Of a stretch of 64,000 nt of DNA, positions 1 through 64,000 are shown in pieces. Origin of the DNA: Thermotoga neapolitana DSM 4359 (GTDB lineage Bacteria; Thermotogota; Thermotogae; Thermotogales; Thermotogaceae); assembly GCF_000018945.1 (NCBI RefSeq), contig NC_011978.1, positions 1,334,729 through 1,398,728 of the forward strand, written 5' to 3'. The notes below the pieces were generated by a model. It searched no databases and was not told the origin of the DNA. It saw only the letters and a list, made by a program, of their open reading frames with translations. Positions within the stretch are counted from its first letter, which is position 1. Every line of letters starts with the position of its first letter. Both the position numbers and the translations under genes were made by a program.

Positions 1-1
1 C

Positions 2-124
2 GAGACGGAGTGGGGACTCTTCACTGCGGCCGCGCTCCTTGGAATGACTCCGATGGTGATACTCTTCCTCTCACTCCAGAGGTATCTGGTGAGTGGTCTC
101 ACGAGGGGAGCGGTGAAAGAATGA
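2..124 (+). CDS. Sugar ABC transporter permease, MalG type (C-terminal end only)
   Basis: The frame is open from the first base and ends in TGA at 122-124. The 40 visible residues contain a final transmembrane helix ([19 protein letters not shown]) followed by [10 protein letters not shown]. This is the standard C-terminus of MalG-family CUT1 inner-membrane permeases, where QRYLVxGLTxGAVK is nearly invariant. The galactanase gene starts 11 bp downstream, so both are probably in one operon, as with the maltose-type transporter genes I recall upstream of T. maritima TM1201. The rest of the gene lies outside the window. Confidence 0.85.
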
Positions 125-135
125 AGGAGGCTGGT

Positions 136-1959
136 ATGGTGAAAGGAGTGCTTTTGATGGTCATGTTCTCCTCCCTGGCGTTCGGATTGATGATCAATCC
201 GGTGAAGGATCTTCGTGAGGATTTCATATTCGGGATGGACGTTTCCATGCTCTACGAGATAGAGCGGCTCGGTGGGAAGTTCTTCGATGGTGGTGTGGAG
301 AAAGATCTTTTCCAGATACTGAAGGATCACGGGATAAACTGGATCAGACTGAGGGTGTGGAACGATCCAAGGGATGAAAACGGAAACCCGCTCGGTGGAG
401 GGAACTGCGACTATCTGAAGATGACAGAGATCGCAAAGAGGGCCAAAAAGTACGGAATGAAGGTTCTTCTTGACTTTCACTACAGCGACTGGTGGGCAGA
501 TCCCGGCAAGCAGTACAAACCAAAAGAGTGGGATCACCTTCATGAAGAACTTCTGGAAAGGGCGGTGTATTCCTACACGAAACTCGTGCTGAATCATATG
601 AGAAGAAACGGTGCACTGCCGGACATGGTCCAGGTGGGAAACGAGGTGAACAACGGCTTTCTCTGGCCAGACGGAATGATCGCCGGAAAGGATGCAGGAG
701 GATTCGATGGCTTCACAAAACTTTTGAAGGCGGCCATCAGGGCTGTCAGAGAAGTCGATCCCGATATCAAGGTAGTAATACATCTGGCTGAAGGTGGAAA
801 CAACTCACTCTTCAGGTGGTTCTTCGATGAGATCACAAGAAGAGGTGTGGATTTCGATGTGATCGGTGTATCGTACTATCCGTACTGGCATGGCACGCTG
901 GAGGACCTGAAGAACAACCTGTACGATATAGCTAAAAGATATGATAAAGACGTGCTTGTCGTTGAAACGGCGTACGCCTGGACACTCGAAGACGGAGACG
1001 GTTATCCCAACATCTTCAGTGGTGAAGAGATGGAACTCACAGGTGGTTACAGAGCGACGGTTCAGGGTCAGGCAACGTTTTTGAGGGATCTCATAGAAGT
1101 GGTGAACAGTGTTCCCAACGGCCATGGGCTTGGGATCTTTTACTGGGAAGGAGACTGGATTCCTGTGAAAGGAGCAGGCTGGAAAACCGGTGAAGGAAAT
1201 CCGTGGGAGAATCAGGCCATGTTCGATTTCAATGGAAACGCCCTTCCATCTTTGGATGTCTTCAGACTGGTGAAGACGGCCACCCCTGTGAAGATCGAAA
1301 TCAGGGACATCTTCCCCGTGGAGATCTCAACCAACCTGGGAGAAGTCCCGAAGTTCCCGGATGCTGTGAAAGTGCTGTTCAGCGATGATTCTATCAGATC
1401 CCTGAAAGTTACATGGGATTTTGATCCTTCTCTTGTTGAAACACCCGGTGTCTACAGAGTGGAAGGATACGTGGAAGGTATAGACCAGAAGATCTTCGCA
1501 ACTTTGACCGTGAAGGGAAGCAGAAACTACCTGAAAAACTCTGGATTCGAAACGGGTGAGTTTTCTCCCTGGGAGGTATCCGGCAACAGAAAAGCGGTAA
1601 AGGTGGTGAAGGCCGATCCTCCAAGTAACGCACACCAGGGAGAGTACGCGGTGAACTTCTGGCTCGACGAGGCCTTTGAATTCGAGTTGTCACAGGAAGT
1701 GGAACTTCCAGATGGTGTGTACAGGGTGGGATTCTGGACCCAGGGTGGAAGCGGCGTGAAAATTGTCCTGAAGGTGAGTGATTTCGGAGAGGGTGAAAAA
1801 ACAACGACGGTTGAAACGACCGGATGGCTTGAGTGGAAAAATCCTGAGATAAGGAACATAAAGGTCGAAACGGGGAAAATAAAAGTCACCGTTTCTGTCA
1901 AAGGAAAAGCGGGTGATTGGGGATTCATAGATGATTTCTATCTGTTCAGGGAGGAGTGA
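136..1959 (+). CDS. Secreted endo-beta-1,4-galactanase (GH53) with Ig-like domain and CBM61
   Basis: This extracellular enzyme cuts beta-1,4-galactan side chains of pectin. I start it at ATG 136, which has AAGGAGG at 124-130; ATG 121 is poorly placed. Residues 1-16 form a signal peptide. The GH53 barrel spans about residues 20-390, with acid/base E170 in VQVGNEVNNG and nucleophile E277 in VVETAYAW. After it come a bacterial Ig-like (Big_4-type) domain at about 395-465 and a C-terminal beta-sandwich at about 470-607. The latter corresponds to CBM61, the galactan-binding module first described in the T. maritima orthologue. The stop codon is 15 bp before the lacI start, so enzyme and regulator are co-transcribed. 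Confidence 0.95.
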   Translation: MVKGVLLMVMFSSLAFGLMINPVKDLREDFIFGMDVSMLYEIERLGGKFFDGGVEKDLFQILKDHGINWIRLRVWNDPRDENGNPLGGGNCDYLKMTEIAKRAKKYGMKVLLDFHYSDWWADPGKQYKPKEWDHLHEELLERAVYSYTKLVLNHMRRNGALPDMVQVGNEVNNGFLWPDGMIAGKDAGGFDGFTKLLKAAIRAVREVDPDIKVVIHLAEGGNNSLFRWFFDEITRRGVDFDVIGVSYYPYWHGTLEDLKNNLYDIAKRYDKDVLVVETAYAWTLEDGDGYPNIFSGEEMELTGGYRATVQGQATFLRDLIEVVNSVPNGHGLGIFYWEGDWIPVKGAGWKTGEGNPWENQAMFDFNGNALPSLDVFRLVKTATPVKIEIRDIFPVEISTNLGEVPKFPDAVKVLFSDDSIRSLKVTWDFDPSLVETPGVYRVEGYVEGIDQKIFATLTVKGSRNYLKNSGFETGEFSPWEVSGNRKAVKVVKADPPSNAHQGEYAVNFWLDEAFEFELSQEVELPDGVYRVGFWTQGGSGVKIVLKVSDFGEGEKTTTVETTGWLEWKNPEIRNIKVETGKIKVTVSVKGKAGDWGFIDDFYLFREE

Positions 1960-1974
1960 ATGGGAGGAAATAGC

Positions 1975-2976
1975 ATGAAGAAAAAGTATGTAACGATCAG
2001 AGACATAGCAGAAAAGGCGGGAGTTTCGATAAACACAGTTTCAAGAGCGCTCAACAACAAACCGGACATAAGCGAAGAGACCAAAAAGAGAATACTGGAG
2101 ATAGCCAGAGAACTTGGATACGTGAAAAACGCAACTGCTTCGTCTTTGAGAAGCAAACGCACGAACATTGTGGGGGTCATCATAGCAGACAGCGCCAATC
2201 CCTTCTATGCAGAGGTGCTCAAGGGAATCGAAGTTGCTTCCAGGAAATATGGCTATCAGATCATCCTCATGAACACAGAGAGAATCTACGAAAACGAAGA
2301 AAAAGCGATCGATGTTCTCCTTCAGCGAAGAGTCGACGGCCTTCTCATAACACCAGTTCAGGACAGATCGGACGATATAGAGTTTTTGATAGAAAGAAAA
2401 GTTCCCTTCGTCGTGGTAGGAAGGCACTTTGAAGGGCTGGAAGTGGATGAGATCCACAGTGATGAGGTGAAAGGAGGATATCTGGCAACAAAACACCTCA
2501 TCGATCGTGGAAGAAGAAACATACTGATGATCAGTGGATACCTTTTTAAGTCCGCTGCTTACATGCGACTTGAAGGGTACAAGAAGGCGTTGAAGGAACA
2601 TGGTATTCCATTCAAAGAAGAGATGGTGATCGTGACGGACATCGACATAGAAAGCGGTTATCAGGCGATGAACGAAGCGATCGAAAAGGGGCTTCATTTC
2701 GATGCGGTTTTCTGCTATAACGATCTTCTTGCCTTCGGTGCTATGAAGGCGCTGAAAGAGCACGGATACAGGATTCCAGAAGACGTTGCTGTGGTTGGCT
2801 ACGATGATATCGTCTATTCCTCCTTTGTGTGTCCTCCTCTGACGACGGTAAGGATAAAGAAGTTCGAGATGGGCTTTGAGGCGTTCAGGATGCTTCTTCA
2901 GAGGATGAAGGGAAGAAGAAAGAAGAGAAAGCGTGTGATACTCGACGTGGAACTCGTTGTGAGAGAGAGTAGTTGA
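1975..2976 (+). CDS. LacI-family transcriptional regulator of galactoside genes
   Basis: This is a 333-residue cytoplasmic DNA-binding repressor. I chose ATG 1975 because GGGAGG at 1962-1967 lies 7 nt upstream; ATG 1960 has no ribosome site. The N-terminal helix-turn-helix reads TIRDIAEKAGVSINTVSRAL, with the hinge helix near residues 47-58. A periplasmic-binding-protein-like effector domain follows (VVGYDDIVYSSFVCPPLTTV near the end). The C-terminus ends KKRKRVILDVELVVRESS. Its position between galactanase and galactoside transporter genes, and LacI-type palindromes in the two promoters downstream, make a galactose or galactoside effector likely. A second, truncated copy of its 3' end lies at 6180-6236. 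Confidence 0.93.
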   Translation: MKKKYVTIRDIAEKAGVSINTVSRALNNKPDISEETKKRILEIARELGYVKNATASSLRSKRTNIVGVIIADSANPFYAEVLKGIEVASRKYGYQIILMNTERIYENEEKAIDVLLQRRVDGLLITPVQDRSDDIEFLIERKVPFVVVGRHFEGLEVDEIHSDEVKGGYLATKHLIDRGRRNILMISGYLFKSAAYMRLEGYKKALKEHGIPFKEEMVIVTDIDIESGYQAMNEAIEKGLHFDAVFCYNDLLAFGAMKALKEHGYRIPEDVAVVGYDDIVYSSFVCPPLTTVRIKKFEMGFEAFRMLLQRMKGRRKKRKRVILDVELVVRESS

Positions 2977-3055
2977 TATTGTTGATTTCTGGTCGTTAGA
3001 GACAAATATATTCATTTATGAGCGTTTAGAATCAAAATTCTCGGTTTTTCTTTCC

Positions 3056-3085
3056 TTGATCCTCTGTGAACGTTCACGGTATCAT
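3056..3085 (+). promoter_or_regulatory. Sigma-A promoter with LacI-type operator in the spacer
   Basis: The -35 is TTGATC (3056-3061) and the -10 is TATCAT (3080-3085), 18 bp apart. The spacer holds the perfect 12-bp palindrome GTGAACGTTCAC at 3066-3077, the form of a LacI-family operator. Repressor bound there would block RNA polymerase directly. A nearly identical copy lies at 6326-6355. The rest of the 2977-3126 gap is AT-rich and I see nothing else in it. Confidence 0.8.
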
Positions 3086-3126
3086 TTACATGGTAATACC
3101 AATCTTTTGTTGGGGAGGGTGGTACT

Positions 3127-4353
3127 ATGAAATTCCGATTTTGGATGGTTCTGGTACTTGTTATCCTGAGCGTTTTCGCTGTTGCCAAAGAAAAGATTGT
3201 CGTGAACTCCTACATTTCTGATCCAGCACCAAGGATCGTTTTTGCGGAGTTAGTGAAGATGTTTGAGGAAAAATACCCGGAATATGACGTAGTAGTGAAC
3301 ACGTTCCCACACGAAGATTTCAAAACTCTTCTCAGAACCTGGTTGAATTCTGATGAGGCTCCCGATGTCGTTACGTGGTTCGCTGGTGAAAGAATGAGGT
3401 ATTTTGCTAGCAAAGGACTTCTCGAACCTGTGGATGATATCTTTGCTCCCAAAAATTTTGAAGATTATTTCCCGACTTCTTTCAGAAGTGCCTGTGAGTA
3501 TGATGGAAGGATCTATTTTGTTCCTCAGAGTTGGTACTGGTGGGGTGTTTATTATAGGAAGTCTGTCTTCGAAAAGTACGGTATAACTCCTCCAAAAACT
3601 TGGGAAGAGTTCATAAAGGTTTGTGAGACCCTGAAGGAAAATGGAATAACTCCAATAACCATCGGAACCAAATACCTCTGGCCAGCAGCGGGATGGTTTG
3701 ACTATCTCGATCTCAGGGTAAATGGGCTGGACTTCCATATGAAGCTTACCGCTGGGGAAATTCCATATACTGATCCAAGAGTCAAAGAAGTTTTCCAATA
3801 CTGGAAGGAATTGGTCGAAAAAGGTTTCTTCCTTGAGAACCATTCCTCCTATACCTGGCAGGAAGCAGCCGCATTCCTCTTCAGAGGAGAAGCAGGAATG
3901 TATCTTATAGGACAGTTCATAAAAGATGTTGCTCCTGAATCTGTAAAAGATGATCTGGACTTCTTCAGATTCCCCATAATAAAGCCGGAGATAGGCCTTT
4001 ACGAAGAAACACCAATAGATGGATTCATGATACCAGCAAGAGCTAAGAACAAGGAAGGTGCCAAAGTGTTCCTCAAGTTCATTGCTGAAAAGGAAGTTCA
4101 GGAATACTTTGCTAAAAAACTCGGGAGACTTGCAGCAAACAAGAATGTAGAACCAGCAGACGAACATGCAGCAAAGGGATTGAAGATGATACTCGAATCT
4201 GATGGCGTCGCCCAGTTCTACGACAGAGATACAAATCCAGAAATGGCAACAGCTGGTATGAACGGCTTTGTTGAATTCATGATTTATCCTGAAAGACTCG
4301 ATCAAATTCTCGAAAATCTTGAAAGAGAAAGACAGAGGATTTTTGGGAAATAA
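3127..4353 (+). CDS. Sugar ABC transporter, substrate-binding protein (family 1, MalE-like)
   Basis: A 408-residue extracytoplasmic binding protein. Residues 1-20 are a signal peptide ending AVAKEK. The mature part has the family 1 signature: EKYPEYDVVV, then APDVVTWFAGERMRYFASKGLLEP, and Trp/Tyr-rich sugar-contact segments such as SWYWWGVYYRKSVFEKYG. The start ATG 3127 has GGGGAGG 8 nt upstream. Two CUT1 permease genes follow; no ATPase is encoded here, so it must share one (MsmK/MalK type) encoded elsewhere. Base use is visibly more AT-rich than in the flanking galactanase and galactosidase genes. The substrate is unknown; galactooligosaccharide is inferred from context. Confidence 0.9.
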   Translation: MKFRFWMVLVLVILSVFAVAKEKIVVNSYISDPAPRIVFAELVKMFEEKYPEYDVVVNTFPHEDFKTLLRTWLNSDEAPDVVTWFAGERMRYFASKGLLEPVDDIFAPKNFEDYFPTSFRSACEYDGRIYFVPQSWYWWGVYYRKSVFEKYGITPPKTWEEFIKVCETLKENGITPITIGTKYLWPAAGWFDYLDLRVNGLDFHMKLTAGEIPYTDPRVKEVFQYWKELVEKGFFLENHSSYTWQEAAAFLFRGEAGMYLIGQFIKDVAPESVKDDLDFFRFPIIKPEIGLYEETPIDGFMIPARAKNKEGAKVFLKFIAEKEVQEYFAKKLGRLAANKNVEPADEHAAKGLKMILESDGVAQFYDRDTNPEMATAGMNGFVEFMIYPERLDQILENLERERQRIFGK

Positions 4354-4358
4354 TTCCG

Positions 4359-4377
4359 GGGAGGCGGTCCGCCTCCC
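4359..4377 (+). terminator. Intra-operon hairpin after the binding-protein gene
   Basis: GGGAGGC (4359-4365) pairs with GCCTCCC (4371-4377) around a 5-nt loop, 6 nt after the stop codon and before the permease gene. The T content downstream is weak, so it is more likely a partial attenuator or mRNA 3'-end stabiliser, giving more binding protein than permease, than a full terminator. Confidence 0.7.
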
Positions 4378-4422
4378 TCTTCTTCTCCCGACAAAATGTG
4401 TCCACAAAGGAGGAATATCCCT

Positions 4423-5304
4423 GTGTTGACAAAGAGATGGTGGGTCCCGTATGTCTTCTTGGCTGTTCCATTGACGCTTTATTTTATCTGGGTGATTTCT
4501 CCCATAGCGCAGACAATAATTTTGAGTTTCACAAATTGGGATGGAGTCAGCACAAAATTTGATTTTATAGGGTGGAAGAACTACACCAGACTTTTCTCTG
4601 ATCCTTACTTCTGGCTTTCCCTTAAAAACAACATAAAATGGCTTGTGTTTTTTGTTATTGTCGCCATTCCTGCAGGATTGGGAATGGCGATGCTCTTGGA
4701 CCAAAAATTTCCTGGAAACAAAATTTTTAAAACCCTCATATATCTTCCAATGACTTTGTCTTTTGTCGTCATAGGACAAATATGGTCATGGATTCTTGAA
4801 CCTAGAAGTGGTGTTTTGAATGAGTTTTTAAGAGCCATAGGTCTTGGTAGTCTCGCGAAACCCTGGTTGAGTGACCCGAAAATTGTAACATATGCCCTTA
4901 TAATGGCTGCACTGTGGAGGCAGATCGCCTACGCTATGGTACTTTTCCTTGCCGGTTTGAAGAATGTTTCTACTGAATTAGTCGAAGCAGCGTACGTCGA
5001 TGGTGCCAATGCATGTCAGAGATTCTGGTATGTGATTCTACCCGCTCTTAGACCAGCTATGGTAATAGCCATAACGGTGAATATTATAGATTCTCTGAGA
5101 GCATTTGACATTGTCTACGTTATGACTCGCGGAGGACCTTTCTATTCATCCAGTGTTCTGGCAAACTACATGTACATCCAATCATTCCATAACTATCGAA
5201 TGGGTTATGGATCTGCCATTGCTGTGATACAGTTCCTTATAACGCTTGGTTTCATCATTGTGTACCTTTTCTATACGCTAAAAAGGGAGGAAGAATCCAT
5301 ATGA
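4423..5304 (+). CDS. Sugar ABC transporter permease (MalF/UgpA type)
   Basis: A CUT1 inner-membrane permease of about 293 residues with six predicted membrane helices, the first being VPYVFLAVPLTLYFIWVI. The ATPase-docking EAA loop reads EAAYVDGANACQRFWYVILP. I prefer GTG 4423, 9 nt after AAAGGAGG (4406-4413). ATG 4396 lies upstream of that ribosome site and would put a charged, unconserved extension on the protein. The 3' end overlaps the next permease by 4 bp (ATGA), so the two are translationally coupled. It forms the channel with the product of 5301-6137. Confidence 0.9.
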   Translation: MLTKRWWVPYVFLAVPLTLYFIWVISPIAQTIILSFTNWDGVSTKFDFIGWKNYTRLFSDPYFWLSLKNNIKWLVFFVIVAIPAGLGMAMLLDQKFPGNKIFKTLIYLPMTLSFVVIGQIWSWILEPRSGVLNEFLRAIGLGSLAKPWLSDPKIVTYALIMAALWRQIAYAMVLFLAGLKNVSTELVEAAYVDGANACQRFWYVILPALRPAMVIAITVNIIDSLRAFDIVYVMTRGGPFYSSSVLANYMYIQSFHNYRMGYGSAIAVIQFLITLGFIIVYLFYTLKREEESI

Positions 5305-6137
5305 ACAGAAAGAAAGTGTTGAAAGCCATTATTTTTTATTCCCTGTCTGTTGTTCTGGTAATTATGTGGATGCTTCCCTTCATTATATCGATATTCACAT
5401 CGCTTAAAACAATGGATGAGGTTATATTGGGAATAAGATGGTGGGAACCTCCGAAGAAACCAACTTTTGAAAATTATGTTATAGCCTGGAGAGAAGCCAA
5501 TATGAAGAGGTACTTCATCAATACATTTATAATAACGAGTTTGTCCGTGTTAGGAGCATTGTTTGTATCCAGTTTAAGTGCTTTTGCGTTATCCTGGTAT
5601 AACTTCAAGTTGAAAAAACCTCTTTTGATAATGTTCGTTTCTGGAATGCTGATACCTTTCCAAATGTTGATGATACCCGTTTACAGATTTTCAGTTAGGA
5701 CAGGACTTTACGATACTTACTGGGGGGTAATACTCTTTCATATTGCATTTCAGACTGGTTTTTGTACTTTTTTCCTGAGAAATTTCATGGTTACCATACC
5801 AAGAAGTCTTTTTGAAGCAGCGAAAATCGATGGAGCCGGTGACTTCTTGATCTACAGAAAGATCATGATGCCATTGATACTGCCGGCCCTGGCCGCTCTT
5901 GGTATCCTTGAGTTCACCTGGATATGGAACGATTATCTCTGGTCGCTGGTTCTCATACAGAGTGATAGTTTAAAACCAGTAACCCTTGGTTTGACAACTC
6001 TCCAAGGACAGTGGGTCACGAGCTGGAATGTGATAGCTGCTGGAGCAAACCTTGCTGCGTTGGTACCAATAGTTGTTTTTCTGATCTTCCAGAGGTATTT
6101 CATAGAAGGGCTGACGCTTGGAAGTGTGAAGGGTTAA
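5301..6137 (+). CDS. Sugar ABC transporter permease (MalG/UgpE type)
   Basis: A 278-residue CUT1 permease, partner of the preceding gene. It has six helices, the EAA loop EAAKIDGAGDFLIYRKIMMP, and the usual MalG-type C-terminus QRYFIEGLTLGSVKG. Its ATG overlaps the stop codon of the upstream gene. Unlike many operon genes here it is followed by no hairpin; 43 bp later the sequence runs into a remnant of a lacI 3' end. Like its two partners it is richer in ATA, TTA and GTT codons than the neighbouring glycosidase genes, which suggests separate ancestry of this three-gene block. Confidence 0.9.
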   Translation: MNRKKVLKAIIFYSLSVVLVIMWMLPFIISIFTSLKTMDEVILGIRWWEPPKKPTFENYVIAWREANMKRYFINTFIITSLSVLGALFVSSLSAFALSWYNFKLKKPLLIMFVSGMLIPFQMLMIPVYRFSVRTGLYDTYWGVILFHIAFQTGFCTFFLRNFMVTIPRSLFEAAKIDGAGDFLIYRKIMMPLILPALAALGILEFTWIWNDYLWSLVLIQSDSLKPVTLGLTTLQGQWVTSWNVIAAGANLAALVPIVVFLIFQRYFIEGLTLGSVKG

Positions 6138-6179
6138 AAGTTAGGATTGGAAGAGGAGGGATTGTACTACACGGAAAGT

Positions 6180-6236
6180 CAAAAAAGAAAAGTACACGAA
6201 CTTAGGATGGAGCTTGTGGTGAGAAAGAGTCGTTGA
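6180..6236 (+). pseudogene. Remnant of the 3' end of a second lacI gene
   Basis: The frame ending at TGA 6234-6236 reads QKRKVHELRMELVVRKSR. The intact LacI upstream ends KKRKRVILDVELVVRESS, with 10 of 18 positions identical and no gaps. The DNA after both stop codons is also alike (TGATAT...GTTGAT...TTTGG or TTCTGG). Upstream of about 6180 I see no further similarity. It is best read as the scar of a lost or recombined lacI copy that once preceded the oligopeptide-type binding-protein gene. Confidence 0.75.
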
Positions 6237-6325
6237 TATGTTGTTGATATTTGGAATAAGAAGTTTTTACGTATATTTATTGACGTTTATAGCTGATTAT
6301 TGTTTGATATCTTCTTTTTTTCTTC

Positions 6326-6355
6326 TTGATCTTACATAAACGTTCACGGTATCAT
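6326..6355 (+). promoter_or_regulatory. Second copy of the LacI-type promoter/operator
   Basis: TTGATC (6326-6331), an 18-bp spacer and TATCAT (6350-6355) repeat the arrangement at 3056-3085. The stretch ACGTTCACGGTATCATTT matches it base for base. The operator's right half (ACGTTCAC) is intact while the left half is degenerate (ATAAACGTTCAC against GTGAACGTTCAC at 6336-6347), so repressor affinity may be lower. It drives the Opp-type galactoside transporter and the genes to galK. Confidence 0.78.
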
Positions 6356-6385
6356 TTACATGACTCCAGAGAAGGGGGGATTTTC

Positions 6386-8293
6386 ATGCGGAAATTTTTG
6401 GTGTTCCTCTTTTTGGTACTATCCATTGCTTCACTGTTGCTGGGGCAAACACTGCCACCTGGGGTACCTAGGGAGAAAACACTGATTCTGCCTTTCCTTT
6501 TCGCACCACTTCCAGTCCCGGGGAATTGGAATCTCTGGGCAGGTTGGCGCGCACAGAACTGTGGTTTACACCAGTTCGTCACAGAGCCATTGTGGACTAT
6601 CAACCCCAATCCTGAAGAGGGCGGTATTATAAATGCTCTCGCAGCCGAACCACCGATATACAGCGAAGACTTCACCAAACTCACGATAAAACTTAGGGAA
6701 GGGATTTACTGGAGCGACGGTGTTGAATTCACAGCAGATGACGTTGTGTTCACGATCAAGACTGTCAGAGACACATCCGGGTTAGACTATCACGGACCAA
6801 TGCAGGATGTAAAAGATGTCTACGCACTGGATAAGTACACGGTGGTGGTGGAACTCAAAAGACCAAACAGCAGATTCCATGCTTACTTTGTTGAAAGGTG
6901 GGGCGCTTTAAGACCTATGCCAAAACATATTTTCGAGAAGGTGGAGGATGTCGTTTCCTATGATTTCAACCCACCTGTGAGTTTAGGACCGTATGTTTTG
7001 AAGGATTATGATCCAGCAGGATATTGGGTGCTCTGGGAGAAGAGGAAAGACTGGCAGAGAACAGTTACTGGAAAACTCTTCGGCGAGCCTGTACCTGAAT
7101 ATGTTCTTTTCATCAACTACGGTACCGCTGAGAAGAACACCATGGCTATGCTAAGACATGAACTGGATGTTCTCCAGGGAACCGCTGAACAACTCATCAC
7201 GCTGTTGAGAGCAAGCAAAACCACGCGGAGCTACAGGAAAACATGGCCTTATATCGATCCCAGGGACATTTCCACCAGAGGTCCTGGTTTCAACCACATG
7301 GTTTATCCTTATGACATTAAAGACGTTAGATGGGCACTCGCATTGTCTATAGACATAGTAAAATTGGCAGTCTCCACCTACGATGGAATGGTGGCTATGA
7401 CACCTGGACTTCCACTGGTTGTGAACAAAAACTTCTATGAATGGTACTTCAAACGACTGGAACCATGGCTTGAGGATTTCACACTCGATCTTGGGAATGG
7501 AGAAACCTTCAAACCCTGGGATCCTCAGGCTCCCTGGAAGCTTCTTGATTGGGCACGGAAGATGTACAAGGTGGACATCGATCCAAACGACGAGGAAGAA
7601 GTACGTTTAACCCTGGGTTATGGCTGGTGGAAATACGCACCGAACGTAGCAGAGAAACTCTTGAAGAAGCATGGATTTTACAGGGACAAGGATGGAAAGT
7701 GGCATCTTCCAAACGGAGATCTGTGGAAAATAACCATTCTCAGAGGACCGGATCCAACCGACATGGCAAATATCATCATAGAAGGAATAGCAGAGCAGTG
7801 GAAAGAGTTTGGAATAGAGGTCGAATACAACGTTTCTGCGGCTGCTTCAACGCTCGCAGGAGAAGGGCGGTTTGAAGTGGTCAACACCGCACATGGAGGA
7901 TTTGCGGGAGAACCCTGGGGATTCCATCCGGATCTTTACAGATGTTTCAATGCCTTCAGGAGTGATTTCGTGAAACCTATAGGTGAATTGACCCTTGGAA
8001 GTGCTCTGAGATGGAGCGATCCCAGAATGGACAAAATCATAGAAGAACTAGAAAGGACGGACTGGAACGACTACGATAAGATCATAGAACTCGGTGTTGA
8101 AGGATTGAAGATAGAGATTGAAGAAATGATAGCAATACCCGTGTTCAACTGTCCTATAACGATCGTCTTCGATGAATACTACTGGACCAACTTCCCAAGT
8201 CCAGATAACGATTATGCGCGGTGCGATAATTTCACAACATGGCCACAGCTGAAATACCTCCTTCATAAAGTTCAGCCAGCTGGTAGAAAATAA
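6386..8293 (+). CDS. Oligopeptide/galactoside ABC transporter, substrate-binding protein (family 5)
   Basis: A 635-residue family 5 extracytoplasmic solute-binding protein. Residues 1-20 (MRKFLVFLFLVLSIASLLLG) are a signal peptide. The typical IKLREGIYWSDGVEFTADDV motif lies in the N-terminal lobe. I start at ATG 6386, preceded by AGAAGGGGGGA. An upstream in-frame TTG coincides with the promoter -35 and cannot be used. In Thermotoga many 'oligopeptide' transporters of this family carry oligosaccharides. Being the first gene of an operon with two beta-galactosidases, galA, galT and galK, its likely ligands are galactooligosaccharides or lactose-like sugars (inference). Confidence 0.9.
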   Translation: MRKFLVFLFLVLSIASLLLGQTLPPGVPREKTLILPFLFAPLPVPGNWNLWAGWRAQNCGLHQFVTEPLWTINPNPEEGGIINALAAEPPIYSEDFTKLTIKLREGIYWSDGVEFTADDVVFTIKTVRDTSGLDYHGPMQDVKDVYALDKYTVVVELKRPNSRFHAYFVERWGALRPMPKHIFEKVEDVVSYDFNPPVSLGPYVLKDYDPAGYWVLWEKRKDWQRTVTGKLFGEPVPEYVLFINYGTAEKNTMAMLRHELDVLQGTAEQLITLLRASKTTRSYRKTWPYIDPRDISTRGPGFNHMVYPYDIKDVRWALALSIDIVKLAVSTYDGMVAMTPGLPLVVNKNFYEWYFKRLEPWLEDFTLDLGNGETFKPWDPQAPWKLLDWARKMYKVDIDPNDEEEVRLTLGYGWWKYAPNVAEKLLKKHGFYRDKDGKWHLPNGDLWKITILRGPDPTDMANIIIEGIAEQWKEFGIEVEYNVSAAASTLAGEGRFEVVNTAHGGFAGEPWGFHPDLYRCFNAFRSDFVKPIGELTLGSALRWSDPRMDKIIEELERTDWNDYDKIIELGVEGLKIEIEEMIAIPVFNCPITIVFDEYYWTNFPSPDNDYARCDNFTTWPQLKYLLHKVQPAGRK

Positions 8294-8299
8294 AATGCC

Positions 8300-8323
8300 T
8301 GGGGGTGGAACACTCCACCCCCA
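8300..8323 (+). terminator. Intra-operon hairpin after the binding-protein gene
   Basis: A perfect 10-bp stem: TGGGGGTGGA (8300-8309) pairs with TCCACCCCCA (8314-8323), with loop ACAC. It sits between the binding-protein stop and the first permease. There is only a short T-poor tail, so partial termination or mRNA stabilisation is more likely than a full stop. Confidence 0.75.
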
Positions 8324-8344
8324 TTCTTCAGGGAGGAACGGTGA

Positions 8345-9349
8345 ATGGCGTTCATCAAAAGTTATCTCATTCCAAGGTTGTTACAGTACTTTGTTGTGAC
8401 GTTTCTTGGACTCACGGCGATTTTCTTCTTACCCAGGTTGCTACCTGTAGATCCTATAAAGCAACAGCTCCAGCAATATCAAACTTTCGGTGTCTATATT
8501 CCCCCCGAGCAGCAGGAAGAGATGATGAGAACATTGAGGCAGCTTTACGGGCTGGAAGGAACTCTATGGGATCAGTATGTGAATTTCTGGAAGAGGTTGT
8601 TCACAGGGAATTTTGGGCCCTCACTTTCCAGATACCCGATTCCTGTCACACAACTCATTGCACAGGCTCTTCCGTGGACGGTGGGTTTGCTTTCTCTCAC
8701 GACGATTCTGAGCTGGATAGTGGCCGTGATCGCCGGGGGAATAGTGGGTTACTATAGAAAACGCTGGATGGAAGCTCTCGATGTGATAGTTATGATCATA
8801 AGACCCATCCCATACTATGTGATGGCTTTGATTTGCTTGATTCTCTTTGCCTATGTCTTTCCTATTTTTCCTTTGAGCGGCGGAATAGGCGTGGGACGCG
8901 AACTTACCTTCAGTTTAGAAACTGTTATTAGCATTATAAAACATGGCACCTTACCTGCTCTTACACTCCTGATAGTGGGTATTGCCTGGCAATTTCAGAG
9001 TATGAAACTCATGGTCCAGGTTGTGAAAGCTGAGGATCACGTCTGGTACGCGAAAACGGCGGGAGTAATAGAAAGAATGATAGTTCGCAATCATGTGATC
9101 AGAAACGCGATGCTTCCCATGATAACCCAGCTGGGCCTTCAATTTGGAGGGATATTCTCTGGGGCGTTGATCACAGAGATGGTCTTTGCGTACCCGGGAA
9201 TAGGATGGATCCTGTACGATGCCATTATGAAAGCTGACTATAACCTGATCATGGGAATCATGTGTATCTCCACGGTTGCTGTGACTACTTCTATTCTCTT
9301 CCTTGATCTTGTTTATCCCCTTTTCGATCCACGAGTGAGATATCGATGA
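8345..9349 (+). CDS. Opp/Dpp-type ABC transporter permease (DppB/OppB)
   Basis: A 334-residue inner-membrane permease. The N-terminal helix and long extracytoplasmic segment are typical of OppB (PRLLPVDPIKQQLQQY, RQLYGLEGTLWDQYVNFWKR), followed by five more helices. The C-terminal half has LITEMVFAYPGIGWILYDAI and the family ending FLDLVYPLFDPRVRYR. GGGAGG lies 8 nt before ATG 8345. It pairs with the DppC-type permease 16 bp downstream; together they form the channel served by the binding protein at 6386-8293. Confidence 0.93.
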   Translation: MAFIKSYLIPRLLQYFVVTFLGLTAIFFLPRLLPVDPIKQQLQQYQTFGVYIPPEQQEEMMRTLRQLYGLEGTLWDQYVNFWKRLFTGNFGPSLSRYPIPVTQLIAQALPWTVGLLSLTTILSWIVAVIAGGIVGYYRKRWMEALDVIVMIIRPIPYYVMALICLILFAYVFPIFPLSGGIGVGRELTFSLETVISIIKHGTLPALTLLIVGIAWQFQSMKLMVQVVKAEDHVWYAKTAGVIERMIVRNHVIRNAMLPMITQLGLQFGGIFSGALITEMVFAYPGIGWILYDAIMKADYNLIMGIMCISTVAVTTSILFLDLVYPLFDPRVRYR

Positions 9350-9365
9350 AGGTAGGGTGAAGATC

Positions 9366-10244
9366 ATGGAGCGAGTTTGGGGAGTCTTCAAGGATCTCTT
9401 CAGAGATTACAGATTCACGGTTGCTTTCATTGTACTGGTATTGCTGATATTTCTCTCTGTGCTGTCGCATTTTTCGCCCTATGATCCTATAAGAATTTAC
9501 CAGGTACCACGTGGTCTTCCTCCTTCACTTGAGCATCCGCTGGGTACCAACTGGCTTGGGCAGGATGTCTTCTGGAGACTCACTTTTGCTGTGAGAAACT
9601 CTCTGATGATAGCCGTTGTTACAGCGTTGTTTTCACGTGCAATAGCTGTTTTTGTGGGAATACTGTCAGGTTACAAAGGAGGAGCAGTGGATCGTGTCTT
9701 GATGACAGTAGGAGATACGACCATGGTTCTTCCGTTTTTGATCGTGCTCATTGTGATCTCCATGATTCTCAGAGACTGGACGAAGTCCTTTTTTAACCTG
9801 GGACTTCTTCTTGCTTTCTTTTCTTGGGCCTGGGACGCGAGGGTGATAAGGTCGCAGGTACTCAGTTTAAGGGAAAGAGATTTCACATTTGTTGCGATTC
9901 TTTCCGGTATGTCAACGTTGAGGATCGTCTACAAACAGTTGCTTCCTCACGTTCTTCCAATCATATTTACAACATTCATAAACAACATGGCGTGGGCAAT
10001 AGGTATGGAGATCACACTCGCTTACCTGGGGCTCGGTATCGATCCCACCGTTCCCACCATTGGAACAATGCTTCAGAGAGCGATTTACAGGCAGGCTCTC
10101 TTTCTCGGACTCTGGTGGTGGTTGGTTGCACCAATCGTTGCTGCAATTCTGTTGTTTGTGGCCCTCTACTGGTTATCCACCAGTGTAAGTGAATATCTGG
10201 ACCCAAGGGCTCGTTTTCAAAGAATTGGCTTTGGAAGGAAATAA
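9366..10244 (+). CDS. Opp/Dpp-type ABC transporter permease (DppC/OppC)
   Basis: A 292-residue permease with six helices, the OppC hallmark EHPLGTNWLGQDVFWRL near residue 57 and the ending LDPRARFQ. I take ATG 9366, 8-9 nt after AAGGTAGGG; GTG 9357 directly abuts that ribosome site. In most OppC proteins the HPLGTDxLGRD motif follows the first helix, as here. It is followed within 15 bp by the ATPase gene. Confidence 0.92.
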   Translation: MERVWGVFKDLFRDYRFTVAFIVLVLLIFLSVLSHFSPYDPIRIYQVPRGLPPSLEHPLGTNWLGQDVFWRLTFAVRNSLMIAVVTALFSRAIAVFVGILSGYKGGAVDRVLMTVGDTTMVLPFLIVLIVISMILRDWTKSFFNLGLLLAFFSWAWDARVIRSQVLSLRERDFTFVAILSGMSTLRIVYKQLLPHVLPIIFTTFINNMAWAIGMEITLAYLGLGIDPTVPTIGTMLQRAIYRQALFLGLWWWLVAPIVAAILLFVALYWLSTSVSEYLDPRARFQRIGFGRK

Positions 10245-10258
10245 CGGAGGTGTCACAG

Positions 10259-11221
10259 GTGAAAGCGACTATTCTTGAAGTAAAGAATCTCACGAAGGTG
10301 TTTACTGTGGGATCATGGATATTCAGAACAAAAATTGTAGCGGTTGACGATATATCTTTTTCTTTAAGAAATGCAGAGATATTCACTCTGGCAGGAGAAA
10401 GTGGATGTGGGAAAACGACAACAGCGCGAATGATCTTGGGATTTGAAGAACCAACGTCTGGTGATATCGTGTTTGAGGGTGTGAGTATCCATGAATGGAA
10501 AAAGAAAAGAAAGGAATTCATGAAGAAGGTGCAGGCAGTGTTTCAGAATCCATTTGAAGGCTTCAATCCTCTTCTCAGTATAGACGATATATTCTTCGAA
10601 ACCGTACGTAACTACGCCCTTGCCTCTACAAACGATGAAGCCAGAAGATTGATCGACGAGAAATTAAAACTCGTCGGATTGAGGTTCGAAGACATAAATG
10701 GTCGCTATTCAAGTGAACTCTCTGGAGGGCAGCTTCAAAGAGCCCTGATCGCTCGTGCTTTGCTAAGTAATCCTTCACTCCTGATAGCAGATGAACCTGT
10801 CTCCATGGTGGATGCCTCTCTCAGAATGTCCATTGTCAACCTTTTTGCTCAACTCAGAGACCAGCTCGGAGTGAGTGTCATTTACATCACCCATGATCTG
10901 GCCACAGCCTATTACGTGAGCGATCGTATAGCGATCATGTTTCGAGGGGACATTGTGGAAATGGGGTCGGTGGAAAGAGTGCTGACAGATCCCAAGCATC
11001 CATACACGCGTCTGTTGCGTGAATCTATACCGGAACCCGACCCTGAGAAAAAATGGAAAGAAGAGATCACCATAGCGGACACGGAATATGAAGAGTATCT
11101 GAGAAAGGGTTGCAAGTTTGCAGGAAGGTGTCCTGAAGTAATGAGTATTTGTAGGGAAGAAAAGCCTCCTGAGATTATGGTGGGAGATTCTATGGTGAGA
11201 TGCCACCTTTACAAAAAATGA
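10259..11221 (+). CDS. Opp/Dpp-type ABC transporter ATPase (DppF/OppF-like)
   Basis: A 320-residue nucleotide-binding subunit: Walker A GESGCGKTT, Q-loop FQNPFEGFNP, signature LSGGQLQRALIARAL, Walker B LLIADEPVSMVD and switch His in YITHDLA. The C-terminus carries the Cys-rich oligopeptide-transporter tail (GCKFAGRCPEVMSIC). GTG 10259 is preferred, 8 nt after GGAGG (10246-10250); GTG 10250 overlaps that site. A second ATPase of the same transporter lies at 13197, separated by the GH42 gene. Confidence 0.92.
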   Translation: MKATILEVKNLTKVFTVGSWIFRTKIVAVDDISFSLRNAEIFTLAGESGCGKTTTARMILGFEEPTSGDIVFEGVSIHEWKKKRKEFMKKVQAVFQNPFEGFNPLLSIDDIFFETVRNYALASTNDEARRLIDEKLKLVGLRFEDINGRYSSELSGGQLQRALIARALLSNPSLLIADEPVSMVDASLRMSIVNLFAQLRDQLGVSVIYITHDLATAYYVSDRIAIMFRGDIVEMGSVERVLTDPKHPYTRLLRESIPEPDPEKKWKEEITIADTEYEEYLRKGCKFAGRCPEVMSICREEKPPEIMVGDSMVRCHLYKK

Positions 11222-11237
11222 AGGGGGAGGATCTGCC

Positions 11238-13184
11238 ATGCTCGGAGTTTGTTACTATCCGGAACACTGGGGTGTTGAAAAGGTAGAAGAAGACTTCAGA
11301 AGGATGAAAGAACTCGGGATAGAGTACGTGAGAATCGGAGAGTTTGCTTGGAGCAGAATAGAGCCGGAGCGAGGAAAATTCAACTGGGAATGGCTGGACA
11401 GAACGCTGGAAGCGGCCGAGAGGATGGGTTTGAAGATCATCCTGGGAACACCCACAGCCACACCTCCAAAGTGGCTTGTGGACGAGCATTCAGAGATCCT
11501 TCCTGTCGACAGAGAAGGAAGAGTGAAGAACTTTGGCTCCAGAAGACATTACTGTTTCTCCAGCCCTGTGTATCGGGAAGAAGCAAAGAGAATCGTCTCC
11601 ATTGTTGCAGGAAGGTACGGAAAGCATCCGGCTGTTGTGGGCTGGCAGACCGACAACGAGTACGGCTGTCACGACACGGTGAGGTGTTACTGTCCAAGGT
11701 GTAAGAAAGCCTTCCAGAAATGGCTTGAGAGAAGATACGAAGGAGACATAGATAAACTGAACAGGGCCTGGGGAACGGTGTTCTGGAGTCAGGAATACAG
11801 GTCCTTCGAGGAGATAGAACTTCCCAACCTCACACCTGCAGGTCCAAATCCTTCGCATCTTCTCGATTACTACAGATTCGCCTCAGACCAGGTGGTAGAG
11901 TTCAACAGGCTCCAGGTGGAGATCATAAGAGAACTTTCTCCGGGAAGGTTCGTCACGCACAACTTCATGGCTGGCTTCACAGACTTTGATCACTACAAAA
12001 TCTCAAAAGACCTGGACTTTGCCAGCTGGGACAACTATCCACTCGGTCACACTCTAGTCTTTCTGAGAGCGAAGGGAGAAAGCAAGAACCCGTTCAACAG
12101 GGTGGGACACCCTGACATAATCTCCTTCTCACACGATCTTTATCGTGGTGTGGGTAGGGGAAGGTTCTGGGTGATGGAACAGCAGGCAGGGCCTGTGAAC
12201 TGGGCTCCCTACAATCTCTGGCCGGCAGAGGGTGCGGTGAGGCTCTGGACCTGGCAGGCTTTTGCACACGGAGCAGAAGTGGTTTCTTACTTCAGGTGGA
12301 GGCAGGCACCCTTTGCACAGGAGCAGATGCACTCTGGCCTTCTTGCTCCGGACTCATCTCCATCTCAGGGATATCAGGAGGTAAAGCAGGTCTTTGAAGA
12401 ACTGAAAGGTGTTGATCTGAGCGAACCGGTAAAGAGTGAAGTTGCCCTCGTTTTCGATTACGAGACGGCGTGGGTGTTTTCCATCCAGCCACACGGCGAA
12501 GGTGTTAATTACCTTGATCTTGTCCTCAGGTTCTACAGTGCCCTCAGAGGGCTTGGCCTCAATGTGGATATCGTGTCGGCTGATTCTCCTCTAGATGGTT
12601 ACAGAATGGTGGTTGTTCCAAGCCTTGCAATCGTGAGGGAAGAGGCCCTGGAGAACTTCAAAAAATACAGCGGTGTTCTTGTGATTGGTCCAAGAAGCGG
12701 TAGCAAAACAGAAACCTTCCAGATTCCAGAAGAGATGCCTCCCGGTCTTCTGAAGGAGATCATACCTGTGGAGGTAAAAAGGGTTGAAAGTCTTGGAACA
12801 GGAAACGTTGAAGTTCTTCTGTGGGATGGGAAAAAGTACCCTGTGACGATCTGGAGAGAGGATGTGGATCCCACCATCGCGGAAGTGGTGGCAAGATTTG
12901 AAGACGGTCCCGGAGCGATCTTTCGTAAAGAAAACGTGTACTATCTTGCCTTCTGGCCGGACAGAGAATTTCTTCTGGATTTCTTCGAAAAACTGATGAA
13001 GGAGATAGGGTACACGGTGAGAAGACTTCCAGAGGGTGTGCGCATTCAAAAGAGAGGAAAGTACACGTTTGCTTTCAACTTTTCACCTCATGAAACAGAA
13101 GTGGAGATACCGGATGATGCCCGGATCGTTCTGGGCGATCGAAAAGTAGAACCTTACAGTCTGGTTGTCTGGGAAGAAGTATGA
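11238..13184 (+). CDS. Beta-galactosidase, GH42
   Basis: A cytoplasmic retaining beta-galactosidase of 648 residues; no signal peptide. The barrel (residues 1-390) contains acid/base E141 in WQTDNEYGC and nucleophile E314 in WVMEQQAGPVNW, close to E141/E312 of the Thermus A4 enzyme. A zinc-site cluster of cysteines follows E141 (CHDTVRCYCPRCKKAF). A trimerisation domain (about 395-590) and a C-terminal beta domain follow. It sits between the two ATPase genes of the galactoside transporter, so it probably hydrolyses imported galactooligosaccharides. GGGGGAGG lies 8 nt before ATG 11238. Confidence 0.95.
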   Translation: MLGVCYYPEHWGVEKVEEDFRRMKELGIEYVRIGEFAWSRIEPERGKFNWEWLDRTLEAAERMGLKIILGTPTATPPKWLVDEHSEILPVDREGRVKNFGSRRHYCFSSPVYREEAKRIVSIVAGRYGKHPAVVGWQTDNEYGCHDTVRCYCPRCKKAFQKWLERRYEGDIDKLNRAWGTVFWSQEYRSFEEIELPNLTPAGPNPSHLLDYYRFASDQVVEFNRLQVEIIRELSPGRFVTHNFMAGFTDFDHYKISKDLDFASWDNYPLGHTLVFLRAKGESKNPFNRVGHPDIISFSHDLYRGVGRGRFWVMEQQAGPVNWAPYNLWPAEGAVRLWTWQAFAHGAEVVSYFRWRQAPFAQEQMHSGLLAPDSSPSQGYQEVKQVFEELKGVDLSEPVKSEVALVFDYETAWVFSIQPHGEGVNYLDLVLRFYSALRGLGLNVDIVSADSPLDGYRMVVVPSLAIVREEALENFKKYSGVLVIGPRSGSKTETFQIPEEMPPGLLKEIIPVEVKRVESLGTGNVEVLLWDGKKYPVTIWREDVDPTIAEVVARFEDGPGAIFRKENVYYLAFWPDREFLLDFFEKLMKEIGYTVRRLPEGVRIQKRGKYTFAFNFSPHETEVEIPDDARIVLGDRKVEPYSLVVWEEV

Positions 13185-13196
13185 GGAGGCGAGTGG

Positions 13197-17440
<4,244 letters not shown>

Positions 17441-17445
17441 TCTGT

Positions 17446-19101
17446 GTGGAGATCTTCAAAAGACCGTTCAGAGAAGGGAGCTTCGTTCTGAAAGAGAAGG
17501 ACTACACCGTTGAGTTCGAGGTGGAGAAGATCCATCTTGGATGGAAGATTTCAGGGAGAGTGAAGGGAAATCCCGGAAGGCTTGAGATCTTTCGGACAAA
17601 CGCACCGAAGAAACTCCTCGTGAACAACTGGCAGTCCTGGGGACCCTGCAGGGTGGTGGATCTTCCATCCTTCACCCCACCCGAGATAGATCCAAACTGG
17701 CAGTACACGGCCTCTGTGGTACCGGATGTGATCAAAAACCGTCTTCAGAGTGACTACTTCGTGGCAGAGGAAGGGAGAGTATACGGTTTTTTGAGTTCGA
17801 AGATCGCACATCCTTTCTTTGCGGCAGAGAATGGAGAACTTGTTGCGTATCTTGAGTACTTCGATGTGAAGTTCGATGACTTCGTTCCGATAGAACCTTT
17901 TGTCGTTCTTGAAGATCCAAACACCTCTCTCCTTCTGGAAAAGTACGCTGAACTCGTCGGGAAGGAAAACAGCGCGAGGATTCCAGAACGTACACCGGTT
18001 GGATGGTGCAGCTGGTACCACTATTTCCTCGATCTCACCTGGGAGGAGACTTTGAAGAATCTGGAACTTGCAGGAGAGTTTCCCTTCGAGGTCTTTCAGA
18101 TAGACGACGCGTATGAAAAAGACATCGGAGACTGGCTCGTCACGAAGAAAGACTTCCCATCTGTGGACGAGATGGCAAGGACGATACAGGAGAAAGGCTT
18201 TGTTCCTGGTATATGGACCGCACCGTTCAGTGTTTCAGAAACATCGGATGTGTTCAACTCCTATCCGGACTGGGTCGTGAAGGAAAACGGAATGCCAAAG
18301 ATGGCGTACAGGAACTGGAACAGAAAGATCTACGCTCTTGACCTTTCAAACAAAGAAGTCCTGGACTGGCTCTTCGACCTCTTCAGCTCTCTCAAGAAGA
18401 TGGGCTACAGATACTTCAAGATCGACTTTCTCTTTGCAGGAGCGATTCCGGGTGAGAGGAAAGAAAACATCACACCCGTTCAGGCGTTCAGAAAGGGGAT
18501 GGAGGTGATCAGAAAGGCGGTTGGAGACTTGTTCATACTCGGATGTGGCTCTCCCCTTCTTCCTGCGGTGGGCTACGTTGACGGCATGAGGATAGGGCCG
18601 GACACCACACCCTTCTGGGGTGATCAAATAGAAGACAACGGAGCACCCGCTGCAAGATGGGCTCTGAGAAATGCCATCACACGTTACTTCATGCACGACA
18701 GACTCTGGCTGAACGATCCGGACTGCCTCATCCTGAGAGAGGAAAAAACAGAACTGACCCCAAAAGAGAGAGAGCTCTACTCGTACACCTGTGGGATCCT
18801 CGACAACATGATCATAGAAAGTGACGACCTGTCACTTGTGAAAGAGCACGGAAGGAAGGTTCTGAGAGAGACACTCGATCTTCTCGGGGGAAAGCCCCGT
18901 GTTCTGAACATCATGACAGAGGATCTGAAGTACGAGATCGTCTCGTCTGGCACGATCTCTGGAAACACCAGGCTCGTTGTCGATCTCAAAAACAGAGAGT
19001 ACCATCTGGAAAAAGAGGGAAAGTCCTCTCTGAGAAAGAAGGTTGTCAAAAGAGAAGACGGAAGAAACTTCTACTTCTACGAAGAGGGTGAGAGAGAATG
19101 A
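17446..19101 (+). CDS. galA: Alpha-galactosidase, GH36
   Basis: A cytoplasmic retaining alpha-galactosidase of 551 residues that removes alpha-1,6-galactose from raffinose- or galactomannan-type oligosaccharides. GTG 17446 follows GAGGTGATCT and gives the N-terminus [13 protein letters not shown], matching known Thermotoga GalA. From this start the nucleophile is D327 ([10 protein letters not shown]) and the acid/base D386 ([11 protein letters not shown]), in line with D327/D387 of the T. maritima enzyme. The active-site motif [16 protein letters not shown] is complete. It overlaps galT by 4 bp. Confidence 0.95.
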
Positions 19102-20054
19102 TGGAACTCAGGTACAACCCGCTCACAGACGAATGGGTGATCATCTCCGCTGCAACACAGAAAAGACCGGTTCAGCCTTCGAAAACGGAGTGTCCCATAT
19201 GTGTGGGAGGACTGGAACTTCCCGAAGAGTACGATCTGGTTACCTTCGAAAACAGATATCCTTCTCTCAAAAAGGACCCTCCTCCTGTGGACTGGAAGGA
19301 GAAGGGACCTTTCAGAAAAGAAGAGTCCCGCGGTGTATGCGAGGTGGTGGTCTACACCTCCGATCACAACACCGCACTCCCCGGTATGCCTCTGAAACAG
19401 ATAGAAAAACTCGTTGAGATGTGGGTGGACCGAACCAGGGACCTTTCCCGGCACGATTTTGTGAAGTACGTCTTCATCTTCGAAAACCGTGGAAAAGAAG
19501 TTGGTGCCTCTCTTCCCCATCCACACGGTCAGATCTACGCCTTTCCTTTCCTTCCAAAAAGAATAGAGGTGAAGATAGATGCGATGAGAAAGTGGTACGA
19601 GGAAAAAAGAAGATGTCCCATCTGCGAGATCCTCGAGAACGAAGAAGAGGAAAGGAAGGTGTACGAAACAGAAAACTTCGTAGCGGTTGTTCCCTTCTAC
19701 GCGCGCTTTCCGTACGAGGTGCACATATATCCAAAAAGGCACGTGAGCACGCTCCTTGAGTTTTCTAAGGAAGAGAAGAAAGAATTCGCAAAAGTATTGA
19801 AAGTGGTGACCGCCAAGTACGACAAACTCTTCGATCAGGAGTTTCCGTACATGATGATGTTCTTTCAGGCACCATTCAACGGCGAGGACGTTTCTCACTT
19901 TTTCCACTTCCATGTGGAGTTCAATCCACCAAAAAGAGACAGGGACAAGTTAAAGTGGATGGCAAGCGTTGAGACGGGTACATGGGCTTTCATAAATCCC
20001 GTTGTTCCGGAGGAGGCAGCAAGACAGCTCAGGGAGACGGAGGTGGAGATATGA
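19098..20054 (+). CDS. galT: Galactose-1-phosphate uridylyltransferase
   Basis: A 318-residue Leloir-pathway enzyme converting galactose-1-phosphate and UDP-glucose to glucose-1-phosphate and UDP-galactose. The GalT/HIT active site is [16 protein letters not shown], where the middle His carries the uridylyl group. Zinc-binding cysteines appear in CPICVGG and CPICEI. It also has the family motifs FENRYPSL and [13 protein letters not shown]. It starts with tandem ATGATG at 19098; either ATG may be used. Coupled by overlap to galA upstream and galK downstream. Confidence 0.95.
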
Positions 20055-21103
20055 GGGTGAAGGCACCGGGAAGAATAAACATCATCGGAGAGCACACCGA
20101 CTACAACGACGGGTACGTCCTTCCTTTCGCCGTGAACAGGTTCGTCTTTCTCACGATAGAAGATTCAGGAAAGTTCGTCTTCCACTCGGAGAACATGAAC
20201 GAGACGGTGGAAATGGAAAAAATAGAAAAACTGAACAGGTGGACGGACTACATCTCCGGTGTTATCAAAGCCTTCGAGAAAAGAGGCTACAAGGTTTCCC
20301 CTGTGAAGATCTCGGTTTCGTCAAACCTTCCCATGGGTGCGGGGCTTTCAAGTTCTGCAGCACTTGAGATGGCAACCGCCTATGCGATCTCGGAGCACTT
20401 CGGTTTCCATCTGCCTAAACTGGAACTTGTGAAGATCGCACGTGAAGCGGAAGTGGAGTTCGTCGGTGTCAGGTGTGGCATCATGGACCAGTTCACCTCC
20501 GCTTTCGGAAAAAAAGACCACGCGATCTTTCTGGACACGATGACCCTCGAGTACGAGTATGTTCCCCTGAAACTGGAAGGCTACGAGATAAACCTCGTCG
20601 ATTCCAACGTAAAGCACGAACTTTCCTCCTCCGAGTACAACAAAAGAAGGCAGGAGTGTGAAGAGGTTCTGAGAGTTCTTGGAAAAAGAAGCTTTCGTGA
20701 AGTGACAAAGGAAGACCTGAAGAAACTTCCGGACGTTTTGAAAAAGCGTGCCCAGCACGTTCTGGAGGAAAACGAAAGAGTGCTGAAAAGCGTTCAGGCG
20801 TTGAAAGAGGGAGATTTCGAAACGCTTGGAAGGCTTCTTTTCTCTTCCCATGAAAGCCTGAGAGATCTTTACGAGGTGTCCTGCGAAGAGACGGATTTCA
20901 TCGTGGATTTTCTGAAGGGAAGAGAGGGCATTCTGGGTGCGAGAATGGTCGGTGGTGGATTCGGTGGAGGTGTGATCGTTTTATCGAAAAAGGGTGCTTT
21001 TGAGAAGATCAAAGAAGAACTGAAAAACGCTTACAGGGATCGTTTCAAAATAGAACTCACCTTCCACGAAATAGAGAGTGCAGACGGTGTTCAGAAGATC
21101 TGA
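20051..21103 (+). CDS. galK: Galactokinase
   Basis: A 350-residue GHMP kinase phosphorylating galactose at C1. It shows the galactokinase signature GRINIIGEHTDYNDGYVLP at the N-terminus, the ATP-binding loop PMGAGLSSSAALEMA, the base-specific D in CGIMDQFTSAFG, and the C-terminal GGGFGGGVIVL loop. ATG 20051 overlaps the galT stop (ATGA) and has GGAGG 7 nt upstream. It is the last gene of the galactoside operon, followed by a terminator. Confidence 0.96.
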   Translation: MRVKAPGRINIIGEHTDYNDGYVLPFAVNRFVFLTIEDSGKFVFHSENMNETVEMEKIEKLNRWTDYISGVIKAFEKRGYKVSPVKISVSSNLPMGAGLSSSAALEMATAYAISEHFGFHLPKLELVKIAREAEVEFVGVRCGIMDQFTSAFGKKDHAIFLDTMTLEYEYVPLKLEGYEINLVDSNVKHELSSSEYNKRRQECEEVLRVLGKRSFREVTKEDLKKLPDVLKKRAQHVLEENERVLKSVQALKEGDFETLGRLLFSSHESLRDLYEVSCEETDFIVDFLKGREGILGARMVGGGFGGGVIVLSKKGAFEKIKEELKNAYRDRFKIELTFHEIESADGVQKI

Positions 21104-21104
21104 A

Positions 21105-21127
21105 GGGAGCGCGAGCTCCCTTTTTTT
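21105..21127 (+). terminator. Rho-independent terminator of the galactoside operon
   Basis: GGGAGC (21105-21110), loop GCGA and GCTCCC (21115-21120) are followed at once by seven T (21121-21127). It closes the operon that starts at the 6326 promoter. Confidence 0.92.
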
Positions 21128-21167
21128 GATATACTTGTGTGTGGATCGCAGAATGTCGGGAGGTAGA

Positions 21168-22728
21168 ATGTTGAAGATCACAGCGTATTTTAAGTATCAC
21201 TTCCCGTCTTTTGCCGTCAGTTTCCTTCTCTTTTTGCTGGTGTTTTCCCTTTTCTTTTCCATAACGAAGGTGAACGGTTTTTTGATAGAAAGCTGGGTTC
21301 TTGAAAATGAACGTGGGGAGATAGGATCAACCTTTCAAAAGTTCTCAAAGGAACCTTTCACAGTCTTTTTGGCAGCCAGGATTTCCAGAGATGAAGTGCC
21401 TTTCCCTGGACCTCTGTATCTGTACATTCCACAGATGTACCATTCTTACCTTGCCGTTTTTGTCGATGGGGTGAAAATAGGAAGTCACGGATTTGTTGAC
21501 AAAAGGTCCGGATATTTCTGGAATTGGCCGCTCATTTTCGAACTTCCGGAAAAATTCAGTGAGATCACCCTGGAAATCAGTGGTATGTACAGGGTGGGAA
21601 CGGAGACAGGTGTCTACATCGTACCTTCATCCGAAACAGGGAAATACATGGTGCTTTCTTTTATGGTTAGAGTTCTTATTCCAATAACGATCGGTCTTTC
21701 TCTTGCTATAGGAACTGTTATGTTTCTTCTTTCGAACTCCCTTTCTTCCAAAGAGCGAAGGATTTACATGTATCTTGGAATCGCCAGCGTTCTGGGAGCT
21801 GTCTGGCTTTTCGATCTAATCGATTTTTCAGATATGAACTCCTCCCTTTCCCTGCTTCTGTTTCGAAAAGCCACAATAAGTTCTGCTTATTTTGCTTTTT
21901 TCTTTTTACTGCTGGGCTTTTCCGGAATCCTTTCAAAGGAAAGAAAAGGTTTCGTGGACTGGGTTATTCTTGTGCTGAATCTGATCGCCAGTGTTGTTCT
22001 CTGGATGGCTCCAGATCTCATCACTATGGAGCGTTTTATCAGTAGCATAGCATTCGTTCTCATTGTGAATACAATCTATCTTATCTTTCATCTCCATCGT
22101 ATCCAATCACGAAGTTCTACTTGGTTCTGTTTTGTTTTTCATAATGTGTGTTTTAAACGATGCCCTGGTGATAATTTTTCCTCTGAAAGGTATGAAACTC
22201 ATCTCCAACCTTGGGATGGTGGCAATGTTCATAGGTTTCACTTACTTTCTGGTCACACATTACAGAGATCTATTGACAAAACTCACCATTGTCCACACGA
22301 AAAGCCTGATCGATCCACTGACCGGTGCATACAACCGGGGAATTTTCGCGGAAATTCAACTGAATGAAGGAGACACGTTTGTTTACATAGACATAGATGA
22401 TTTCAAGAAGATAAACGACACTCATGGCCACGATGCGGGTGATGAAGTTTTGCGAAACCTGGTTCAGATAGTGAAAAACCACATAAGACAGTCCGATGCT
22501 GTTGTGAGAATGGGGGGAGATGAATTTCTCATAATCCTCAGAGGCTGCTCTCCCGAAAAAGCAGAAGAGATCACCAGAAAGATCCTCTCTGATTTCGAGA
22601 AGTCCAGGTTTCATCCAACGTTTTCATATGGCGTTCATCCTTTCACGGGTTCCCTGAATGAAACCCTTGTGAAGGTCGACGAACTCATGTACAGGATGAA
22701 GGAGGGGAGGAAAAAGGGGAGTGCATAA
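21168..22728 (+). pseudogene. Membrane diguanylate cyclase (7TMR-DISM-like plus GGDEF), frameshifted
   Basis: ATG 21168 with GGGAGG upstream opens a frame with a signal-anchor helix, an extracytoplasmic beta domain (about residues 35-165) and about seven membrane helices, the arrangement of 7TMR-DISM receptors. The frame is lost between about 22085 and 22135. The other frame then runs through IMCVLNDALVIIFPLKG into a complete GGDEF domain with DFKKINDTHGHDAGDE, VVRMGGDEFLI and an RxxD inhibitory site (RQSD). One extra base explains it; the five-T run near 22134 is a candidate site. Repaired, the protein would have about 519 residues. As written, the receptor is separated from its cyclase domain. 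Confidence 0.82.
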
Positions 22729-22739
22729 AAACAAAAAAA

Positions 22740-22815
22740 TGGCTCCGGCGGCAGGACTCGAACCTGCAACCACCTGGTTAACAGCCAGGCGCTCTACCGG
22801 TTGAGCTACGCCGGA
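22740..22815 (-). tRNA. tRNA-Asn (anticodon GTT)
   Basis: The minus strand folds as a full cloverleaf. The acceptor stem is TCCGGCG (22809-22815) with CGCCGGA (22744-22750), the discriminator is G, and CCA is encoded (22740-22742). The D arm has GCTC/GAGC. The anticodon stem-loop is CCTGG CTGTTAA CCAGG with anticodon GTT, and the T loop is TTCGAGT. The run of T after the CCA end on the minus strand may help termination. Confidence 0.97.
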
Positions 22816-22828
22816 ACCTCCAGGGATA

Positions 22829-22857
22829 ATTGTACTATATACTCTCAGAAATTTCAA
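22829..22857 (-). promoter_or_regulatory. Promoter of tRNA-Asn
   Basis: On the minus strand TTGAAA (22852-22857) and TACAAT (22829-22834) are separated by 17 bp. Transcription would start near 22822, about 7 nt before the mature tRNA 5' end. Confidence 0.75.
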
Positions 22858-22898
22858 GTGGGGACGATGGTAAAATGAAGGAAAAAGTTGGAAAAAAC

Positions 22899-23909
22899 CT
22901 AAAAACCAGTGACTACTTTTCGAAGCGCTCTTGGAAGAAGTCTTGACAGTCTGAGAAGTATTTCCATGAAAGCGACAGAAAACCCCACCATGACCAGCAC
23001 CCAGCACCATCCGGGAAGATCGATGAACGTGTCCAAAAACACGTAGAACATCCATTGGAACGGCATGTGTATCATGAAGAGAAGAAAAGAATACCGCCCC
23101 ATCCTCCTCAGGATTCGAGAGTTCATTTTTTCGGCCATCCACGAGAACACTCCAATGCTGTATATCCCAAGGACCACTCCAGGAAGGGAGAACTGGTCTG
23201 CAACAAAACCATTGAACTTCCTGTGAGAATTCCAGTATTCTAAAAGACCAATGGTAAGAAAAACAATGTAGAAAATTAGAGAGGTTTTGTTCAGGGTACG
23301 TTTCTTTCCTTCATGAGTATCCTTGTATCCCAGGATAAAGGGAAAAAGCCAGTGAATGGGATTCAAATACGTGATGAGTGCTCCCTCAATCGGTGGAAGA
23401 AGTTCATTCTTTGTCAAAAACCAGAGGCTCACAATTGATGAATTGACAACAGCACCGGCAAAGGAAAAAGGAAGAATCCTTCCCGGATTTCTTATGAAAA
23501 TGGATACAAAAAGCAGGATGATCACGACGAAAACAAAATAATACTGCCACGATCCACTGAAGGAAAAGACGGTGAGAAGATATTTTGAAAACAAAGAACA
23601 ATTTTCTACGTTGAATATTTGCCTCGTTACCCATACTTCAGAGTATCTTCCATCCAGAATAAGATAAAGAAAAAACGCAACAGAACCCCAGAATAGATAA
23701 AAAAGAAAAAAAGACAGTGCCTTTTGAACGACCTTCAGAGGTCTTTTCCTTACTCTTCCCTGCGAATAGCCAAAGAGGTAGACGAACACAAATACGGACG
23801 GGCTCACAAACCTGAGAAAAGGGATGAAAAACGTCAGATCCCTGTACACTGAAACGATGGCATGTCCCACAAGAACGAACAGGATCAAAAGACCTCTTGT
23901 TGCCTCCAC
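22899..23909 (-). CDS. Acyltransferase family 3 membrane protein
   Basis: A 336-residue integral membrane protein with about ten hydrophobic helices and the acyltransferase-3 opening RGLLILFVLVGHAI, whose Arg and His are the family's conserved pair. Such proteins move acetyl or similar groups onto exported polysaccharide, peptidoglycan or lipid. GTG 23909 follows GAGGTG; the N-terminus is slightly short for the family, which often starts a few residues earlier (LDxLRG). It stands alone between tRNA-Asn and a divergent gene. The TTA/ATA-rich codon use suggests accessory status. Substrate unknown. Confidence 0.8.
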   Translation of the reverse strand: MEATRGLLILFVLVGHAIVSVYRDLTFFIPFLRFVSPSVFVFVYLFGYSQGRVRKRPLKVVQKALSFFLFYLFWGSVAFFLYLILDGRYSEVWVTRQIFNVENCSLFSKYLLTVFSFSGSWQYYFVFVVIILLFVSIFIRNPGRILPFSFAGAVVNSSIVSLWFLTKNELLPPIEGALITYLNPIHWLFPFILGYKDTHEGKKRTLNKTSLIFYIVFLTIGLLEYWNSHRKFNGFVADQFSLPGVVLGIYSIGVFSWMAEKMNSRILRRMGRYSFLLFMIHMPFQWMFYVFLDTFIDLPGWCWVLVMVGFSVAFMEILLRLSRLLPRALRKVVTGF

Positions 23910-23952
23910 CCGAATTCACCTCTGCTAAAATAGTATCGAAAGGAGTGAAAGA

Positions 23953-24918
23953 ATGAAAAACAGGCACTTTGCTCTTTTGTATCTTGCTTTGTTTCTGATT
24001 CTTGCAAAACTCTCTCCTTTCATTATAACCGCTCTGGTAATGGGACTGTATCTTTCGATAATAGTTGACTATGTGGCACGGTTTTTGGGGCTGTTCATAA
24101 AGAAACCGAGGTCTCTTTCTCGTGTTCTGGCGAATGTGTTGATATTTCTCATGATAGCCTACTCTGCTGTCAATTTCTTTCCCGTTATCATAAAAGAGGC
24201 TCAGAGGGTCTTTTCAGAGATAGATAGGGTCAGAACAGGGCTTGAAAACATGGAAATACCAGAATGGGTGAGTTCTATCATAAGCAACATCAGTGCTTCG
24301 TTCTCAGAAGGGGCGCTTTCCCTTGTGAACCGTATCGTGGGGTATGTACCGTCCTTCATAACGGCCGCAGTTCTCATAGTGATCACGTCTTTCATCGTCT
24401 CGTCACTGAAGAAACTTGTGAAGGAGAACGTTTCTTATCTTTTTCCGAAAGACCCTGAAGATGGAAAACGTTTTTTAAAAACCACCTACTCTGAGTTTGA
24501 AAGGTTCGTGGGTGGTCAGGTTCTGGTTGCGATATTCGTTGGGGTGTTCGTGGGTGTTGGTGCGTTTCTTTTCAGGATTCCCAGTGCCTTCTTTCTTGGG
24601 ATGCTTGCGTTCATAACGGATTTTGTTCCATACCTTGGTGTCATCATCTCGGCCATTCCTCTTTTGATGCTTTCTTTCTCCGTGCACGGCCTGTACGGGC
24701 TTCTCATAGGAACGATTATCCTCGTGGCGGCGAATCAACTGGAGATGTGGATTCTGGCTCCCAGGATACAGAGCAGTGCTTTGAACATCCACTGGTTCAT
24801 AATACTGATCACCATTCTCATATTCGGTGATCTTTTCAGTTTTGGTGGTGTTCTCATAGCACTTCCTTTTCTGATCTTCCTGAGGAACTACTGGAAACAC
24901 TACGTGATGGGAGGATGA
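23953..24918 (+). CDS. AI-2E/PerM family membrane transporter
   Basis: A 321-residue inner-membrane protein with two N-terminal helices, a helical middle segment (about residues 70-125), a long membrane core and the family motif GFVPYLGV-like DFVPYLGVIISAIP followed by NQLEMWILAPRIQ. The family includes autoinducer-2 exporter TqsA and Na+/H+ antiporters, so the substrate cannot be named. AAAGGAG lies before ATG 23953 and an extended -10 (TGCTAAAAT, ending at 23931) lies 22 bp upstream of the start. The zinc-ribbon gene follows 4 bp after its stop. Confidence 0.88.
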   Translation: MKNRHFALLYLALFLILAKLSPFIITALVMGLYLSIIVDYVARFLGLFIKKPRSLSRVLANVLIFLMIAYSAVNFFPVIIKEAQRVFSEIDRVRTGLENMEIPEWVSSIISNISASFSEGALSLVNRIVGYVPSFITAAVLIVITSFIVSSLKKLVKENVSYLFPKDPEDGKRFLKTTYSEFERFVGGQVLVAIFVGVFVGVGAFLFRIPSAFFLGMLAFITDFVPYLGVIISAIPLLMLSFSVHGLYGLLIGTIILVAANQLEMWILAPRIQSSALNIHWFIILITILIFGDLFSFGGVLIALPFLIFLRNYWKHYVMGG

Positions 24919-24922
24919 AACG

Positions 24923-25126
24923 ATGCCCACTTATACTTTCAGGTGTAAAAACTGTGGAGAGGAATACACCACGTTCACCTCTTACACAAGGCTGGAAGAG
25001 GTGAAGTGTCCCCGGTGTGGTTCAAGAGAAAAGGAAAGGGTGTACAGGAAGGTCTCCTTCTCCGTTCAGGGTGGTTCTTCTTCTTCGTGTGGTGGTAGCT
25101 GTGGTGGTTGCTCAGGGTGTGGTTAG
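24923..25126 (+). CDS. FmdB-type zinc-ribbon protein
   Basis: A 67-residue protein of the FmdB regulatory family: [15 protein letters not shown] with a second knuckle [14 protein letters not shown], giving one CxxC-CxxC zinc ribbon in residues 1-45. The tail is a low-complexity Ser/Gly/Cys run with five more cysteines ([13 protein letters not shown]). Function unknown; members often sit beside genes for membrane or stress proteins. Its stop TAG (25124-25126) overlaps the stop of the convergent mgsA gene. Confidence 0.85.
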
Positions 25127-25617
25127 TCTTCTTCTCCCTCGACCACCTTTCTGATCCTTCTTTCCAGTTCTTCCTCGTAATCTATCTGGATCTTCTCGTA
25201 CACGTCGTTCATGAGAGGTGAGGAGATCAGAAAGTCTGCCGTTGATCTTGTGATGGCAACGGGGATGTTGTACACCGTGGCGATTCTTATGAGTGCTTTC
25301 ACGTCGACATCGTGTGCCTGTGGTTCCAGAGGATCCCAGAAGAAGATGAGAACGTCTATCTTTCCCTCGGCTATCATCGCACCGATCTGTTGATCACCAC
25401 CAAGAGGACCGCTTTTCAGCCTGTGCACCTTAAGACCGAGTTTTTCCTGAAGAAGGGCCCCCGTGGTGCCGGTGGCGTACAGTTCATGTTGAGAGAGTGT
25501 TCCAAGGTTGAAACTCACCCACTCAAGAAGGTCTCTCTTTCTTCTGTCGTGTGCTATGAGGGCAATTCTTTTCTTTTTGTCCATGAAGATCTTGTACCTT
25601 CTTGGCCTATCCATCAT
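25123..25617 (-). CDS. mgsA: Methylglyoxal synthase
   Basis: Converts dihydroxyacetone phosphate to methylglyoxal and phosphate, a bypass of lower glycolysis when phosphate is short. The 164-residue frame contains [17 protein letters not shown], the phosphate-binding TGTTG segment ([11 protein letters not shown]), [20 protein letters not shown] with the catalytic Asp, and [20 protein letters not shown] 25617 overlaps the upstream GGDEF gene by 11 bp; ATG 25584 ([13 protein letters not shown]) would give a length nearer to other bacteria. Both lack a strong ribosome site. It is the last gene of an AKR-GGDEF-mgsA operon. Confidence 0.94.
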
Positions 25618-27550
25618 CCTTTTCCTCCTTCTTCCTGAATTTGTTTATGTACATTCTTTCATCTGCGACTTTCATGAGCTCCTCTATACTTTCACCATCG
25701 TCAGGAAAAACACTGATTCCGTAACTGAATTTCACCAGAAAGCGGTCTTCATCCACGACAACAGGTTCCCTGAAACGATCTTCTATCCTTCTGATCATGG
25801 CTTCTGCTCCATTGAAGTCCGTCTCAGGAAGGACTATCCCAAACTCATCTCCACCGAGTCTTCCAACGATATCGGATTTCCTCAAAAGCGTGGAGAGTGT
25901 TCTGGCGAACTCCTTCAGGACACGGTCTCCCACAAGATGCCCCTTCGAATCGTTTATGTGCTTGAAATCGTCCAGGTCGATGAAAATAAAGGAAAGTTTT
26001 CTGTTGTACCTCTTCGAAAGGTTCATCAGATAAACCAGTCTGCTTTCGAACGCCTCTCTGTTGTAAACACCTGTGAGCGGATCGTGTTCTGCAAGCCAGA
26101 GGATTCTCTCTTCACCCTTCAGTTTCCAGTAAACAAGTTCCAACTGGTTCTTCAAAAGTTTTGCCATCTCAAGAAAGTCTCTGTCAGGTTCTCTGCATGT
26201 GATGAGAAAGAATGCGAAAGTTTCTGTTTCGTGTTCCAGAGGAATTTTCAGGACACCGTTTTCACATGTGATGGTCTTTGGAACGTCAGACAGACTCTCT
26301 TCAAAAGAACTGCCAAGTGAGACTCTGAGGTGATACTTTCCATCTTCCTTCTCATAGAAAGCCACATCTTCTGCGTCGAACACCTCTGCGATCAAGGGCA
26401 GGTACTGTTTGAACACATAATCACTCCATCCAAGCGACAGAAGACTGCCTGACAGGTTCAAAAGGAGATGGTAGAACTTTCTGTCCTTTTCCAGAGAAAG
26501 AAGGTTTCTTCTTTCCTCGGTTATATCGATGCCGGCCACCATCAAACGGTTCTCCTCGAGGGGGATGAACACCCATCGTACGATTCTTTCTCCTCCGTCT
26601 CTGATGATACCTTCGTGCATAACTTTTTCCTTGAAGGCCTTTTCAAAAAGGTCCTTTGGAAAACTCTCAGGAAAGAGTTCGAACCAGTTTCTGTTCAGAA
26701 GGTCCTTTCGATCCGTCTTCAAAAGTCTGCATCCTGCTTCGTTTATGTCCTCCACCGTTCCATCTTCCCTCAGAATGATGCTCAAAACGGGTATGTTGTT
26801 GAAATATGTGAGAAACCTTTGCCTTTCTCTTCTGATCTGGTCTTCTATTTTTCTTATCTCGGAAATTGGCCTTGCGATTTCCTGTATCAGAACAACCGTT
26901 TTTCCTTCATATATGGGTATCAACTTGCTCTCACACGGAACGATCTCTCCGTCCTTTGAAACGAACTCTCTCTCCAGCGGCTCGACAGAACTCTCAGGAT
27001 ATGAAAGCGACATCATCCGGAGTGTGACCGTTTCATCCGAAGAGGAAATGTCTTCGATGGTCTTTCCTATCAACTCTTCCTTTGTGTACTTCAGGAACTT
27101 CTCGGTAGCGGGGTTCACCTCGACGATCTTTCCGTTCACATCGTAGAAGATCACCATGTCGTTGTTTTCGTTGAAGAGCCCTCTGAACATCAGGGTGAGT
27201 CTTTTCAGTCTGAGCATCACTTTGAAGGTTTCAAAGAAGATCAGGAAAGAGCCGGCCAGGTAGAAAATGAACTTCACCAGATAAAACGAGTCGGGAAAGA
27301 GAAAAAAGACCTCCAGAAAGTTCATCAGTGCACCAAGAAACAGCAAAGCAGCACCCATGAACGAAACGTTCATGTCGACAAGATGAAAGAGAACGATAAG
27401 AAGAAAAGAAGCAAAAAGAAAAATGACTCTGGAGAGAACGGTTCTCCAGTAGATCTCAAGATCCGTGTGAAGAAAGATTCCGTTCAAAAAGGAATGGATG
27501 ATGAGAAAAACGGCACCCGCAAGGAGTGCCAGCCAGAGAATCTTCTTCAT
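25607..27550 (-). CDS. Membrane PAS-GGDEF diguanylate cyclase
   Basis: A 647-residue sensor. About five or six membrane helices (residues 1-135) are followed by two PAS domains (about 150-260 and 270-390; [20 protein letters not shown] marks the first), a GAF-like segment (about 395-475) and a GGDEF domain. The cyclase motif [14 protein letters not shown] is intact, with inhibitory-site RKSD five residues before GGDEF. It would make c-di-GMP in response to a membrane or cytoplasmic signal. ATG 27550 overlaps the AKR stop (ATGA); an in-frame upstream ATG at 27637 lies inside the AKR gene and is unlikely. Confidence 0.9.
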
Positions 27551-28686
27551 TTGACCCCTGCCAGCTCCCTGTGGACTCTTTTCAGAAGGTTCGGTATATC
27601 GAGTTTCTGTGGGCATTTGCTGAGGCACTCTCCGCATTCAACACAGAAAGAAGCGGCAGACTTTTGACTCTCAAACCATCTGTACGTTCTTCTGCCACCT
27701 TCCCAGTCTTCGAACATCACGGTTTCGTTGTACAGTCTGAAGTTTCCAGGGATGTCCACTCCGTTCGGACAGGGCATGCAGTATCCACATTCTGTGCAGT
27801 TTATGACTGCGAAAGACTCGAGCGTTTTCTTTATCTCCTCTATCATCTTCATGTCTTCTTCTGTGAGATTGTTCGGTGTGATTTTACTCATGATCTCCAC
27901 GTTCTGCTTCACCTGTTCCAGTGTGCTCATGCCGCTAAGTATCGTGGAGACTTCTGGATGGTGTCCGAGCCACCTGAAACTCAGCTCGACGGGAGACCAG
28001 TCCTTTCCGTACTTTTCAAGGATTTTCATCACTCTCTCAGGAAGCCTTGCGAGTTTTCCACCCTTCAAAGGTTCCATGATCACAACGGCAAGACCTTTTG
28101 AGGCAGCATACTTGAGGCCTCTCAGACCGGCCTGGTAGTTCTCGTCCATGTAGTTGAGCTGTATCTGGCAGAAATCCCAGTCGTATCCATCCACGATCTC
28201 TTTGAAGACAGGATACCTGTCGTGGAAGGAAAAGCCAGCAAATTTGATCTTCCCCTCTGCTTTCACTTTTTCAAAAAAATCAAAGAACCTGAGTTCTTTT
28301 ATCTTTTCCCATCTTTCCCTGTTCAGTGCGTGCATCAGGTACATGTCCACGTGGTCTGTCTGGAGTTTTTCGAGCTGTTCATCCAGATATCTGTAGAAAT
28401 CCTCGTGTTTTTCCACCTGCCAGACGGGAGACTTCGTGGCAAGAAAGACCCTCTCTCGATAGCCATCTTTCAGGGCTTTACCAACGACTTTTTCGCTGTT
28501 TCCACCGTGATATGGATAGGCCGTGTCGACGTAGTTCACACCGTGGTCGATCGCATATCTGATCATCTCGATCGCCTTTTCTTCGTCGATTTTTGAGTGA
28601 TCCTCTCCTATCACGGGAAGTCTCATCGCTCCAAAACCAAGAAGAGACGTTTTCACCCCGGTTTTTCCGAAATCTCTGTACTGCAT
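27547..28686 (-). CDS. Aldo/keto reductase with C-terminal 4Fe-4S domain
   Basis: A 379-residue oxidoreductase. The aldo/keto reductase barrel (1-265) has the catalytic Asp and Tyr in YVDTAYPYHGG, Lys in VFLATKSPVW and His in MYLMHALN. The tail (about 280-379) holds cysteine clusters CTECGYCMPCPNGVDIP and CVECGECLSKCP of a ferredoxin-like domain. NADPH-linked carbonyl reduction is likely; the iron-sulfur tail suggests electron exchange with ferredoxin. ATG 28686 has GGAGG 7 nt upstream. Co-transcription with mgsA fits a role with methylglyoxal or similar aldehydes (inference). Confidence 0.9.
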   Translation of the reverse strand: MQYRDFGKTGVKTSLLGFGAMRLPVIGEDHSKIDEEKAIEMIRYAIDHGVNYVDTAYPYHGGNSEKVVGKALKDGYRERVFLATKSPVWQVEKHEDFYRYLDEQLEKLQTDHVDMYLMHALNRERWEKIKELRFFDFFEKVKAEGKIKFAGFSFHDRYPVFKEIVDGYDWDFCQIQLNYMDENYQAGLRGLKYAASKGLAVVIMEPLKGGKLARLPERVMKILEKYGKDWSPVELSFRWLGHHPEVSTILSGMSTLEQVKQNVEIMSKITPNNLTEEDMKMIEEIKKTLESFAVINCTECGYCMPCPNGVDIPGNFRLYNETVMFEDWEGGRRTYRWFESQKSAASFCVECGECLSKCPQKLDIPNLLKRVHRELAGVK

Positions 28687-28757
28687 GCCTTCACCTCCTT
28701 CCATGTCAATTTTAGCATCAAAGGATGATAAAATCTAACGTGTAGGAGGGGATCGGT

Positions 28758-31700
28758 TTGAGATTGAAAAAGCTTTTTTTGAAGGGTTTCAAGTCGTTCG
28801 GCAGGCCTTCTCTGATCACCTTCTCCGATCGTGTGACCGCCATCGTCGGCCCGAACGGAAGTGGCAAGTCCAACATCATAGACGCCATAAAGTGGGTCTT
28901 CGGTGAACAGTCAAAGAAGGAACTTCGAGCCAGCGAAAAGTTCGACATGATCTTCTCCGGATCTGAAAACCTTCCCCCTGCAGGTTCTGCCTATGTGGAG
29001 CTCGTCTTCGAAGAGAACGGAGAGGAGATCACGGTTGCCCGTGAACTGAAGAGAACGGGAGAAAACACCTACTACCTGAACGGCAGTCCCGTCAGACTCA
29101 AAGACATAAAAGATCGCTTCGCAGGAACAGGCCTTGGAGTGGACTTCTACTCCATTGTGGGGCAGGGACAGATAGACAGAGTGGTCAATGCCTCTCCGGA
29201 AGAACTGAGACTCCTTCTGGAAGAGGCCGCAGGCATCTCGATCTACAGGGAAAAGAAGAAAGAAACGGAGGCAAACCTCGAGAGAACAAAAGCCAATCTC
29301 GACCGGGTGAAGGATGTACTGTACGAGAGAGAGCGTCAGATGAAGTCTCTGTATCTCAAAGCAAAGAGGGCAGAAAGGTACAGAGAGTACTCCTCTCAGC
29401 TGAAAGAGTTTCAGAAACTCTACTACGGAAACGTTCTGAAGAGGGAAAGGAAAAAACTGGAGTTCTACCAGGAAGAGGAAGAAAGGACCAACAGGAAGAT
29501 AAGGGATATTCAGAAGGAACTTGTGGAACTCGAGACGAAATGGAGTACTCTGAGAAGTGAATTTGGAGAAATGGATCAGGAGATAGAAAGGTACACAAGG
29601 CTGCTCGAGGACTACAAAAAGAGGCAGAGCGATCTGCAGGAGATGAAGAACCTTTATTCTTCGAGACTTTCAAGCAGTGAGAACAGATACGTCGAGATAT
29701 CCACAAGGCTCGACGAACTGGAAAAAAGAAAGAAAGAGTACACGAAGAGACTGGAGGAGATGGAATACATCTTCAAGGGGATAGCAGGTGAGTACGAGCA
29801 AAAGTCGAACGAACTTGCTTCTCTGGAAAAAGAGAAGGAATCCATCCTTTCGAGGTTCGATGAAAAGGAAAAGGAGTTCATGAGGCTCAGAGAAGAAGTA
29901 TCGAATATAGAAAAACAGATTCTGAAGATGGAAAACGAGCTTCTCAGAATCGGTGAAAACCTCGAAGACCTGGAAAAGAGAAGGAAGATCACTGAAAATC
30001 AGATCTCTGCAAGAAGAAGAGAACTTGAGGAAAAGAAAGAAGAATTCAGGGAGATATCAAAGCGAGTGGAAGAGTTCGATGAGGAGGAAAGAAGACTCAC
30101 AGAAGAACTGAAGGCCGTTCGAGAAAGCATCGAAGAAACAGAAAGAAATATCAGAGAACTTTCCCACGAGATAGAGGATCTGGAAAAGAGAGTAAGAGAA
30201 CTTCAGTTCGAGAAAGAAATGCTGGAGAGGGAGATGAGGGAATACAGGGGTTTTTCAAGGGCGGTCAGGGCCGTGTTCGACGAGAAAGAGAGATTTGCTG
30301 GGCTCATCGATGTGGTGGCGAACCTTCTCGAGGTGGAAGAGGAGTACTCACTCGCCATCAGCGTTCTTCTCGGTGGAATGTCGCAGAACATCGTTGTGAG
30401 GGATGTGGATACGGCGAAGGCGATCGTCGAGTTCGTGAAACAAAACACGCTGGGAAGGGTCACCATACTTCCGCTCGATCTGATAGATGGTTCCTTCAAT
30501 AGAATACCCGAACTGGAGAAGGAAAAGGGATTCATCGGTTACGCCGTAGATCTTGTGAAACTTCCCCCCGATCTGGAGGTACTCTCTGGATTTCTGTTTG
30601 GAAATTCCTTTGTTGTGGAAACCCTCGACGATGCGATAAGGATAAAGAAAAAGTACCGTCTCAATACGAGAATAGCAACTCTGGATGGAGAACTGATAAG
30701 TGGACGGGGTGCCATCACGGGTGGAAGGGAGGAAAGATCCGGCAACGTCTTCGAAAGGCGAATAAGGCTGAAACACGTAGAACAGGAGATGGAGGAGACA
30801 GAAAAATCGATCCTTGAGAAGAAAGAAATACTTGCTTCCCTGAAAACAGAGCAGGAAGATTTGAAAAAACAGGAAACGATCGTTCAGAGAGAGCTTTTTG
30901 ATCTTTCCAAGAAATCTTCTTCAACGAAGACGATTCTCTCTGAAATACTGAGATCCATAAACCAGATGCAGGACGAAGTACAGAACCTGGAAAATCTCCT
31001 CGCGGAGTACAGGGCAAAGGAAGAGGGTCTGAGGGCAAGAAGAGAGAAGATCTTCGAAGAAATGGACGGACTGAAAGAGCGAAGAAAATCACTTCGGGAG
31101 GTCCTCTCTGAGTATTCTGAAGAACTGGAAAAAGAAAGGAAGATCATCGACGAGATAAACGAAAAACTTTTTGGACTCAAAGCGGAAGTGGGGAACCTTC
31201 TTGAAACAAAAGAGCGTTATGAAAGGGAAATGCGGGACACGCGAAGAACGATAGAGCGCTTCGATGAGGAGATGGAAGACCTGAAATCCCAGATGTCAGC
31301 ACTCGAAGAAGAGATGGAAAAGTACAGACAGACGATAAGAGAACACGAACGGGAAATAGAGCATCTCAAAAAGGAGATGGACAGCATATTCGAGACCATG
31401 CGACTTCACAGAACAGGAAAAGAGGAAAAGATGAAAGAACTTCAGGAGATTGAAAGAAGAATGAACGATTTGAAAGAGGAAAAGGAGAAGCTGAGAAACC
31501 ACCTTCACCAGGTGGAACTGGCACTTCAGGAAAGCAGAATGAAGATAGCAAACATCCTGGGAGAGTTCTCCGGAGACGAAGAAGAGGTGGAAGAACTTTC
31601 CGATGAAAAGCTTGAGGAGATATACAGATCCATGAGAGACCTTGAGAACAGAATAAAGTTCCTCGGTCCGGTGGATCTCACAGCGATAGATGAGTACGAG

Positions 31701-32270
31701 AAACTGCGGGAGGAATACGAAGAGATCCTGAAACAGAAAGAAGATCTCGAAGAAGCGAAAAGAAAACTCGAAGAGATCATAGAGAAGACAGATCGTGAAG
31801 CTGAAAGCCTTCTCTTCGACGTTTACCAGAAGGTGAACGAGAGTTTCAACAGGTTGATCTCACTTCTGTTCTTCGGTGGAGAAGGCAGGATCAACGTGGT
31901 TTCCGAGACAAAAAGCATCCTCGACGCAGGTTTCGAGATATCCATAAGGAAACCCGGTCGAAGAGATCAGAAACTGAACCTTCTCTCCGGTGGGGAAAAG
32001 GCACTCGTGGGAATCGCCCTTCTTTTTGCCCTCATGGAGATAAAACCAAGCCCATTCTACGTACTGGATGAGGTGGATGCCCCCCTCGACGATTACAACG
32101 CGGAAAGATTCAAGATGCTGCTGAAGGAAAACGCCAGACAGACACAGTTCATTGTGATCACCCACAACAAGATCGTCATGGAAGCGGCGGACCTTCTGCA
32201 CGGTGTAACCATGGTAAACGGTGTGTCGGCCATAGTGCCCGTTGAAGTGGAGAAGATTCTGGAGGTGTGA
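28758..32270 (+). CDS. smc: Chromosome segregation protein SMC
   Basis: A 1170-residue ATPase of the SMC-ScpAB complex that organises the chromosome; T. maritima SMC, used for the hinge crystal structure, has the same length. Walker A is GPNGSGKSN (about residue 32), with long coiled coils at about 165-480 and 680-1010 around a hinge at about 485-680 (MSQNIVVRDVDTA region, glycine-rich RGAITGG). The signature is LSGGEKAL (about 1076) and Walker B FYVLDEVDAPLDD. It starts with TTG 28758 behind TAGGAGGGG. First gene of a seemingly continuous operon to the HAD gene. Confidence 0.97.
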   Translation: MRLKKLFLKGFKSFGRPSLITFSDRVTAIVGPNGSGKSNIIDAIKWVFGEQSKKELRASEKFDMIFSGSENLPPAGSAYVELVFEENGEEITVARELKRTGENTYYLNGSPVRLKDIKDRFAGTGLGVDFYSIVGQGQIDRVVNASPEELRLLLEEAAGISIYREKKKETEANLERTKANLDRVKDVLYERERQMKSLYLKAKRAERYREYSSQLKEFQKLYYGNVLKRERKKLEFYQEEEERTNRKIRDIQKELVELETKWSTLRSEFGEMDQEIERYTRLLEDYKKRQSDLQEMKNLYSSRLSSSENRYVEISTRLDELEKRKKEYTKRLEEMEYIFKGIAGEYEQKSNELASLEKEKESILSRFDEKEKEFMRLREEVSNIEKQILKMENELLRIGENLEDLEKRRKITENQISARRRELEEKKEEFREISKRVEEFDEEERRLTEELKAVRESIEETERNIRELSHEIEDLEKRVRELQFEKEMLEREMREYRGFSRAVRAVFDEKERFAGLIDVVANLLEVEEEYSLAISVLLGGMSQNIVVRDVDTAKAIVEFVKQNTLGRVTILPLDLIDGSFNRIPELEKEKGFIGYAVDLVKLPPDLEVLSGFLFGNSFVVETLDDAIRIKKKYRLNTRIATLDGELISGRGAITGGREERSGNVFERRIRLKHVEQEMEETEKSILEKKEILASLKTEQEDLKKQETIVQRELFDLSKKSSSTKTILSEILRSINQMQDEVQNLENLLAEYRAKEEGLRARREKIFEEMDGLKERRKSLREVLSEYSEELEKERKIIDEINEKLFGLKAEVGNLLETKERYEREMRDTRRTIERFDEEMEDLKSQMSALEEEMEKYRQTIREHEREIEHLKKEMDSIFETMRLHRTGKEEKMKELQEIERRMNDLKEEKEKLRNHLHQVELALQESRMKIANILGEFSGDEEEVEELSDEKLEEIYRSMRDLENRIKFLGPVDLTAIDEYEKLREEYEEILKQKEDLEEAKRKLEEIIEKTDREAESLLFDVYQKVNESFNRLISLLFFGGEGRINVVSETKSILDAGFEISIRKPGRRDQKLNLLSGGEKALVGIALLFALMEIKPSPFYVLDEVDAPLDDYNAERFKMLLKENARQTQFIVITHNKIVMEAADLLHGVTMVNGVSAIVPVEVEKILEV

Positions 32271-32272
32271 CG

Positions 32273-32812
32273 GTGAAGTTCTACGAACAGAAAATTGAGA
32301 GCAAAAGGGTTTTCGAGGGAAAGATGATAAGCGTGAGGGTCGATCGTGTGAGACTTCCAAACGGTGAGGAGTCGACCCGTGAGGTCGTGGATCATCCCGG
32401 TGCGGTCGTGATCGTTCCGGTCCTGGGAGAGGAGATCATCTTCGTCGAGCAGTACAGATACCCCATCGAACAGATGCTCCTCGAGCTTCCCGCCGGGAAA
32501 ATGGATCCCGGAGAATCACCTGAAGAATGCGCTAAAAGAGAACTCGAAGAAGAAACAGGTTATCGGGCAAAGAGGTTCTCCTATCTTGGAAAGATCTTCA
32601 CAACGCCCGGTTTCACAACAGAGGTGATACACATATTTGCAGCAGAAGAACTGGAAAAAACCACCCAGAACACCGATCCCGATGAGTTCATCGAGGTGAA
32701 GAAAATCCCCGTGGAGAAGGTGTTATCCTTGCTCAGGAACGCGGAGATAGAAGATTCAAAAACGATCTGCGCTTTGACCCGATACTTCCTTTCAAAAGGA
32801 GTGATAGGATGA
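32273..32812 (+). CDS. Nudix hydrolase, ADP-ribose pyrophosphatase type
   Basis: A 179-residue hydrolase with an exact Nudix box: GKMDPGESPEECAKREL followed by EEETGY, preceded by FVEQYRYPIEQMLLELPA, which is characteristic of ADP-ribose pyrophosphatases (NudF type). It would split ADP-ribose to AMP and ribose-5-phosphate. GTG 32273 is 7 nt after GGAGG (32261-32265); GTG 32267 is only 1 nt from it. It starts 3 bp after the smc stop and overlaps the next gene by 4 bp. Confidence 0.92.
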   Translation: MKFYEQKIESKRVFEGKMISVRVDRVRLPNGEESTREVVDHPGAVVIVPVLGEEIIFVEQYRYPIEQMLLELPAGKMDPGESPEECAKRELEEETGYRAKRFSYLGKIFTTPGFTTEVIHIFAAEELEKTTQNTDPDEFIEVKKIPVEKVLSLLRNAEIEDSKTICALTRYFLSKGVIG

Positions 32813-33408
32813 AAATCATTGTGAACGGTGAAGAGATCACCATCGACACGGAGAATGTAAAGACTCTTGGAGAACTTCTTGACCGTGTCAGAAAGGGAAA
32901 GGAGAACCTGGTGGTGAAGAAAATCGTGATAAACAACGAGGAATATCCTCTCGCAAGACTGGATGAGTTGAAACAACTGGAGCTCAGTGACGATATGGAG
33001 ATAGAGCTTTCGCTTTCTCCTTTGAGGGAGTTTCTGCTTGAGACGATAGAGGAGGTGCTCAGATATATAGAACGGGTGAAGCCCCTGCTCGGAAAAGTGG
33101 CTGATGCCGTCGTGGCGGGAACGACCGAGGGATACAGGAGCATAAACGATCTTGCAGAGGGACTCAACGCTATGGAGAACGTTCGAATGAACACCATCAG
33201 GATCACCGGCATCAGTCCGAAAGAACTGGGTCTGAGCGTGAGCGAAGATCATCTTGTGGGTATTCTGACGGACTTTGTGAACGCTCTTCAGAGTAAAGAT
33301 CTTGTGAAGATATCCGATCTCATAGATGGGGAGTTGAAGGACGTTTTCACCTATTACGAGGAGTTCTTCAGAAAGGTCGAGGACCTTCTCAAAAGAGAAC
33401 CATCCTGA
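32809..33408 (+). CDS. Unknown protein encoded between nudix and fliS
   Basis: I do not recognise this 199-residue protein. Residues 1-70 look like a ubiquitin-like/ThiS-like beta-grasp fold (MKIIVNGEEITIDTENVKTL, then LARLDELKQLELSDDMEIEL). Residues 75-199 are helical and charged, with no membrane segment or signal peptide. It overlaps the Nudix gene by 4 bp and lies 11 bp before fliS, so it may be a flagellar accessory or chaperone-linked protein, but this rests on position alone. Confidence 0.75.
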   Translation: MKIIVNGEEITIDTENVKTLGELLDRVRKGKENLVVKKIVINNEEYPLARLDELKQLELSDDMEIELSLSPLREFLLETIEEVLRYIERVKPLLGKVADAVVAGTTEGYRSINDLAEGLNAMENVRMNTIRITGISPKELGLSVSEDHLVGILTDFVNALQSKDLVKISDLIDGELKDVFTYYEEFFRKVEDLLKREPS

Positions 33409-33419
33409 GAGGTGAAAGA

Positions 33420-33833
33420 ATGAAGGAGAACACCTACCTTGAAAAGATGGTCATGACAGCAAGCCCGGCAAAACTCGTCCAGATGCTTTATGAGAAAGCG
33501 ATAGAGGTTCTGAAAGAGGCAGAAAAATTACTGGAAGAAAAGAAGTTCGTCGAGTTCAGCGAGAAGATCACACGAGCACAGGACATAATCACAGAGTTAA
33601 ACCTTTCTCTGGACATGGAAAAAGGCGGCACCATCGCTCAGAACCTGAGAGCGCTCTACAACTACATGTTCCAGAGACTGGTAGAAGGAAACGTAAAAAA
33701 AGATCTTGAGAAGATCAGAGAGGTTGAAGGAATGCTCTCGGAACTTCTGGAAGTCTGGAAAGAGGCCATGAAAAAAGCAGGAAACATAACTCCTTCGGAA
33801 AAGAAGCAGGGGGGACTGAATCTCATGGGGTGA
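33420..33833 (+). CDS. fliS: Flagellar secretion chaperone FliS
   Basis: A 137-residue helical chaperone that binds the C-terminus of flagellin and keeps it unfolded for export. It has the family opening YLEKMVMTASPAKLVQMLYEKAI, then ITRAQDIITELNLSLDMEKGG and a final amphipathic helix. AGAGGTGAAAGA precedes ATG 33420. The usual partner fliD is not next to it; the neighbours are an unknown gene and a GNAT, which is an unusual setting. Confidence 0.9.
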   Translation: MKENTYLEKMVMTASPAKLVQMLYEKAIEVLKEAEKLLEEKKFVEFSEKITRAQDIITELNLSLDMEKGGTIAQNLRALYNYMFQRLVEGNVKKDLEKIREVEGMLSELLEVWKEAMKKAGNITPSEKKQGGLNLMG

Positions 33834-34669
33834 CCATAAAGAGGGCGAGTGAGGTTTCCGTCATCGACCTTGTGAACCTCGTGAACGAGATCTTCAAAGA
33901 TTACGCGGTTCCTGTGAACTGGGACGTGTACAACTTCAACCTCGATGTGAGGGAGAATTCCATTTCCCTGGATGATTCTTTCGTGTTCTTCGAAGAAGAA
34001 AAGCCGGTGGGATTCGTTCTTCTGTGCATAAGAAAGGACCGGGGAAGGATAGATTCCATGGGAGTTATAAAGCCCAGGAGAGGAACGGGCCTTGCCGATA
34101 TGATCCTGAAGCACGCTCTGGAACACCTTGTGTGGAAAGGTGTGAAGAGTGTCGTTCTCGAAGTGGTCTCGACGGATCAAAGGGCAGTTAGATTCTACGA
34201 GAAAAACGGATTCAAAAAGAAGAGGCATCTTCACAGTTTCGTTCTGGACAGAAACATCGAAGGAACGGGTGATGTGAGATTCTTCGAAACGGACGAAAAA
34301 AGGATCCACATGTATTCTCTGAAAGCGAGGACAGACTTCAACAGGAATCCAAACTGGCAGAGAGAGTGTTTGACTCTTCTTCTTGCAGACGGGCGGTACA
34401 GAATGGAAAGAGCGAGCTGGAAGGACGGAGAGGGGTACCTGGTCTGGGGGGAAACTCCTCAGAGTTCTTTCATCGTTGATGCCTTCGCTTTCCGTGGCAA
34501 CATGGACGAGTTCATCAGAGAGTGTGTCGATCATATTCAGAAAGAAAGCAAAAAAAGCCTGGTGACCTGCACGGCCGTTCCTGAAGATGATCCACTTTTC
34601 CATGCCCTCGAGGCAAACGGCTTCCAGAGGGTGCTCACGCAGTACGAGATGGAGTTGAGACTGGTTTGA
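33830..34669 (+). CDS. GNAT-family N-acetyltransferase
   Basis: A 279-residue protein starting with GTG 33830 inside the fliS stop (GTGA). The GNAT core lies at about 5-140, with the acetyl-CoA loop in MGVIKPRRGTGLADMILKHAL (V/I-x-P-x-x-R-G-x-G form) and the later motif VVSTDQRAVRFYEKNGFKKK. Residues 150-279 form a second, degenerate GNAT-like half (FMAL-less, ending EANGFQRVLTQYEMEL). Two-GNAT proteins of this type acetylate small molecules or protein N-termini; the substrate is unknown. Confidence 0.85.
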   Translation: MTIKRASEVSVIDLVNLVNEIFKDYAVPVNWDVYNFNLDVRENSISLDDSFVFFEEEKPVGFVLLCIRKDRGRIDSMGVIKPRRGTGLADMILKHALEHLVWKGVKSVVLEVVSTDQRAVRFYEKNGFKKKRHLHSFVLDRNIEGTGDVRFFETDEKRIHMYSLKARTDFNRNPNWQRECLTLLLADGRYRMERASWKDGEGYLVWGETPQSSFIVDAFAFRGNMDEFIRECVDHIQKESKKSLVTCTAVPEDDPLFHALEANGFQRVLTQYEMELRLV

Positions 34670-35340
34670 AGAAGGCTGTACTGTTCGATCTGGACGGGAC
34701 CATTCTCGACTTCGAAAAGAGCGAAGAAACGGCGTTGAAAAAGACGTTTCTGAGACACGGGATTCCTCTCACCGAGGAACAGGTTTTGCTGTACAAAAGC
34801 ATAAACAGAAAGTGGTGGAAGATGCTCGCAGAAAAGAAGGTATCGAAAGAGGAGGTTGTCGTTGCAAGGTTCGAAGAGTTTTTGGGAGAGATAGGATCTC
34901 TTCTGGATCCTGAAGAAGTGGCAAAAGAGTACCTTGAGTTCCTCTCGGAGGAGGCGTACTTTCTTCCCGGTGCAGAGGATTTCCTGAAGGAATTGAAAAG
35001 AAACGGCTTCAGAATGGCGGCCGTCACGAACGGTGTTCGTTTCGTCCAGGAAAGAAGAAGCAAAAAACTTGGCCTTGAAAGGTTCTTCGAGTTCGTTCTC
35101 ACCTCGGAAGAAGTTGGGGTTGAAAAACCAGATCCAAGAATCTTCTGGATTGCTCTTGAGAGGATGGGACTGAAAAAAGAAGACGCGCTCTACGTTGGAG
35201 ACGATCCGGCGAGCGATCTTGAGGGTGCCAGGAACGCGGGAATCGACTTTGTTCTCTTCTCACCCTCGGGAGATGTTTCAAGAGAATTTCCCGTTGTGAG
35301 AAATTTTGAAGAACTGAGAGAAATTCTGAGGATTCTTTGA
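34666..35340 (+). CDS. HAD-superfamily phosphatase, YjjG-like
   Basis: A 224-residue haloacid-dehalogenase phosphatase. Motif I is FDLDGT (nucleophilic Asp 8 and Asp 10), motif II Thr is in AAVTNG, motif III Lys in VEKPDPRIF, and motif IV is GDDPASD. The helical cap starts ILDFEKSEETALKKTF. The cap sequence with INRKWW and FEEFL resembles YjjG pyrimidine 5'-nucleotidases. TTG 34666 overlaps the GNAT stop, so translation is coupled. It is the last gene of the smc operon. Confidence 0.88.
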   Translation: MKKAVLFDLDGTILDFEKSEETALKKTFLRHGIPLTEEQVLLYKSINRKWWKMLAEKKVSKEEVVVARFEEFLGEIGSLLDPEEVAKEYLEFLSEEAYFLPGAEDFLKELKRNGFRMAAVTNGVRFVQERRSKKLGLERFFEFVLTSEEVGVEKPDPRIFWIALERMGLKKEDALYVGDDPASDLEGARNAGIDFVLFSPSGDVSREFPVVRNFEELREILRIL

Positions 35341-35382
35341 GATTTCACACAGAAGTTACGTGTCTGGTCGTTGAAATGTTAC

Positions 35383-35406
35383 TTGTATTATTGTACAACT
35401 ATACAA
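35383..35406 (+). promoter_or_regulatory. 24-bp operator palindrome before the arsR-type gene
   Basis: From 35383 to 35406 the sequence equals its reverse complement at 20 of 24 positions. The outer arms are TTGTAT/ATACAA and the centre TTGTACAA. It ends 14 bp before the ATG of the ArsR-type regulator and overlaps the expected promoter (TTGAAA at 35371-35376). It is the natural autoregulatory site for that protein. Confidence 0.75.
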
Positions 35407-35419
35407 GGAAGGTGGGAAA

Positions 35420-35689
35420 ATGGGAGTTGAGGAGATCTTCAAGGCGCTTTCATGCAAATGGAGAGTGGAAATACTCAAGGAGATCGCAAAGAGGGACCTT
35501 TGTATGTGTGAACTGGAAGCGATGGACCATCTTGATCCGTCAACGCTTTCAAGGCACATAGCCGTTCTGAAGAGAGCAGGGCTGGTGGACGTGATCCGCG
35601 AAGGGAAGAGAAAAAGACTAGTCTTGAAAGATCCGCGCGTTCTGGAACTTGTGGAACTCGCGGAGAAAATAGCCGAAGGGAGGCAATAA
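35420..35689 (+). CDS. ArsR-family transcriptional regulator
   Basis: An 89-residue winged-helix repressor: LSCKWRVEILKEIAKRDLCMCELEAM, recognition helix DPSTLSRHIAVLKRAGLVDV and wing REGKRKRLVLKDPR. Two cysteines (LCMC) near residue 32 match the ELCVC-type metal/arsenic sensor position of ArsR proteins, so it may sense a soft metal, arsenite or the redox state. It leads a three-gene set with a ferredoxin and an HdrA-like protein and is preceded by a palindromic operator. Confidence 0.9.
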   Translation: MGVEEIFKALSCKWRVEILKEIAKRDLCMCELEAMDHLDPSTLSRHIAVLKRAGLVDVIREGKRKRLVLKDPRVLELVELAEKIAEGRQ

Positions 35690-35692
35690 AAT

Positions 35693-35905
35693 ATGGCGAA
35701 GAACTGGTATCCAGTGATCGATTACGGTAGGTGCACCGGATGTCTGACCTGTGTGAATTTCTGTCCACACGGCGTTTACACGGTCAGAGATGGAAAGCCA
35801 TTGGTTTCAAATCCGGACGCGTGTGTGGAATTCTGCAGGGGTTGTCAGAAGATCTGTCCAGCTGGGGCGATAAATTATTCTGCGGAGGTGAACATCGATG
35901 GGTAA
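35693..35905 (+). CDS. Ferredoxin-like 4Fe-4S protein
   Basis: A 70-residue protein with cysteine clusters CTGCLTCVNFCPHG and CVEFCRGCQKICPAG. The first is a classical CxxCxxCxxxCP cluster and the second is altered (CxxxCxxCxxxCP), so two 4Fe-4S clusters are likely. It begins 3 bp after the ArsR stop with GGGAGG upstream and overlaps the next gene by 8 bp. It probably passes electrons to or from the HdrA-like partner. Confidence 0.88.
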   Translation: MAKNWYPVIDYGRCTGCLTCVNFCPHGVYTVRDGKPLVSNPDACVEFCRGCQKICPAGAINYSAEVNIDG

Positions 35906-36248
35906 GAAGGGCCTTCTTCTGTGTGTCTGTCAGGGAACCTGCCCTTCGTTTCAGAAGATGAACATATTCGAAGTGTTGAACACCCTGAGGAGAGAAAAGG
36001 CGGTTGATTTTGTGGCGATACATCCTCAACTTTGTGCAGACGATGGTGATGTCTTTCTTCAGGAGCTCCTCAGAGGAGCAAACGTGGAAAAACTGTACGT
36101 GGCAGGATGCGATCCCACGATGCAAAGGAAGATGTTCAGGGATGCCTTTGAACTAGCGGGATTTGACAGAGAAAAACACGTGGGTGTTGATATAAGAAAC
36201 ATGACAACAGAAGAAGCTGTGAAAGCCATAAAGGAGGTCATGGAATAA
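35898..36248 (+). CDS. Small HdrA-like N-terminal domain protein
   Basis: A 116-residue protein resembling the N-terminal domain of heterodisulfide reductase subunit A. It has LCVCQGTCPSF, then HPQLCADDGDVFLQELL and VAGCDPTMQRKMFRDAFELAGF, the Cys-containing motifs that hold a 4Fe-4S cluster in HdrA. The FAD domain of HdrA is absent, so this is a stand-alone domain. With the ferredoxin before it and ArsR control, a small redox relay is suggested; the reaction is unknown. Confidence 0.78.
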   Translation: MGKKGLLLCVCQGTCPSFQKMNIFEVLNTLRREKAVDFVAIHPQLCADDGDVFLQELLRGANVEKLYVAGCDPTMQRKMFRDAFELAGFDREKHVGVDIRNMTTEEAVKAIKEVME

Positions 36249-36252
36249 AAAG

Positions 36253-36270
36253 CCCCGCCGGGCGGCGGGG
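36253..36270. terminator. Bidirectional terminator between the redox trio and hcp
   Basis: CCCCGCC (36253-36259) pairs with GGCGGGG (36264-36270), loop GGGC. On the minus strand it is followed by CTTTTT, a good terminator for hcp; on the plus strand only three T follow. It lies between two convergent genes. Confidence 0.88.
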
Positions 36271-36271
36271 T

Positions 36272-37567
36272 TTAAACTTTGAGTATTTCCTTTATGTCAT
36301 TTTCCGGCTCTGAAATGGTCTTCAATCCGAACTCCGTGGTGAGCACTTTCAGGATGTCTTCGTTCACCCATGCCGGCAGGACAGGTCCAACGTAGATGTT
36401 TTTCAGGCCGAGTGCAAGAAGGGTCCACAGAATCGCAACTGCCTTCTGTTCCATCCAGGTGAGAACGAGTGTGAGTGGAAGCTCTGTAACTGGAACATCG
36501 AAGGTCTTTGCGAGTGCCTCTGCGATTTCTATGGCAACGATGGTGTCGTTGCACTGTCCTACATCGATGAGTCTCGGGATCCCTTCTATATCTCCAAGAT
36601 CGAGATCGTTTATTCTGAACTTCCCACAGGCGAGGGTGATAACAACAGTCTCTTTTGGAAGTTTCTGAACGAATTCTCTGTAGTACTCGTTCCTCTTAAA
36701 CGGAACGTCACATCCTCCGACAACGAGGAAGTGTTTGATCTTTCCGGCTTCAACGAGTTCTTTTATCTTGTCCGCAAGAGAAGCCACAACGGATGTTGAA
36801 AAGCCTGTTCTGAGCTTGTAAGCGCCTGGTCTTTCCTCCAGATCGGGAAGGCTTTTTGCCTTCTCTATCACTTCCGTGTAATCGTAGCCTTCTATATGTT
36901 TCACACCGGGAAGTTTTGCTATGCTCGTTGTGAACATCCTGTCCCTGTAAGAATCGCTGGGTATCAGCACACAGTTGGAGGTTCCCAGGATGGCGACTGG
37001 GTACTCCGCAAAGAGCTTTCTCTGGTCGTACCAGGCCTTCCCGAGGTTTCCTGCGAGGTTTTTGTACTTTCTCAAGCCGGGGTATCCATGTGCCGGCAAC
37101 ATCTCGGAGTGAGTGTAAACGTAGATGTTGGTTCCCTCGACCTGTTTCAGAAGTTCCTCGAGAGCTTTCAGGTTGTGTCCTGTCACGATGATTCCCTTTC
37201 CTTTTCTGGTTCCTGTTTCCACCTCGACGGGGGTCGGCTCACCGTAGGTTTCGATGTGGGCTTTCTTCAGGAGTTTCATTGTCTTCAGATTCATTCTTCC
37301 TGCCTCAAGGGCGTACTCCACGAAAGACTGTGCATCGAAGTTCACGTTGGTCAGCGTGCTGTAAAGTGCTTTGTCGAGAAAGCCCGCGATCTCAGGGTCA
37401 TCGTAACCCAGTTCTCTTGCGTGGTAGTAATAGGCAGAGATTCCTTTTATGGCGAATATGAGGTTGTCCTGAAGTCTTGCGAGTGTTGGGCTTTTCCCAC
37501 AGACTCCGTACTCGGTACAACCCACACCCTTTGCCGTCTGTGAACACTGGTAACAGAACATCTGCAT
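36272..37567 (-). CDS. hcp: Hybrid-cluster protein (hydroxylamine reductase)
   Basis: A 431-residue cytoplasmic iron-sulfur protein; hybrid-cluster proteins reduce hydroxylamine and act in NO defence. The N-terminal cluster ligands are in [15 protein letters not shown] and YGVCG. Hybrid-cluster ligands follow in the second half ([33 protein letters not shown]). ATG 37567 follows AGGAGGG; an upstream in-frame ATG (37597) has no ribosome site. The promoter overlaps a perfect palindrome shared with the divergent Crp/Fnr gene. Confidence 0.95.
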
Positions 37568-37601
37568 GCTTTTCCCTCCTCTTGTTAAAGCTTTCACGTA
37601 G

Positions 37602-37646
37602 ATTATAATTAGGTTGTAATAACTCTGTCCGTAACAATTGTTACGG
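37602..37646 (-). promoter_or_regulatory. hcp promoter with shared HcpR-type palindrome
   Basis: The perfect 18-bp palindrome CCGTAACAATTGTTACGG lies at 37629-37646. On the minus strand the -10 TATAAT is at 37602-37607 and the -35 region is poor (GGACAG, 37625-37630). The palindrome centre is about 42 bp before the expected start site, the class II activator position for Crp/Fnr proteins. GTAAC-N4-GTTAC is the known form of HcpR sites. It also lies 9 bp before the divergent regulator gene. Confidence 0.82.
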
Positions 37647-37655
37647 GGGTGGGGA

Positions 37656-38261
37656 GTGTTGCTGAAAAATCTTCTACAGCACGGTCAGGTACTCACGTTT
37701 AGAGAAGGGGAAATGGTCAGATATCAGGGAGATCCGATAGATGATATCCTTGTCCTTCTTGAGGGCTCTCTGAGAACAGAACACGTCTCTGAGAATGGAA
37801 AGGTTCTAGAGATCGATACGATAAGGCCCGTTCAGATCGTGGCATCTGGCCTTGTTTTTTCCAGAGATCCGGTGTATCCGGTGAACGTGATAGCGAAAGA
37901 AGATTCAAAGATTCTATCGATACCGAAGGAGAAGTTCCTTGACCTTCTCATGAAAGACAGAAATCTCCTTCTTTTCTTCCTCGAAGATGTGTCAGAGCAC
38001 TTCAGGATCGTCTCTGAAAAACTCTTCTTTCTCACCACAAAGACGCTGAAAGAGAAGGTTATTCATTACCTCGTTCATCACATGAACGAAGATGGAGAGT
38101 TGGTGCTTCCTGTGAGTGTGGAAGAACTTTCCAGAATCTTTGGATGTGCCCGGCCGGCACTCTCCAGGGTGTTTCAGGATCTTGAGAGAGAGGGTTTCAT
38201 AGAGAAAAAGGGAAGAAGGATAAGGGTTCTGAGAAACCCCCTGGAGGATGGTAAAATCTGA
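37656..38261 (+). CDS. Crp/Fnr-family regulator, HcpR-like
   Basis: A 201-residue regulator with a cyclic-nucleotide-binding-type beta roll ([20 protein letters not shown]) and a C-terminal helix-turn-helix [20 protein letters not shown]. No N-terminal Fnr cysteines are present. Its place next to hcp, sharing a GTAAC-type palindrome, points to an HcpR-like nitrosative-stress activator. The start is uncertain: GTG 37656 or TTG 37659, both after GGGGGTGGGG. The palindrome ends 9 bp upstream, so self-regulation is likely. Confidence 0.88.
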
Positions 38262-38282
38262 ACAAAGGAGGGGGGTAATAGG

Positions 38283-40130
38283 ATCAGGGGCGTTGCTTTT
38301 TTCTTTCTGATTCTGTCTGTTTTTGTCTTTTCTCAGCATCTTCGAATAGCCCTCGATGAAGATTACGCTCCTTTCTCCTTTTACGATGAAAGCGGAAATC
38401 TTGCTGGCATCTCCGTTGATTTCTGGAAACTCTTTTCTGAGAAGACAGGGATAGAGGTGGAACTCGTCCCAGTGAAGTGGCAACTGGCTCAGCAGATGGT
38501 CCTCGAAAAAAAGGTGGATGCCATCGATCAGATATTCAAAACACCAGAAAGAGAAGAGTTTCTCTCCTTTTCTAAACCCGTTTTTGAGATGAGATCCTGC
38601 GTGTTCTTCAGAAAAGACCTTCCTGTGAAAACCTTCTCCGATCTTTCTTCGTACGTTGTTGGTGCCCTCAGAGGAGAAGGCATGGTAGATGTCCTTCTTA
38701 GGAAGAACCCGGATGTGCGATTTGAATTTTTCGATAACTATTCCTCCATGATGGAAGCTCTCAAGAAAAGGGAGATATCCGTTTTCCTTGGAGACGACGT
38801 TGTTGCAAGATACTATCTTTCAAAAGAGGGACTTCTTTCTGATTTTCTAACACTTCACCTTGAAACGAACTATCTCCACGTTGCTGTTTTAAAAGGAAAC
38901 GAAAGCATCCTGGAAACCGTAAACTCGGGCTTGTCCCTTGTGTCGGAAGATGAGAGGAACGAAATCATAAGAAGGTACATCCCACTCATTGTGGTAACAC
39001 CACCGTGGTTGATGAAGGTGGTCTTTTACGGTTCTGTCCTGTTCTCAACAGCCCTCGGGATTTCTCTTGCCTTCGTTTACCTTCTCAGAAGAAAGGTGGA
39101 AGAAAAAACCCTCCAGTTGAAGTTGAAAAACGAAGAACTCAAAGCCCAGAACGAAGAGATAGAGGCGCTCTATCAGGAGGTCTCGGCGAATCAGGAAGAG
39201 ATAGAAAGGCTCTACAGCGAGATCAGAGAACTGAACGACAGATTCAGGCACTCGATCAAGGAACTTTCGAAACTGGTTTTCATAGAGGATACTTCGAAAT
39301 TTGCCTCTGAACTTGCAGAGATAATCAGAGATCTTATTGGGGCAAAGAGTGTGAAGGTGGTGCTGGACGATCAGGTGATCGGAGAAGCGAGTGGAGAGAC
39401 CTTTGAGATCTCCCATTCAAAGGAAAGTCACGGTTATGTGGTGATAGAAGGTGACCTGGATGAGGACGAAAGGGAGGTTCTTCAGGCCTTTCTGAACATC
39501 GTCTCTGCCATTCATACCTACATAGAAATGGTGAGAAAGGAAAAGAAACTGCACAGAGACATCGTGAGAACGTGGGTAAGGGCACTCGAGTACTACGATT
39601 ATTACACGAAGGGACACTCTGAAGAGGTGGCGTATTACGCTGTTGAGATTGGAAAGATGTTCAACGTGGATGGAGAAAAACTGGAAAAGCTCTACTGGGC
39701 AGGGCTCCTCCACGACATCGGAAAGATATACGTGCCTCAGGTTATTCTGAACAAGACAGATAAACTCAACGAGAGTGAGTTCGACGTGGTCAAAATACAC
39801 CCTGTGAAAGGGTACGAACTGGTCAGGGAGATAGATGGTTTCGAAGATGTGGCACTCTGGATAAGACACCACCATGAAAGATGGGATGGAAAGGGCTATC
39901 CCGATGGTCTAAAGGGTGAGGAGATAGAGTTCGAAGCACGCATTCTGTGCGTGGCAGACTCGTATCAGGCGATGAGAAGCGACAGGCCGTACAAGAAGGG
40001 AAAGACCGTCGAAGAGTCAATTCAGGAGTTACTCAGAAACGCTGGAAGACAGTTCGATCCTGTGATCGTGAAAAAATTCGTCGAGTTTCTGAGGAAGGGG
40101 GGAGATCTTGGAACTGGGCATCAGGGGTAA
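38283..40130 (+). CDS. HD-GYP c-di-GMP phosphodiesterase with SBP-type sensor, AUC start
   Basis: In this frame, open from the upstream TGA (38259), there is no ATG, GTG or TTG before 38457. The AAAGGAGGGGGG site (38264-38275) is followed by ATC 38283. From there the product (615 residues) opens with a signal peptide ([17 protein letters not shown]). Then come an SBP family 3 domain (18-225), a membrane helix (about 238-260), a coiled coil (262-320), a GAF-like part and HD-GYP. Motifs [30 protein letters not shown] and [13 protein letters not shown] are complete. GTG 38457 would remove the signal peptide and part of the sensor. It likely degrades c-di-GMP on ligand binding outside. Confidence 0.87.
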
Positions 40131-40821
40131 AAGAGCCCTCGTTCTTGCGGGAAGCAGGGGAATAGGAAGGGCAGTTGCAGATGCCCTGAGGGAAGAAGGT
40201 GTCAGGGTTGTGGTCTGTTCAAGAAACGAGGAACTGTTGAAGAAAACAGGACACGAGTATGTGGTCTGTGATCTGAAGAGAGAGCCAGACAGGTTGTTTG
40301 AGAGGATAAAAGAGGTGGACATCCTCGTTCTGAACATGGGAGGACCAAAACCGGGATACCTCGACGATCTGACGGATGAAGATTTCAAAGATGCCATCGA
40401 CGGTCTGTTCCTGAACATGGTGAAGATCGTGAGGAACTATCTTCCCGATATGAAGAGAAAGCGCTGGGGAAGAATCGTTGCCATCACTTCTTTCTCCGTG
40501 GTCTCTCCTCTGGAGAACCTCTACACTTCGAACTCTGCAAGAATGGCCCTCACTGGTTTTCTAAAGACCCTCTCTTTTGAGGTGGCCCCGTACAACATCA
40601 CCGTGAACTGTGTGGCACCCGGCTGGACCGAAACGGAGAGAGTGAAAGAACTTCTCGATGAGGACAAAAAAAGACAGGTGGAATCACAGATTCCCATGAA
40701 GAGGATGGCGAAACCTGAGGAGATAGCAAACGTGGTGGCCTTTCTGTGTTCTGAGAAGGCTTCCTACATCACGGGACAGACCGTTGTTGTAGATGGAGGC
40801 CTTTCGAGATTTCCCCTCTGA
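40108..40821 (+). CDS. Short-chain dehydrogenase/reductase (annotated FabG-like in relatives)
   Basis: A 237-residue Rossmann oxidoreductase starting at TTG 40108, overlapping the HD-GYP gene by 23 bp. Cofactor loop GSRGIGRA and NMGG (in place of NNAG) are present. The active-site segment reads [20 protein letters not shown], so the YxxxK lysine is replaced by Ser at +4. The C-terminal PGWTETERV and [15 protein letters not shown] are standard. T. maritima TM1169 is labelled 3-oxoacyl-ACP reductase, but the missing Lys makes that activity doubtful. Confidence 0.85.
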
Positions 40822-40824
40822 AAG

Positions 40825-40847
40825 AAAAAAGAGGGGCAGAGCCCCTC
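40825..40847 (-). terminator. Terminator of the glycogen phosphorylase gene
   Basis: GAGGGGC (40841-40847 on the minus strand), loop TCT and GCCCCTC (40831-40837) are followed on that strand by six T (40825-40830). It overlaps the glgP stop codon by 2 bp and lies 3 bp after the convergent SDR gene. Confidence 0.85.
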
Positions 40848-43317
40848 ACCCGAGAACCTTTTTCCACACCACAGGTATCTCCGGCAAGAATCTGGTGGGA
40901 AGTTTCGGATGATAAGGTAGCACCCTCACCGCGTAGAACCATCCCGGAGAGCCAAGATGACCGAGGGCACCGTTGACATAACTGTAGATGAACAGATCCC
41001 CTTCCCTTCTGTGCTTTCTTATCTGTATCACCTTCCAGATCTCCAGATCTTCCATGCTTTCTCCTCTTCCAATCAAAAGTTCAACCAGTACATCATCAGG
41101 TGAAAGGTCTCCCAGTTTCACCGTCACCTCAACACTCCTTGTGTCCTCAAGGACGATTCTTTCTATGGAAACGCTGCTCCAGTTTCTGAGGATCCTTTCC
41201 TTCCATGCACCAAACCTTTCGGCGTTTTCTTTTCTTTCAAGCCATTCTTTGTTCACAAGTCCCTTTATGTAGAACTTCTCCGTGTATTCTTTGAGCATTC
41301 TGGTGGTGCTGAATCTTGGAGCAACACTCTTTATGCTCTCTTTCATCATGAAGATCCACTTTTCTTTGTTTTCGTAGTAGGTTGGGATGATTTCGTTTTC
41401 GAGGAGATCGTAGAGTGCTTCTGCGTCCCTGGGATCGTCCACTTCCGTCTCTGGAAGAACGCTTTCATCGCCTATGACCCAGCCGTTTCTGCCGTTGTAC
41501 CCTTCAACCCACCATCCATCGTAAACACTCGCGTTAAGAACTCCGTTGGCTGCTGCCTTCATTCCGCTTGTTCCACTTGCTTCCATGGGTCTTCTCGGGT
41601 TGTTCAGCCACACATCCACTCCCGACACCATGAGCCGTGCCATTCCAATGTCGTAGTTTTCCAGTACGATGATCCTGTTTTTGAACTCAGGCATCTGCGA
41701 GACTTCGTAGATGCGTTTCAAAAATTCCTTCCCCGCATCGTCCCTTGGATGGGCCTTCCCCGCATAGACCACGTAAACGGGTCTTTCTGGATCGTTGAGG
41801 ATCTTCTTGAGTCTCTCCAGATCGCTGAGCAGGAGAACTGCCCTCTTGTAAGTGGCAAACCTTCTTGCAAAACCTATGATGAGCGAATTTTCATCGATGT
41901 TCGGCACATCTTCGTCGATTCCCAGTCTCTCGTTTCTTCTTCTTACCGATTCTTTTATGTACTCGATGAATCTCTTCTTTGCCCTCAGGTGAGCCTGCCA
42001 GAGTTCTTCATCTGGAATCCTGTCAACACCGTACCAGATACCCTCAAGGTCGGTGTGATCTCTCCATACCCTTCCGAGATATCTGTCGTACAGTTTTCTC
42101 ATCTCACGGTTGATCCAGGTTCCCATGTGAACGCCGTTCGTTATCCCTTCGATCGGTATTTCCTCCACGGGAACACCCTGCCACACGTTTTTGAACATCC
42201 TTCTGGAAACTTCCGCATGCAGTTTGCTCACGCCGTTTATGAAAGAGGACGTTCTCAGGGCAAGATACGTCATGTTGAAACTGCCTGTTTCATCTTTCCC
42301 AAGATCCATGAGAAGATTTCTCTTTTCGAATCCTTCGAAGAATTTCGAAAGTTTCTTTTCCACGAGGTCAAAGGGAAATCTGTCGTGTCCAGCGGGAACG
42401 GGTGTGTGGGTTGTAAACACACTCGTCTGTCTCACGATCTCAAGGGCCTCTGTGAAGGAATATCCTTCTTCCATGTAGTTCTTTATCCTTTCGAGGGAAG
42501 AGAACGCCGGATGTCCTTCGTTCAGATGGATGACTCCTGGTTTCAGGTTCAGAGCCCTGAGAAGCTTCATTCCCCCAATTCCGAGGAGTATCTCCTGGGA
42601 GACCCTCACATCGGGTTCCGGGTTGTAAAGGTAGTTGCAGATCTTTCTGTATCGTTCCTCGTTTTCCTCGATGTCCGGATCGAGCAGGTACAGACTCACC
42701 CTTCCTACCTTCACTTCAAAAACACGTGCCTTCACCACGGTACTGTCGAGAGGAACCTCCACGATCACCTGGTTTCCCTTTTCATCCTTCAGGGGCTTCA
42801 TGGGTAAGTCCTCTGGGTTGTAATCAGGGAAAATCTCTATCTGTTTTCCATCTCTGTCGATCTGCTGGGTGAAATATCCATGTTTGTAGAGAAGTCCGAT
42901 CGCTATGAGAGGAAGTCCAAGATCGCTTGCGGATTTGAGATGGTCTCCCGCGAGGATTCCAAGACCACCGGAGTAGATCGGAAGGGCTTTGGTCAAACCG
43001 TACTCCATACACATGTAGACGATCTTCTCGTCCCATTCGGGGTAGTTCACGTTGAACCAGGTGTCTTCTTTCTCCATGTAATCCTTGAACCTTTCAATGG
43101 TGAGTTCGTAGAGGGATATGAAATCATCATCTTTTGAAAGTTCTTCGAGCCTTTCATCAGAAACTTCTTTCAGTATTTTAACGGGGTTTCTGTGTTCCTC
43201 CCAGCCTTCCGGATCTATCTTTCTCCAGAGTCTCTGAGCGGGCCTAGACCAGCTCCACCAGAGGTTGTAGGCGAGTTCTTCCAGATGCTCCAGATTCTCC
43301 GGGAGTTTCTTCAGCAC
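40846..43317 (-). CDS. glgP: Alpha-glucan (glycogen) phosphorylase, short type
   Basis: An 823-residue PLP enzyme releasing glucose-1-phosphate from glycogen or maltodextrin. The N-terminal GlgP-specific domain starts ENLEHLEELAYNLWWSWSRPAQ. Further motifs are IYSGGLGILAGDHLKSASDL, HLNEGHPAFSSLERI and the PLP-lysine segment EASGTSGMKAAANGVLNAS. The short insert-free type is common in Archaea and Thermotogales. GTG 43317 lies 6 nt after AGGAGGAG. It appears monocistronic with its own terminator. Confidence 0.95.
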   Translation of the reverse strand: MLKKLPENLEHLEELAYNLWWSWSRPAQRLWRKIDPEGWEEHRNPVKILKEVSDERLEELSKDDDFISLYELTIERFKDYMEKEDTWFNVNYPEWDEKIVYMCMEYGLTKALPIYSGGLGILAGDHLKSASDLGLPLIAIGLLYKHGYFTQQIDRDGKQIEIFPDYNPEDLPMKPLKDEKGNQVIVEVPLDSTVVKARVFEVKVGRVSLYLLDPDIEENEERYRKICNYLYNPEPDVRVSQEILLGIGGMKLLRALNLKPGVIHLNEGHPAFSSLERIKNYMEEGYSFTEALEIVRQTSVFTTHTPVPAGHDRFPFDLVEKKLSKFFEGFEKRNLLMDLGKDETGSFNMTYLALRTSSFINGVSKLHAEVSRRMFKNVWQGVPVEEIPIEGITNGVHMGTWINREMRKLYDRYLGRVWRDHTDLEGIWYGVDRIPDEELWQAHLRAKKRFIEYIKESVRRRNERLGIDEDVPNIDENSLIIGFARRFATYKRAVLLLSDLERLKKILNDPERPVYVVYAGKAHPRDDAGKEFLKRIYEVSQMPEFKNRIIVLENYDIGMARLMVSGVDVWLNNPRRPMEASGTSGMKAAANGVLNASVYDGWWVEGYNGRNGWVIGDESVLPETEVDDPRDAEALYDLLENEIIPTYYENKEKWIFMMKESIKSVAPRFSTTRMLKEYTEKFYIKGLVNKEWLERKENAERFGAWKERILRNWSSVSIERIVLEDTRSVEVTVKLGDLSPDDVLVELLIGRGESMEDLEIWKVIQIRKHRREGDLFIYSYVNGALGHLGSPGWFYAVRVLPYHPKLPTRFLPEIPVVWKKVLG

Positions 43318-43365
43318 AGTTTCTCCTCCTCTCAGAGAAGTTTCTTTCAGAAGTATTCTACGTTG

Positions 43366-43371
43366 ATTATA
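43366..43371 (-). promoter_or_regulatory. Probable -10 element of glgP
   Basis: A consensus TATAAT on the minus strand, about 50 bp before the glgP start. The matching -35 position (43389-43394) is only TATTTT. A TTGACA lies too close (7 bp) to be used with it. The remaining 43372-43449 is AT-rich without other features. Confidence 0.5.
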
Positions 43372-43449
43372 AGAATGGTGTCAATTAAAAAATATTCTTG
43401 TAAAAAAATGGAAGAAAAACTTTAAGCCAGGCAGGAGAAATGGTGGGAT

Positions 43450-44016
43450 TCAAAACCCTGCCACTTCGTAGAACTTGTAAGCTATCTCGTGTGTTCTTTT
43501 CTTCAACTCTTCAAAGTTTCCGTGGAATATCTTCCAGAGGATCTTCGTCGTGTACATGAGTGAGAACTTCGAAAGCATGTTTCTGAGTTCTTCTGCGTTT
43601 TCACCTGGCACCTTCACCATGATGGTCTCGAGCCATTCTTCGTAGAGTCCGATGGAAAGGCTCTTCGACTCGTCTATGAGAGAGTTCATGGAGGAGACAA
43701 GGTCGTAGAGATGGAAATACCTGGCAAGTTGAAATATGAGATTTTTGTCCACATCCCAGTTCAGTTCGGCTGGAACGGGCTCGTAGTACGAGAAGAAGAT
43801 GGTACCGTTTGGAAAATCCGCCGAGGAGATCTCGAGTTCCCTTTCCATGAAGGCCTTGCTGTCGTAGTAACTCATCATGAAAACGGGGACTTTCTTCATC
43901 AGAATTTTCAGATCTTCCGGGTGAACCTTCGCACTTCCGATCTTCATGTTGAGATTGAGTGAGATCTTCCTTGGTTTGACGAAGAAGTCGAGCCCTTTGT
44001 GGATTATGTGTGTCAT
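43450..44016 (-). CDS. Unknown protein at the end of the KorAB-HemW operon
   Basis: I do not recognise this 188-residue protein. It has no signal peptide, membrane helix or cysteines. The first half is mixed (PRKISLNLNMKIGSAKVHPE, then NGTIFFSYYEP), the second half mostly helical and acidic (DLVSSMNSLIDESKSLSIGL, NAEELRNMLSKFSLMYTT). Its ATG overlaps the hemW stop by 4 bp, so it is translated with that operon. Position alone links it to HemW or the oxidoreductase. Confidence 0.75.
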   Translation of the reverse strand: MTHIIHKGLDFFVKPRKISLNLNMKIGSAKVHPEDLKILMKKVPVFMMSYYDSKAFMERELEISSADFPNGTIFFSYYEPVPAELNWDVDKNLIFQLARYFHLYDLVSSMNSLIDESKSLSIGLYEEWLETIMVKVPGENAEELRNMLSKFSLMYTTKILWKIFHGNFEELKKRTHEIAYKFYEVAGF

Positions 44017-45137
44017 TTTTCAGCCTCCCTGTACCATTCGATCAGATCTTCGAAGATCTTTTTCGACAGGTCCATACCCTCCTCGCTCAAAAAAATTTTA
44101 CCATCTTTCACCTTCACATAACAAGCATACTCTTTTTGTAACTTCTCCACCAGAAACATGAGCCTTTCCACACGTTTCAGTTCTACCCCTTCTTTCGTTC
44201 TGAGTCCCATGAAGAGGATCTCCAGTGCTTCCTCTTCCTCCGTGTTTTTGTGCTGATAATCGTATGGGAAGGTCTTTTCCTTCACCATTTTTGCGTACAT
44301 GGAAAGGTCGGAAACGTTGGTGTATCGGAATCTTCCAAGGTGGCCACCTGCAGAGGGACCAAAACCCAGATAGTCATGATTTCTCCAGTAAAATAGATTG
44401 TGCCTTGATTCTCTTTCCGGTCTGGCAAAGTTCGAGATTTCGTATCTTTCAAAACCTCTGGACTTCAAAAATTCGACGAACACATCGTGCCTTCTTTCCA
44501 CTTCATCAGAGTCTGGCAGTGTCAGAAGATTCTTCTTTAAAAGGCTGTATAGCGGGGTGTTTTCATCCACTTCGAGGAAGTAAAGGGACACGTGCTGCGG
44601 GGTGAACTCTTCAAGAAAATGAAGGTTTTTCTCCAGTGTTTCATCTGTTTCACCGGGAAGGCCGAGTATGAAATCGAAATTGACGTTGTCGAATTCCGCC
44701 AGAACGAGTTCCGCTTTTTCCTTGAGCATCTTCTCATCGTACAGACGGCCACACTTTTTCAGCACTCCATCGTCACAGGACTGAACGCCCAGGCTGATTC
44801 TGTTTATACCCATCTTTCTGTAAGATCTCAGTTTTTCCCGGTCAACGGACTCCGGATTGACCTCGATCGTTGTCTCAAGCGGTGAAAACTTCTTTGAGAC
44901 CTCTTTCAGTTTCTCTAAAATCTTCTCCAGAAAAGAAGGGGGAACAAGGGAAGGTGTTCCCCCACCGAAGTACACCGTCTCTATCTCACTTTCTTTCAGT
45001 ACATCCCTGTAGAGTTCTATCTCTTCAAAGACGAGAGACAGATACTCTTCAAAATCTTCGGAGGCAACGGAGTAGAAATCACAGTACACGCACTTTTTCT
45101 TGCAGAAGGGTATGTGAACGTACACTGCCAGTTTCAT
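44013..45137 (-). CDS. hemW: HemW-type radical SAM protein (coproporphyrinogen oxidase-like)
   Basis: A 374-residue radical SAM protein with cluster motif [12 protein letters not shown], followed by [20 protein letters not shown] and the SAM segment [11 protein letters not shown]. The C-terminal HemN-like domain includes [20 protein letters not shown]. Length and the short N-terminus fit HemW, a haem chaperone, better than true HemN, which is about 450 residues with an extra N-terminal motif. Thermotoga is not known to make haem by the classical path, so the role is open. Overlaps both neighbours by 4 bp. Confidence 0.88.
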
Positions 45138-45982
45138 GATTTTTTGCTTTCGATCAGTTCCTTCAATTTCTCAAAGTTCACCTCGTACTCGTAGAGTGGT
45201 GTTCTATCTCCCTTTCTTGCGAGTTCTTCGAAGGTCTCTTTGTTTTTGTTCACGTAGAAGATTCCGAGGGGAAGTTTTTCTGTTTCTGTGGCCCTTTTGA
45301 AGGCAAGTTCTCTGTCTGTAGGATCGTGATCTTTCAGATAGTACGTGTTCTCCCTGTACCACTCGTAGGTGTTCAGTTTGTTGAAGGTAACGCAGGGCTG
45401 AAGGATGTCCACCAGAGCGTATCCTTTGTGCTTCATCGCCTCTTTCAGAATCTCCTTTGTGAATTCCACGTCTCCTATGAAGGTTCGTGCAACGAAAGAG
45501 GCATCCAGGGCTATGGCCACCGCTATGGGGTTGAACGGTTCCAGAATCACACCGTCCACCTGAACGGGTGTTCTGAATCCCTTCAAACTGGTTGGTGAAG
45601 CCTGGCCCTTGGTGAGACCATAAACCTGGTTGTTGTGTACGATGTTCACGATATCCGGGTTTCTTCTTATCGTGTGGATGAAGTGGTTTCCACCTTCACC
45701 GTACATACATCCGTCTCCGCTTTCTGCGATCACAAGAAGATCCGGGTTTGCCGTCTTTATCGCAGTTGCCACAGGAAGGGCCCTTCCATGAAGACCGTTG
45801 AACATGTGGACTCCCACGTACTGTGGCATCTTCGCCGCCTGACCTATTCCGGAGACTATGACCACTTTTCTCGGATCAACGTTCAGTTCCTCCAGTGCCT
45901 TCATCAACGCCGTTCTTATTCCGAAGTTTCCACATCCCGGGCACCATGCGATGTCCCTGCTGATGTATTCATCGAGTCTCAT
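45134..45982 (-). CDS. 2-oxoacid:ferredoxin oxidoreductase, beta subunit
   Basis: A 282-residue thiamine-diphosphate subunit. Motifs are [40 protein letters not shown] (ThDP/Mg site GDG...N) and [16 protein letters not shown]. With the fused gamma-alpha subunit just upstream it forms a two-subunit 2-oxoglutarate/2-oxoacid:ferredoxin oxidoreductase producing acyl-CoA, CO2 and reduced ferredoxin. The two genes abut (start 45982, upstream stop 45983). Confidence 0.93.
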
Positions 45983-47659
45983 TCACATCACCTCCAGAAT
46001 CTTCTCTTTCAGTTCTTCCACGGTGAACTGGAGTCCACTGTATTTCAGGATTCTGTCCTTTATGTGAAAACCCGTCACCTGTCTGATCAGGTTCGCGAAC
46101 TGTCCGGTTGCGTTACCCTCTATCGCGACAACCTTCTCCGCCCTTTCCATGTGTTCCACAGCGGACTCATCGAGCGGCCAGACCTGGGAGAAATGAAGGA
46201 GTGCCACACCGCTCATGTCCTCAATTGCCTCCCTTATGGGTTCCAGTGTTGATCCCCATGCAACCAGAAGAACCCTGTAGTTTTCGTCTCCAATCAGTTT
46301 TGGCCTGACGATGTCTTTTTTCAACGTCTTTCCTTTTCTGAGTCTTTTGTCCACCATCCTCACGCGGGTGTCGAAATCCTCCGTGATGTGGCCGAACTCA
46401 TCGTGTTCGTCGCTGTCCACTCTCACGAGTCCTTCACCGTAGCCCGGAACTCCCCGTGGAGAGATACCGTCTTCGGTTATAGCATACCTGACGTAATCCC
46501 TGGTGGTCTTCACGATGTGTTTTTCAACCTTCAGTTCTTTCAGATCGAACCCGGGGAGATTGTAGAACGAATCCACCAGATACTGATCGGTCAGGATGAA
46601 AACAGGTACCTGATACCTATCCGCAACGTTGAACGCTCTCTGGGTGAGGTAGAACGCCTCTTCTATGTTGCCGGGAGCGTATATGATCCGCGGGAATTCT
46701 CCATGGCCCGCATAGAGGGCAAGGTTCAGATCAGCCTGTTCGGTCCTTGTGGGAAGACCTGTGGCAGGGCCGGGGCGTTGCGCAAGGTGTATCACGGCAG
46801 GAGACTCTACCATCCCTGCAAGACTGAGTGCCTCTTCCATGAGTGCAAAGCCGCCTCCTGAAGTGGTGACAAGTCCCCGGACACCGGCGTACCATGCCCC
46901 AACGATCATGTTCATGGCAGCGATCTCGTCTTCCGCCTGTTCCACCACGATTCCAAAGTCGTTCTTGTGCTGGGCAAGAAAGACCAGAACCGACGTGGAA
47001 GGAGACATGGGATAGGAGGAGACGAAGTTACATCCTCCCGCTATGGCTCCAAGCCCCACCGCTTCCGCTCCGTTCAGAAGAACCTCATCTTTTATCGAAG
47101 GATCTTTTTCAACATCGAAACCGATCTTCTCTGAGAATTCCTGTCCTCTTCTGTACCCTTCCATCGCTGCCCGGATGTTGTCCTTCACTACTTCTTCTCC
47201 TTTTTCTCTGAACTGCGCTGTGATCTGCTCTTCGATGGCAGATTTTTCCGCTCCAAGGAGTCCAGAGAGAAAACCTATTGCCACAGAGTTTGCGTATATC
47301 CTGTTTCCGATCTGTTTTGCTATTTCCAGGAACGGAACCGCGATCTTCTCACCTTTTTCTTCTTTTATGAACTCCTCCTCTCCGACTATCAGGGTCTTTT
47401 CTGTGATGCGGTTTTTCAGTCTTTCTGTGGCACCCTTTCCAAGAGGGACGAGGATATCTATTCTGTCGACGAAGGCTCGCACCCTTTCGGAAGAGACCCT
47501 GATCTCTGTGGTGTTGTTTCCTCCCCTCACACGGGACATGTACTCTTTGGTGGCGAACACGTGAAATCCAGAGTTCTTCAGAATTCGGGTGAGAACGTGT
47601 TCAACCGTCTGAATGCCCTGCCCTGCTTCGCCACTGAGCACTATGCTAACATCCTTCAT
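45983..47659 (-). CDS. 2-oxoacid:ferredoxin oxidoreductase, fused gamma-alpha subunit
   Basis: A 558-residue protein. The gamma domain (1-180) begins VSIVLSGEAGQGIQTVEHVL, and the alpha domain (195-558) contains GCNFVSSYPMSPSTSVLVFL, EQAEDEIAAMNMIVGAWYAG and TSGGGFALMEEALSLAG. The gamma-alpha fusion with a separate beta is the KorAB-type layout found in many anaerobes. Substrate (2-oxoglutarate or a broad range) cannot be fixed from sequence by eye. It overlaps the GGDEF gene by 4 bp. Confidence 0.93.
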   Translation of the reverse strand: MKDVSIVLSGEAGQGIQTVEHVLTRILKNSGFHVFATKEYMSRVRGGNNTTEIRVSSERVRAFVDRIDILVPLGKGATERLKNRITEKTLIVGEEEFIKEEKGEKIAVPFLEIAKQIGNRIYANSVAIGFLSGLLGAEKSAIEEQITAQFREKGEEVVKDNIRAAMEGYRRGQEFSEKIGFDVEKDPSIKDEVLLNGAEAVGLGAIAGGCNFVSSYPMSPSTSVLVFLAQHKNDFGIVVEQAEDEIAAMNMIVGAWYAGVRGLVTTSGGGFALMEEALSLAGMVESPAVIHLAQRPGPATGLPTRTEQADLNLALYAGHGEFPRIIYAPGNIEEAFYLTQRAFNVADRYQVPVFILTDQYLVDSFYNLPGFDLKELKVEKHIVKTTRDYVRYAITEDGISPRGVPGYGEGLVRVDSDEHDEFGHITEDFDTRVRMVDKRLRKGKTLKKDIVRPKLIGDENYRVLLVAWGSTLEPIREAIEDMSGVALLHFSQVWPLDESAVEHMERAEKVVAIEGNATGQFANLIRQVTGFHIKDRILKYSGLQFTVEELKEKILEVM

Positions 47660-49119
47660 CCTTCCACACCTCTCTTTTTGAACTTGTTTTTGTACAGAAG
47701 ATCATCGGCCTTCCCAAGAGCTCTCTCTATGGGTACAAAACCGTCTATCTCCTCGTATCCAAAAGAAAAACTGAGTTCAAAGGGAAGATCGAGCCTCTTC
47801 AAATTCTCCTTCAACCGTTCCAGAATGCTGTGAACGTTTTCTTTGCTGCTTTCTGTGAGAACGAGGAGGAACTCGTCGCCTCCGTACCTGAAGACAAGAT
47901 CTGATTCTCGAATCGTGTCCTTCAGGGTTTTCACGAACTCTTTGAGAGCCCTGTCTCCCATGAGGTGGCCGTAGGTGTCGTTTATCATCTTGAGGCCATC
48001 CACATCCAGTATCACCAGAACGGACTTTTTCTGGTTTCGTCTGAGCCACGCCATGTGGGAGAAGATCCACTCGTTGAAGTAATGTCTTGTGTAAGCATCG
48101 GTTAATGGATCTCTCATTGCCATCTCCCGGTATTTTTTGTGAAGCTGGTACTCTTTGAAATACAGATAGATCACTTCGGAGAAGGTGTTGAGAACACCAA
48201 AAATGAAGGGTGGAATTTTCGTTTTTGAGGCAAACACGAGACGATAGAGCGGCAAACCTTCTCCCTTCAGCTGAATGGAAATGTAGTGAGTGTTGTCTAT
48301 CTGGAACTCTTCTATCTTTTCTGTAATCTCTTTGTATTCAAAAACGTTTTCTTTCAAACCGATGGAAAAAACAACCGTGTCTCCTTTGAAAACAGCACCT
48401 CCTGAGAAAACCTCGCTTGCTTCTATCATCTTTTGAAGTGATTCTTTCAGGAAGTCCTCGACAGAGATCTGTTTTCTGAAAAGAAGCAAAAGTGTCAGGA
48501 TCGTGCCCATGATCTTTTGAAAACGGTGTTCCTTTTCCAGGGATCTTTTCAAAAGAAGGTAGGTGCTTGCGAGGTTTCCAAGGAGTTTGAGGGCCTTCTT
48601 CGAAAGATCAGAAAACTGGCTGTGTGGGGAATCGAGGGCGATGTTTCCGAGGAATTCGTCTCCGGCAAACAAACCGACAACAAGACTCTTTCTCGTTCCC
48701 CGAAGAGTTCTTTCAAAGAACTTCCACATGTCGTCTGGAAGAAGATCTTTATCGTATTCCAGAAAGTTCACTTCGACAGGTTCCTTTCCAGCGCGAAACA
48801 GGCATCTTGAGGGAAACCTTTTTCCGTAGAGATCCACTGTGTGTCCCTTCGAGGCAACGAAGATCCAGTCCCCTTCATCTGTGATACGTGATACGCTCCC
48901 CTTGGTCGTTTCTGGTACCACAGACATGGCGATGTCGAGTATCACCTGAAAGAAAGCTTCCTCTGGCATTTCTGGATCGAGTTTTGACAGACCTTCCACG
49001 ATGGCGTTGAATCTCTTTTCAAGTTGTGAGTAGTTTCTTGTTCGCTTTGCCGTGAAAAAGAAAAGAAAAATGGAAAAGGCAAGCACAGCAAGAGAAGAAA
49101 AAAACAGCACGTACACCAT
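47656..49119 (-). CDS. GGDEF diguanylate cyclase with N-terminal anchor and GAF-like domain
   Basis: A 487-residue protein with one N-terminal membrane helix (residues 1-22), a GAF-like sensor at about 45-180, a second helical or GAF-like segment at about 190-320 and a GGDEF domain from about 325. The cyclase motif is VFRYGGDEFLLVL with inhibitory-site RESD upstream. It is likely an active c-di-GMP synthase with product inhibition. It is tucked between a metallo-hydrolase (9 bp upstream) and the oxidoreductase genes (4-bp overlap), so c-di-GMP output would follow expression of that metabolic operon. Confidence 0.9.
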   Translation of the reverse strand: MVYVLFFSSLAVLAFSIFLFFFTAKRTRNYSQLEKRFNAIVEGLSKLDPEMPEEAFFQVILDIAMSVVPETTKGSVSRITDEGDWIFVASKGHTVDLYGKRFPSRCLFRAGKEPVEVNFLEYDKDLLPDDMWKFFERTLRGTRKSLVVGLFAGDEFLGNIALDSPHSQFSDLSKKALKLLGNLASTYLLLKRSLEKEHRFQKIMGTILTLLLLFRKQISVEDFLKESLQKMIEASEVFSGGAVFKGDTVVFSIGLKENVFEYKEITEKIEEFQIDNTHYISIQLKGEGLPLYRLVFASKTKIPPFIFGVLNTFSEVIYLYFKEYQLHKKYREMAMRDPLTDAYTRHYFNEWIFSHMAWLRRNQKKSVLVILDVDGLKMINDTYGHLMGDRALKEFVKTLKDTIRESDLVFRYGGDEFLLVLTESSKENVHSILERLKENLKRLDLPFELSFSFGYEEIDGFVPIERALGKADDLLYKNKFKKRGVEG

Positions 49120-49128
49120 ACCAGCTCC

Positions 49129-49809
49129 TCACAGCTCCAGCGACTCACCAGGTTCCAGAATCACGCACTCAACACCCATTTCCTCCACTTTCTTCTTGAA
49201 GAGTTCCACGTCGGCAAAGATGATCTCCCATGTTCCATAGTGCATGGGAACGACCTTCCTGGGGCTTATCATCGAAACTGCTCTTATGGCATCTTCCACG
49301 TCCATGACGAAGTTTCCACCGATCGGAAGGAAAGCCACGTCCACGTTTTCTTCCTTTAGAAGTTCCATATCTTTTGTCAGGCCCGTGTCCCCGGCGTGGT
49401 ATATTTTCTTCCCCTCGAGCGTGATGAGAAATCCACCGGGATTTCCTCCGTAGATGATGTTTTCTCCATCGAGAATACCAGATCCATGAACAGCGGGTGT
49501 CATCTTCACCCTTCCAAAGTCGAACAGATAACTTCCTCCGATGTGCATGGCATGTGTTTTCACACCCTTTTTTCCAAGATACTGACAGATCTCGTAGTTT
49601 GAGATCACGATGGCATCGTTTTTCTTCGCTATCTCCACGGCATCTCCGAGATGGTCACCATGTCCGTGGGTCACTAGAATGTAGTCTATCTTCGGAAGGT
49701 CTTCCAGCTTCACAGGACACGCTGGATTTCCCGTTATGAAGGGATCGATGATGAGGTTTTTCTTTCCTTCCACAAGTACGGCGGCGTGCCCAAGGAACGT
49801 GATCTTCAT
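49129..49809 (-). CDS. Metallo-beta-lactamase-fold hydrolase, UPF0173 family
   Basis: A 226-residue metal-dependent hydrolase. It has the opening [20 protein letters not shown], the metal motif [12 protein letters not shown], and further ligands in [19 protein letters not shown] and MHYGTWE. This is the UPF0173/YtkL-like family with no fixed substrate. It is the first gene of a minus-strand operon running to 43450. Its ATG (49809) is preceded by GGGGGTGGT. Confidence 0.9.
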
Positions 49810-50008
49810 GATACCACCCCCTATTTCAGATTATACTCTTTTTTGAAATTAACCTTCGAGAGGAAGACAGGGAAGTTTTTCTTTTCATTAACTGGATATT
49901 TTTTCCTGTGATGTTAGAATTGTTTTGCATGAACCCTTTCCGGGAGGTGATCTTCAGGTGGAAAGCACCAGTCTTCCTCCGTAGTGATGAGAACAAGGAG
50001 GTGTGAAG

Positions 50009-51349
50009 ATGAAGGTAAGAGTGGAGATCGATCTTCAGGAACTGATCGAAAAAGGCGACTTCAAAACGTTGAAGAGGGTTCTGGAACAGCAAGATCCCGC
50101 CGACGTGAAAGAGATGATCGAAAAGCTCCCGCCCGATTTGAAGATTGTGATCTTCAGACTCCTTCCCAAAGATAAGGCAGCAGAAGTGTTCAGTGAACTC
50201 GAACCGGATGATCAGATGGAACTCATAAAGCTCTTCAGAGAGGAACGACTGAAGGAGATTTTTGAGTCGATGGATCCGGACGACAGGGTAGAACTGCTCG
50301 AAGAGATGCCAGCGAACGTAGTGAAGAAACTCCTGTCCTATCTTTCTCCTAAGGAAAGAGAAGAGATCCTCGCGATACTCAACTACCCGAAGGATTCCGC
50401 CGCAAGACTTGCCACCACGGAGTATGTGGAACTTTTCGAGGACATGACGGTACAGGAAGCTCTGGATAGGGTGAGGAGAGAAGGAAAGAGAAAAGAGAAC
50501 ATATACTCTCTCATGGTGATAGACAGAACAAGGAAGCTCAAAGGAACCGTTGAACTCAGAGACCTGATCATCGCCGAGCCGAATCAGAAAGTCTCAGAGA
50601 TCATGGATAAGGACCCCGTGTTCGTTCATGCCACCGATGATCAGGAAATTGCAGCAGAACTCATGAAAAAATATGACCTGATCATGCTGCCGGTGGTAGA
50701 CAGTGAAGAGAGATTGATAGGTGTGATCACCTTCGACGACATCGTAGACGTCATCGAGGAAGAGGCAACGGAAGATATCCAGAAGATGGCTTCAATGAGT
50801 GCCACCTACACGTCTTATTTTCACACTCCCATGTGGAAACTCATCCTCAAAAGATCCCCGTGGCTTGTTGTTCTGCTTCTGCTCGAGAGCGTGAACGGTA
50901 ACATCATCTCAAGTTATGAAAAATTCCTCGCCTCAATACCGGTAATAGCGGCCTTCATTCCTACTATGATCGGTTCTGCCGGAAACACGGGTGCTCAGGT
51001 GTCGGCGCTCATGATAAGGGGTTTCACACTGAACGAGGTGACTGTGAAGGACTGGTGGAAGGTTTTGCTGAGAGAATCGCTGATCGGATCCACTCTGGGT
51101 CTGATCCTTGCAGGAGTACTTTACCTGAGAGCTTTTCTGATCTCTTCCGATCCCACGTTGAACTTTGCCGTTGCGACTGCCCTTCTTGTACTGATACTGT
51201 ACGCAAATGTGATGGGGGCTCTTTTGCCGTTCATCGCCCGGGTTTTAAAGATAGATCCGGCCTTCATGGCAGGTCCCTTACTCACCACGATCGTCGATGT
51301 GACGGGTATAATGATATACTTCTACGTAGTTCATAGTTTCCTGACGTGA
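50009..51349 (+). CDS. mgtE: Magnesium transporter MgtE
   Basis: A 446-residue Mg2+ channel. It has a cytoplasmic N domain of helical repeats (LEQQDPADVKEMIEKLPPDL, KAAEVFSELEPDDQMELI), a CBS pair (about 130-255; MDKDPVFVHATDDQEIAAEL) and five membrane helices with the pore segment AAFIPTMIGSAGNTGAQVSA. ATG 50009 is 7 nt after AAGGAGG (49995-50001); GTG 50003 is too close. The 199-bp gap before it (49810-50008) holds AT-rich sequence and a short GC-rich inverted segment, but I see no M-box-like riboswitch. Confidence 0.95.
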   Translation: MKVRVEIDLQELIEKGDFKTLKRVLEQQDPADVKEMIEKLPPDLKIVIFRLLPKDKAAEVFSELEPDDQMELIKLFREERLKEIFESMDPDDRVELLEEMPANVVKKLLSYLSPKEREEILAILNYPKDSAARLATTEYVELFEDMTVQEALDRVRREGKRKENIYSLMVIDRTRKLKGTVELRDLIIAEPNQKVSEIMDKDPVFVHATDDQEIAAELMKKYDLIMLPVVDSEERLIGVITFDDIVDVIEEEATEDIQKMASMSATYTSYFHTPMWKLILKRSPWLVVLLLLESVNGNIISSYEKFLASIPVIAAFIPTMIGSAGNTGAQVSALMIRGFTLNEVTVKDWWKVLLRESLIGSTLGLILAGVLYLRAFLISSDPTLNFAVATALLVLILYANVMGALLPFIARVLKIDPAFMAGPLLTTIVDVTGIMIYFYVVHSFLT

Positions 51350-51361
51350 AGAGGGAAAACG

Positions 51362-52282
51362 ATGATCAAACTGATGATCAAAACAGTCCTTTTGATATTC
51401 TCTTTTGTCGCACTCTTCTCAAATGCCCTCCTCGGGCTTTTCTTCTTTTTTCTTCTCTCACTGCCTCTGGTGAGGAACGCTTTACTTGGAAGGCTCCCTG
51501 TGAAACTCAAAAAGAGTGTCACAGGAAGGGTTTACACGTACGAGTACAAAGAAGGTCTGAAGATGGATATCTACTACCCATCCGTGAAGAGAAAAAGTTA
51601 CCCTTTCGTTCTCTTTGCACACGGAGGTGGCTGGATCTCAGGTTACAGAAGACAACCCAACAACATCTCATGGTACAGATTTCTAAACGCGAACGGCTTT
51701 GCCGTGGCAACCTTCGACTACAGGTACGGTTATTTCCACTTCATCGAAGACATTCTGGAAGATCTGAAAAGCGCTATATCCTTTCTGAACGAAAACAAAG
51801 AGTACTTGATGATGAAGACGCTGAATCTCATGGGGCTTTCCGCTGGTGGGCATCTGGTTCTTTACCATGCCATGAGGGTATCGAAAGAGGGAAAGAAGGA
51901 TTTCGACGGGCACGTGGTTGCATGGTACGCTCCGTGTGATCTTCTTGATCTCTGGAGTCTGGAGACGACATCCCTTTTTGCGAGGTTCTCCGTTGCAACG
52001 ACCCTGAAGGGTCTCCCACTGAGAAAGCGAGAAGATTACGAATTCTACTCACCCGTTCACTGGGTGACACCGAAAGCGCCTCCCACCATGCTGGTCCACG
52101 GAATGAAAGACGAAGTTGTCCCCTACGTCTCTTCTGTTAAAATGTATAAAAAACTCAGGGAAAACGGTGTCACTACAAAACTGAGACTTCACCCGAAGGG
52201 AAAACACGGCTTCGAATTCGTCCTGAAGGATTCCCTGACCGTGAAGTTCCTTTATGAAACGGTTTCCTTTTTGAAGAGGTGA
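51362..52282 (+). CDS. Membrane-anchored alpha/beta hydrolase (esterase, HSL-like)
   Basis: A 306-residue esterase. An N-terminal hydrophobic anchor (residues 3-45) precedes the hydrolase fold: oxyanion motif FAHGGGWISGYRR, nucleophile Ser in GLSAGGHLVLY, Asp in VHGMKDEVVP and His in KGKHGFEF. The HGGGW motif belongs to the hormone-sensitive-lipase/BD-FAE-like group, acting on short esters or acetylated sugars. ATG 51362 is 12 bp after the mgtE stop. A second hydrolase follows 6 bp downstream. Confidence 0.9.
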   Translation: MIKLMIKTVLLIFSFVALFSNALLGLFFFFLLSLPLVRNALLGRLPVKLKKSVTGRVYTYEYKEGLKMDIYYPSVKRKSYPFVLFAHGGGWISGYRRQPNNISWYRFLNANGFAVATFDYRYGYFHFIEDILEDLKSAISFLNENKEYLMMKTLNLMGLSAGGHLVLYHAMRVSKEGKKDFDGHVVAWYAPCDLLDLWSLETTSLFARFSVATTLKGLPLRKREDYEFYSPVHWVTPKAPPTMLVHGMKDEVVPYVSSVKMYKKLRENGVTTKLRLHPKGKHGFEFVLKDSLTVKFLYETVSFLKR

Positions 52283-52288
52283 AAAAGA

Positions 52289-53239
52289 GTGTTTGACGAC
52301 GTGAGAATACCTTCCGAATACTCACTGGGATACCTTTACAGAGGAAAAAAGATACGTGTTTCTATCTTAAAGTTCGATTCAACCTACTCCAGAGCAGAAA
52401 AAGGTACAGATCCCGTTGAGGTCTACATCTTCTCCCCAAAGAGGAAAAAGCAGGGCTCGGTGATGATACTTCAGGGCCTTGGCAGTCAGAACGTGCTCTA
52501 TCTCATCTGGATGGCCCACTATCTTTCCAGAAAAGGAATAGAGGCGATTCTACCGGTCCTTCCAGGAAATTTCACGCGTGTTGCTGAAGGTTCTGTGAGT
52601 GGAAAGGATTACTTCTCCTCCGACCTGGACAGGATGAGCAGGTTCTGGGAACACGCCGTCGTGGATCTTCTGAGTCTTTTAGAGCTTTTGAAAGCAAAGA
52701 AGATGTTGCACGAGAAAAACTGTCTCTTTGGTTACTGTTTGGGTGGGATGATAGCCGTTTTGCTCAACGCCCTGAGCGGTGATTTCAAGAAGACGGTGAT
52801 CATGATGGCAGGTGGAGACTTTGCCACACTGTTCTGGAAGTCTCCCACCCTGTCTTTTGTGAGACGGGAACTGCGGAGCGGAAAGGGAAAAGAGCATGGA
52901 ATGACCGAAGAAAACGCATTCTTTGATCTTTACAGAAAAGATCTGGAAAAACTCAGCGGGTTTTCATCCGTTCAGGAGATGCTCTCTTCTGATATTCATC
53001 CCCTTTTGAAGATCGATCCCCTTGCCTACGCAAAGTTCGTGGATCCCTCCAGGATCGTTATGATGGAGGCCATGTTCGACAGGGCACTTCCAAAAAGCAC
53101 AAGGGAAATTCTCTGGAAACATCTGGGAAAGCCAAAGAGAATAAAGGTTCCCTCAAGTCATGTAAGTTGGCTTCCTTTCCAGATGCTCGTTGCCCGGTAC
53201 ATAGTGAGACTGGTCAAGGAGCAGAGCGTGAAGAATTGA
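52289..53239 (+). CDS. Alpha/beta hydrolase with Cys nucleophile elbow
   Basis: A 316-residue protein starting at GTG 52289. The fold shows MILQGLGSQN after strand 3, a nucleophile elbow GYCLGGMIAVLL and a catalytic-type His in VPSSHVSWLPF. The elbow has Cys where esterases have Ser, as in PHA synthases and dienelactone hydrolases. Overall layout (HYLSRKGIEAILPVLPGNF) fits neither closely, so the substrate is unknown. Its last 87 bp overlap the convergent arginase-like gene. Confidence 0.82.
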   Translation: MFDDVRIPSEYSLGYLYRGKKIRVSILKFDSTYSRAEKGTDPVEVYIFSPKRKKQGSVMILQGLGSQNVLYLIWMAHYLSRKGIEAILPVLPGNFTRVAEGSVSGKDYFSSDLDRMSRFWEHAVVDLLSLLELLKAKKMLHEKNCLFGYCLGGMIAVLLNALSGDFKKTVIMMAGGDFATLFWKSPTLSFVRRELRSGKGKEHGMTEENAFFDLYRKDLEKLSGFSSVQEMLSSDIHPLLKIDPLAYAKFVDPSRIVMMEAMFDRALPKSTREILWKHLGKPKRIKVPSSHVSWLPFQMLVARYIVRLVKEQSVKN

Positions 53240-53875
53240 AAGATTCACCCTCTCACTCAACTCCAGCCGCCATACATCGACGGGATCGGGCTCTCCACAG
53301 ATATCCGCTCCCAGGATCTTCCTTTTGGGGATGGATCGAAGAACGTTCAGAAGATCTTCAAGAGGGACGTTCCCTTTTTCCCACCCCGTCACTTCTATGT
53401 TCAGAACATCCTTGTCGATGCTCAGATACACCGGGTGCCTTCCAAGGAGTTTCAAAATTTTGTGTGGATCTGCTTCAGAGTAGAACACCCTGTGGATCTT
53501 TTCCTGTTCCTGAGTGCCGACAACCACCACCCTCACAAGATGTTTCAGTTTCAGGGCTTTTCTGATCCAGTTGTCGCAGGTGAGAAACTCTCCTTCTCTG
53601 GCATCGAGATGGCGGTCAAAGACGAGCAAGACAAAGGGCCTTTTTATTTTTTTGATGAGAAGATAGGTGAGATGATGGAACTCTCCGTCGCCAAGGAAGG
53701 TAATGTCAGGCCTTTCGGGAAGGATCCTCTCCACCTCTTTCATTTTCTCTGGAAGGATCATGTACCTGACACCGGTCATGTTCTCGAAGAAAACGTGTGT
53801 GGCAAGGCTTTTCAGAACGGTCTGGGCCTGGTACACTCCGTCGAAATCGAGTATATGAACCTGAGGAAGTGTCAT
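53153..53875 (-). CDS. Arginase-like (ureohydrolase-fold) protein
   Basis: A 240-residue protein with a divergent form of the ureohydrolase metal motifs: FLGDGEFHHLTYLL for GGDHS, VFDRHLDAREG for DAHxD, and YLSIDKDVLNIEVTGWEKG for SxDxDxxDP. Most Mn ligands (His and Asp) are retained, so it may hydrolyse a guanidino compound, but it is shorter than true arginases (about 300). Start ATG 53875 lies 12 bp after the amidotransferase stop. Its 3' end overlaps the convergent hydrolase gene by 87 bp. Confidence 0.78.
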   Translation of the reverse strand: MTLPQVHILDFDGVYQAQTVLKSLATHVFFENMTGVRYMILPEKMKEVERILPERPDITFLGDGEFHHLTYLLIKKIKRPFVLLVFDRHLDAREGEFLTCDNWIRKALKLKHLVRVVVVGTQEQEKIHRVFYSEADPHKILKLLGRHPVYLSIDKDVLNIEVTGWEKGNVPLEDLLNVLRSIPKRKILGADICGEPDPVDVWRLELSERVNLSILHALLLDQSHYVPGNEHLERKPTYMT

Positions 53876-53887
53876 AAAAACACCTCC

Positions 53888-54571
53888 TCAGCTCTTCACT
53901 ATCCTTTCCAGAAGGGATCTCAAAAGATATTTCAGGTTTTTCTCTTCTTTCTCTGCCGTTTCAAGAAGAACTCCAGGATTTATCTTTCTCTCTTCGAGTT
54001 CTTTTCTGTATGCCTCTATCCAGCGTTTCATGGTTCTGGCTCCAACCTCTATGTGGAACTGAAGCCCGACGGCCTTTTCATAGACGAATCCCTGATTTTC
54101 GTACCTTTCGGAGGTGAAGACCCTGGTCGCTCCATCTGGAAGATCGAAGGTGTCCCCGTGCCACTGAAACACCAGCAGCCTGTCTGGAAACTCCTCAAAG
54201 AGGTCATCATCAGAGACCTTTTCAACGAAAAACCAGCCTATTTCCTCTCCATTTTTCCCTCTGTAGACGTTTGCTCCAAGGACTCTGGCAAGCATCTGGG
54301 ATCCCAGACAGATTCCAAGGAACGGGATTTCTTTTTTCAGAGTCTCTTCTATCAACTGGAATTCGTACTTCAGGAAAGGATATTTCTCTTCTTCGTAGGC
54401 TCCCATGTACCCTCCAAGGAGCACCACGAGGGAGTACTCCTCAACAGGTCTTTCGAGTCTTTCCCCTTCTGGAGTGTCCAGGTATTCAAAACTCCAGTTC
54501 TTCTCTTTGAAGATGTCTTCCATCATACCAAGGTCCTCTATTTTGACGTGTCTGACGGCAAGAACTTTCAC
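53888..54571 (-). CDS. Class I glutamine amidotransferase-like protein
   Basis: A 227-residue stand-alone GATase: oxyanion VLLGGYMGAYEEEKYPFL, nucleophile Cys in PFLGICLGSQMLARVLG, and His/Glu in AVGLQFHIEVG. It resembles GMP-synthase-like amidotransferases (GuaA_1 domain) that act on gamma-glutamyl or unknown substrates. GTG 54571 follows AAGGAGGCGTCTA (spacing 7) and gives VKVLAVRHVKIEDLG; longer frames lie inside the upstream gene. Start is 1 bp past the upstream stop. Confidence 0.88.
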   Translation of the reverse strand: MKVLAVRHVKIEDLGMMEDIFKEKNWSFEYLDTPEGERLERPVEEYSLVVLLGGYMGAYEEEKYPFLKYEFQLIEETLKKEIPFLGICLGSQMLARVLGANVYRGKNGEEIGWFFVEKVSDDDLFEEFPDRLLVFQWHGDTFDLPDGATRVFTSERYENQGFVYEKAVGLQFHIEVGARTMKRWIEAYRKELEERKINPGVLLETAEKEEKNLKYLLRSLLERIVKS

Positions 54572-54572
54572 A

Positions 54573-55370
54573 CTAGACGCCTCCTTCAAGATGGATGCGG
54601 AAGACACCATCCTTCAAGTTGAAAAAGAGTCTGGGATTGAGACTGGATTCGACGAGGCTTCCTTCGATGGTTTTCAAAAGAAGGCCGTCTCTTTTCTCGA
54701 CAAAATAAGACGTCCCATTCGGTACTCTGAACAAAGCCTCCAGAACACAATCTTCCGCTTCGAAGTAGAGAGGAACGGTCACTTTTCGAAAGTCGAATTT
54801 CACGTTCAGAACGCAGTCTTTCACTTCTACGCGCGTGAACCTGTTTTCTTCGAACTCACCCTTCACCGTGAAAGCCCCTTCTTCGAAAGAAAGTTCGAAC
54901 GTGTCCTCTGGTACTTCGATCTCCACCGTCTTTGGACCAAATCTTTTCCAGGGAGAGCCTTCCACGACCAGATTCGATCCTGATTTCGACACCTCCACCC
55001 CGTAGGACGTGGACACTCTGAACTTCTCACCCTCGGAGAACCTAACCGTGAATCCTCCGTTTCTGAACGAGATTTTCTCCACACCCGTGAACACCTGAGA
55101 CCTTTCAGTCACCGAAGAAGATTCATAGGGCCACACAAGAAGCAGTACCAGAAAGGCAGTGAACACTCCAACACTAAGAAAATACAGCCATCTTTTTTTC
55201 AGGCCAAGATAGAGAAAATAAACCCCGGCGGTTATCAAAAGCATGGGCCAGAACAGGCTCAGGTTTTGAAATATCCTTGCAAAAAACGAAAAGGTGAGAA
55301 AATCCAGGAACGTAGTCAAAAGGAGAAGAACACCGATGAAGACAAGAAATATACCGAATATCACCCTCAT
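54573..55370 (-). CDS. LiaF-like membrane protein with C-terminal beta domain
   Basis: A 265-residue protein with three or four N-terminal helices (residues 1-80; FGIFLVFIGVLLLLTTFLDF, LSLFWPMLLITAGVYFLYL). A beta-rich domain follows (95-265) with repeating Phe/Val/Glu strands like adhesin-type or LiaF C-terminal domains. The order of hydrophobic blocks matches DUF5668/LiaF proteins that sense envelope stress. It overlaps the PspC-type gene by 4 bp, which supports an envelope-stress role. Confidence 0.75.
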   Translation of the reverse strand: MRVIFGIFLVFIGVLLLLTTFLDFLTFSFFARIFQNLSLFWPMLLITAGVYFLYLGLKKRWLYFLSVGVFTAFLVLLLVWPYESSSVTERSQVFTGVEKISFRNGGFTVRFSEGEKFRVSTSYGVEVSKSGSNLVVEGSPWKRFGPKTVEIEVPEDTFELSFEEGAFTVKGEFEENRFTRVEVKDCVLNVKFDFRKVTVPLYFEAEDCVLEALFRVPNGTSYFVEKRDGLLLKTIEGSLVESSLNPRLFFNLKDGVFRIHLEGGV

Positions 55371-55744
55371 TTTTCATTCCTCCTCAAAAGAAGAAGAACA
55401 CCAAATATCAGCAGCAAAACGGCTAGGACCACCTTCCAGGATACACTGAACAGAAAGGGAACGAACGCTGAAACAAGAAGAACTACTCCAAGGAAAACGA
55501 GTAAACCTCCAAGAAGAACCTTCAACCCTTCCGTGTTTTGAGATGGTTCGGCCTCCTCTCCATCTTTTTCCTCCGGCATGATCAGCCATGCGACAATGTA
55601 GAGCAAAAGGCCAGCACCCCAGGCGAGTGTGATGAGTACCCAGATGAGCCTCACAAGTGTGGGATCGACTCCAAAATACTCGGCGATTCCACCGCAGACA
55701 CCCGCTATGATCCTGTTCTTTTTCGATCTTTTCAGCTGATTCAT
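55367..55744 (-). CDS. PspC-domain membrane protein
   Basis: A 125-residue protein with a PspC domain: LKRSKKNRIIAGVCGGIAEY, then FGVDPTLVRLIWVLITLAWG and IVAWLIMPEE. After a short acidic linker come two further helices (LLGGLLVFLGVVLLVSAFVP, VVLAVLLLIFGVLLLL). PspC proteins act in membrane-stress responses. ATG 55744 is preferred over 55750 because GGGGGG at 55751-55756 needs that spacing. First gene of a four-gene minus-strand run. Confidence 0.88.
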   Translation of the reverse strand: MNQLKRSKKNRIIAGVCGGIAEYFGVDPTLVRLIWVLITLAWGAGLLLYIVAWLIMPEEKDGEEAEPSQNTEGLKVLLGGLLVFLGVVLLVSAFVPFLFSVSWKVVLAVLLLIFGVLLLLRRNEK

Positions 55745-55783
55745 AAACATCCCCCCTTTTAGGGAATTCTAACACAGAAGAAA

Positions 55784-55811
55784 TTAGATTTTCCTTATTT
55801 TATGGTAAAAT
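55784..55811 (+). promoter_or_regulatory. Probable zwf promoter
   Basis: TTAGAT (55784-55789), 16 bp, then TAAAAT (55806-55811) with an extended TGG before it. It lies 22 bp before the zwf ATG, in the gap shared with the divergent PspC gene. Confidence 0.5.
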
Positions 55812-55833
55812 TCTTCCCAAAGAAGGTGAGACG

Positions 55834-57333
55834 ATGAGGTGCAGACTGGGACTGAAAGAATGCCCGAAAAACGATGCGGGAATCCTTCGTTGTTTTCCAA
55901 AAATCGAACAACCCTTTGGAATGGTGATATTCGGTGCTTCGGGTGATCTGACGAAACGAAAACTCGTTCCGGCACTGAACAGGTTGTTTGAAGCCGAAAT
56001 CTTACCGGAGCGCTTCTTTGTTCTCGGTGCAGCAAGAACGAGGATGGGTGATGAGGAATTCAGATCCAGATTCAACACCCAGCCCGATCTTCTGAAACGC
56101 TTCAGCTACACAAGGGTAGACTATCAAAACCCCGATACCTTTAAGTCGCTGAAAAGAGTCGTTGACGACCTCATGAAAAGATTCGGAGTCAGGAATTTGA
56201 TCTTCTACCTCTCTGTTCCACCCGATGTGTACGTTCCCATAATCGAAAACCTCTCAAAGGCCGGCTTGAACACAGAAACATCCCGCATTGTGATAGAAAA
56301 ACCGTTTGGAAAGGACCTGAAATCCGCAAGAGAACTGGAGCAGGTGCTTCAGAGATCCTTTGGTGAACACCAGATATTCAGGATCGATCATTACCTTGGA
56401 AAGGAAACCGTTCAAAACATCCTGGTGTTCAGGTTCGCAAACTTCATATTCGAGGAGATATGGAACAACAAGTTCGTGGATCACGTTCAGATCACGATAG
56501 CAGAGGGTATCGGTGTGGAACACAGGGCGGGATATTTTGAAAACACAGGACTTCTCAGAGACATCTTTCAAAACCACATGCTTCAGATCCTCGCACTCAT
56601 CACCATGGAACCTCCTTCTTCCTTCAACGGGGAAAGCTTCAGAAGTGAAAGGGTGAAACTTCTCAGATCTATCAGACCGTTTCCCGTGGAAGATCTCGAA
56701 AACTGGATCGTCAGGGGACAGTACGGAAGAGGAACTGTGAACGGAAGAGTCGTTCCCGCTTATAGAGAAGAGCCGGGGGTGTCGAAGAATTCCAGTGTCG
56801 AAACGTTTGTTGCCATGAAACTCTTCATAGACAACTGGAGATGGAGCGGCGTGCCCTTCTACCTGAGGGCGGGAAAGCGACTTCCAAAGAAAGTGACGGA
56901 GGTGGCGGTGGTTTTCAAGAGGATTCCGCACTCGATATTCCCCAACGTACCCTCAAAAGACCTCGAACCCAACACGATCATTTTCACCATACAACCAAAC
57001 GAGGCGATCTCTCTGGAGTTTCAGGTGAAAAGACCATGTCCCGGTATGACCCCTCAACTTCTCAGTATGGACTTCAGATACGAGGACTACTTCGGAGTGA
57101 AACTCCCGGACGCCTACGAAAGACTTCTTCTGGATGTGATACTCGGGGATACGACGCTTTTCATGAGAAGGGATGATCTTGAAGTCTCATGGGAACTCCT
57201 CGATCCTGTTTTGAAGGCATGGGAGAGCGATCCGGTGCGCTTCGAACCTCACATCTATCCATCCGGAACCTGGGGCCCGAAGGAAGCAGATCTTCTCATA
57301 GAAAGGGATGGCAGAAGATGGCGAAGACCGTGA
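55834..57333 (+). CDS. zwf: Glucose-6-phosphate dehydrogenase
   Basis: A 499-residue enzyme oxidising glucose-6-phosphate to 6-phosphogluconolactone. NADP-binding [16 protein letters not shown] is near residue 32 and the active site [21 protein letters not shown] near 187. The first 28 residues ([20 protein letters not shown]) form a Cys-containing extension not usual in the family; AAGGTGAG supports this start. It overlaps pgl by 16 bp, pairing the first two steps of the oxidative pentose phosphate pathway. Confidence 0.96.
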
Positions 57334-57977
57334 TATACGTACTCGATGAAGGATACATCGAATTCGCTGTAGAAAAAATCCACGGAAAGTTGAAAAAACT
57401 CCTCGAAGAAAAAGAGAGGATCTATGTCGTTCTGGCAGGAGGGAAGACCCCTCTTCCCGTTTATGAAAGACTGGCAGATCTGAACCTCCCATGGAACCGC
57501 ATTCATTTCTTCTTGAGCGATGAACGGTACGTTCCTCTCGACTCGGATCAGAGCAACTTCAAAAACATAAACGGGGTTCTTTTCAGTAGAATAGAAGTCC
57601 CCTCCGAAAACATCCACTTCGTTGATACCTCCCTTCCTGTTGAGAAAGCCTGTGAAAGGTACGAGATGGAGATAAGAACGGCAGGTCAATTCGATCTTTC
57701 CATCCTCGGAATGGGGCCTGATGGACACGTTGCCTCCATTTTCGATCCGAAGACGGGAAAGATTGAAAGAGCGGTAACCTTCACCCCGCCGTCTGGCGAT
57801 CCGATGGTTCCAAGGATCACCATGACCTTCAGGGCTTTGAACTCCTCCCGGTACGTCCTTTTTCTCATCAGGGGAAAAGAGAAAAAGAACAGACTGGCCG
57901 ACATCCTGAAAGGAGTACCACTTTCCGCAAGTTTCGTGAAAGGCAGAGAGAAAACCGTCTGGTTCGTGGAGGAATAA
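57318..57977 (+). CDS. pgl: 6-phosphogluconolactonase
   Basis: A 219-residue lactonase that opens 6-phosphogluconolactone made by Zwf. It belongs to the NagB/Pgl family: [16 protein letters not shown] for phosphate binding, [17 protein letters not shown], and [15 protein letters not shown] with the catalytic Asp/His. I take ATG 57318 inside the zwf 3' end, which gives [13 protein letters not shown]; upstream in-frame starts lie in zwf coding sequence without a ribosome site. Confidence 0.95.
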
Positions 57978-57985
57978 TTCGGAAT

Positions 57986-58014
57986 TTGAAGGTTATTCCA
58001 ATATGTGGTATTAT
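57986..58014 (+). promoter_or_regulatory. Promoter of the second Opp/Dpp transporter operon
   Basis: TTGAAG (57986-57991), a 17-bp spacer and TATTAT (58009-58014). Transcription would begin near 58021, after ATG 58003, so the first gene cannot use that ATG when read from this promoter. Confidence 0.75.
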
Positions 58015-58044
58015 TATGAAAAAAGAAAAGCGAGGTCGGGGACA

Positions 58045-58908
58045 GTGATCTCTGAAAGAATCTTTAAACCAGCCTTCAAATTGTTCAAGCGACGAACAGG
58101 TTTGCTGGCTTTCATTGGAATGGTCATTCTTCTGTTCTACGTCTTTCTTGCAATCTTTGCACCGCTCATCGCACCCTATGATCCCACCGTTCGTGTGGGA
58201 AGGTCCCTTCAACCTCCTTCTGAGAAGCACCTGTTCGGAACGGACAACCTTGGTCGTGACATCTTCAGCAGGGTTATATACGGCTCAAGGATCGCCCTCA
58301 TGGTGGCGTTCTTTGCCGTTCTCATAGCGTCTGCCATAGGTATTCCTCTGGGACTCCTTTCCGGTTACATCGGAGGTATTTTTGATCGCGTTTTGACTCT
58401 AGTGATGGACGCTATCTACTCTTTTCCTGGTCTGATCCTTGCCATAGCGGTCGCAGCAGTGCTGGGACCGGGGATAATGAACATAGCCGTTTCCATAGCC
58501 GTTGTCTATGCTCCCACCTATTTCAGGGTGGTCAGGAACCAGGTTGCAAGCGTGAAAAACGAACTCTACGTGGAGGCGGCAAGAGCCCTCGGTGCGAGGG
58601 ACTGGGAGATCCTCGTGAAATACGTGCTTCCCAACGTGCTTCCCTCTGTTGTGGTGGTCCTCTCCATGAACCTTGCGGATGCGATCATGACGGAAGCAGG
58701 TCTCAGCTTCCTTGGACTTGGAATAGCACCTCCCACCCCGGACTGGGGATTCGATCTGAGCAACGGTCAGAGGTTCATCCTGAGCAGGGCCTGGTGGGGC
58801 GTTCTGTTTCCTGGTCTTGCCATCATCACGTCCGTTCTTGGCTTTTCCATGTTCAGCGAGGGAATGAGTGAGATCATAAACCCGAACGTTGGGGAGAGAA
58901 GCAAATGA
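58045..58908 (+). CDS. Opp/Dpp-type ABC transporter permease (DppC/OppC)
   Basis: A 287-residue permease with six helices and KHLFGTDNLGRDIFSRVIYG, the OppC motif; the EAA-like loop is EAARALGARDWEILVKYVLP. I start at GTG 58045, preceded by GAGGTCGGGGACA; the ATG at 58003 lies within the promoter. Encoded first in an unusual C-D-F-A-B gene order. The stop overlaps the DppD ATG by 4 bp. Confidence 0.92.
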   Translation: MISERIFKPAFKLFKRRTGLLAFIGMVILLFYVFLAIFAPLIAPYDPTVRVGRSLQPPSEKHLFGTDNLGRDIFSRVIYGSRIALMVAFFAVLIASAIGIPLGLLSGYIGGIFDRVLTLVMDAIYSFPGLILAIAVAAVLGPGIMNIAVSIAVVYAPTYFRVVRNQVASVKNELYVEAARALGARDWEILVKYVLPNVLPSVVVVLSMNLADAIMTEAGLSFLGLGIAPPTPDWGFDLSNGQRFILSRAWWGVLFPGLAIITSVLGFSMFSEGMSEIINPNVGERSK

Positions 58909-59876
58909 AGGTGCTCGAATTGAAGAACGTAAGCGTGAGGTATCGAACGGAGAAGGGTTTTGTAAGGGCTGTTGAGAATGTTTCTTTCGACCTGGAGAAG
59001 GGAGAAACGCTGGGACTTGTTGGTGAGTCCGGCTGTGGAAAATCGACCCTCGGCTTTGCCATCATGAAACTTCTTCCAGAGGGAACCATCGTGGAAGGAA
59101 GTATAAAGGTGGACGGAATAGATGTTTCTTCGCTGTCGAACGAGGAGATGAGGAAAATCAGAGGTTCGAAGGTTTCCATGATATTCCAGGATCCGATGAC
59201 ATCGCTCAACCCAATCCTCAGAATAGGAGACCACTTTGTGGAGATGATACTCACACACAGGCCCGATCTCAGTGAAGAAGAGGCCAGAGAACTTGCGGCT
59301 AGTGCCCTTGAAGACGTTGGTATAAACAGAAACAGGTTGAGGGATTATCCGTTTCAGTTCAGCGGCGGCATGAGGCAGAGGGTGATGATCGCTCTCTCCA
59401 TAGTTCTGAATCCAGCCGTTCTGATAGCGGACGAGCCCACAACGTCTCTGGACGTGATCGTACAGGCCCAGATAATGGAGCTACTTGAGAAACTCTCCAG
59501 AGAACACAGCACATCCATGATACTGATAACCCACGACATGGGACTGGTCGCCGAAGCGGCAGATAGAATCGGTGTGATGTACGCAGGCCATCTGGTGGAA
59601 CTGGCAACCAAGGAAAGGATCTTCACCGAGCCCCTTCATCCCTACACAGTGGCACTGCTGGAGTCCATACCGAACACCGATATAAACGACAGGGAACTGA
59701 AGTACATACCTGGCTCTCCCCCCGATCTGTCGAATCCACCGAAGGGTTGTAGATTCGCTCCAAGGTGTGAAAAGGCGATGAAGATCTGTCGAGAAAAAGA
59801 GCCTCCGGAGTTCGAAGTGGACGGAACGCGTGTGAAATGCTGGCTCTATGGAGGAGATCGGAATGGCTCTGATTGA
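58905..59876 (+). CDS. Opp/Dpp-type ABC transporter ATPase (DppD/OppD)
   Basis: A 323-residue ATPase: Walker A GESGCGKSTLG, Q-loop IFQDPMTSLNP, signature FSGGMRQRVMIALS, Walker B VLIADEPTTSLD, His loop LITHDMG, C-terminal GCRFAPRCEKAMKIC. It works with the DppF-type subunit whose gene overlaps its 3' end by 14 bp. Confidence 0.94.
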   Translation: MKVLELKNVSVRYRTEKGFVRAVENVSFDLEKGETLGLVGESGCGKSTLGFAIMKLLPEGTIVEGSIKVDGIDVSSLSNEEMRKIRGSKVSMIFQDPMTSLNPILRIGDHFVEMILTHRPDLSEEEARELAASALEDVGINRNRLRDYPFQFSGGMRQRVMIALSIVLNPAVLIADEPTTSLDVIVQAQIMELLEKLSREHSTSMILITHDMGLVAEAADRIGVMYAGHLVELATKERIFTEPLHPYTVALLESIPNTDINDRELKYIPGSPPDLSNPPKGCRFAPRCEKAMKICREKEPPEFEVDGTRVKCWLYGGDRNGSD

Positions 59877-60840
59877 AGTGAAAGACCTGAAGAAGCACTT
59901 TCCTGTAAGGCGCGGACCGATCGATGCGATACTGAGAAAACCAAAAAAGTACGTGAAAGCGGTCGATGGTGTGAGTTTTCGTATCGAAGAAGGAAAGAGT
60001 CTGGGACTGGTGGGGGAGTCCGGTTCCGGAAAGACCACAACCGGTAGAGTAATTCTGAGACTGGAAGAGCCGACTGCTGGCACAATACTGTTCGATGGAA
60101 AAGACATCACGAAACTCTCAAAGGAAGAGATGAGAAAACTCAGAAAGGAAATGCAGATCATCTTCCAGGATCCGATGGCCTCGCTTAATCCGTACATGAG
60201 GGTGGGAAAAGCAATAGAACACGCCCTTGAGATACACGGAATCGGTGACAGGTCATCGAGGAAGGAAATGGTTCTCGAGATGCTCAAGAAGGTCAACCTG
60301 GAGCCCGCAGAGGAGTTCTACAGAAGATACCCGAGGGAACTCTCAGGGGGACAGAGACAGAGGGTGGTCATAGCACGCGCCCTGATTTTGAAACCCCGCT
60401 TTGTGGTCGCCGATGAGGCGGTGGCCATGCTCGACGTGTCCGTGAGGTCTCAACTGCTGAAACTTCTTCAGGATCTTCGAAAAGAGTTCAACCTCACCAT
60501 GCTCTTCATCACACACGACCTTGCCACAACGAAGTACGTGTGCGACGAGATCGCCGTTATGTACCTTGGAAAGATAGTGGAGATAGGCAGTTTCGAAGAC
60601 ATCTATGTGAACCCAAAACATCCTTACACCCAGGCACTCATCTCTGCGGTGCCCGAGCCCACGCTCAAGAAAAAGAAAAAGTTCATACCCGAAGGAGAAA
60701 CCCCAAACCCTATAGACGTTCCATCTGGATGCAGGTTCCATCCCAGGTGCCCCTACAGAATGGATGTTTGTACAGAAGAGGAACCTCAGCTCAAGGTGGT
60801 CGAAGGAAATCACAGAGTGGCGTGTCATCTCTACACTTGA
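59863..60840 (+). CDS. Opp/Dpp-type ABC transporter ATPase (DppF/OppF)
   Basis: A 325-residue ATPase: Walker A GESGSGKTT, IIFQDPMASLNP, signature LSGGQRQRVVIARAL, Walker B VVADEAVAMLD (Glu-Ala in place of the usual Glu-Pro), LFITHDLATTKY and GCRFHPRCPYRMDVC. ATG 59863 has GGAGGAG 8 nt upstream; ATG 59848 precedes that site. Overlaps dppD by 14 bp. Confidence 0.94.
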   Translation: MALIEVKDLKKHFPVRRGPIDAILRKPKKYVKAVDGVSFRIEEGKSLGLVGESGSGKTTTGRVILRLEEPTAGTILFDGKDITKLSKEEMRKLRKEMQIIFQDPMASLNPYMRVGKAIEHALEIHGIGDRSSRKEMVLEMLKKVNLEPAEEFYRRYPRELSGGQRQRVVIARALILKPRFVVADEAVAMLDVSVRSQLLKLLQDLRKEFNLTMLFITHDLATTKYVCDEIAVMYLGKIVEIGSFEDIYVNPKHPYTQALISAVPEPTLKKKKKFIPEGETPNPIDVPSGCRFHPRCPYRMDVCTEEEPQLKVVEGNHRVACHLYT

Positions 60841-60855
60841 AGGGAGGTAGTGGGT

Positions 60856-62361
60856 ATGAAAAGGCTTGTCTGGTTGTTTCTGGTTCTGGCGGTGACTCTT
60901 TCTTTTGCAGCAAAGGACATCATCGTGGTGGGTACCACGGACAAGATCAGAACTCTCGATCCTGCAAACTGCTATGACTACTTCTCCTCGAACATACTCC
61001 AGAACGTCCTGGTCGGTCTGGTTGACTACGAGATAGGAACCAGCAACCTGAAACCGGTGCTCGCAGAAAGATGGGAAGTCGATGAAACGGGAACGGTCTA
61101 CACCTTCTATCTGAGAAAAGACGCAAAGTTCGAGGATGGAACACCGATCGATGCACACGTGTTCAAGTATTCCTTCGACAGGGTTATGAGACTCAACGGA
61201 GATCCCGCATTTTTGCTTTCGGACATAGTCGAAAAAACGGAAGTGGTGGACGATTACACGTTCCGTGTAACACTGAAGTACCCGTTCTCCGCGTTCGTCT
61301 CCGTTCTTGGCTACACCGTGGCCTATCCGGTGAATCCAAAGGTTTATCCAGCCGATTCCTTCTACGAAGGGATACCTTCGGCCTCTGGGCCTTACAGGAT
61401 CAAAGAGTGGATCAGAGACGTGAGGATCGTTCTTGAGGCCAATCCGAACTACTTCGGTGAAAAGCCAAAGACAAAGACCATCGTGATCAACTTCTACGAG
61501 AGTGCCTCCACCCTCAGACTGGCACTCGAAACAGGAGAGATCGACGTTGCATACAGGCATCTCGATCCAAGGGATATCATCGATCTTGAGGGAAGAGAGG
61601 ACATTGTTGTCTACAAAGGAAACAGCCCGCAAATAAGATATCTCGTGATAAACGTGACACAGCCTCCGTTCGACAACGTGAAAGTGAGACAGGCACTCGC
61701 CTATGCGGTCAACAGGTCTGTCATCGTCGAGGACGTGTTTGCAGGGCTTGCAAAACCGCTGTACTCGATGATTCCAGAAGGCATGTGGGGACACAAGAGT
61801 GTCTTCCCTGAGAGAGATCTGGAAAAAGCAAAAGCATTACTCAAAGAGGCTGGCTACGACGAAAACAACCCGCTCGTGATCGATCTCTGGTACACACCCA
61901 CACACTACGGAACAACGGAGGCGGACGTTGCACAGGTGTTGAAAGAATCCCTCGAGGAAACCGGCGTCATAAAGGTGAACCTGAAGTACGCCGAATGGTC
62001 CACCTACGTGGAATATTTCCTGAACGGTACCATGGGACTGTTCCTGCTTGGTTGGTATCCGGATTATCTCGACCCAGATGACTACGTGTGGCCCTTCCTG
62101 AGCGAAAGTGGTGCAAAATCTCTGGGAAGTTTCTATTCGAATCCCGAAGTGGAAAACCTCATGATAGAAGCCAGAAAGCTCACCGATCAGGAAAAGAGAG
62201 CCGAGATCTACTACAAGGTCCAGGAGATCCTCGCCAGGGACGTTCCCTACATACCGCTCTGGCAGGGTGTTGCCACCTGTGCAGCGAAAAAGCAGGTGAA
62301 GGGGATCCTGCTTGAGCCCACACAGATATTCAGATACTACATACTCTACTGGGAAGAGTGA
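60856..62361 (+). CDS. Opp/Dpp-type substrate-binding protein (family 5)
   Basis: A 501-residue extracytoplasmic binding protein. Signal peptide is residues 1-18 (MKRLVWLFLVLAVTLSFA). Family motifs are LAERWEVDETGTVYTFYLRK, DAKFEDGTPIDAHVFKYSFD and VRQALAYAVNRSVIVEDVF. ATG 60856 lies 8 nt after GGGAGG; GTG 60850 is too near. It stands between the ATPase and the last permease gene, followed by a strong hairpin. The ligand could be a peptide or an oligosaccharide; the neighbours (zwf, pgl) do not decide it. Confidence 0.93.
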   Translation: MKRLVWLFLVLAVTLSFAAKDIIVVGTTDKIRTLDPANCYDYFSSNILQNVLVGLVDYEIGTSNLKPVLAERWEVDETGTVYTFYLRKDAKFEDGTPIDAHVFKYSFDRVMRLNGDPAFLLSDIVEKTEVVDDYTFRVTLKYPFSAFVSVLGYTVAYPVNPKVYPADSFYEGIPSASGPYRIKEWIRDVRIVLEANPNYFGEKPKTKTIVINFYESASTLRLALETGEIDVAYRHLDPRDIIDLEGREDIVVYKGNSPQIRYLVINVTQPPFDNVKVRQALAYAVNRSVIVEDVFAGLAKPLYSMIPEGMWGHKSVFPERDLEKAKALLKEAGYDENNPLVIDLWYTPTHYGTTEADVAQVLKESLEETGVIKVNLKYAEWSTYVEYFLNGTMGLFLLGWYPDYLDPDDYVWPFLSESGAKSLGSFYSNPEVENLMIEARKLTDQEKRAEIYYKVQEILARDVPYIPLWQGVATCAAKKQVKGILLEPTQIFRYYILYWEE

Positions 62362-62366
62362 GTAAT

Positions 62367-62387
62367 GCCGCCCCCCCTGGGGGCGGC
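62367..62387 (+). terminator. Intra-operon hairpin after the binding-protein gene
   Basis: GCCGCCCCC (62367-62375), loop CCT and GGGGGCGGC (62379-62387) form a 9-bp GC stem followed by TTT. It precedes the DppB-type gene by 17 bp. The third case in this window of a hairpin right after a binding-protein gene. Confidence 0.8.
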
Positions 62388-62404
62388 TTTCTGGAGGTGC
62401 CGTG

Positions 62405-63412
62405 ATGTCCCTGAAGAACTACGTGATAACAAGGATCGTTCTTGCTGTTCCGATGATTTTCATCCTGCTTGCTCTGATATTTTTGATTCTCAGGATCATA
62501 CCTGGTGATCCTGTGCTCGCCATCCTCGGAGGAAAGGCTCCAAAGGAAGTGATAGAACAGAAAAGGCACGAACTGGGCCTGGACAAACCCATCGTTGTTC
62601 AGTTCTTCGACTACATCGGAGATCTTTTAAGGGGTGACCTCGGGAAATCCACACTGACCGGAAGACCCATCTGGGATGAGATCAAAGAGAGGTTTCCCGC
62701 AACGCTGGAACTCACACTTTTTTCCTTTGTTATAGCCGTCCTTGTTGGTATCTTCTGGGGAAGTTTTGCCGCGTACAGAAGAGACAGCGGTATCGACATA
62801 GGTGCCAGGATGTTCTCGATGGTGATGTACGCCGTCCCGGTGTTCTGGTTTGGTCTCATGATGCAGTATGTTTTCGGTGTTGTTCTGAGATGGCTTCCCG
62901 TGGGAGGAAGGATCTCCCCCACAATCGATCTGAAGGTGATAACGGGTATCTATTCGATAGATGCTCTTCTGACAGGAAACTGGGAGGCTCTGAAAGATGT
63001 CTTCGAACACCTATTTCTTCCGGGACTCACACTCGGTCTTGTGATCTCCAGTATCTTCGTTCGCATGGTGAGAAACAACACCGTTTTGACGCTGGCTCAG
63101 GATTTCGTGAAGGCGGCTCGTGCCCGCGGATTGAAGGAAAGGGTGGTTCTGTTCAGATACGCCCTCAAGAACGCTCTGGTTCCCATATTCACCATGATGG
63201 GTCTTCAGTTTGCACTCCTTCTGGGAGGAGCGGTCCTCACCGAGACCACCTTCTCGTGGCCTGGCCTTGGAAGCTATCTTGTTATGAAGATCAGATACAG
63301 AGATTTCCCTGCCATTCAGGGAACGGTGGTCTTCTTCGCACTGATCGTCGTGGTGATAAGTATCCTCGTGGATGTGATAAACGCCCTGATAGATCCAAGG
63401 GTGAGATATTGA
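62405..63412 (+). CDS. Opp/Dpp-type ABC transporter permease (DppB/OppB)
   Basis: A 335-residue permease with an N-terminal helix, the OppB segments RIIPGDPVLAILGGKAPKEV and RHELGLDKPIVVQFFDYIGD, five further helices, LTETTFSWPGLGSYLVMKI and the ending INALIDPRVRY. ATG 62405 is 7 nt after GGAGG (62393-62397); GTG 62402 is 3 nt earlier. Last gene of the transporter operon, separated from its binding-protein gene by a hairpin. Confidence 0.94.
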   Translation: MSLKNYVITRIVLAVPMIFILLALIFLILRIIPGDPVLAILGGKAPKEVIEQKRHELGLDKPIVVQFFDYIGDLLRGDLGKSTLTGRPIWDEIKERFPATLELTLFSFVIAVLVGIFWGSFAAYRRDSGIDIGARMFSMVMYAVPVFWFGLMMQYVFGVVLRWLPVGGRISPTIDLKVITGIYSIDALLTGNWEALKDVFEHLFLPGLTLGLVISSIFVRMVRNNTVLTLAQDFVKAARARGLKERVVLFRYALKNALVPIFTMMGLQFALLLGGAVLTETTFSWPGLGSYLVMKIRYRDFPAIQGTVVFFALIVVVISILVDVINALIDPRVRY

Positions 63413-63433
63413 AAAAGAGCGGGAAGGCCCCGC

Positions 63434-63435
<2 letters not shown>
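63412..63435 (-). terminator. Terminator of the isocitrate dehydrogenase gene
   Basis: GAGCGGG and CCCGCTC (63417-63423 with 63429-63435) with a 5-nt loop, followed on the minus strand by CTTTTTC. It covers the 3' end of the icd gene and the gap to the convergent permease gene. Confidence 0.85.

Positions 63436-64000
<565 letters not shown>

Follow-up and report, generated by a model that had tools for sequence, protein, structure and literature searches.

How a single regulated locus came to hold one intact lacI-family gene, two transporter operons of different types and, between them, the apparent tail of a second lacI gene is the question raised by a stretch of 64,000 nucleotides of Thermotoga neapolitana DSM 4359 (hereafter the window; the genome, G000, is one contig of 1,884,562 bases). 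The gene order at this locus is galA (GH53), lacI, malEFG (the CUT1 set), a scar, oppABCD, bgal and oppF, and its parts, in window coordinates, are as follows:

1960..2976, + strand: intact lacI-family regulator gene (Pfam LacI and Peripla_BP)
2910..3092, + strand: direct repeat copy 1, i.e., lacI 3' end, intergenic stretch and promoter/operator (local alignment)
3056..3085, + strand: promoter copy 1, TTGATC-18-TATCAT, whose spacer holds the palindromic operator GTGAACGTTCAC (3066-3077)
3127..4353, + strand: CUT1 solute-binding protein gene, malE-like (best solved relative AcbH, 3oo6, E 2.4e-67)
4396..5304, + strand: CUT1 permease gene, malF-like, start uncertain between 4396 and 4438 (BPD_transp_1)
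5301..6137, + strand: CUT1 permease gene, malG-like (BPD_transp_1)
6150..6176, + strand: scar part 1, a probable remnant of the bgal ribosome-binding site and 5' end (similarity to bgal starts, weak in the window)
6173..6362, + strand: direct repeat copy 2, i.e., lacI 3' stub, intergenic stretch and promoter/operator (local alignment)
6180..6236, + strand: scar part 2, a lacI 3'-terminal stub of 18 codons plus stop (similarity to lacI tails)
6326..6355, + strand: promoter copy 2, TTGATC-18-TATCAT, with operator ATAAACGTTCAC (6336-6347)
6386..8293, + strand: Opp-type (SBP_bac_5) solute-binding protein gene, ltpE-like by context (92.6% amino acid identity to the G001 gene)
8345..11221, + strand: oppB, oppC and oppD, Opp-type permeases and first ATPase (73-88% amino acid identity to the operons of G001 and G010)
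11238..13184, + strand: intact beta-galactosidase gene, bgal (weak GH35-family match)
13197..14177, + strand: oppF, second Opp ATPase

The first transporter, with an SBP_bac_1 binding protein and two BPD_transp_1 permeases, is a CUT1 ABC transporter. The regulator at the same locus is 80-97% identical at the amino acid level in other Thermotoga genomes and in an outgroup from another genus (G010). By context, we assigned the window lacI as the ortholog of the published Thermotoga GalR and equated the window genes with the published GalR and ltp names. AcbH, the nearest solved relative of the CUT1 binding protein, binds galactose, which fits the GalR context. In T. maritima, GalR has been reported to control ltpEFGKL and ganEFG, and induction of the ltp and gan operons by galactose or galactosides has also been reported (PMC3750489).

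The earlier note on this DNA had claimed that the frame ending at 6236 encodes a LacI C-terminal tail and that the DNA past each stop is repeated together with the promoter/operator; both claims held well beyond chance. The frame reads QKRKVHELRMELVVRKSR before its stop and shares 10 of 18 residues with the tail of the intact LacI, KKRKRVILDVELVVRESS; the BLOSUM score of this peptide against the LacI tail was reached by 14 of 100,000 permutations. Local alignment of positions 2880-3130 against 6138-6390 yielded a single path, pairing 2910-3092 with 6173-6362, with a score of 52 (as compared to a mean of 11.5 and a maximum of 22 among 1000 shuffles). When scored against eight lacI tails, the coding tail (6179-6236) beat all of 2000 dinucleotide-preserving shuffles, as did its counterpart in a second Thermotoga genome, G006, where the in-frame residues are EKKKHAILDMELEVKSGRYL, followed by a stop. 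The similarity of the stub to lacI is thus real and far above chance, and with malG ending at 6137, approx. 57 nt of lacI remain as a pseudogene stub. One might still suppose that the stub and the second promoter reflect chance similarity or convergent promoter evolution, since the operators of a single regulator should resemble one another; however, the similarity spans an intergenic stretch as well as a coding tail (0/2000 shuffles) and in-frame lacI residues recur in G006, which makes this reading extremely improbable, and chance similarity of the stub itself was ruled out by the shuffle tests of the repeat and the coding tail. Hardly any weight can likewise be given to the stub being a functional short peptide gene. 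The window does contain an open frame of 29 codons from a TTG at 6147, preceded by a purine-rich stretch, but neither the frame nor its length is conserved in G006, where the bgal-like and lacI-like parts of the scar lie in different frames. With its frame not conserved, the stub gives no impression of encoding a product, and a functional short peptide was rejected; we regard the chimeric sequence as non-functional.

Both promoter copies carry -35- and -10-like hexamers 18 nt apart. Sites matching the promoter/operator core (TTGAT...AACGTTCACGGTATCATT) with at most 3 mismatches numbered exactly two genome-wide, one before the CUT1 operon and one before the Opp operon, so that by sequence both operons have a GalR-type operator; promoter-like sites as such showed no excess over shuffles across the whole region. 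As the architecture is the same in both copies, with the operator between the -35- and -10-like hexamers, one LacI protein likely co-represses both operons.

The two promoter-region copies are 73% alike in the window. In G006, on the other hand, the stretch that begins at the lacI stop and extends beyond the -10 agrees between the copies at 112 of 115 bases, although the tails preceding it differ, which suggests that the G006 copies were homogenised by gene conversion. This homogenisation blurs copy-by-copy ancestry. The G006 lacI (L002 4357-4400) has also lost its usual stop and gained three codons (RYL) that also end the stub copy in the same genome; the lacI of G007 likewise reads through the usual stop.

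Mapping of the locus by tblastn across relatives revealed four layouts. An Opp-only form, i.e., lacI followed by the Opp-type (ltp) transporter, bgal and oppF, was found in the T. maritima-like G001 (one contig of 1,860,725 bp) and in the outgroup G010. In G003, G004 and G005, the CUT1 set is directly followed by bgal. Both transporters together with the scar occur in G000 and G006 only, with the same stub in both, more clearly preserved in G006. Neither transporter is present in G002, where the operator lies directly before bgal. G007 shows lacI-malEF up to the end of its contig. The position of bgal is the same in all relatives with a complete locus here. The statement in the earlier note that MSB8 lacks CUT1 genes here is consistent with G001, which we take to fit T. 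maritima MSB8 and in which lacI is followed directly by oppA. CUT1-less relatives thus exist (G001 and G010), layouts vary among relatives instead of being uniform and free of the repeat, and in none of the seven Thermotoga genomes does the locus hold a tandem of two complete lacI genes.

We consider it probable (roughly 70%) that two allelic forms of a galactoside-utilisation (GalR) locus were merged by recombination and that the stub is the fossil of this event. The parents would have been lacI-malEFG-bgal and lacI-oppABCD-bgal-oppF. On the left side, homologous exchange would have taken place within lacI or upstream of it; the two parental layouts have homologous lacI and galA genes, and the exact left crossover was not located. 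On the right side, the bgal 5' end would have been joined illegitimately to the lacI 3' end at a shared GAGAAAG. The product would hold one whole lacI, one 3' stub and both transporter operons, with a second copy of the lacI tail, promoter and operator ahead of the Opp-type operon, so that both operons probably answer to one GalR. Such a one-step event would resemble homology-facilitated illegitimate recombination (HFIR) during DNA uptake. Natural competence has been documented in Thermotoga sp. RQ7 (PMC4029938), and most HFIR junctions show microhomology of 3-10 bp, with coupled deletion of resident DNA (PMC3240628).

The right-hand join is most legible in G006, where GTTTGTTACTACGCGGAAAAC, found within the first 60 bases past the malG stop, matches the bgal 5' end. 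Among approx. 9000 windows of 100 nt (approx. 225 kb, both strands), the best matches of the G006 segment after its ortholog were the bgal starts of G003, G000 and G001, and among 5000 shuffles none reached its mean score and 2 reached its maximum. The remnant in the window is weaker (the maximum was reached by 140 of 5000 shuffles) and short, approx. 25-37 nt; within it, AAGAGGAGGGATTGT agrees with the leader of bgal in G004 at 14 of 15 bases. Both bgal and lacI align ungapped to the G006 junction, with GAGAAAG (7 nt) at the same columns in both, and similarity passes from bgal to lacI at this motif, in a junction that has diverged by approx. 14% of nucleotides since the G000/G006 split. The remnant lies past malG and ahead of the stub, the very place of bgal in the CUT1-only genomes. 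The scar therefore probably reads malG, bgal 5' remnant, lacI 3' remnant, promoter/operator and oppA, and since it also holds a probable bgal 5' remnant, the CUT1 parent would have been lacI-malEFG-bgal, i.e., more than lacI-malEFG.

The identical junction (malG-bgal5'-lacI3'-promoter-opp) would be expected if lacI-malEFG-bgal had integrated beside lacI-opp by a single crossover and the stretch from the bgal 5' end to the lacI 3' end had later been deleted from the resulting tandem, a deletion that the short shared GAGAAAG would also serve. This course of events requires one more step, however, and the intermediate with two full lacI genes is the very tandem missing from the seven Thermotoga genomes; we regard it as unlikely, if conceivable. 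The single-step merger also modifies what the earlier note had proposed, namely that a lacI-plus-CUT1 cassette entered an older lacI-plus-Opp locus. That lacI-CUT1 was joined to lacI-Opp, with one regulator and a stub kept, is upheld by two parental layouts that are both living and by the same stub in G006, but the scar contains the probable bgal remnant as well, the join appears older than the G000/G006 split, and the greater age of the Opp set is likely, judging from G010, rather than given.

As for the age of the join, identity between G000 and G006 amounts to 86.1% in rpoB, 85-87% in malE, malF and malG and 86.3% in oppA. As malEFG and oppA have diverged as much as rpoB, the merged block is about as old as the G000/G006 split, and by this measure the junction predates that split (approx. 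86% nucleotide identity). A recent strain-specific insertion was rejected, given the same junction in G006 at species-level divergence; the merged layout, found in two genomes only, reflects one shared event.

Regarding direction, the Opp set is likely the older resident and the CUT1 set the incoming one, judged from the outgroup G010, which has Opp only, although the opposite polarity would give the same product. An ancestral merged locus, from which G001 lost malEFG by repeat recombination and G003, G004 and G005 lost opp by deletion, appears improbable to us. It would agree with the direct repeats flanking malEFG, whose recombination would restore lacI-opp, and with the degree of malEFG divergence, which between several of the species approximates that of rpoB. 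It is at odds, however, with the Opp-only locus of the outgroup, it does not lead one to expect a bgal 5' remnant upstream of the stub, and it conflicts with the malEFG phylogeny. G004 is the nearest relative of G000 (95.7% identity in rpoB), and its galA and lacI are 92% identical to those of the window, but malEFG only 75-79%, and the malEFG tree rejects a G000+G004 clade (p-AU 1.8e-5). This rejection, despite the rpoB identity, indicates that transporter sets have moved laterally.

A lacI tree including the stub was uninformative because the tail is too short, and a tree of the lacI tail plus promoter was used; here the window stub and promoter grouped with G006, and copy 1 with G004. A malEFG-lacI cassette like that on contig C19 of G010 (L060; lacI 57% identical) was considered as the direct source of the stub. 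Since the sequence past the stub runs on into promoter and Opp leader just as it does at lacI-opp loci, a lacI-opp tail fits better as its source, as far as a stub short for a lacI tree allows.

Besides the G000/G006 merger, two comparisons place a switch of transporters in or near the same region. Between G001 and G003, the regions downstream of lacI, including the promoter, are 89% alike and the transporters behind them are unrelated; the switch falls at the operator/-10 core, beyond which the leader belongs to the transporter. Between G000 and G004, identity drops near the same place, at approx. 2840-3040, i.e., at the lacI end and promoter. We tentatively suggest, at somewhat less than even odds, that the lacI 3' end with the GalR operator/promoter is a recurrent seam where transporter cassettes are exchanged between Thermotoga lineages while the regulator stays constant. 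On this reading, the two copies in the merged loci would keep recombining, in line with their homogenisation in G006, so that malEFG may be excisable; the direct repeats around it predict reversion to a single-transporter form.

Other ends and fusions were observed at this locus in relatives. In G002 (L055 7640-7703), oppABCD is absent, lost without replacement while oppF is intact, and the GalR operator GTGAACGTTCAC runs directly into the bgal leader, which may represent a further recombination or deletion end at the operator. G003 has malEFG in place of oppABCD, and its orphan oppF behind bgal (L052 12426-13397) is broken by stops and frameshifts. Immediately ahead of lacI, G003 has a ganE-type promoter/operator, TTGACATCACGGTAACTTTCACGGTAACGTT, that departs from the GalR core at 3 positions (L052 6195-6285), and no galA was found on the stretch at lacI; a deletion of ganEFG-galA that fused the promoter to lacI would produce such an arrangement.

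The merger adds a new, exceptionally readable instance to a known class of events and is not a new molecular system. With HFIR it would share one homologous and one illegitimate side, the latter at a microhomology of 3-10 bp, and an insertion accompanied by loss of resident DNA; published cases average approx. 1 kb for insertions and deletions alike, whereas here approx. 3 kb of genes were gained and the mechanism is read from an ancient fossil (PMC3240628). The orphan immunity-gene arrays of Vibrio T6SS loci, which arise by sequential displacement and for which HFIR was proposed too, are similar in their conserved upstream anchor, newly inserted module and downstream remnant of the displaced unit (PMC5361080). 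Here, in contrast, the locus is a sugar-transport operon under a LacI-family regulator, and the remnant is not a retained gene but a dead gene tail with a still intact-looking promoter. By context, the T. maritima GalR regulon has an orthologous lacI/GalR gene, galactan hydrolase, beta-galactosidase and Opp-type transporter operon (PMC3750489), the difference being that in the T. maritima-like G001 no CUT1 genes separate lacI from the Opp operon. In the Thermotoga UxaR regulon, aguEFG is replaced by uxaPQM/uxaXYZ (PMC3750489), i.e., there too a single regulated locus received different transporters by substitution in sister species; here the swap is also found half way, with both transporters coexisting and the junction preserved. 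A readable junction with both parental layouts living indicates how bacteria may add a second transporter to an existing regulon: as promoter and operator travel with the broken regulator-gene tail, the downstream operon would keep its control. The relevance is mainly to operon evolution in Thermotoga.

A search of plasmid records gave no match. Related malEFG sets (approx. 67-71% amino acid identity) were found at L060 12443-16485 (G010, C19) and L061 11640-15616 (G013), each adjoining its own lacI-family gene, located after malG in G010 (57% identical) and before malE in G013 (50%). G007 belongs to another genus, with rpoB 67-69% identical to that of Thermotoga; its lacI and malEF (L058 201-3485) are 75-85% identical to Thermotoga genes, with G006 nearest, which suggests either inter-genus transfer or a misbinned contig (3.5 kb, metagenome assembly).

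Follow-up and report, generated by a model that had tools for sequence, protein, structure and literature searches.

Architecture of the Locus

The locus is part of the Thermotoga neapolitana DSM 4359 genome, a single contig of 1,884,562 bp, and lies in a stretch of 64,000 nucleotides that was analysed as a whole (the window). As originally predicted, three genes follow each other here, confirmed as open reading frames on the + strand, with a gap of 3 bp between arsR and the ferredoxin gene and an overlap of 8 bp between the latter and the third gene. For the 116-amino-acid product of this third gene, the name HdrN is used here. The locus comprises the following features:

35383-35406, strand not applicable: candidate operator of 24 bp with 10 of 12 positions paired, over the likely -10 element at 35386-35391 (palindrome, conservation, genome scan)
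35420-35689, + strand: arsR, repressor of the ArsR/SmtB type with a metalloid-type C28xC30 site (open reading frame, Pfam, NCBIfam)
35693-35905, + strand: ferredoxin with eight cysteines (2[4Fe-4S] type) and a second motif CX3CX2CX3C (open reading frame, Pfam/NCBIfam, alignment)
35898-36248, + strand: HdrN, stand-alone HdrA N-terminal domain with C9, C11, C15, C46 and C71 (alignment, profile, AlphaFold, structure searches)
36253-36270, scored on the - strand, with its T-run on that side: GC-rich, terminator-like hairpin between HdrN and the convergent hcp

The regulator passes the cut-offs of both Pfam HTH_5 (45.2 bits, cut-off 22) and the NCBIfam metalloregulator family NF033788 (62.8 bits, cut-off 55). 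The cysteine pair claimed for it is C28-M-C30, carried by the stretch DLCMCEL in the sensor helix, where the classic C-x-C site for As(III) is located. A C-x-C is found in 28 of 33 distinct ArsR proteins whose genes precede HdrN by one to three positions, and in 27 of them it occupies the sensor-helix position as judged by eye. The six others either have none (L028, L033, L035, L042 and L061) or carry it elsewhere (L080).

The palindrome ahead of arsR (TTGTATTATTGT/ACAACTATACAA) can be extended by palindrome search to longer arms at 35379-35410 with 81% pairing. With up to three mismatches allowed and both strands scanned, the operator has a single occurrence in the 1.88-Mb genome, and its reversed control pattern occurs nowhere in the same scan. 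In 12 of 13 Thermotogota loci, the region ahead of arsR has a TTGTA...TTGTACAA-like core recognizable by eye (L001-L012 and L017; L010, the one not counted, differs, and L017 ends early, after the first operator half). Because it is unique in the genome and its core recurs among these loci, the predicted palindrome is more than a chance arrangement, and since it is found only once, the repressor probably controls just its own operon. An overlap between operator and promoter, which had also been claimed, is likely. The window itself hints at it with TATTAT at 35386-35391 inside the operator, but the promoter scan upstream of arsR lists no + strand sigma-70 match and the -35 is poor. At the aligned positions of L002, a promoter TTGACA-16 nt-TATTAT is readable, the TATTAT of which again lies inside the operator and corresponds to the one in the window.

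The ferredoxin, a protein of 70 amino acids, has the cluster cysteines C14, C17, C20 and C24 plus C44, C48, C51 and C55, as expected from a 2[4Fe-4S] sequence. Its second motif is altered, as had been noticed, to CX3CX2CX3C instead of CX2CX2CX3C. The four cysteines of this second motif are kept in all 76 distinct ferredoxins encoded next to HdrN; over both motifs, seven of the eight cysteines occur in 76/76 and C17 in 74/76, and a stricter pattern for both motifs matches 54 of 72 adjacent ferredoxin open reading frames. The best NCBIfam match is HgcB, the mercury-methylation ferredoxin (NF040864), yet the score of 48.5 bits stays under the cut-off of 99 bits, and HgcA is not among the neighbour families identified at HdrN loci. 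Tm1175 of Thermotoga maritima is presumably the orthologue of this ferredoxin. It is described as a 2[4Fe-4S] protein (-395/-490 mV) that supports MiaB in vitro, and its physiological role is called unknown in that Protein Sci. paper, the accessible part of which contains nothing on ArsR, HdrN or arsenic (PMC12929197).

HdrN Has the Fold of the HdrA N-Terminal Domain

HdrN matches no Pfam family over cut-off, and neither Pfam nor NCBIfam has a family dedicated to it; NCBIfam returns only weak HdrA matches (23.2 bits versus a cut-off of 1100). A profile built from 62 HdrN members retrieves only HdrA chains from the PDB, with a best E-value of 1.4e-5. The AlphaFold2 model (mean pLDDT 93.7, pTM 0.87) leads to the same family: Foldseek finds seven HdrA chains (E 3e-6 to 7e-5) as its only matches below 0.001, while VIA-align places seven HdrA entries at Z 11.2-13.3 over 113-114 residues, with the next row at 8.6. 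HdrA is the only strong match in these structure searches, in agreement with the stand-alone HdrA N-terminal domain originally proposed, and the likeness in fold (PDB 5odc, 7bkb, 8rvy) extends across all 116 amino acids. Topoisomerase I TOPRIM, dehydroquinase and other folds (Z at most 8.6) were taken to reflect a common Rossmann-like arrangement, and a Radical_SAM identity was rejected as sub-threshold (Pfam 16.4 bits versus a cut-off of 29.5). The catalytic subunit of ferredoxin:thioredoxin reductase is marked by CPC/CPC/CHC motifs, which HdrN lacks, and no such Pfam match was obtained.

HdrN differs from HdrA in standing alone, without the FAD/thioredoxin-reductase domain and the ferredoxin domains, and in an additional loop with C15 and the signature LCVCQGTCPSF. 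Its cysteines had been called CxxC-type; in fact they form a CxCx3C motif followed by two single residues (C9, C11, C15, C46 and C71). The CxCx3C occurs in 80/80 HdrN loci (the best 80 of 104 relatives), and each of the five cysteines is kept in 90 or 91 of 91 HdrN sequences. Further signatures are HPQLC, CDPxMQxKM and IRNxT. A comparison with full-length HdrA proteins from the same genomes (10 readable of 13, with L115, L126 and L127 left out) divides the cysteines in two: C9, C11, C46 and C71 are common to HdrN and 10/10 HdrA, whereas the position of C15 is an isoleucine in 10/10. According to the accessible part of PMC9012536, Cys197 of the partner subunit serves in trans as one of the ligands of the N-terminal HdrA cluster. 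HdrN ends before the Cys197 position. A stand-alone domain cannot have this ligand, which makes C15 the obvious choice as a putative substitute ligand of the cluster or as a putative reactive cysteine. HdrN may well be derived from, or sister to, the HdrA N-terminal domain, and is predicted to be a compact [4Fe-4S] protein. As far as sequence can tell whether the domain belongs to a larger known complex encoded elsewhere, a search of its own genome with the domain returned only HdrN itself, so no full HdrA was found there by this search.

Distribution and Pairing with Ferredoxin

Strong HdrN matches are present in 14 of 103 Thermotogota genomes, one of which (G064) has an internal stop, and remnants are found in two more, G016 and G096. 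Decay has left pieces of both ferredoxin and HdrN in G096 (L111:5711-6121) and pieces of HdrN near ArsR and ACR3 genes in G016 (L106:5020-5172). A wider search of genome contigs yielded 104 stretches encoding HdrN relatives, the best 80 of which were kept (61-78% identity). Their hosts include Dictyoglomota, Caldisericota, Chloroflexota, Bacillota, Omnitrophota, relatives of Geobacter, Thermococcus and others. Few forks are resolved (18 of 59 starred) in a tree of 62 HdrN rows with 20 labelled groups; more than one change is suggested for several phyla, which fits transfer or loss and proves neither. Carriage on plasmids was rejected, with no match in 72,556 plasmid records.

A search across anaerobes, suggested with the original prediction, shows the HdrN-ferredoxin pair to be recurrent. 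Among the best 80 of the 104 loci, 72 have a ferredoxin gene on the HdrN strand no more than 600 bp away; it precedes HdrN in 51 of them and follows it in 21. Eight have no adjacent ferredoxin, including L023, where almost no sequence is available upstream of HdrN. In two loci of Margulisbacteria (L067, L071), HdrN is accompanied by ArsP-type permeases with no ferredoxin alongside.

Many HdrN Genes Lie among Arsenic Genes

Efflux genes were counted in 50 genomes holding 52 HdrN, within a distance of 5 kb; ArsP_1 was counted if full-length and over cut-off, and rows under about 100 bits were left out. Within this distance lie 20 of 56 ArsP_1 genes (0.24 expected), 10 of 25 ACR3 genes over cut-off (0.10 expected) and 5 of 7 ArsG genes over cut-off (0.04 expected), which places arsenic-type efflux genes near HdrN 80- to 130-fold above expectation. 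Of 133 ArsR-family genes in the 36 genomes searched for them, 37 likewise lie within 5 kb (0.55 expected), spread over 27 genomes. Poisson values are not to be taken literally, because the loci are related and the genomes were selected by HdrN; the enrichment of arsenic genes is very large despite this kinship. A separate gene-model tally of neighbours at 92 loci contains same-genome duplicates (e.g., L005/L021), misses five loci and was not relied on. At least one efflux gene is found within 10 kb of HdrN in 26 of the 50 genomes; 24 have no ArsP, ACR3 or ArsG over cut-off within that distance, and nine have none anywhere in the genome.

Individual relatives illustrate this context. In G008 (L105), one strand carries in a row ArsR, ArsC (140 bits, cut-off 174.3), an ACR3-like permease (199 versus 282.8), ferredoxin, HdrN and a dihydrolipoyl-dehydrogenase-like flavoprotein (441.7 versus 408.8). 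The same order of ArsR, ArsC-like, permease-like and flavoprotein genes occurs in G011 (L114) without the ferredoxin-HdrN pair, and G011 is not among the Thermotogota genomes matching HdrN. These related genomes form a natural presence/absence pair for ferredoxin-HdrN between permease and flavoprotein. In the congener G091, an SBF/ACR3-like permease gene (ACR3 95.7 bits, cut-off 282.8; SBF 103.3 bits, cut-off 24.3) directly follows HdrN on its 3' side as a fourth gene, which neither the window nor G094 has. Several relatives adjoin OsmC, DGC, NifX-like or SLAC1 genes instead. The operon in the window shares its regulator type with the ars operons of anaerobes (ArsR, ArsC, ACR3, ArsP, ArsEFG-type) and falls in the same clusters in relatives, but itself contains no efflux pump or arsenate reductase. 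ACR3 has no match in the genome of the window. About 174 kb away (L112:6533-8209; G000:C1), this genome has a second operon of metalloid type, made up of ArsR (EMCVCQ), an ArsP-family permease and an ArsE-family thioredoxin.

The three genes had been said to have no obvious partner and to answer to an unspecified redox or metal stress. Since relatives place the pair repeatedly among ACR3, ArsP, ArsC and ArsG, the absence of a partner is not supported in general, nor is the open-ended stress. What is supported of the original idea is a redox pair under ArsR control, the fold of the HdrA N-terminal domain and a metal(loid) setting.

Proposed Function and Alternatives

HdrN and ferredoxin are the constant elements of these loci; a C-x-C ArsR and metalloid efflux genes are the common extras. 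The trio probably contributes electron transfer to metalloid detoxification, a part that has been overlooked. The most economical account, to which we give somewhat better than even credence, is a metalloid-induced (arsenite-type), ferredoxin-fed [4Fe-4S] electron-transfer module, running from ferredoxin to the HdrN cluster and serving arsenic/thiol detoxification. It builds on the observed gene order, fold, conservation, operator and genomic association with arsenic genes, whereas inducer, cluster, direction of electron flow and acceptor are supplied by the model. A thiophilic agent such as As(III) or Sb(III) would bind C28/C30 of ArsR, and the ligand-bound repressor, as family knowledge suggests, would leave the operator over the -10 region of its self-regulated operon. 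Derepression would yield a low-potential ferredoxin and HdrN. Reduced ferredoxin would then pass electrons to the HdrN cluster, with ligands drawn from C9, C11, C46, C71 and the new C15, which would stand in for the partner-subunit cysteine used by full HdrA. From there, electrons may reach a thiol/disulfide carrier or an arsenic species as part of detoxification; an ArsE-type thioredoxin or ArsC could be the disulfide carrier, and the acceptor may also be of a different kind altogether.

Another possible, clearly less probable role is that of a general module against sulfane-sulfur or oxidative thiol stress, in which ArsR would sense persulfide or a redox change, ferredoxin and HdrN would reduce disulfides or persulfides, and arsenic islands would be one home of several. 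HdrA belongs to disulfide metabolism, and many loci have OsmC, DGC, NifX-like, thioredoxin-like (ArsE family) or AhpD-like neighbours. It is the loci with OsmC, DGC, NifX-like or SLAC1 genes and no arsenic efflux gene, as well as the 24 genomes without such a gene nearby, that keep this role under consideration. The strong enrichment of arsenic-type efflux genes and the predominance of the As(III)-type C-x-C in the upstream ArsR argue against it.

HdrN could instead act as a metalloid chaperone, its five cysteines binding As(III)/Sb(III) and passing it to a permease in the manner of ArsD, with the ferredoxin only keeping thiols reduced. Five invariant cysteines within 116 amino acids, ACR3/ArsP permeases nearby and the gene orders in G091 and G008 would suit such a role. 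It is nonetheless unlikely: four of these cysteines have aligned counterparts in the Fe-S domain of HdrA, the constant partner is the ferredoxin (72 of the best 80 of 104 loci) and not a permease, and HdrN has no ArsD match in Pfam and was not assigned to ArsD.

Finally, the 3' end of hcp (hybrid cluster protein, TIGR01703, 626.7 bits) lies on the opposite strand, 24 bp from the HdrN stop. A perfect HcpR-type palindrome of 16 bp, CGTAACAATTGTTACG, stands at 37630-37645 between the divergent hcp and a CRP/FNR-type regulator; it is the single such site in the window, with none upstream of the trio. This arrangement fits the HcpR2-hcp regulon described for Thermotogales in the accessible text of PMC1274295. 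Although hcp-frdX (ferredoxin) pairs are known from other phyla, membership of the trio in an Hcp/HcpR nitrosative-stress system is very improbable and was rejected, as the palindrome is found upstream of hcp only, the hcp query matched just four of 100 loci (L001-L003 and L044) and Thermotogales HcpR2 regulons contain only hcp (accessible part of PMC1274295); the neighbouring Hcp/HcpR pair looks incidental.

The metalloid-induced electron-transfer module also allows a bolder, rather doubtful extension. HdrN may be the founder of a family, so far undescribed, of small [4Fe-4S] reductases that depend on ferredoxin and occur in bacteria and archaea. In these, C15 would make the cluster of the HdrA N-terminal domain, otherwise dimer-dependent, an active site complete in itself and able to reduce an arsenic, other metalloid or thiol substrate directly.

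Novelty and Significance

The components of the trio are members or relatives of known families. No description of the ferredoxin-HdrN pair was found in the literature searched, which covered titles and the starts of abstracts and left most subscription journals outside, so that one may exist in print. "HdrA" does not occur in the accessible main text of an arsenate-respiration paper with many mentions of ferredoxin (PMC9751042). The literature searched likewise gave no description of a family of stand-alone HdrA N-terminal domains with C15, of its almost constant association with this ferredoxin or of its location in arsenic islands.

The arsenic that anaerobes encounter is mainly As(III) and thioarsenicals, and the well-known steps of its detoxification are efflux, methylation and thiol-linked arsenate reduction. 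Direct reduction of an arsenic substrate by HdrN would, if true, be a new enzymatic step in anaerobic arsenic detoxification. With HdrN, the N-terminal cluster of HdrA, otherwise buried in large complexes, would also have a minimal model in soluble form. More broadly, a ferredoxin-fed protein fixed in the arsenic islands of many phyla would tie low-potential metabolism to metalloid resistance.
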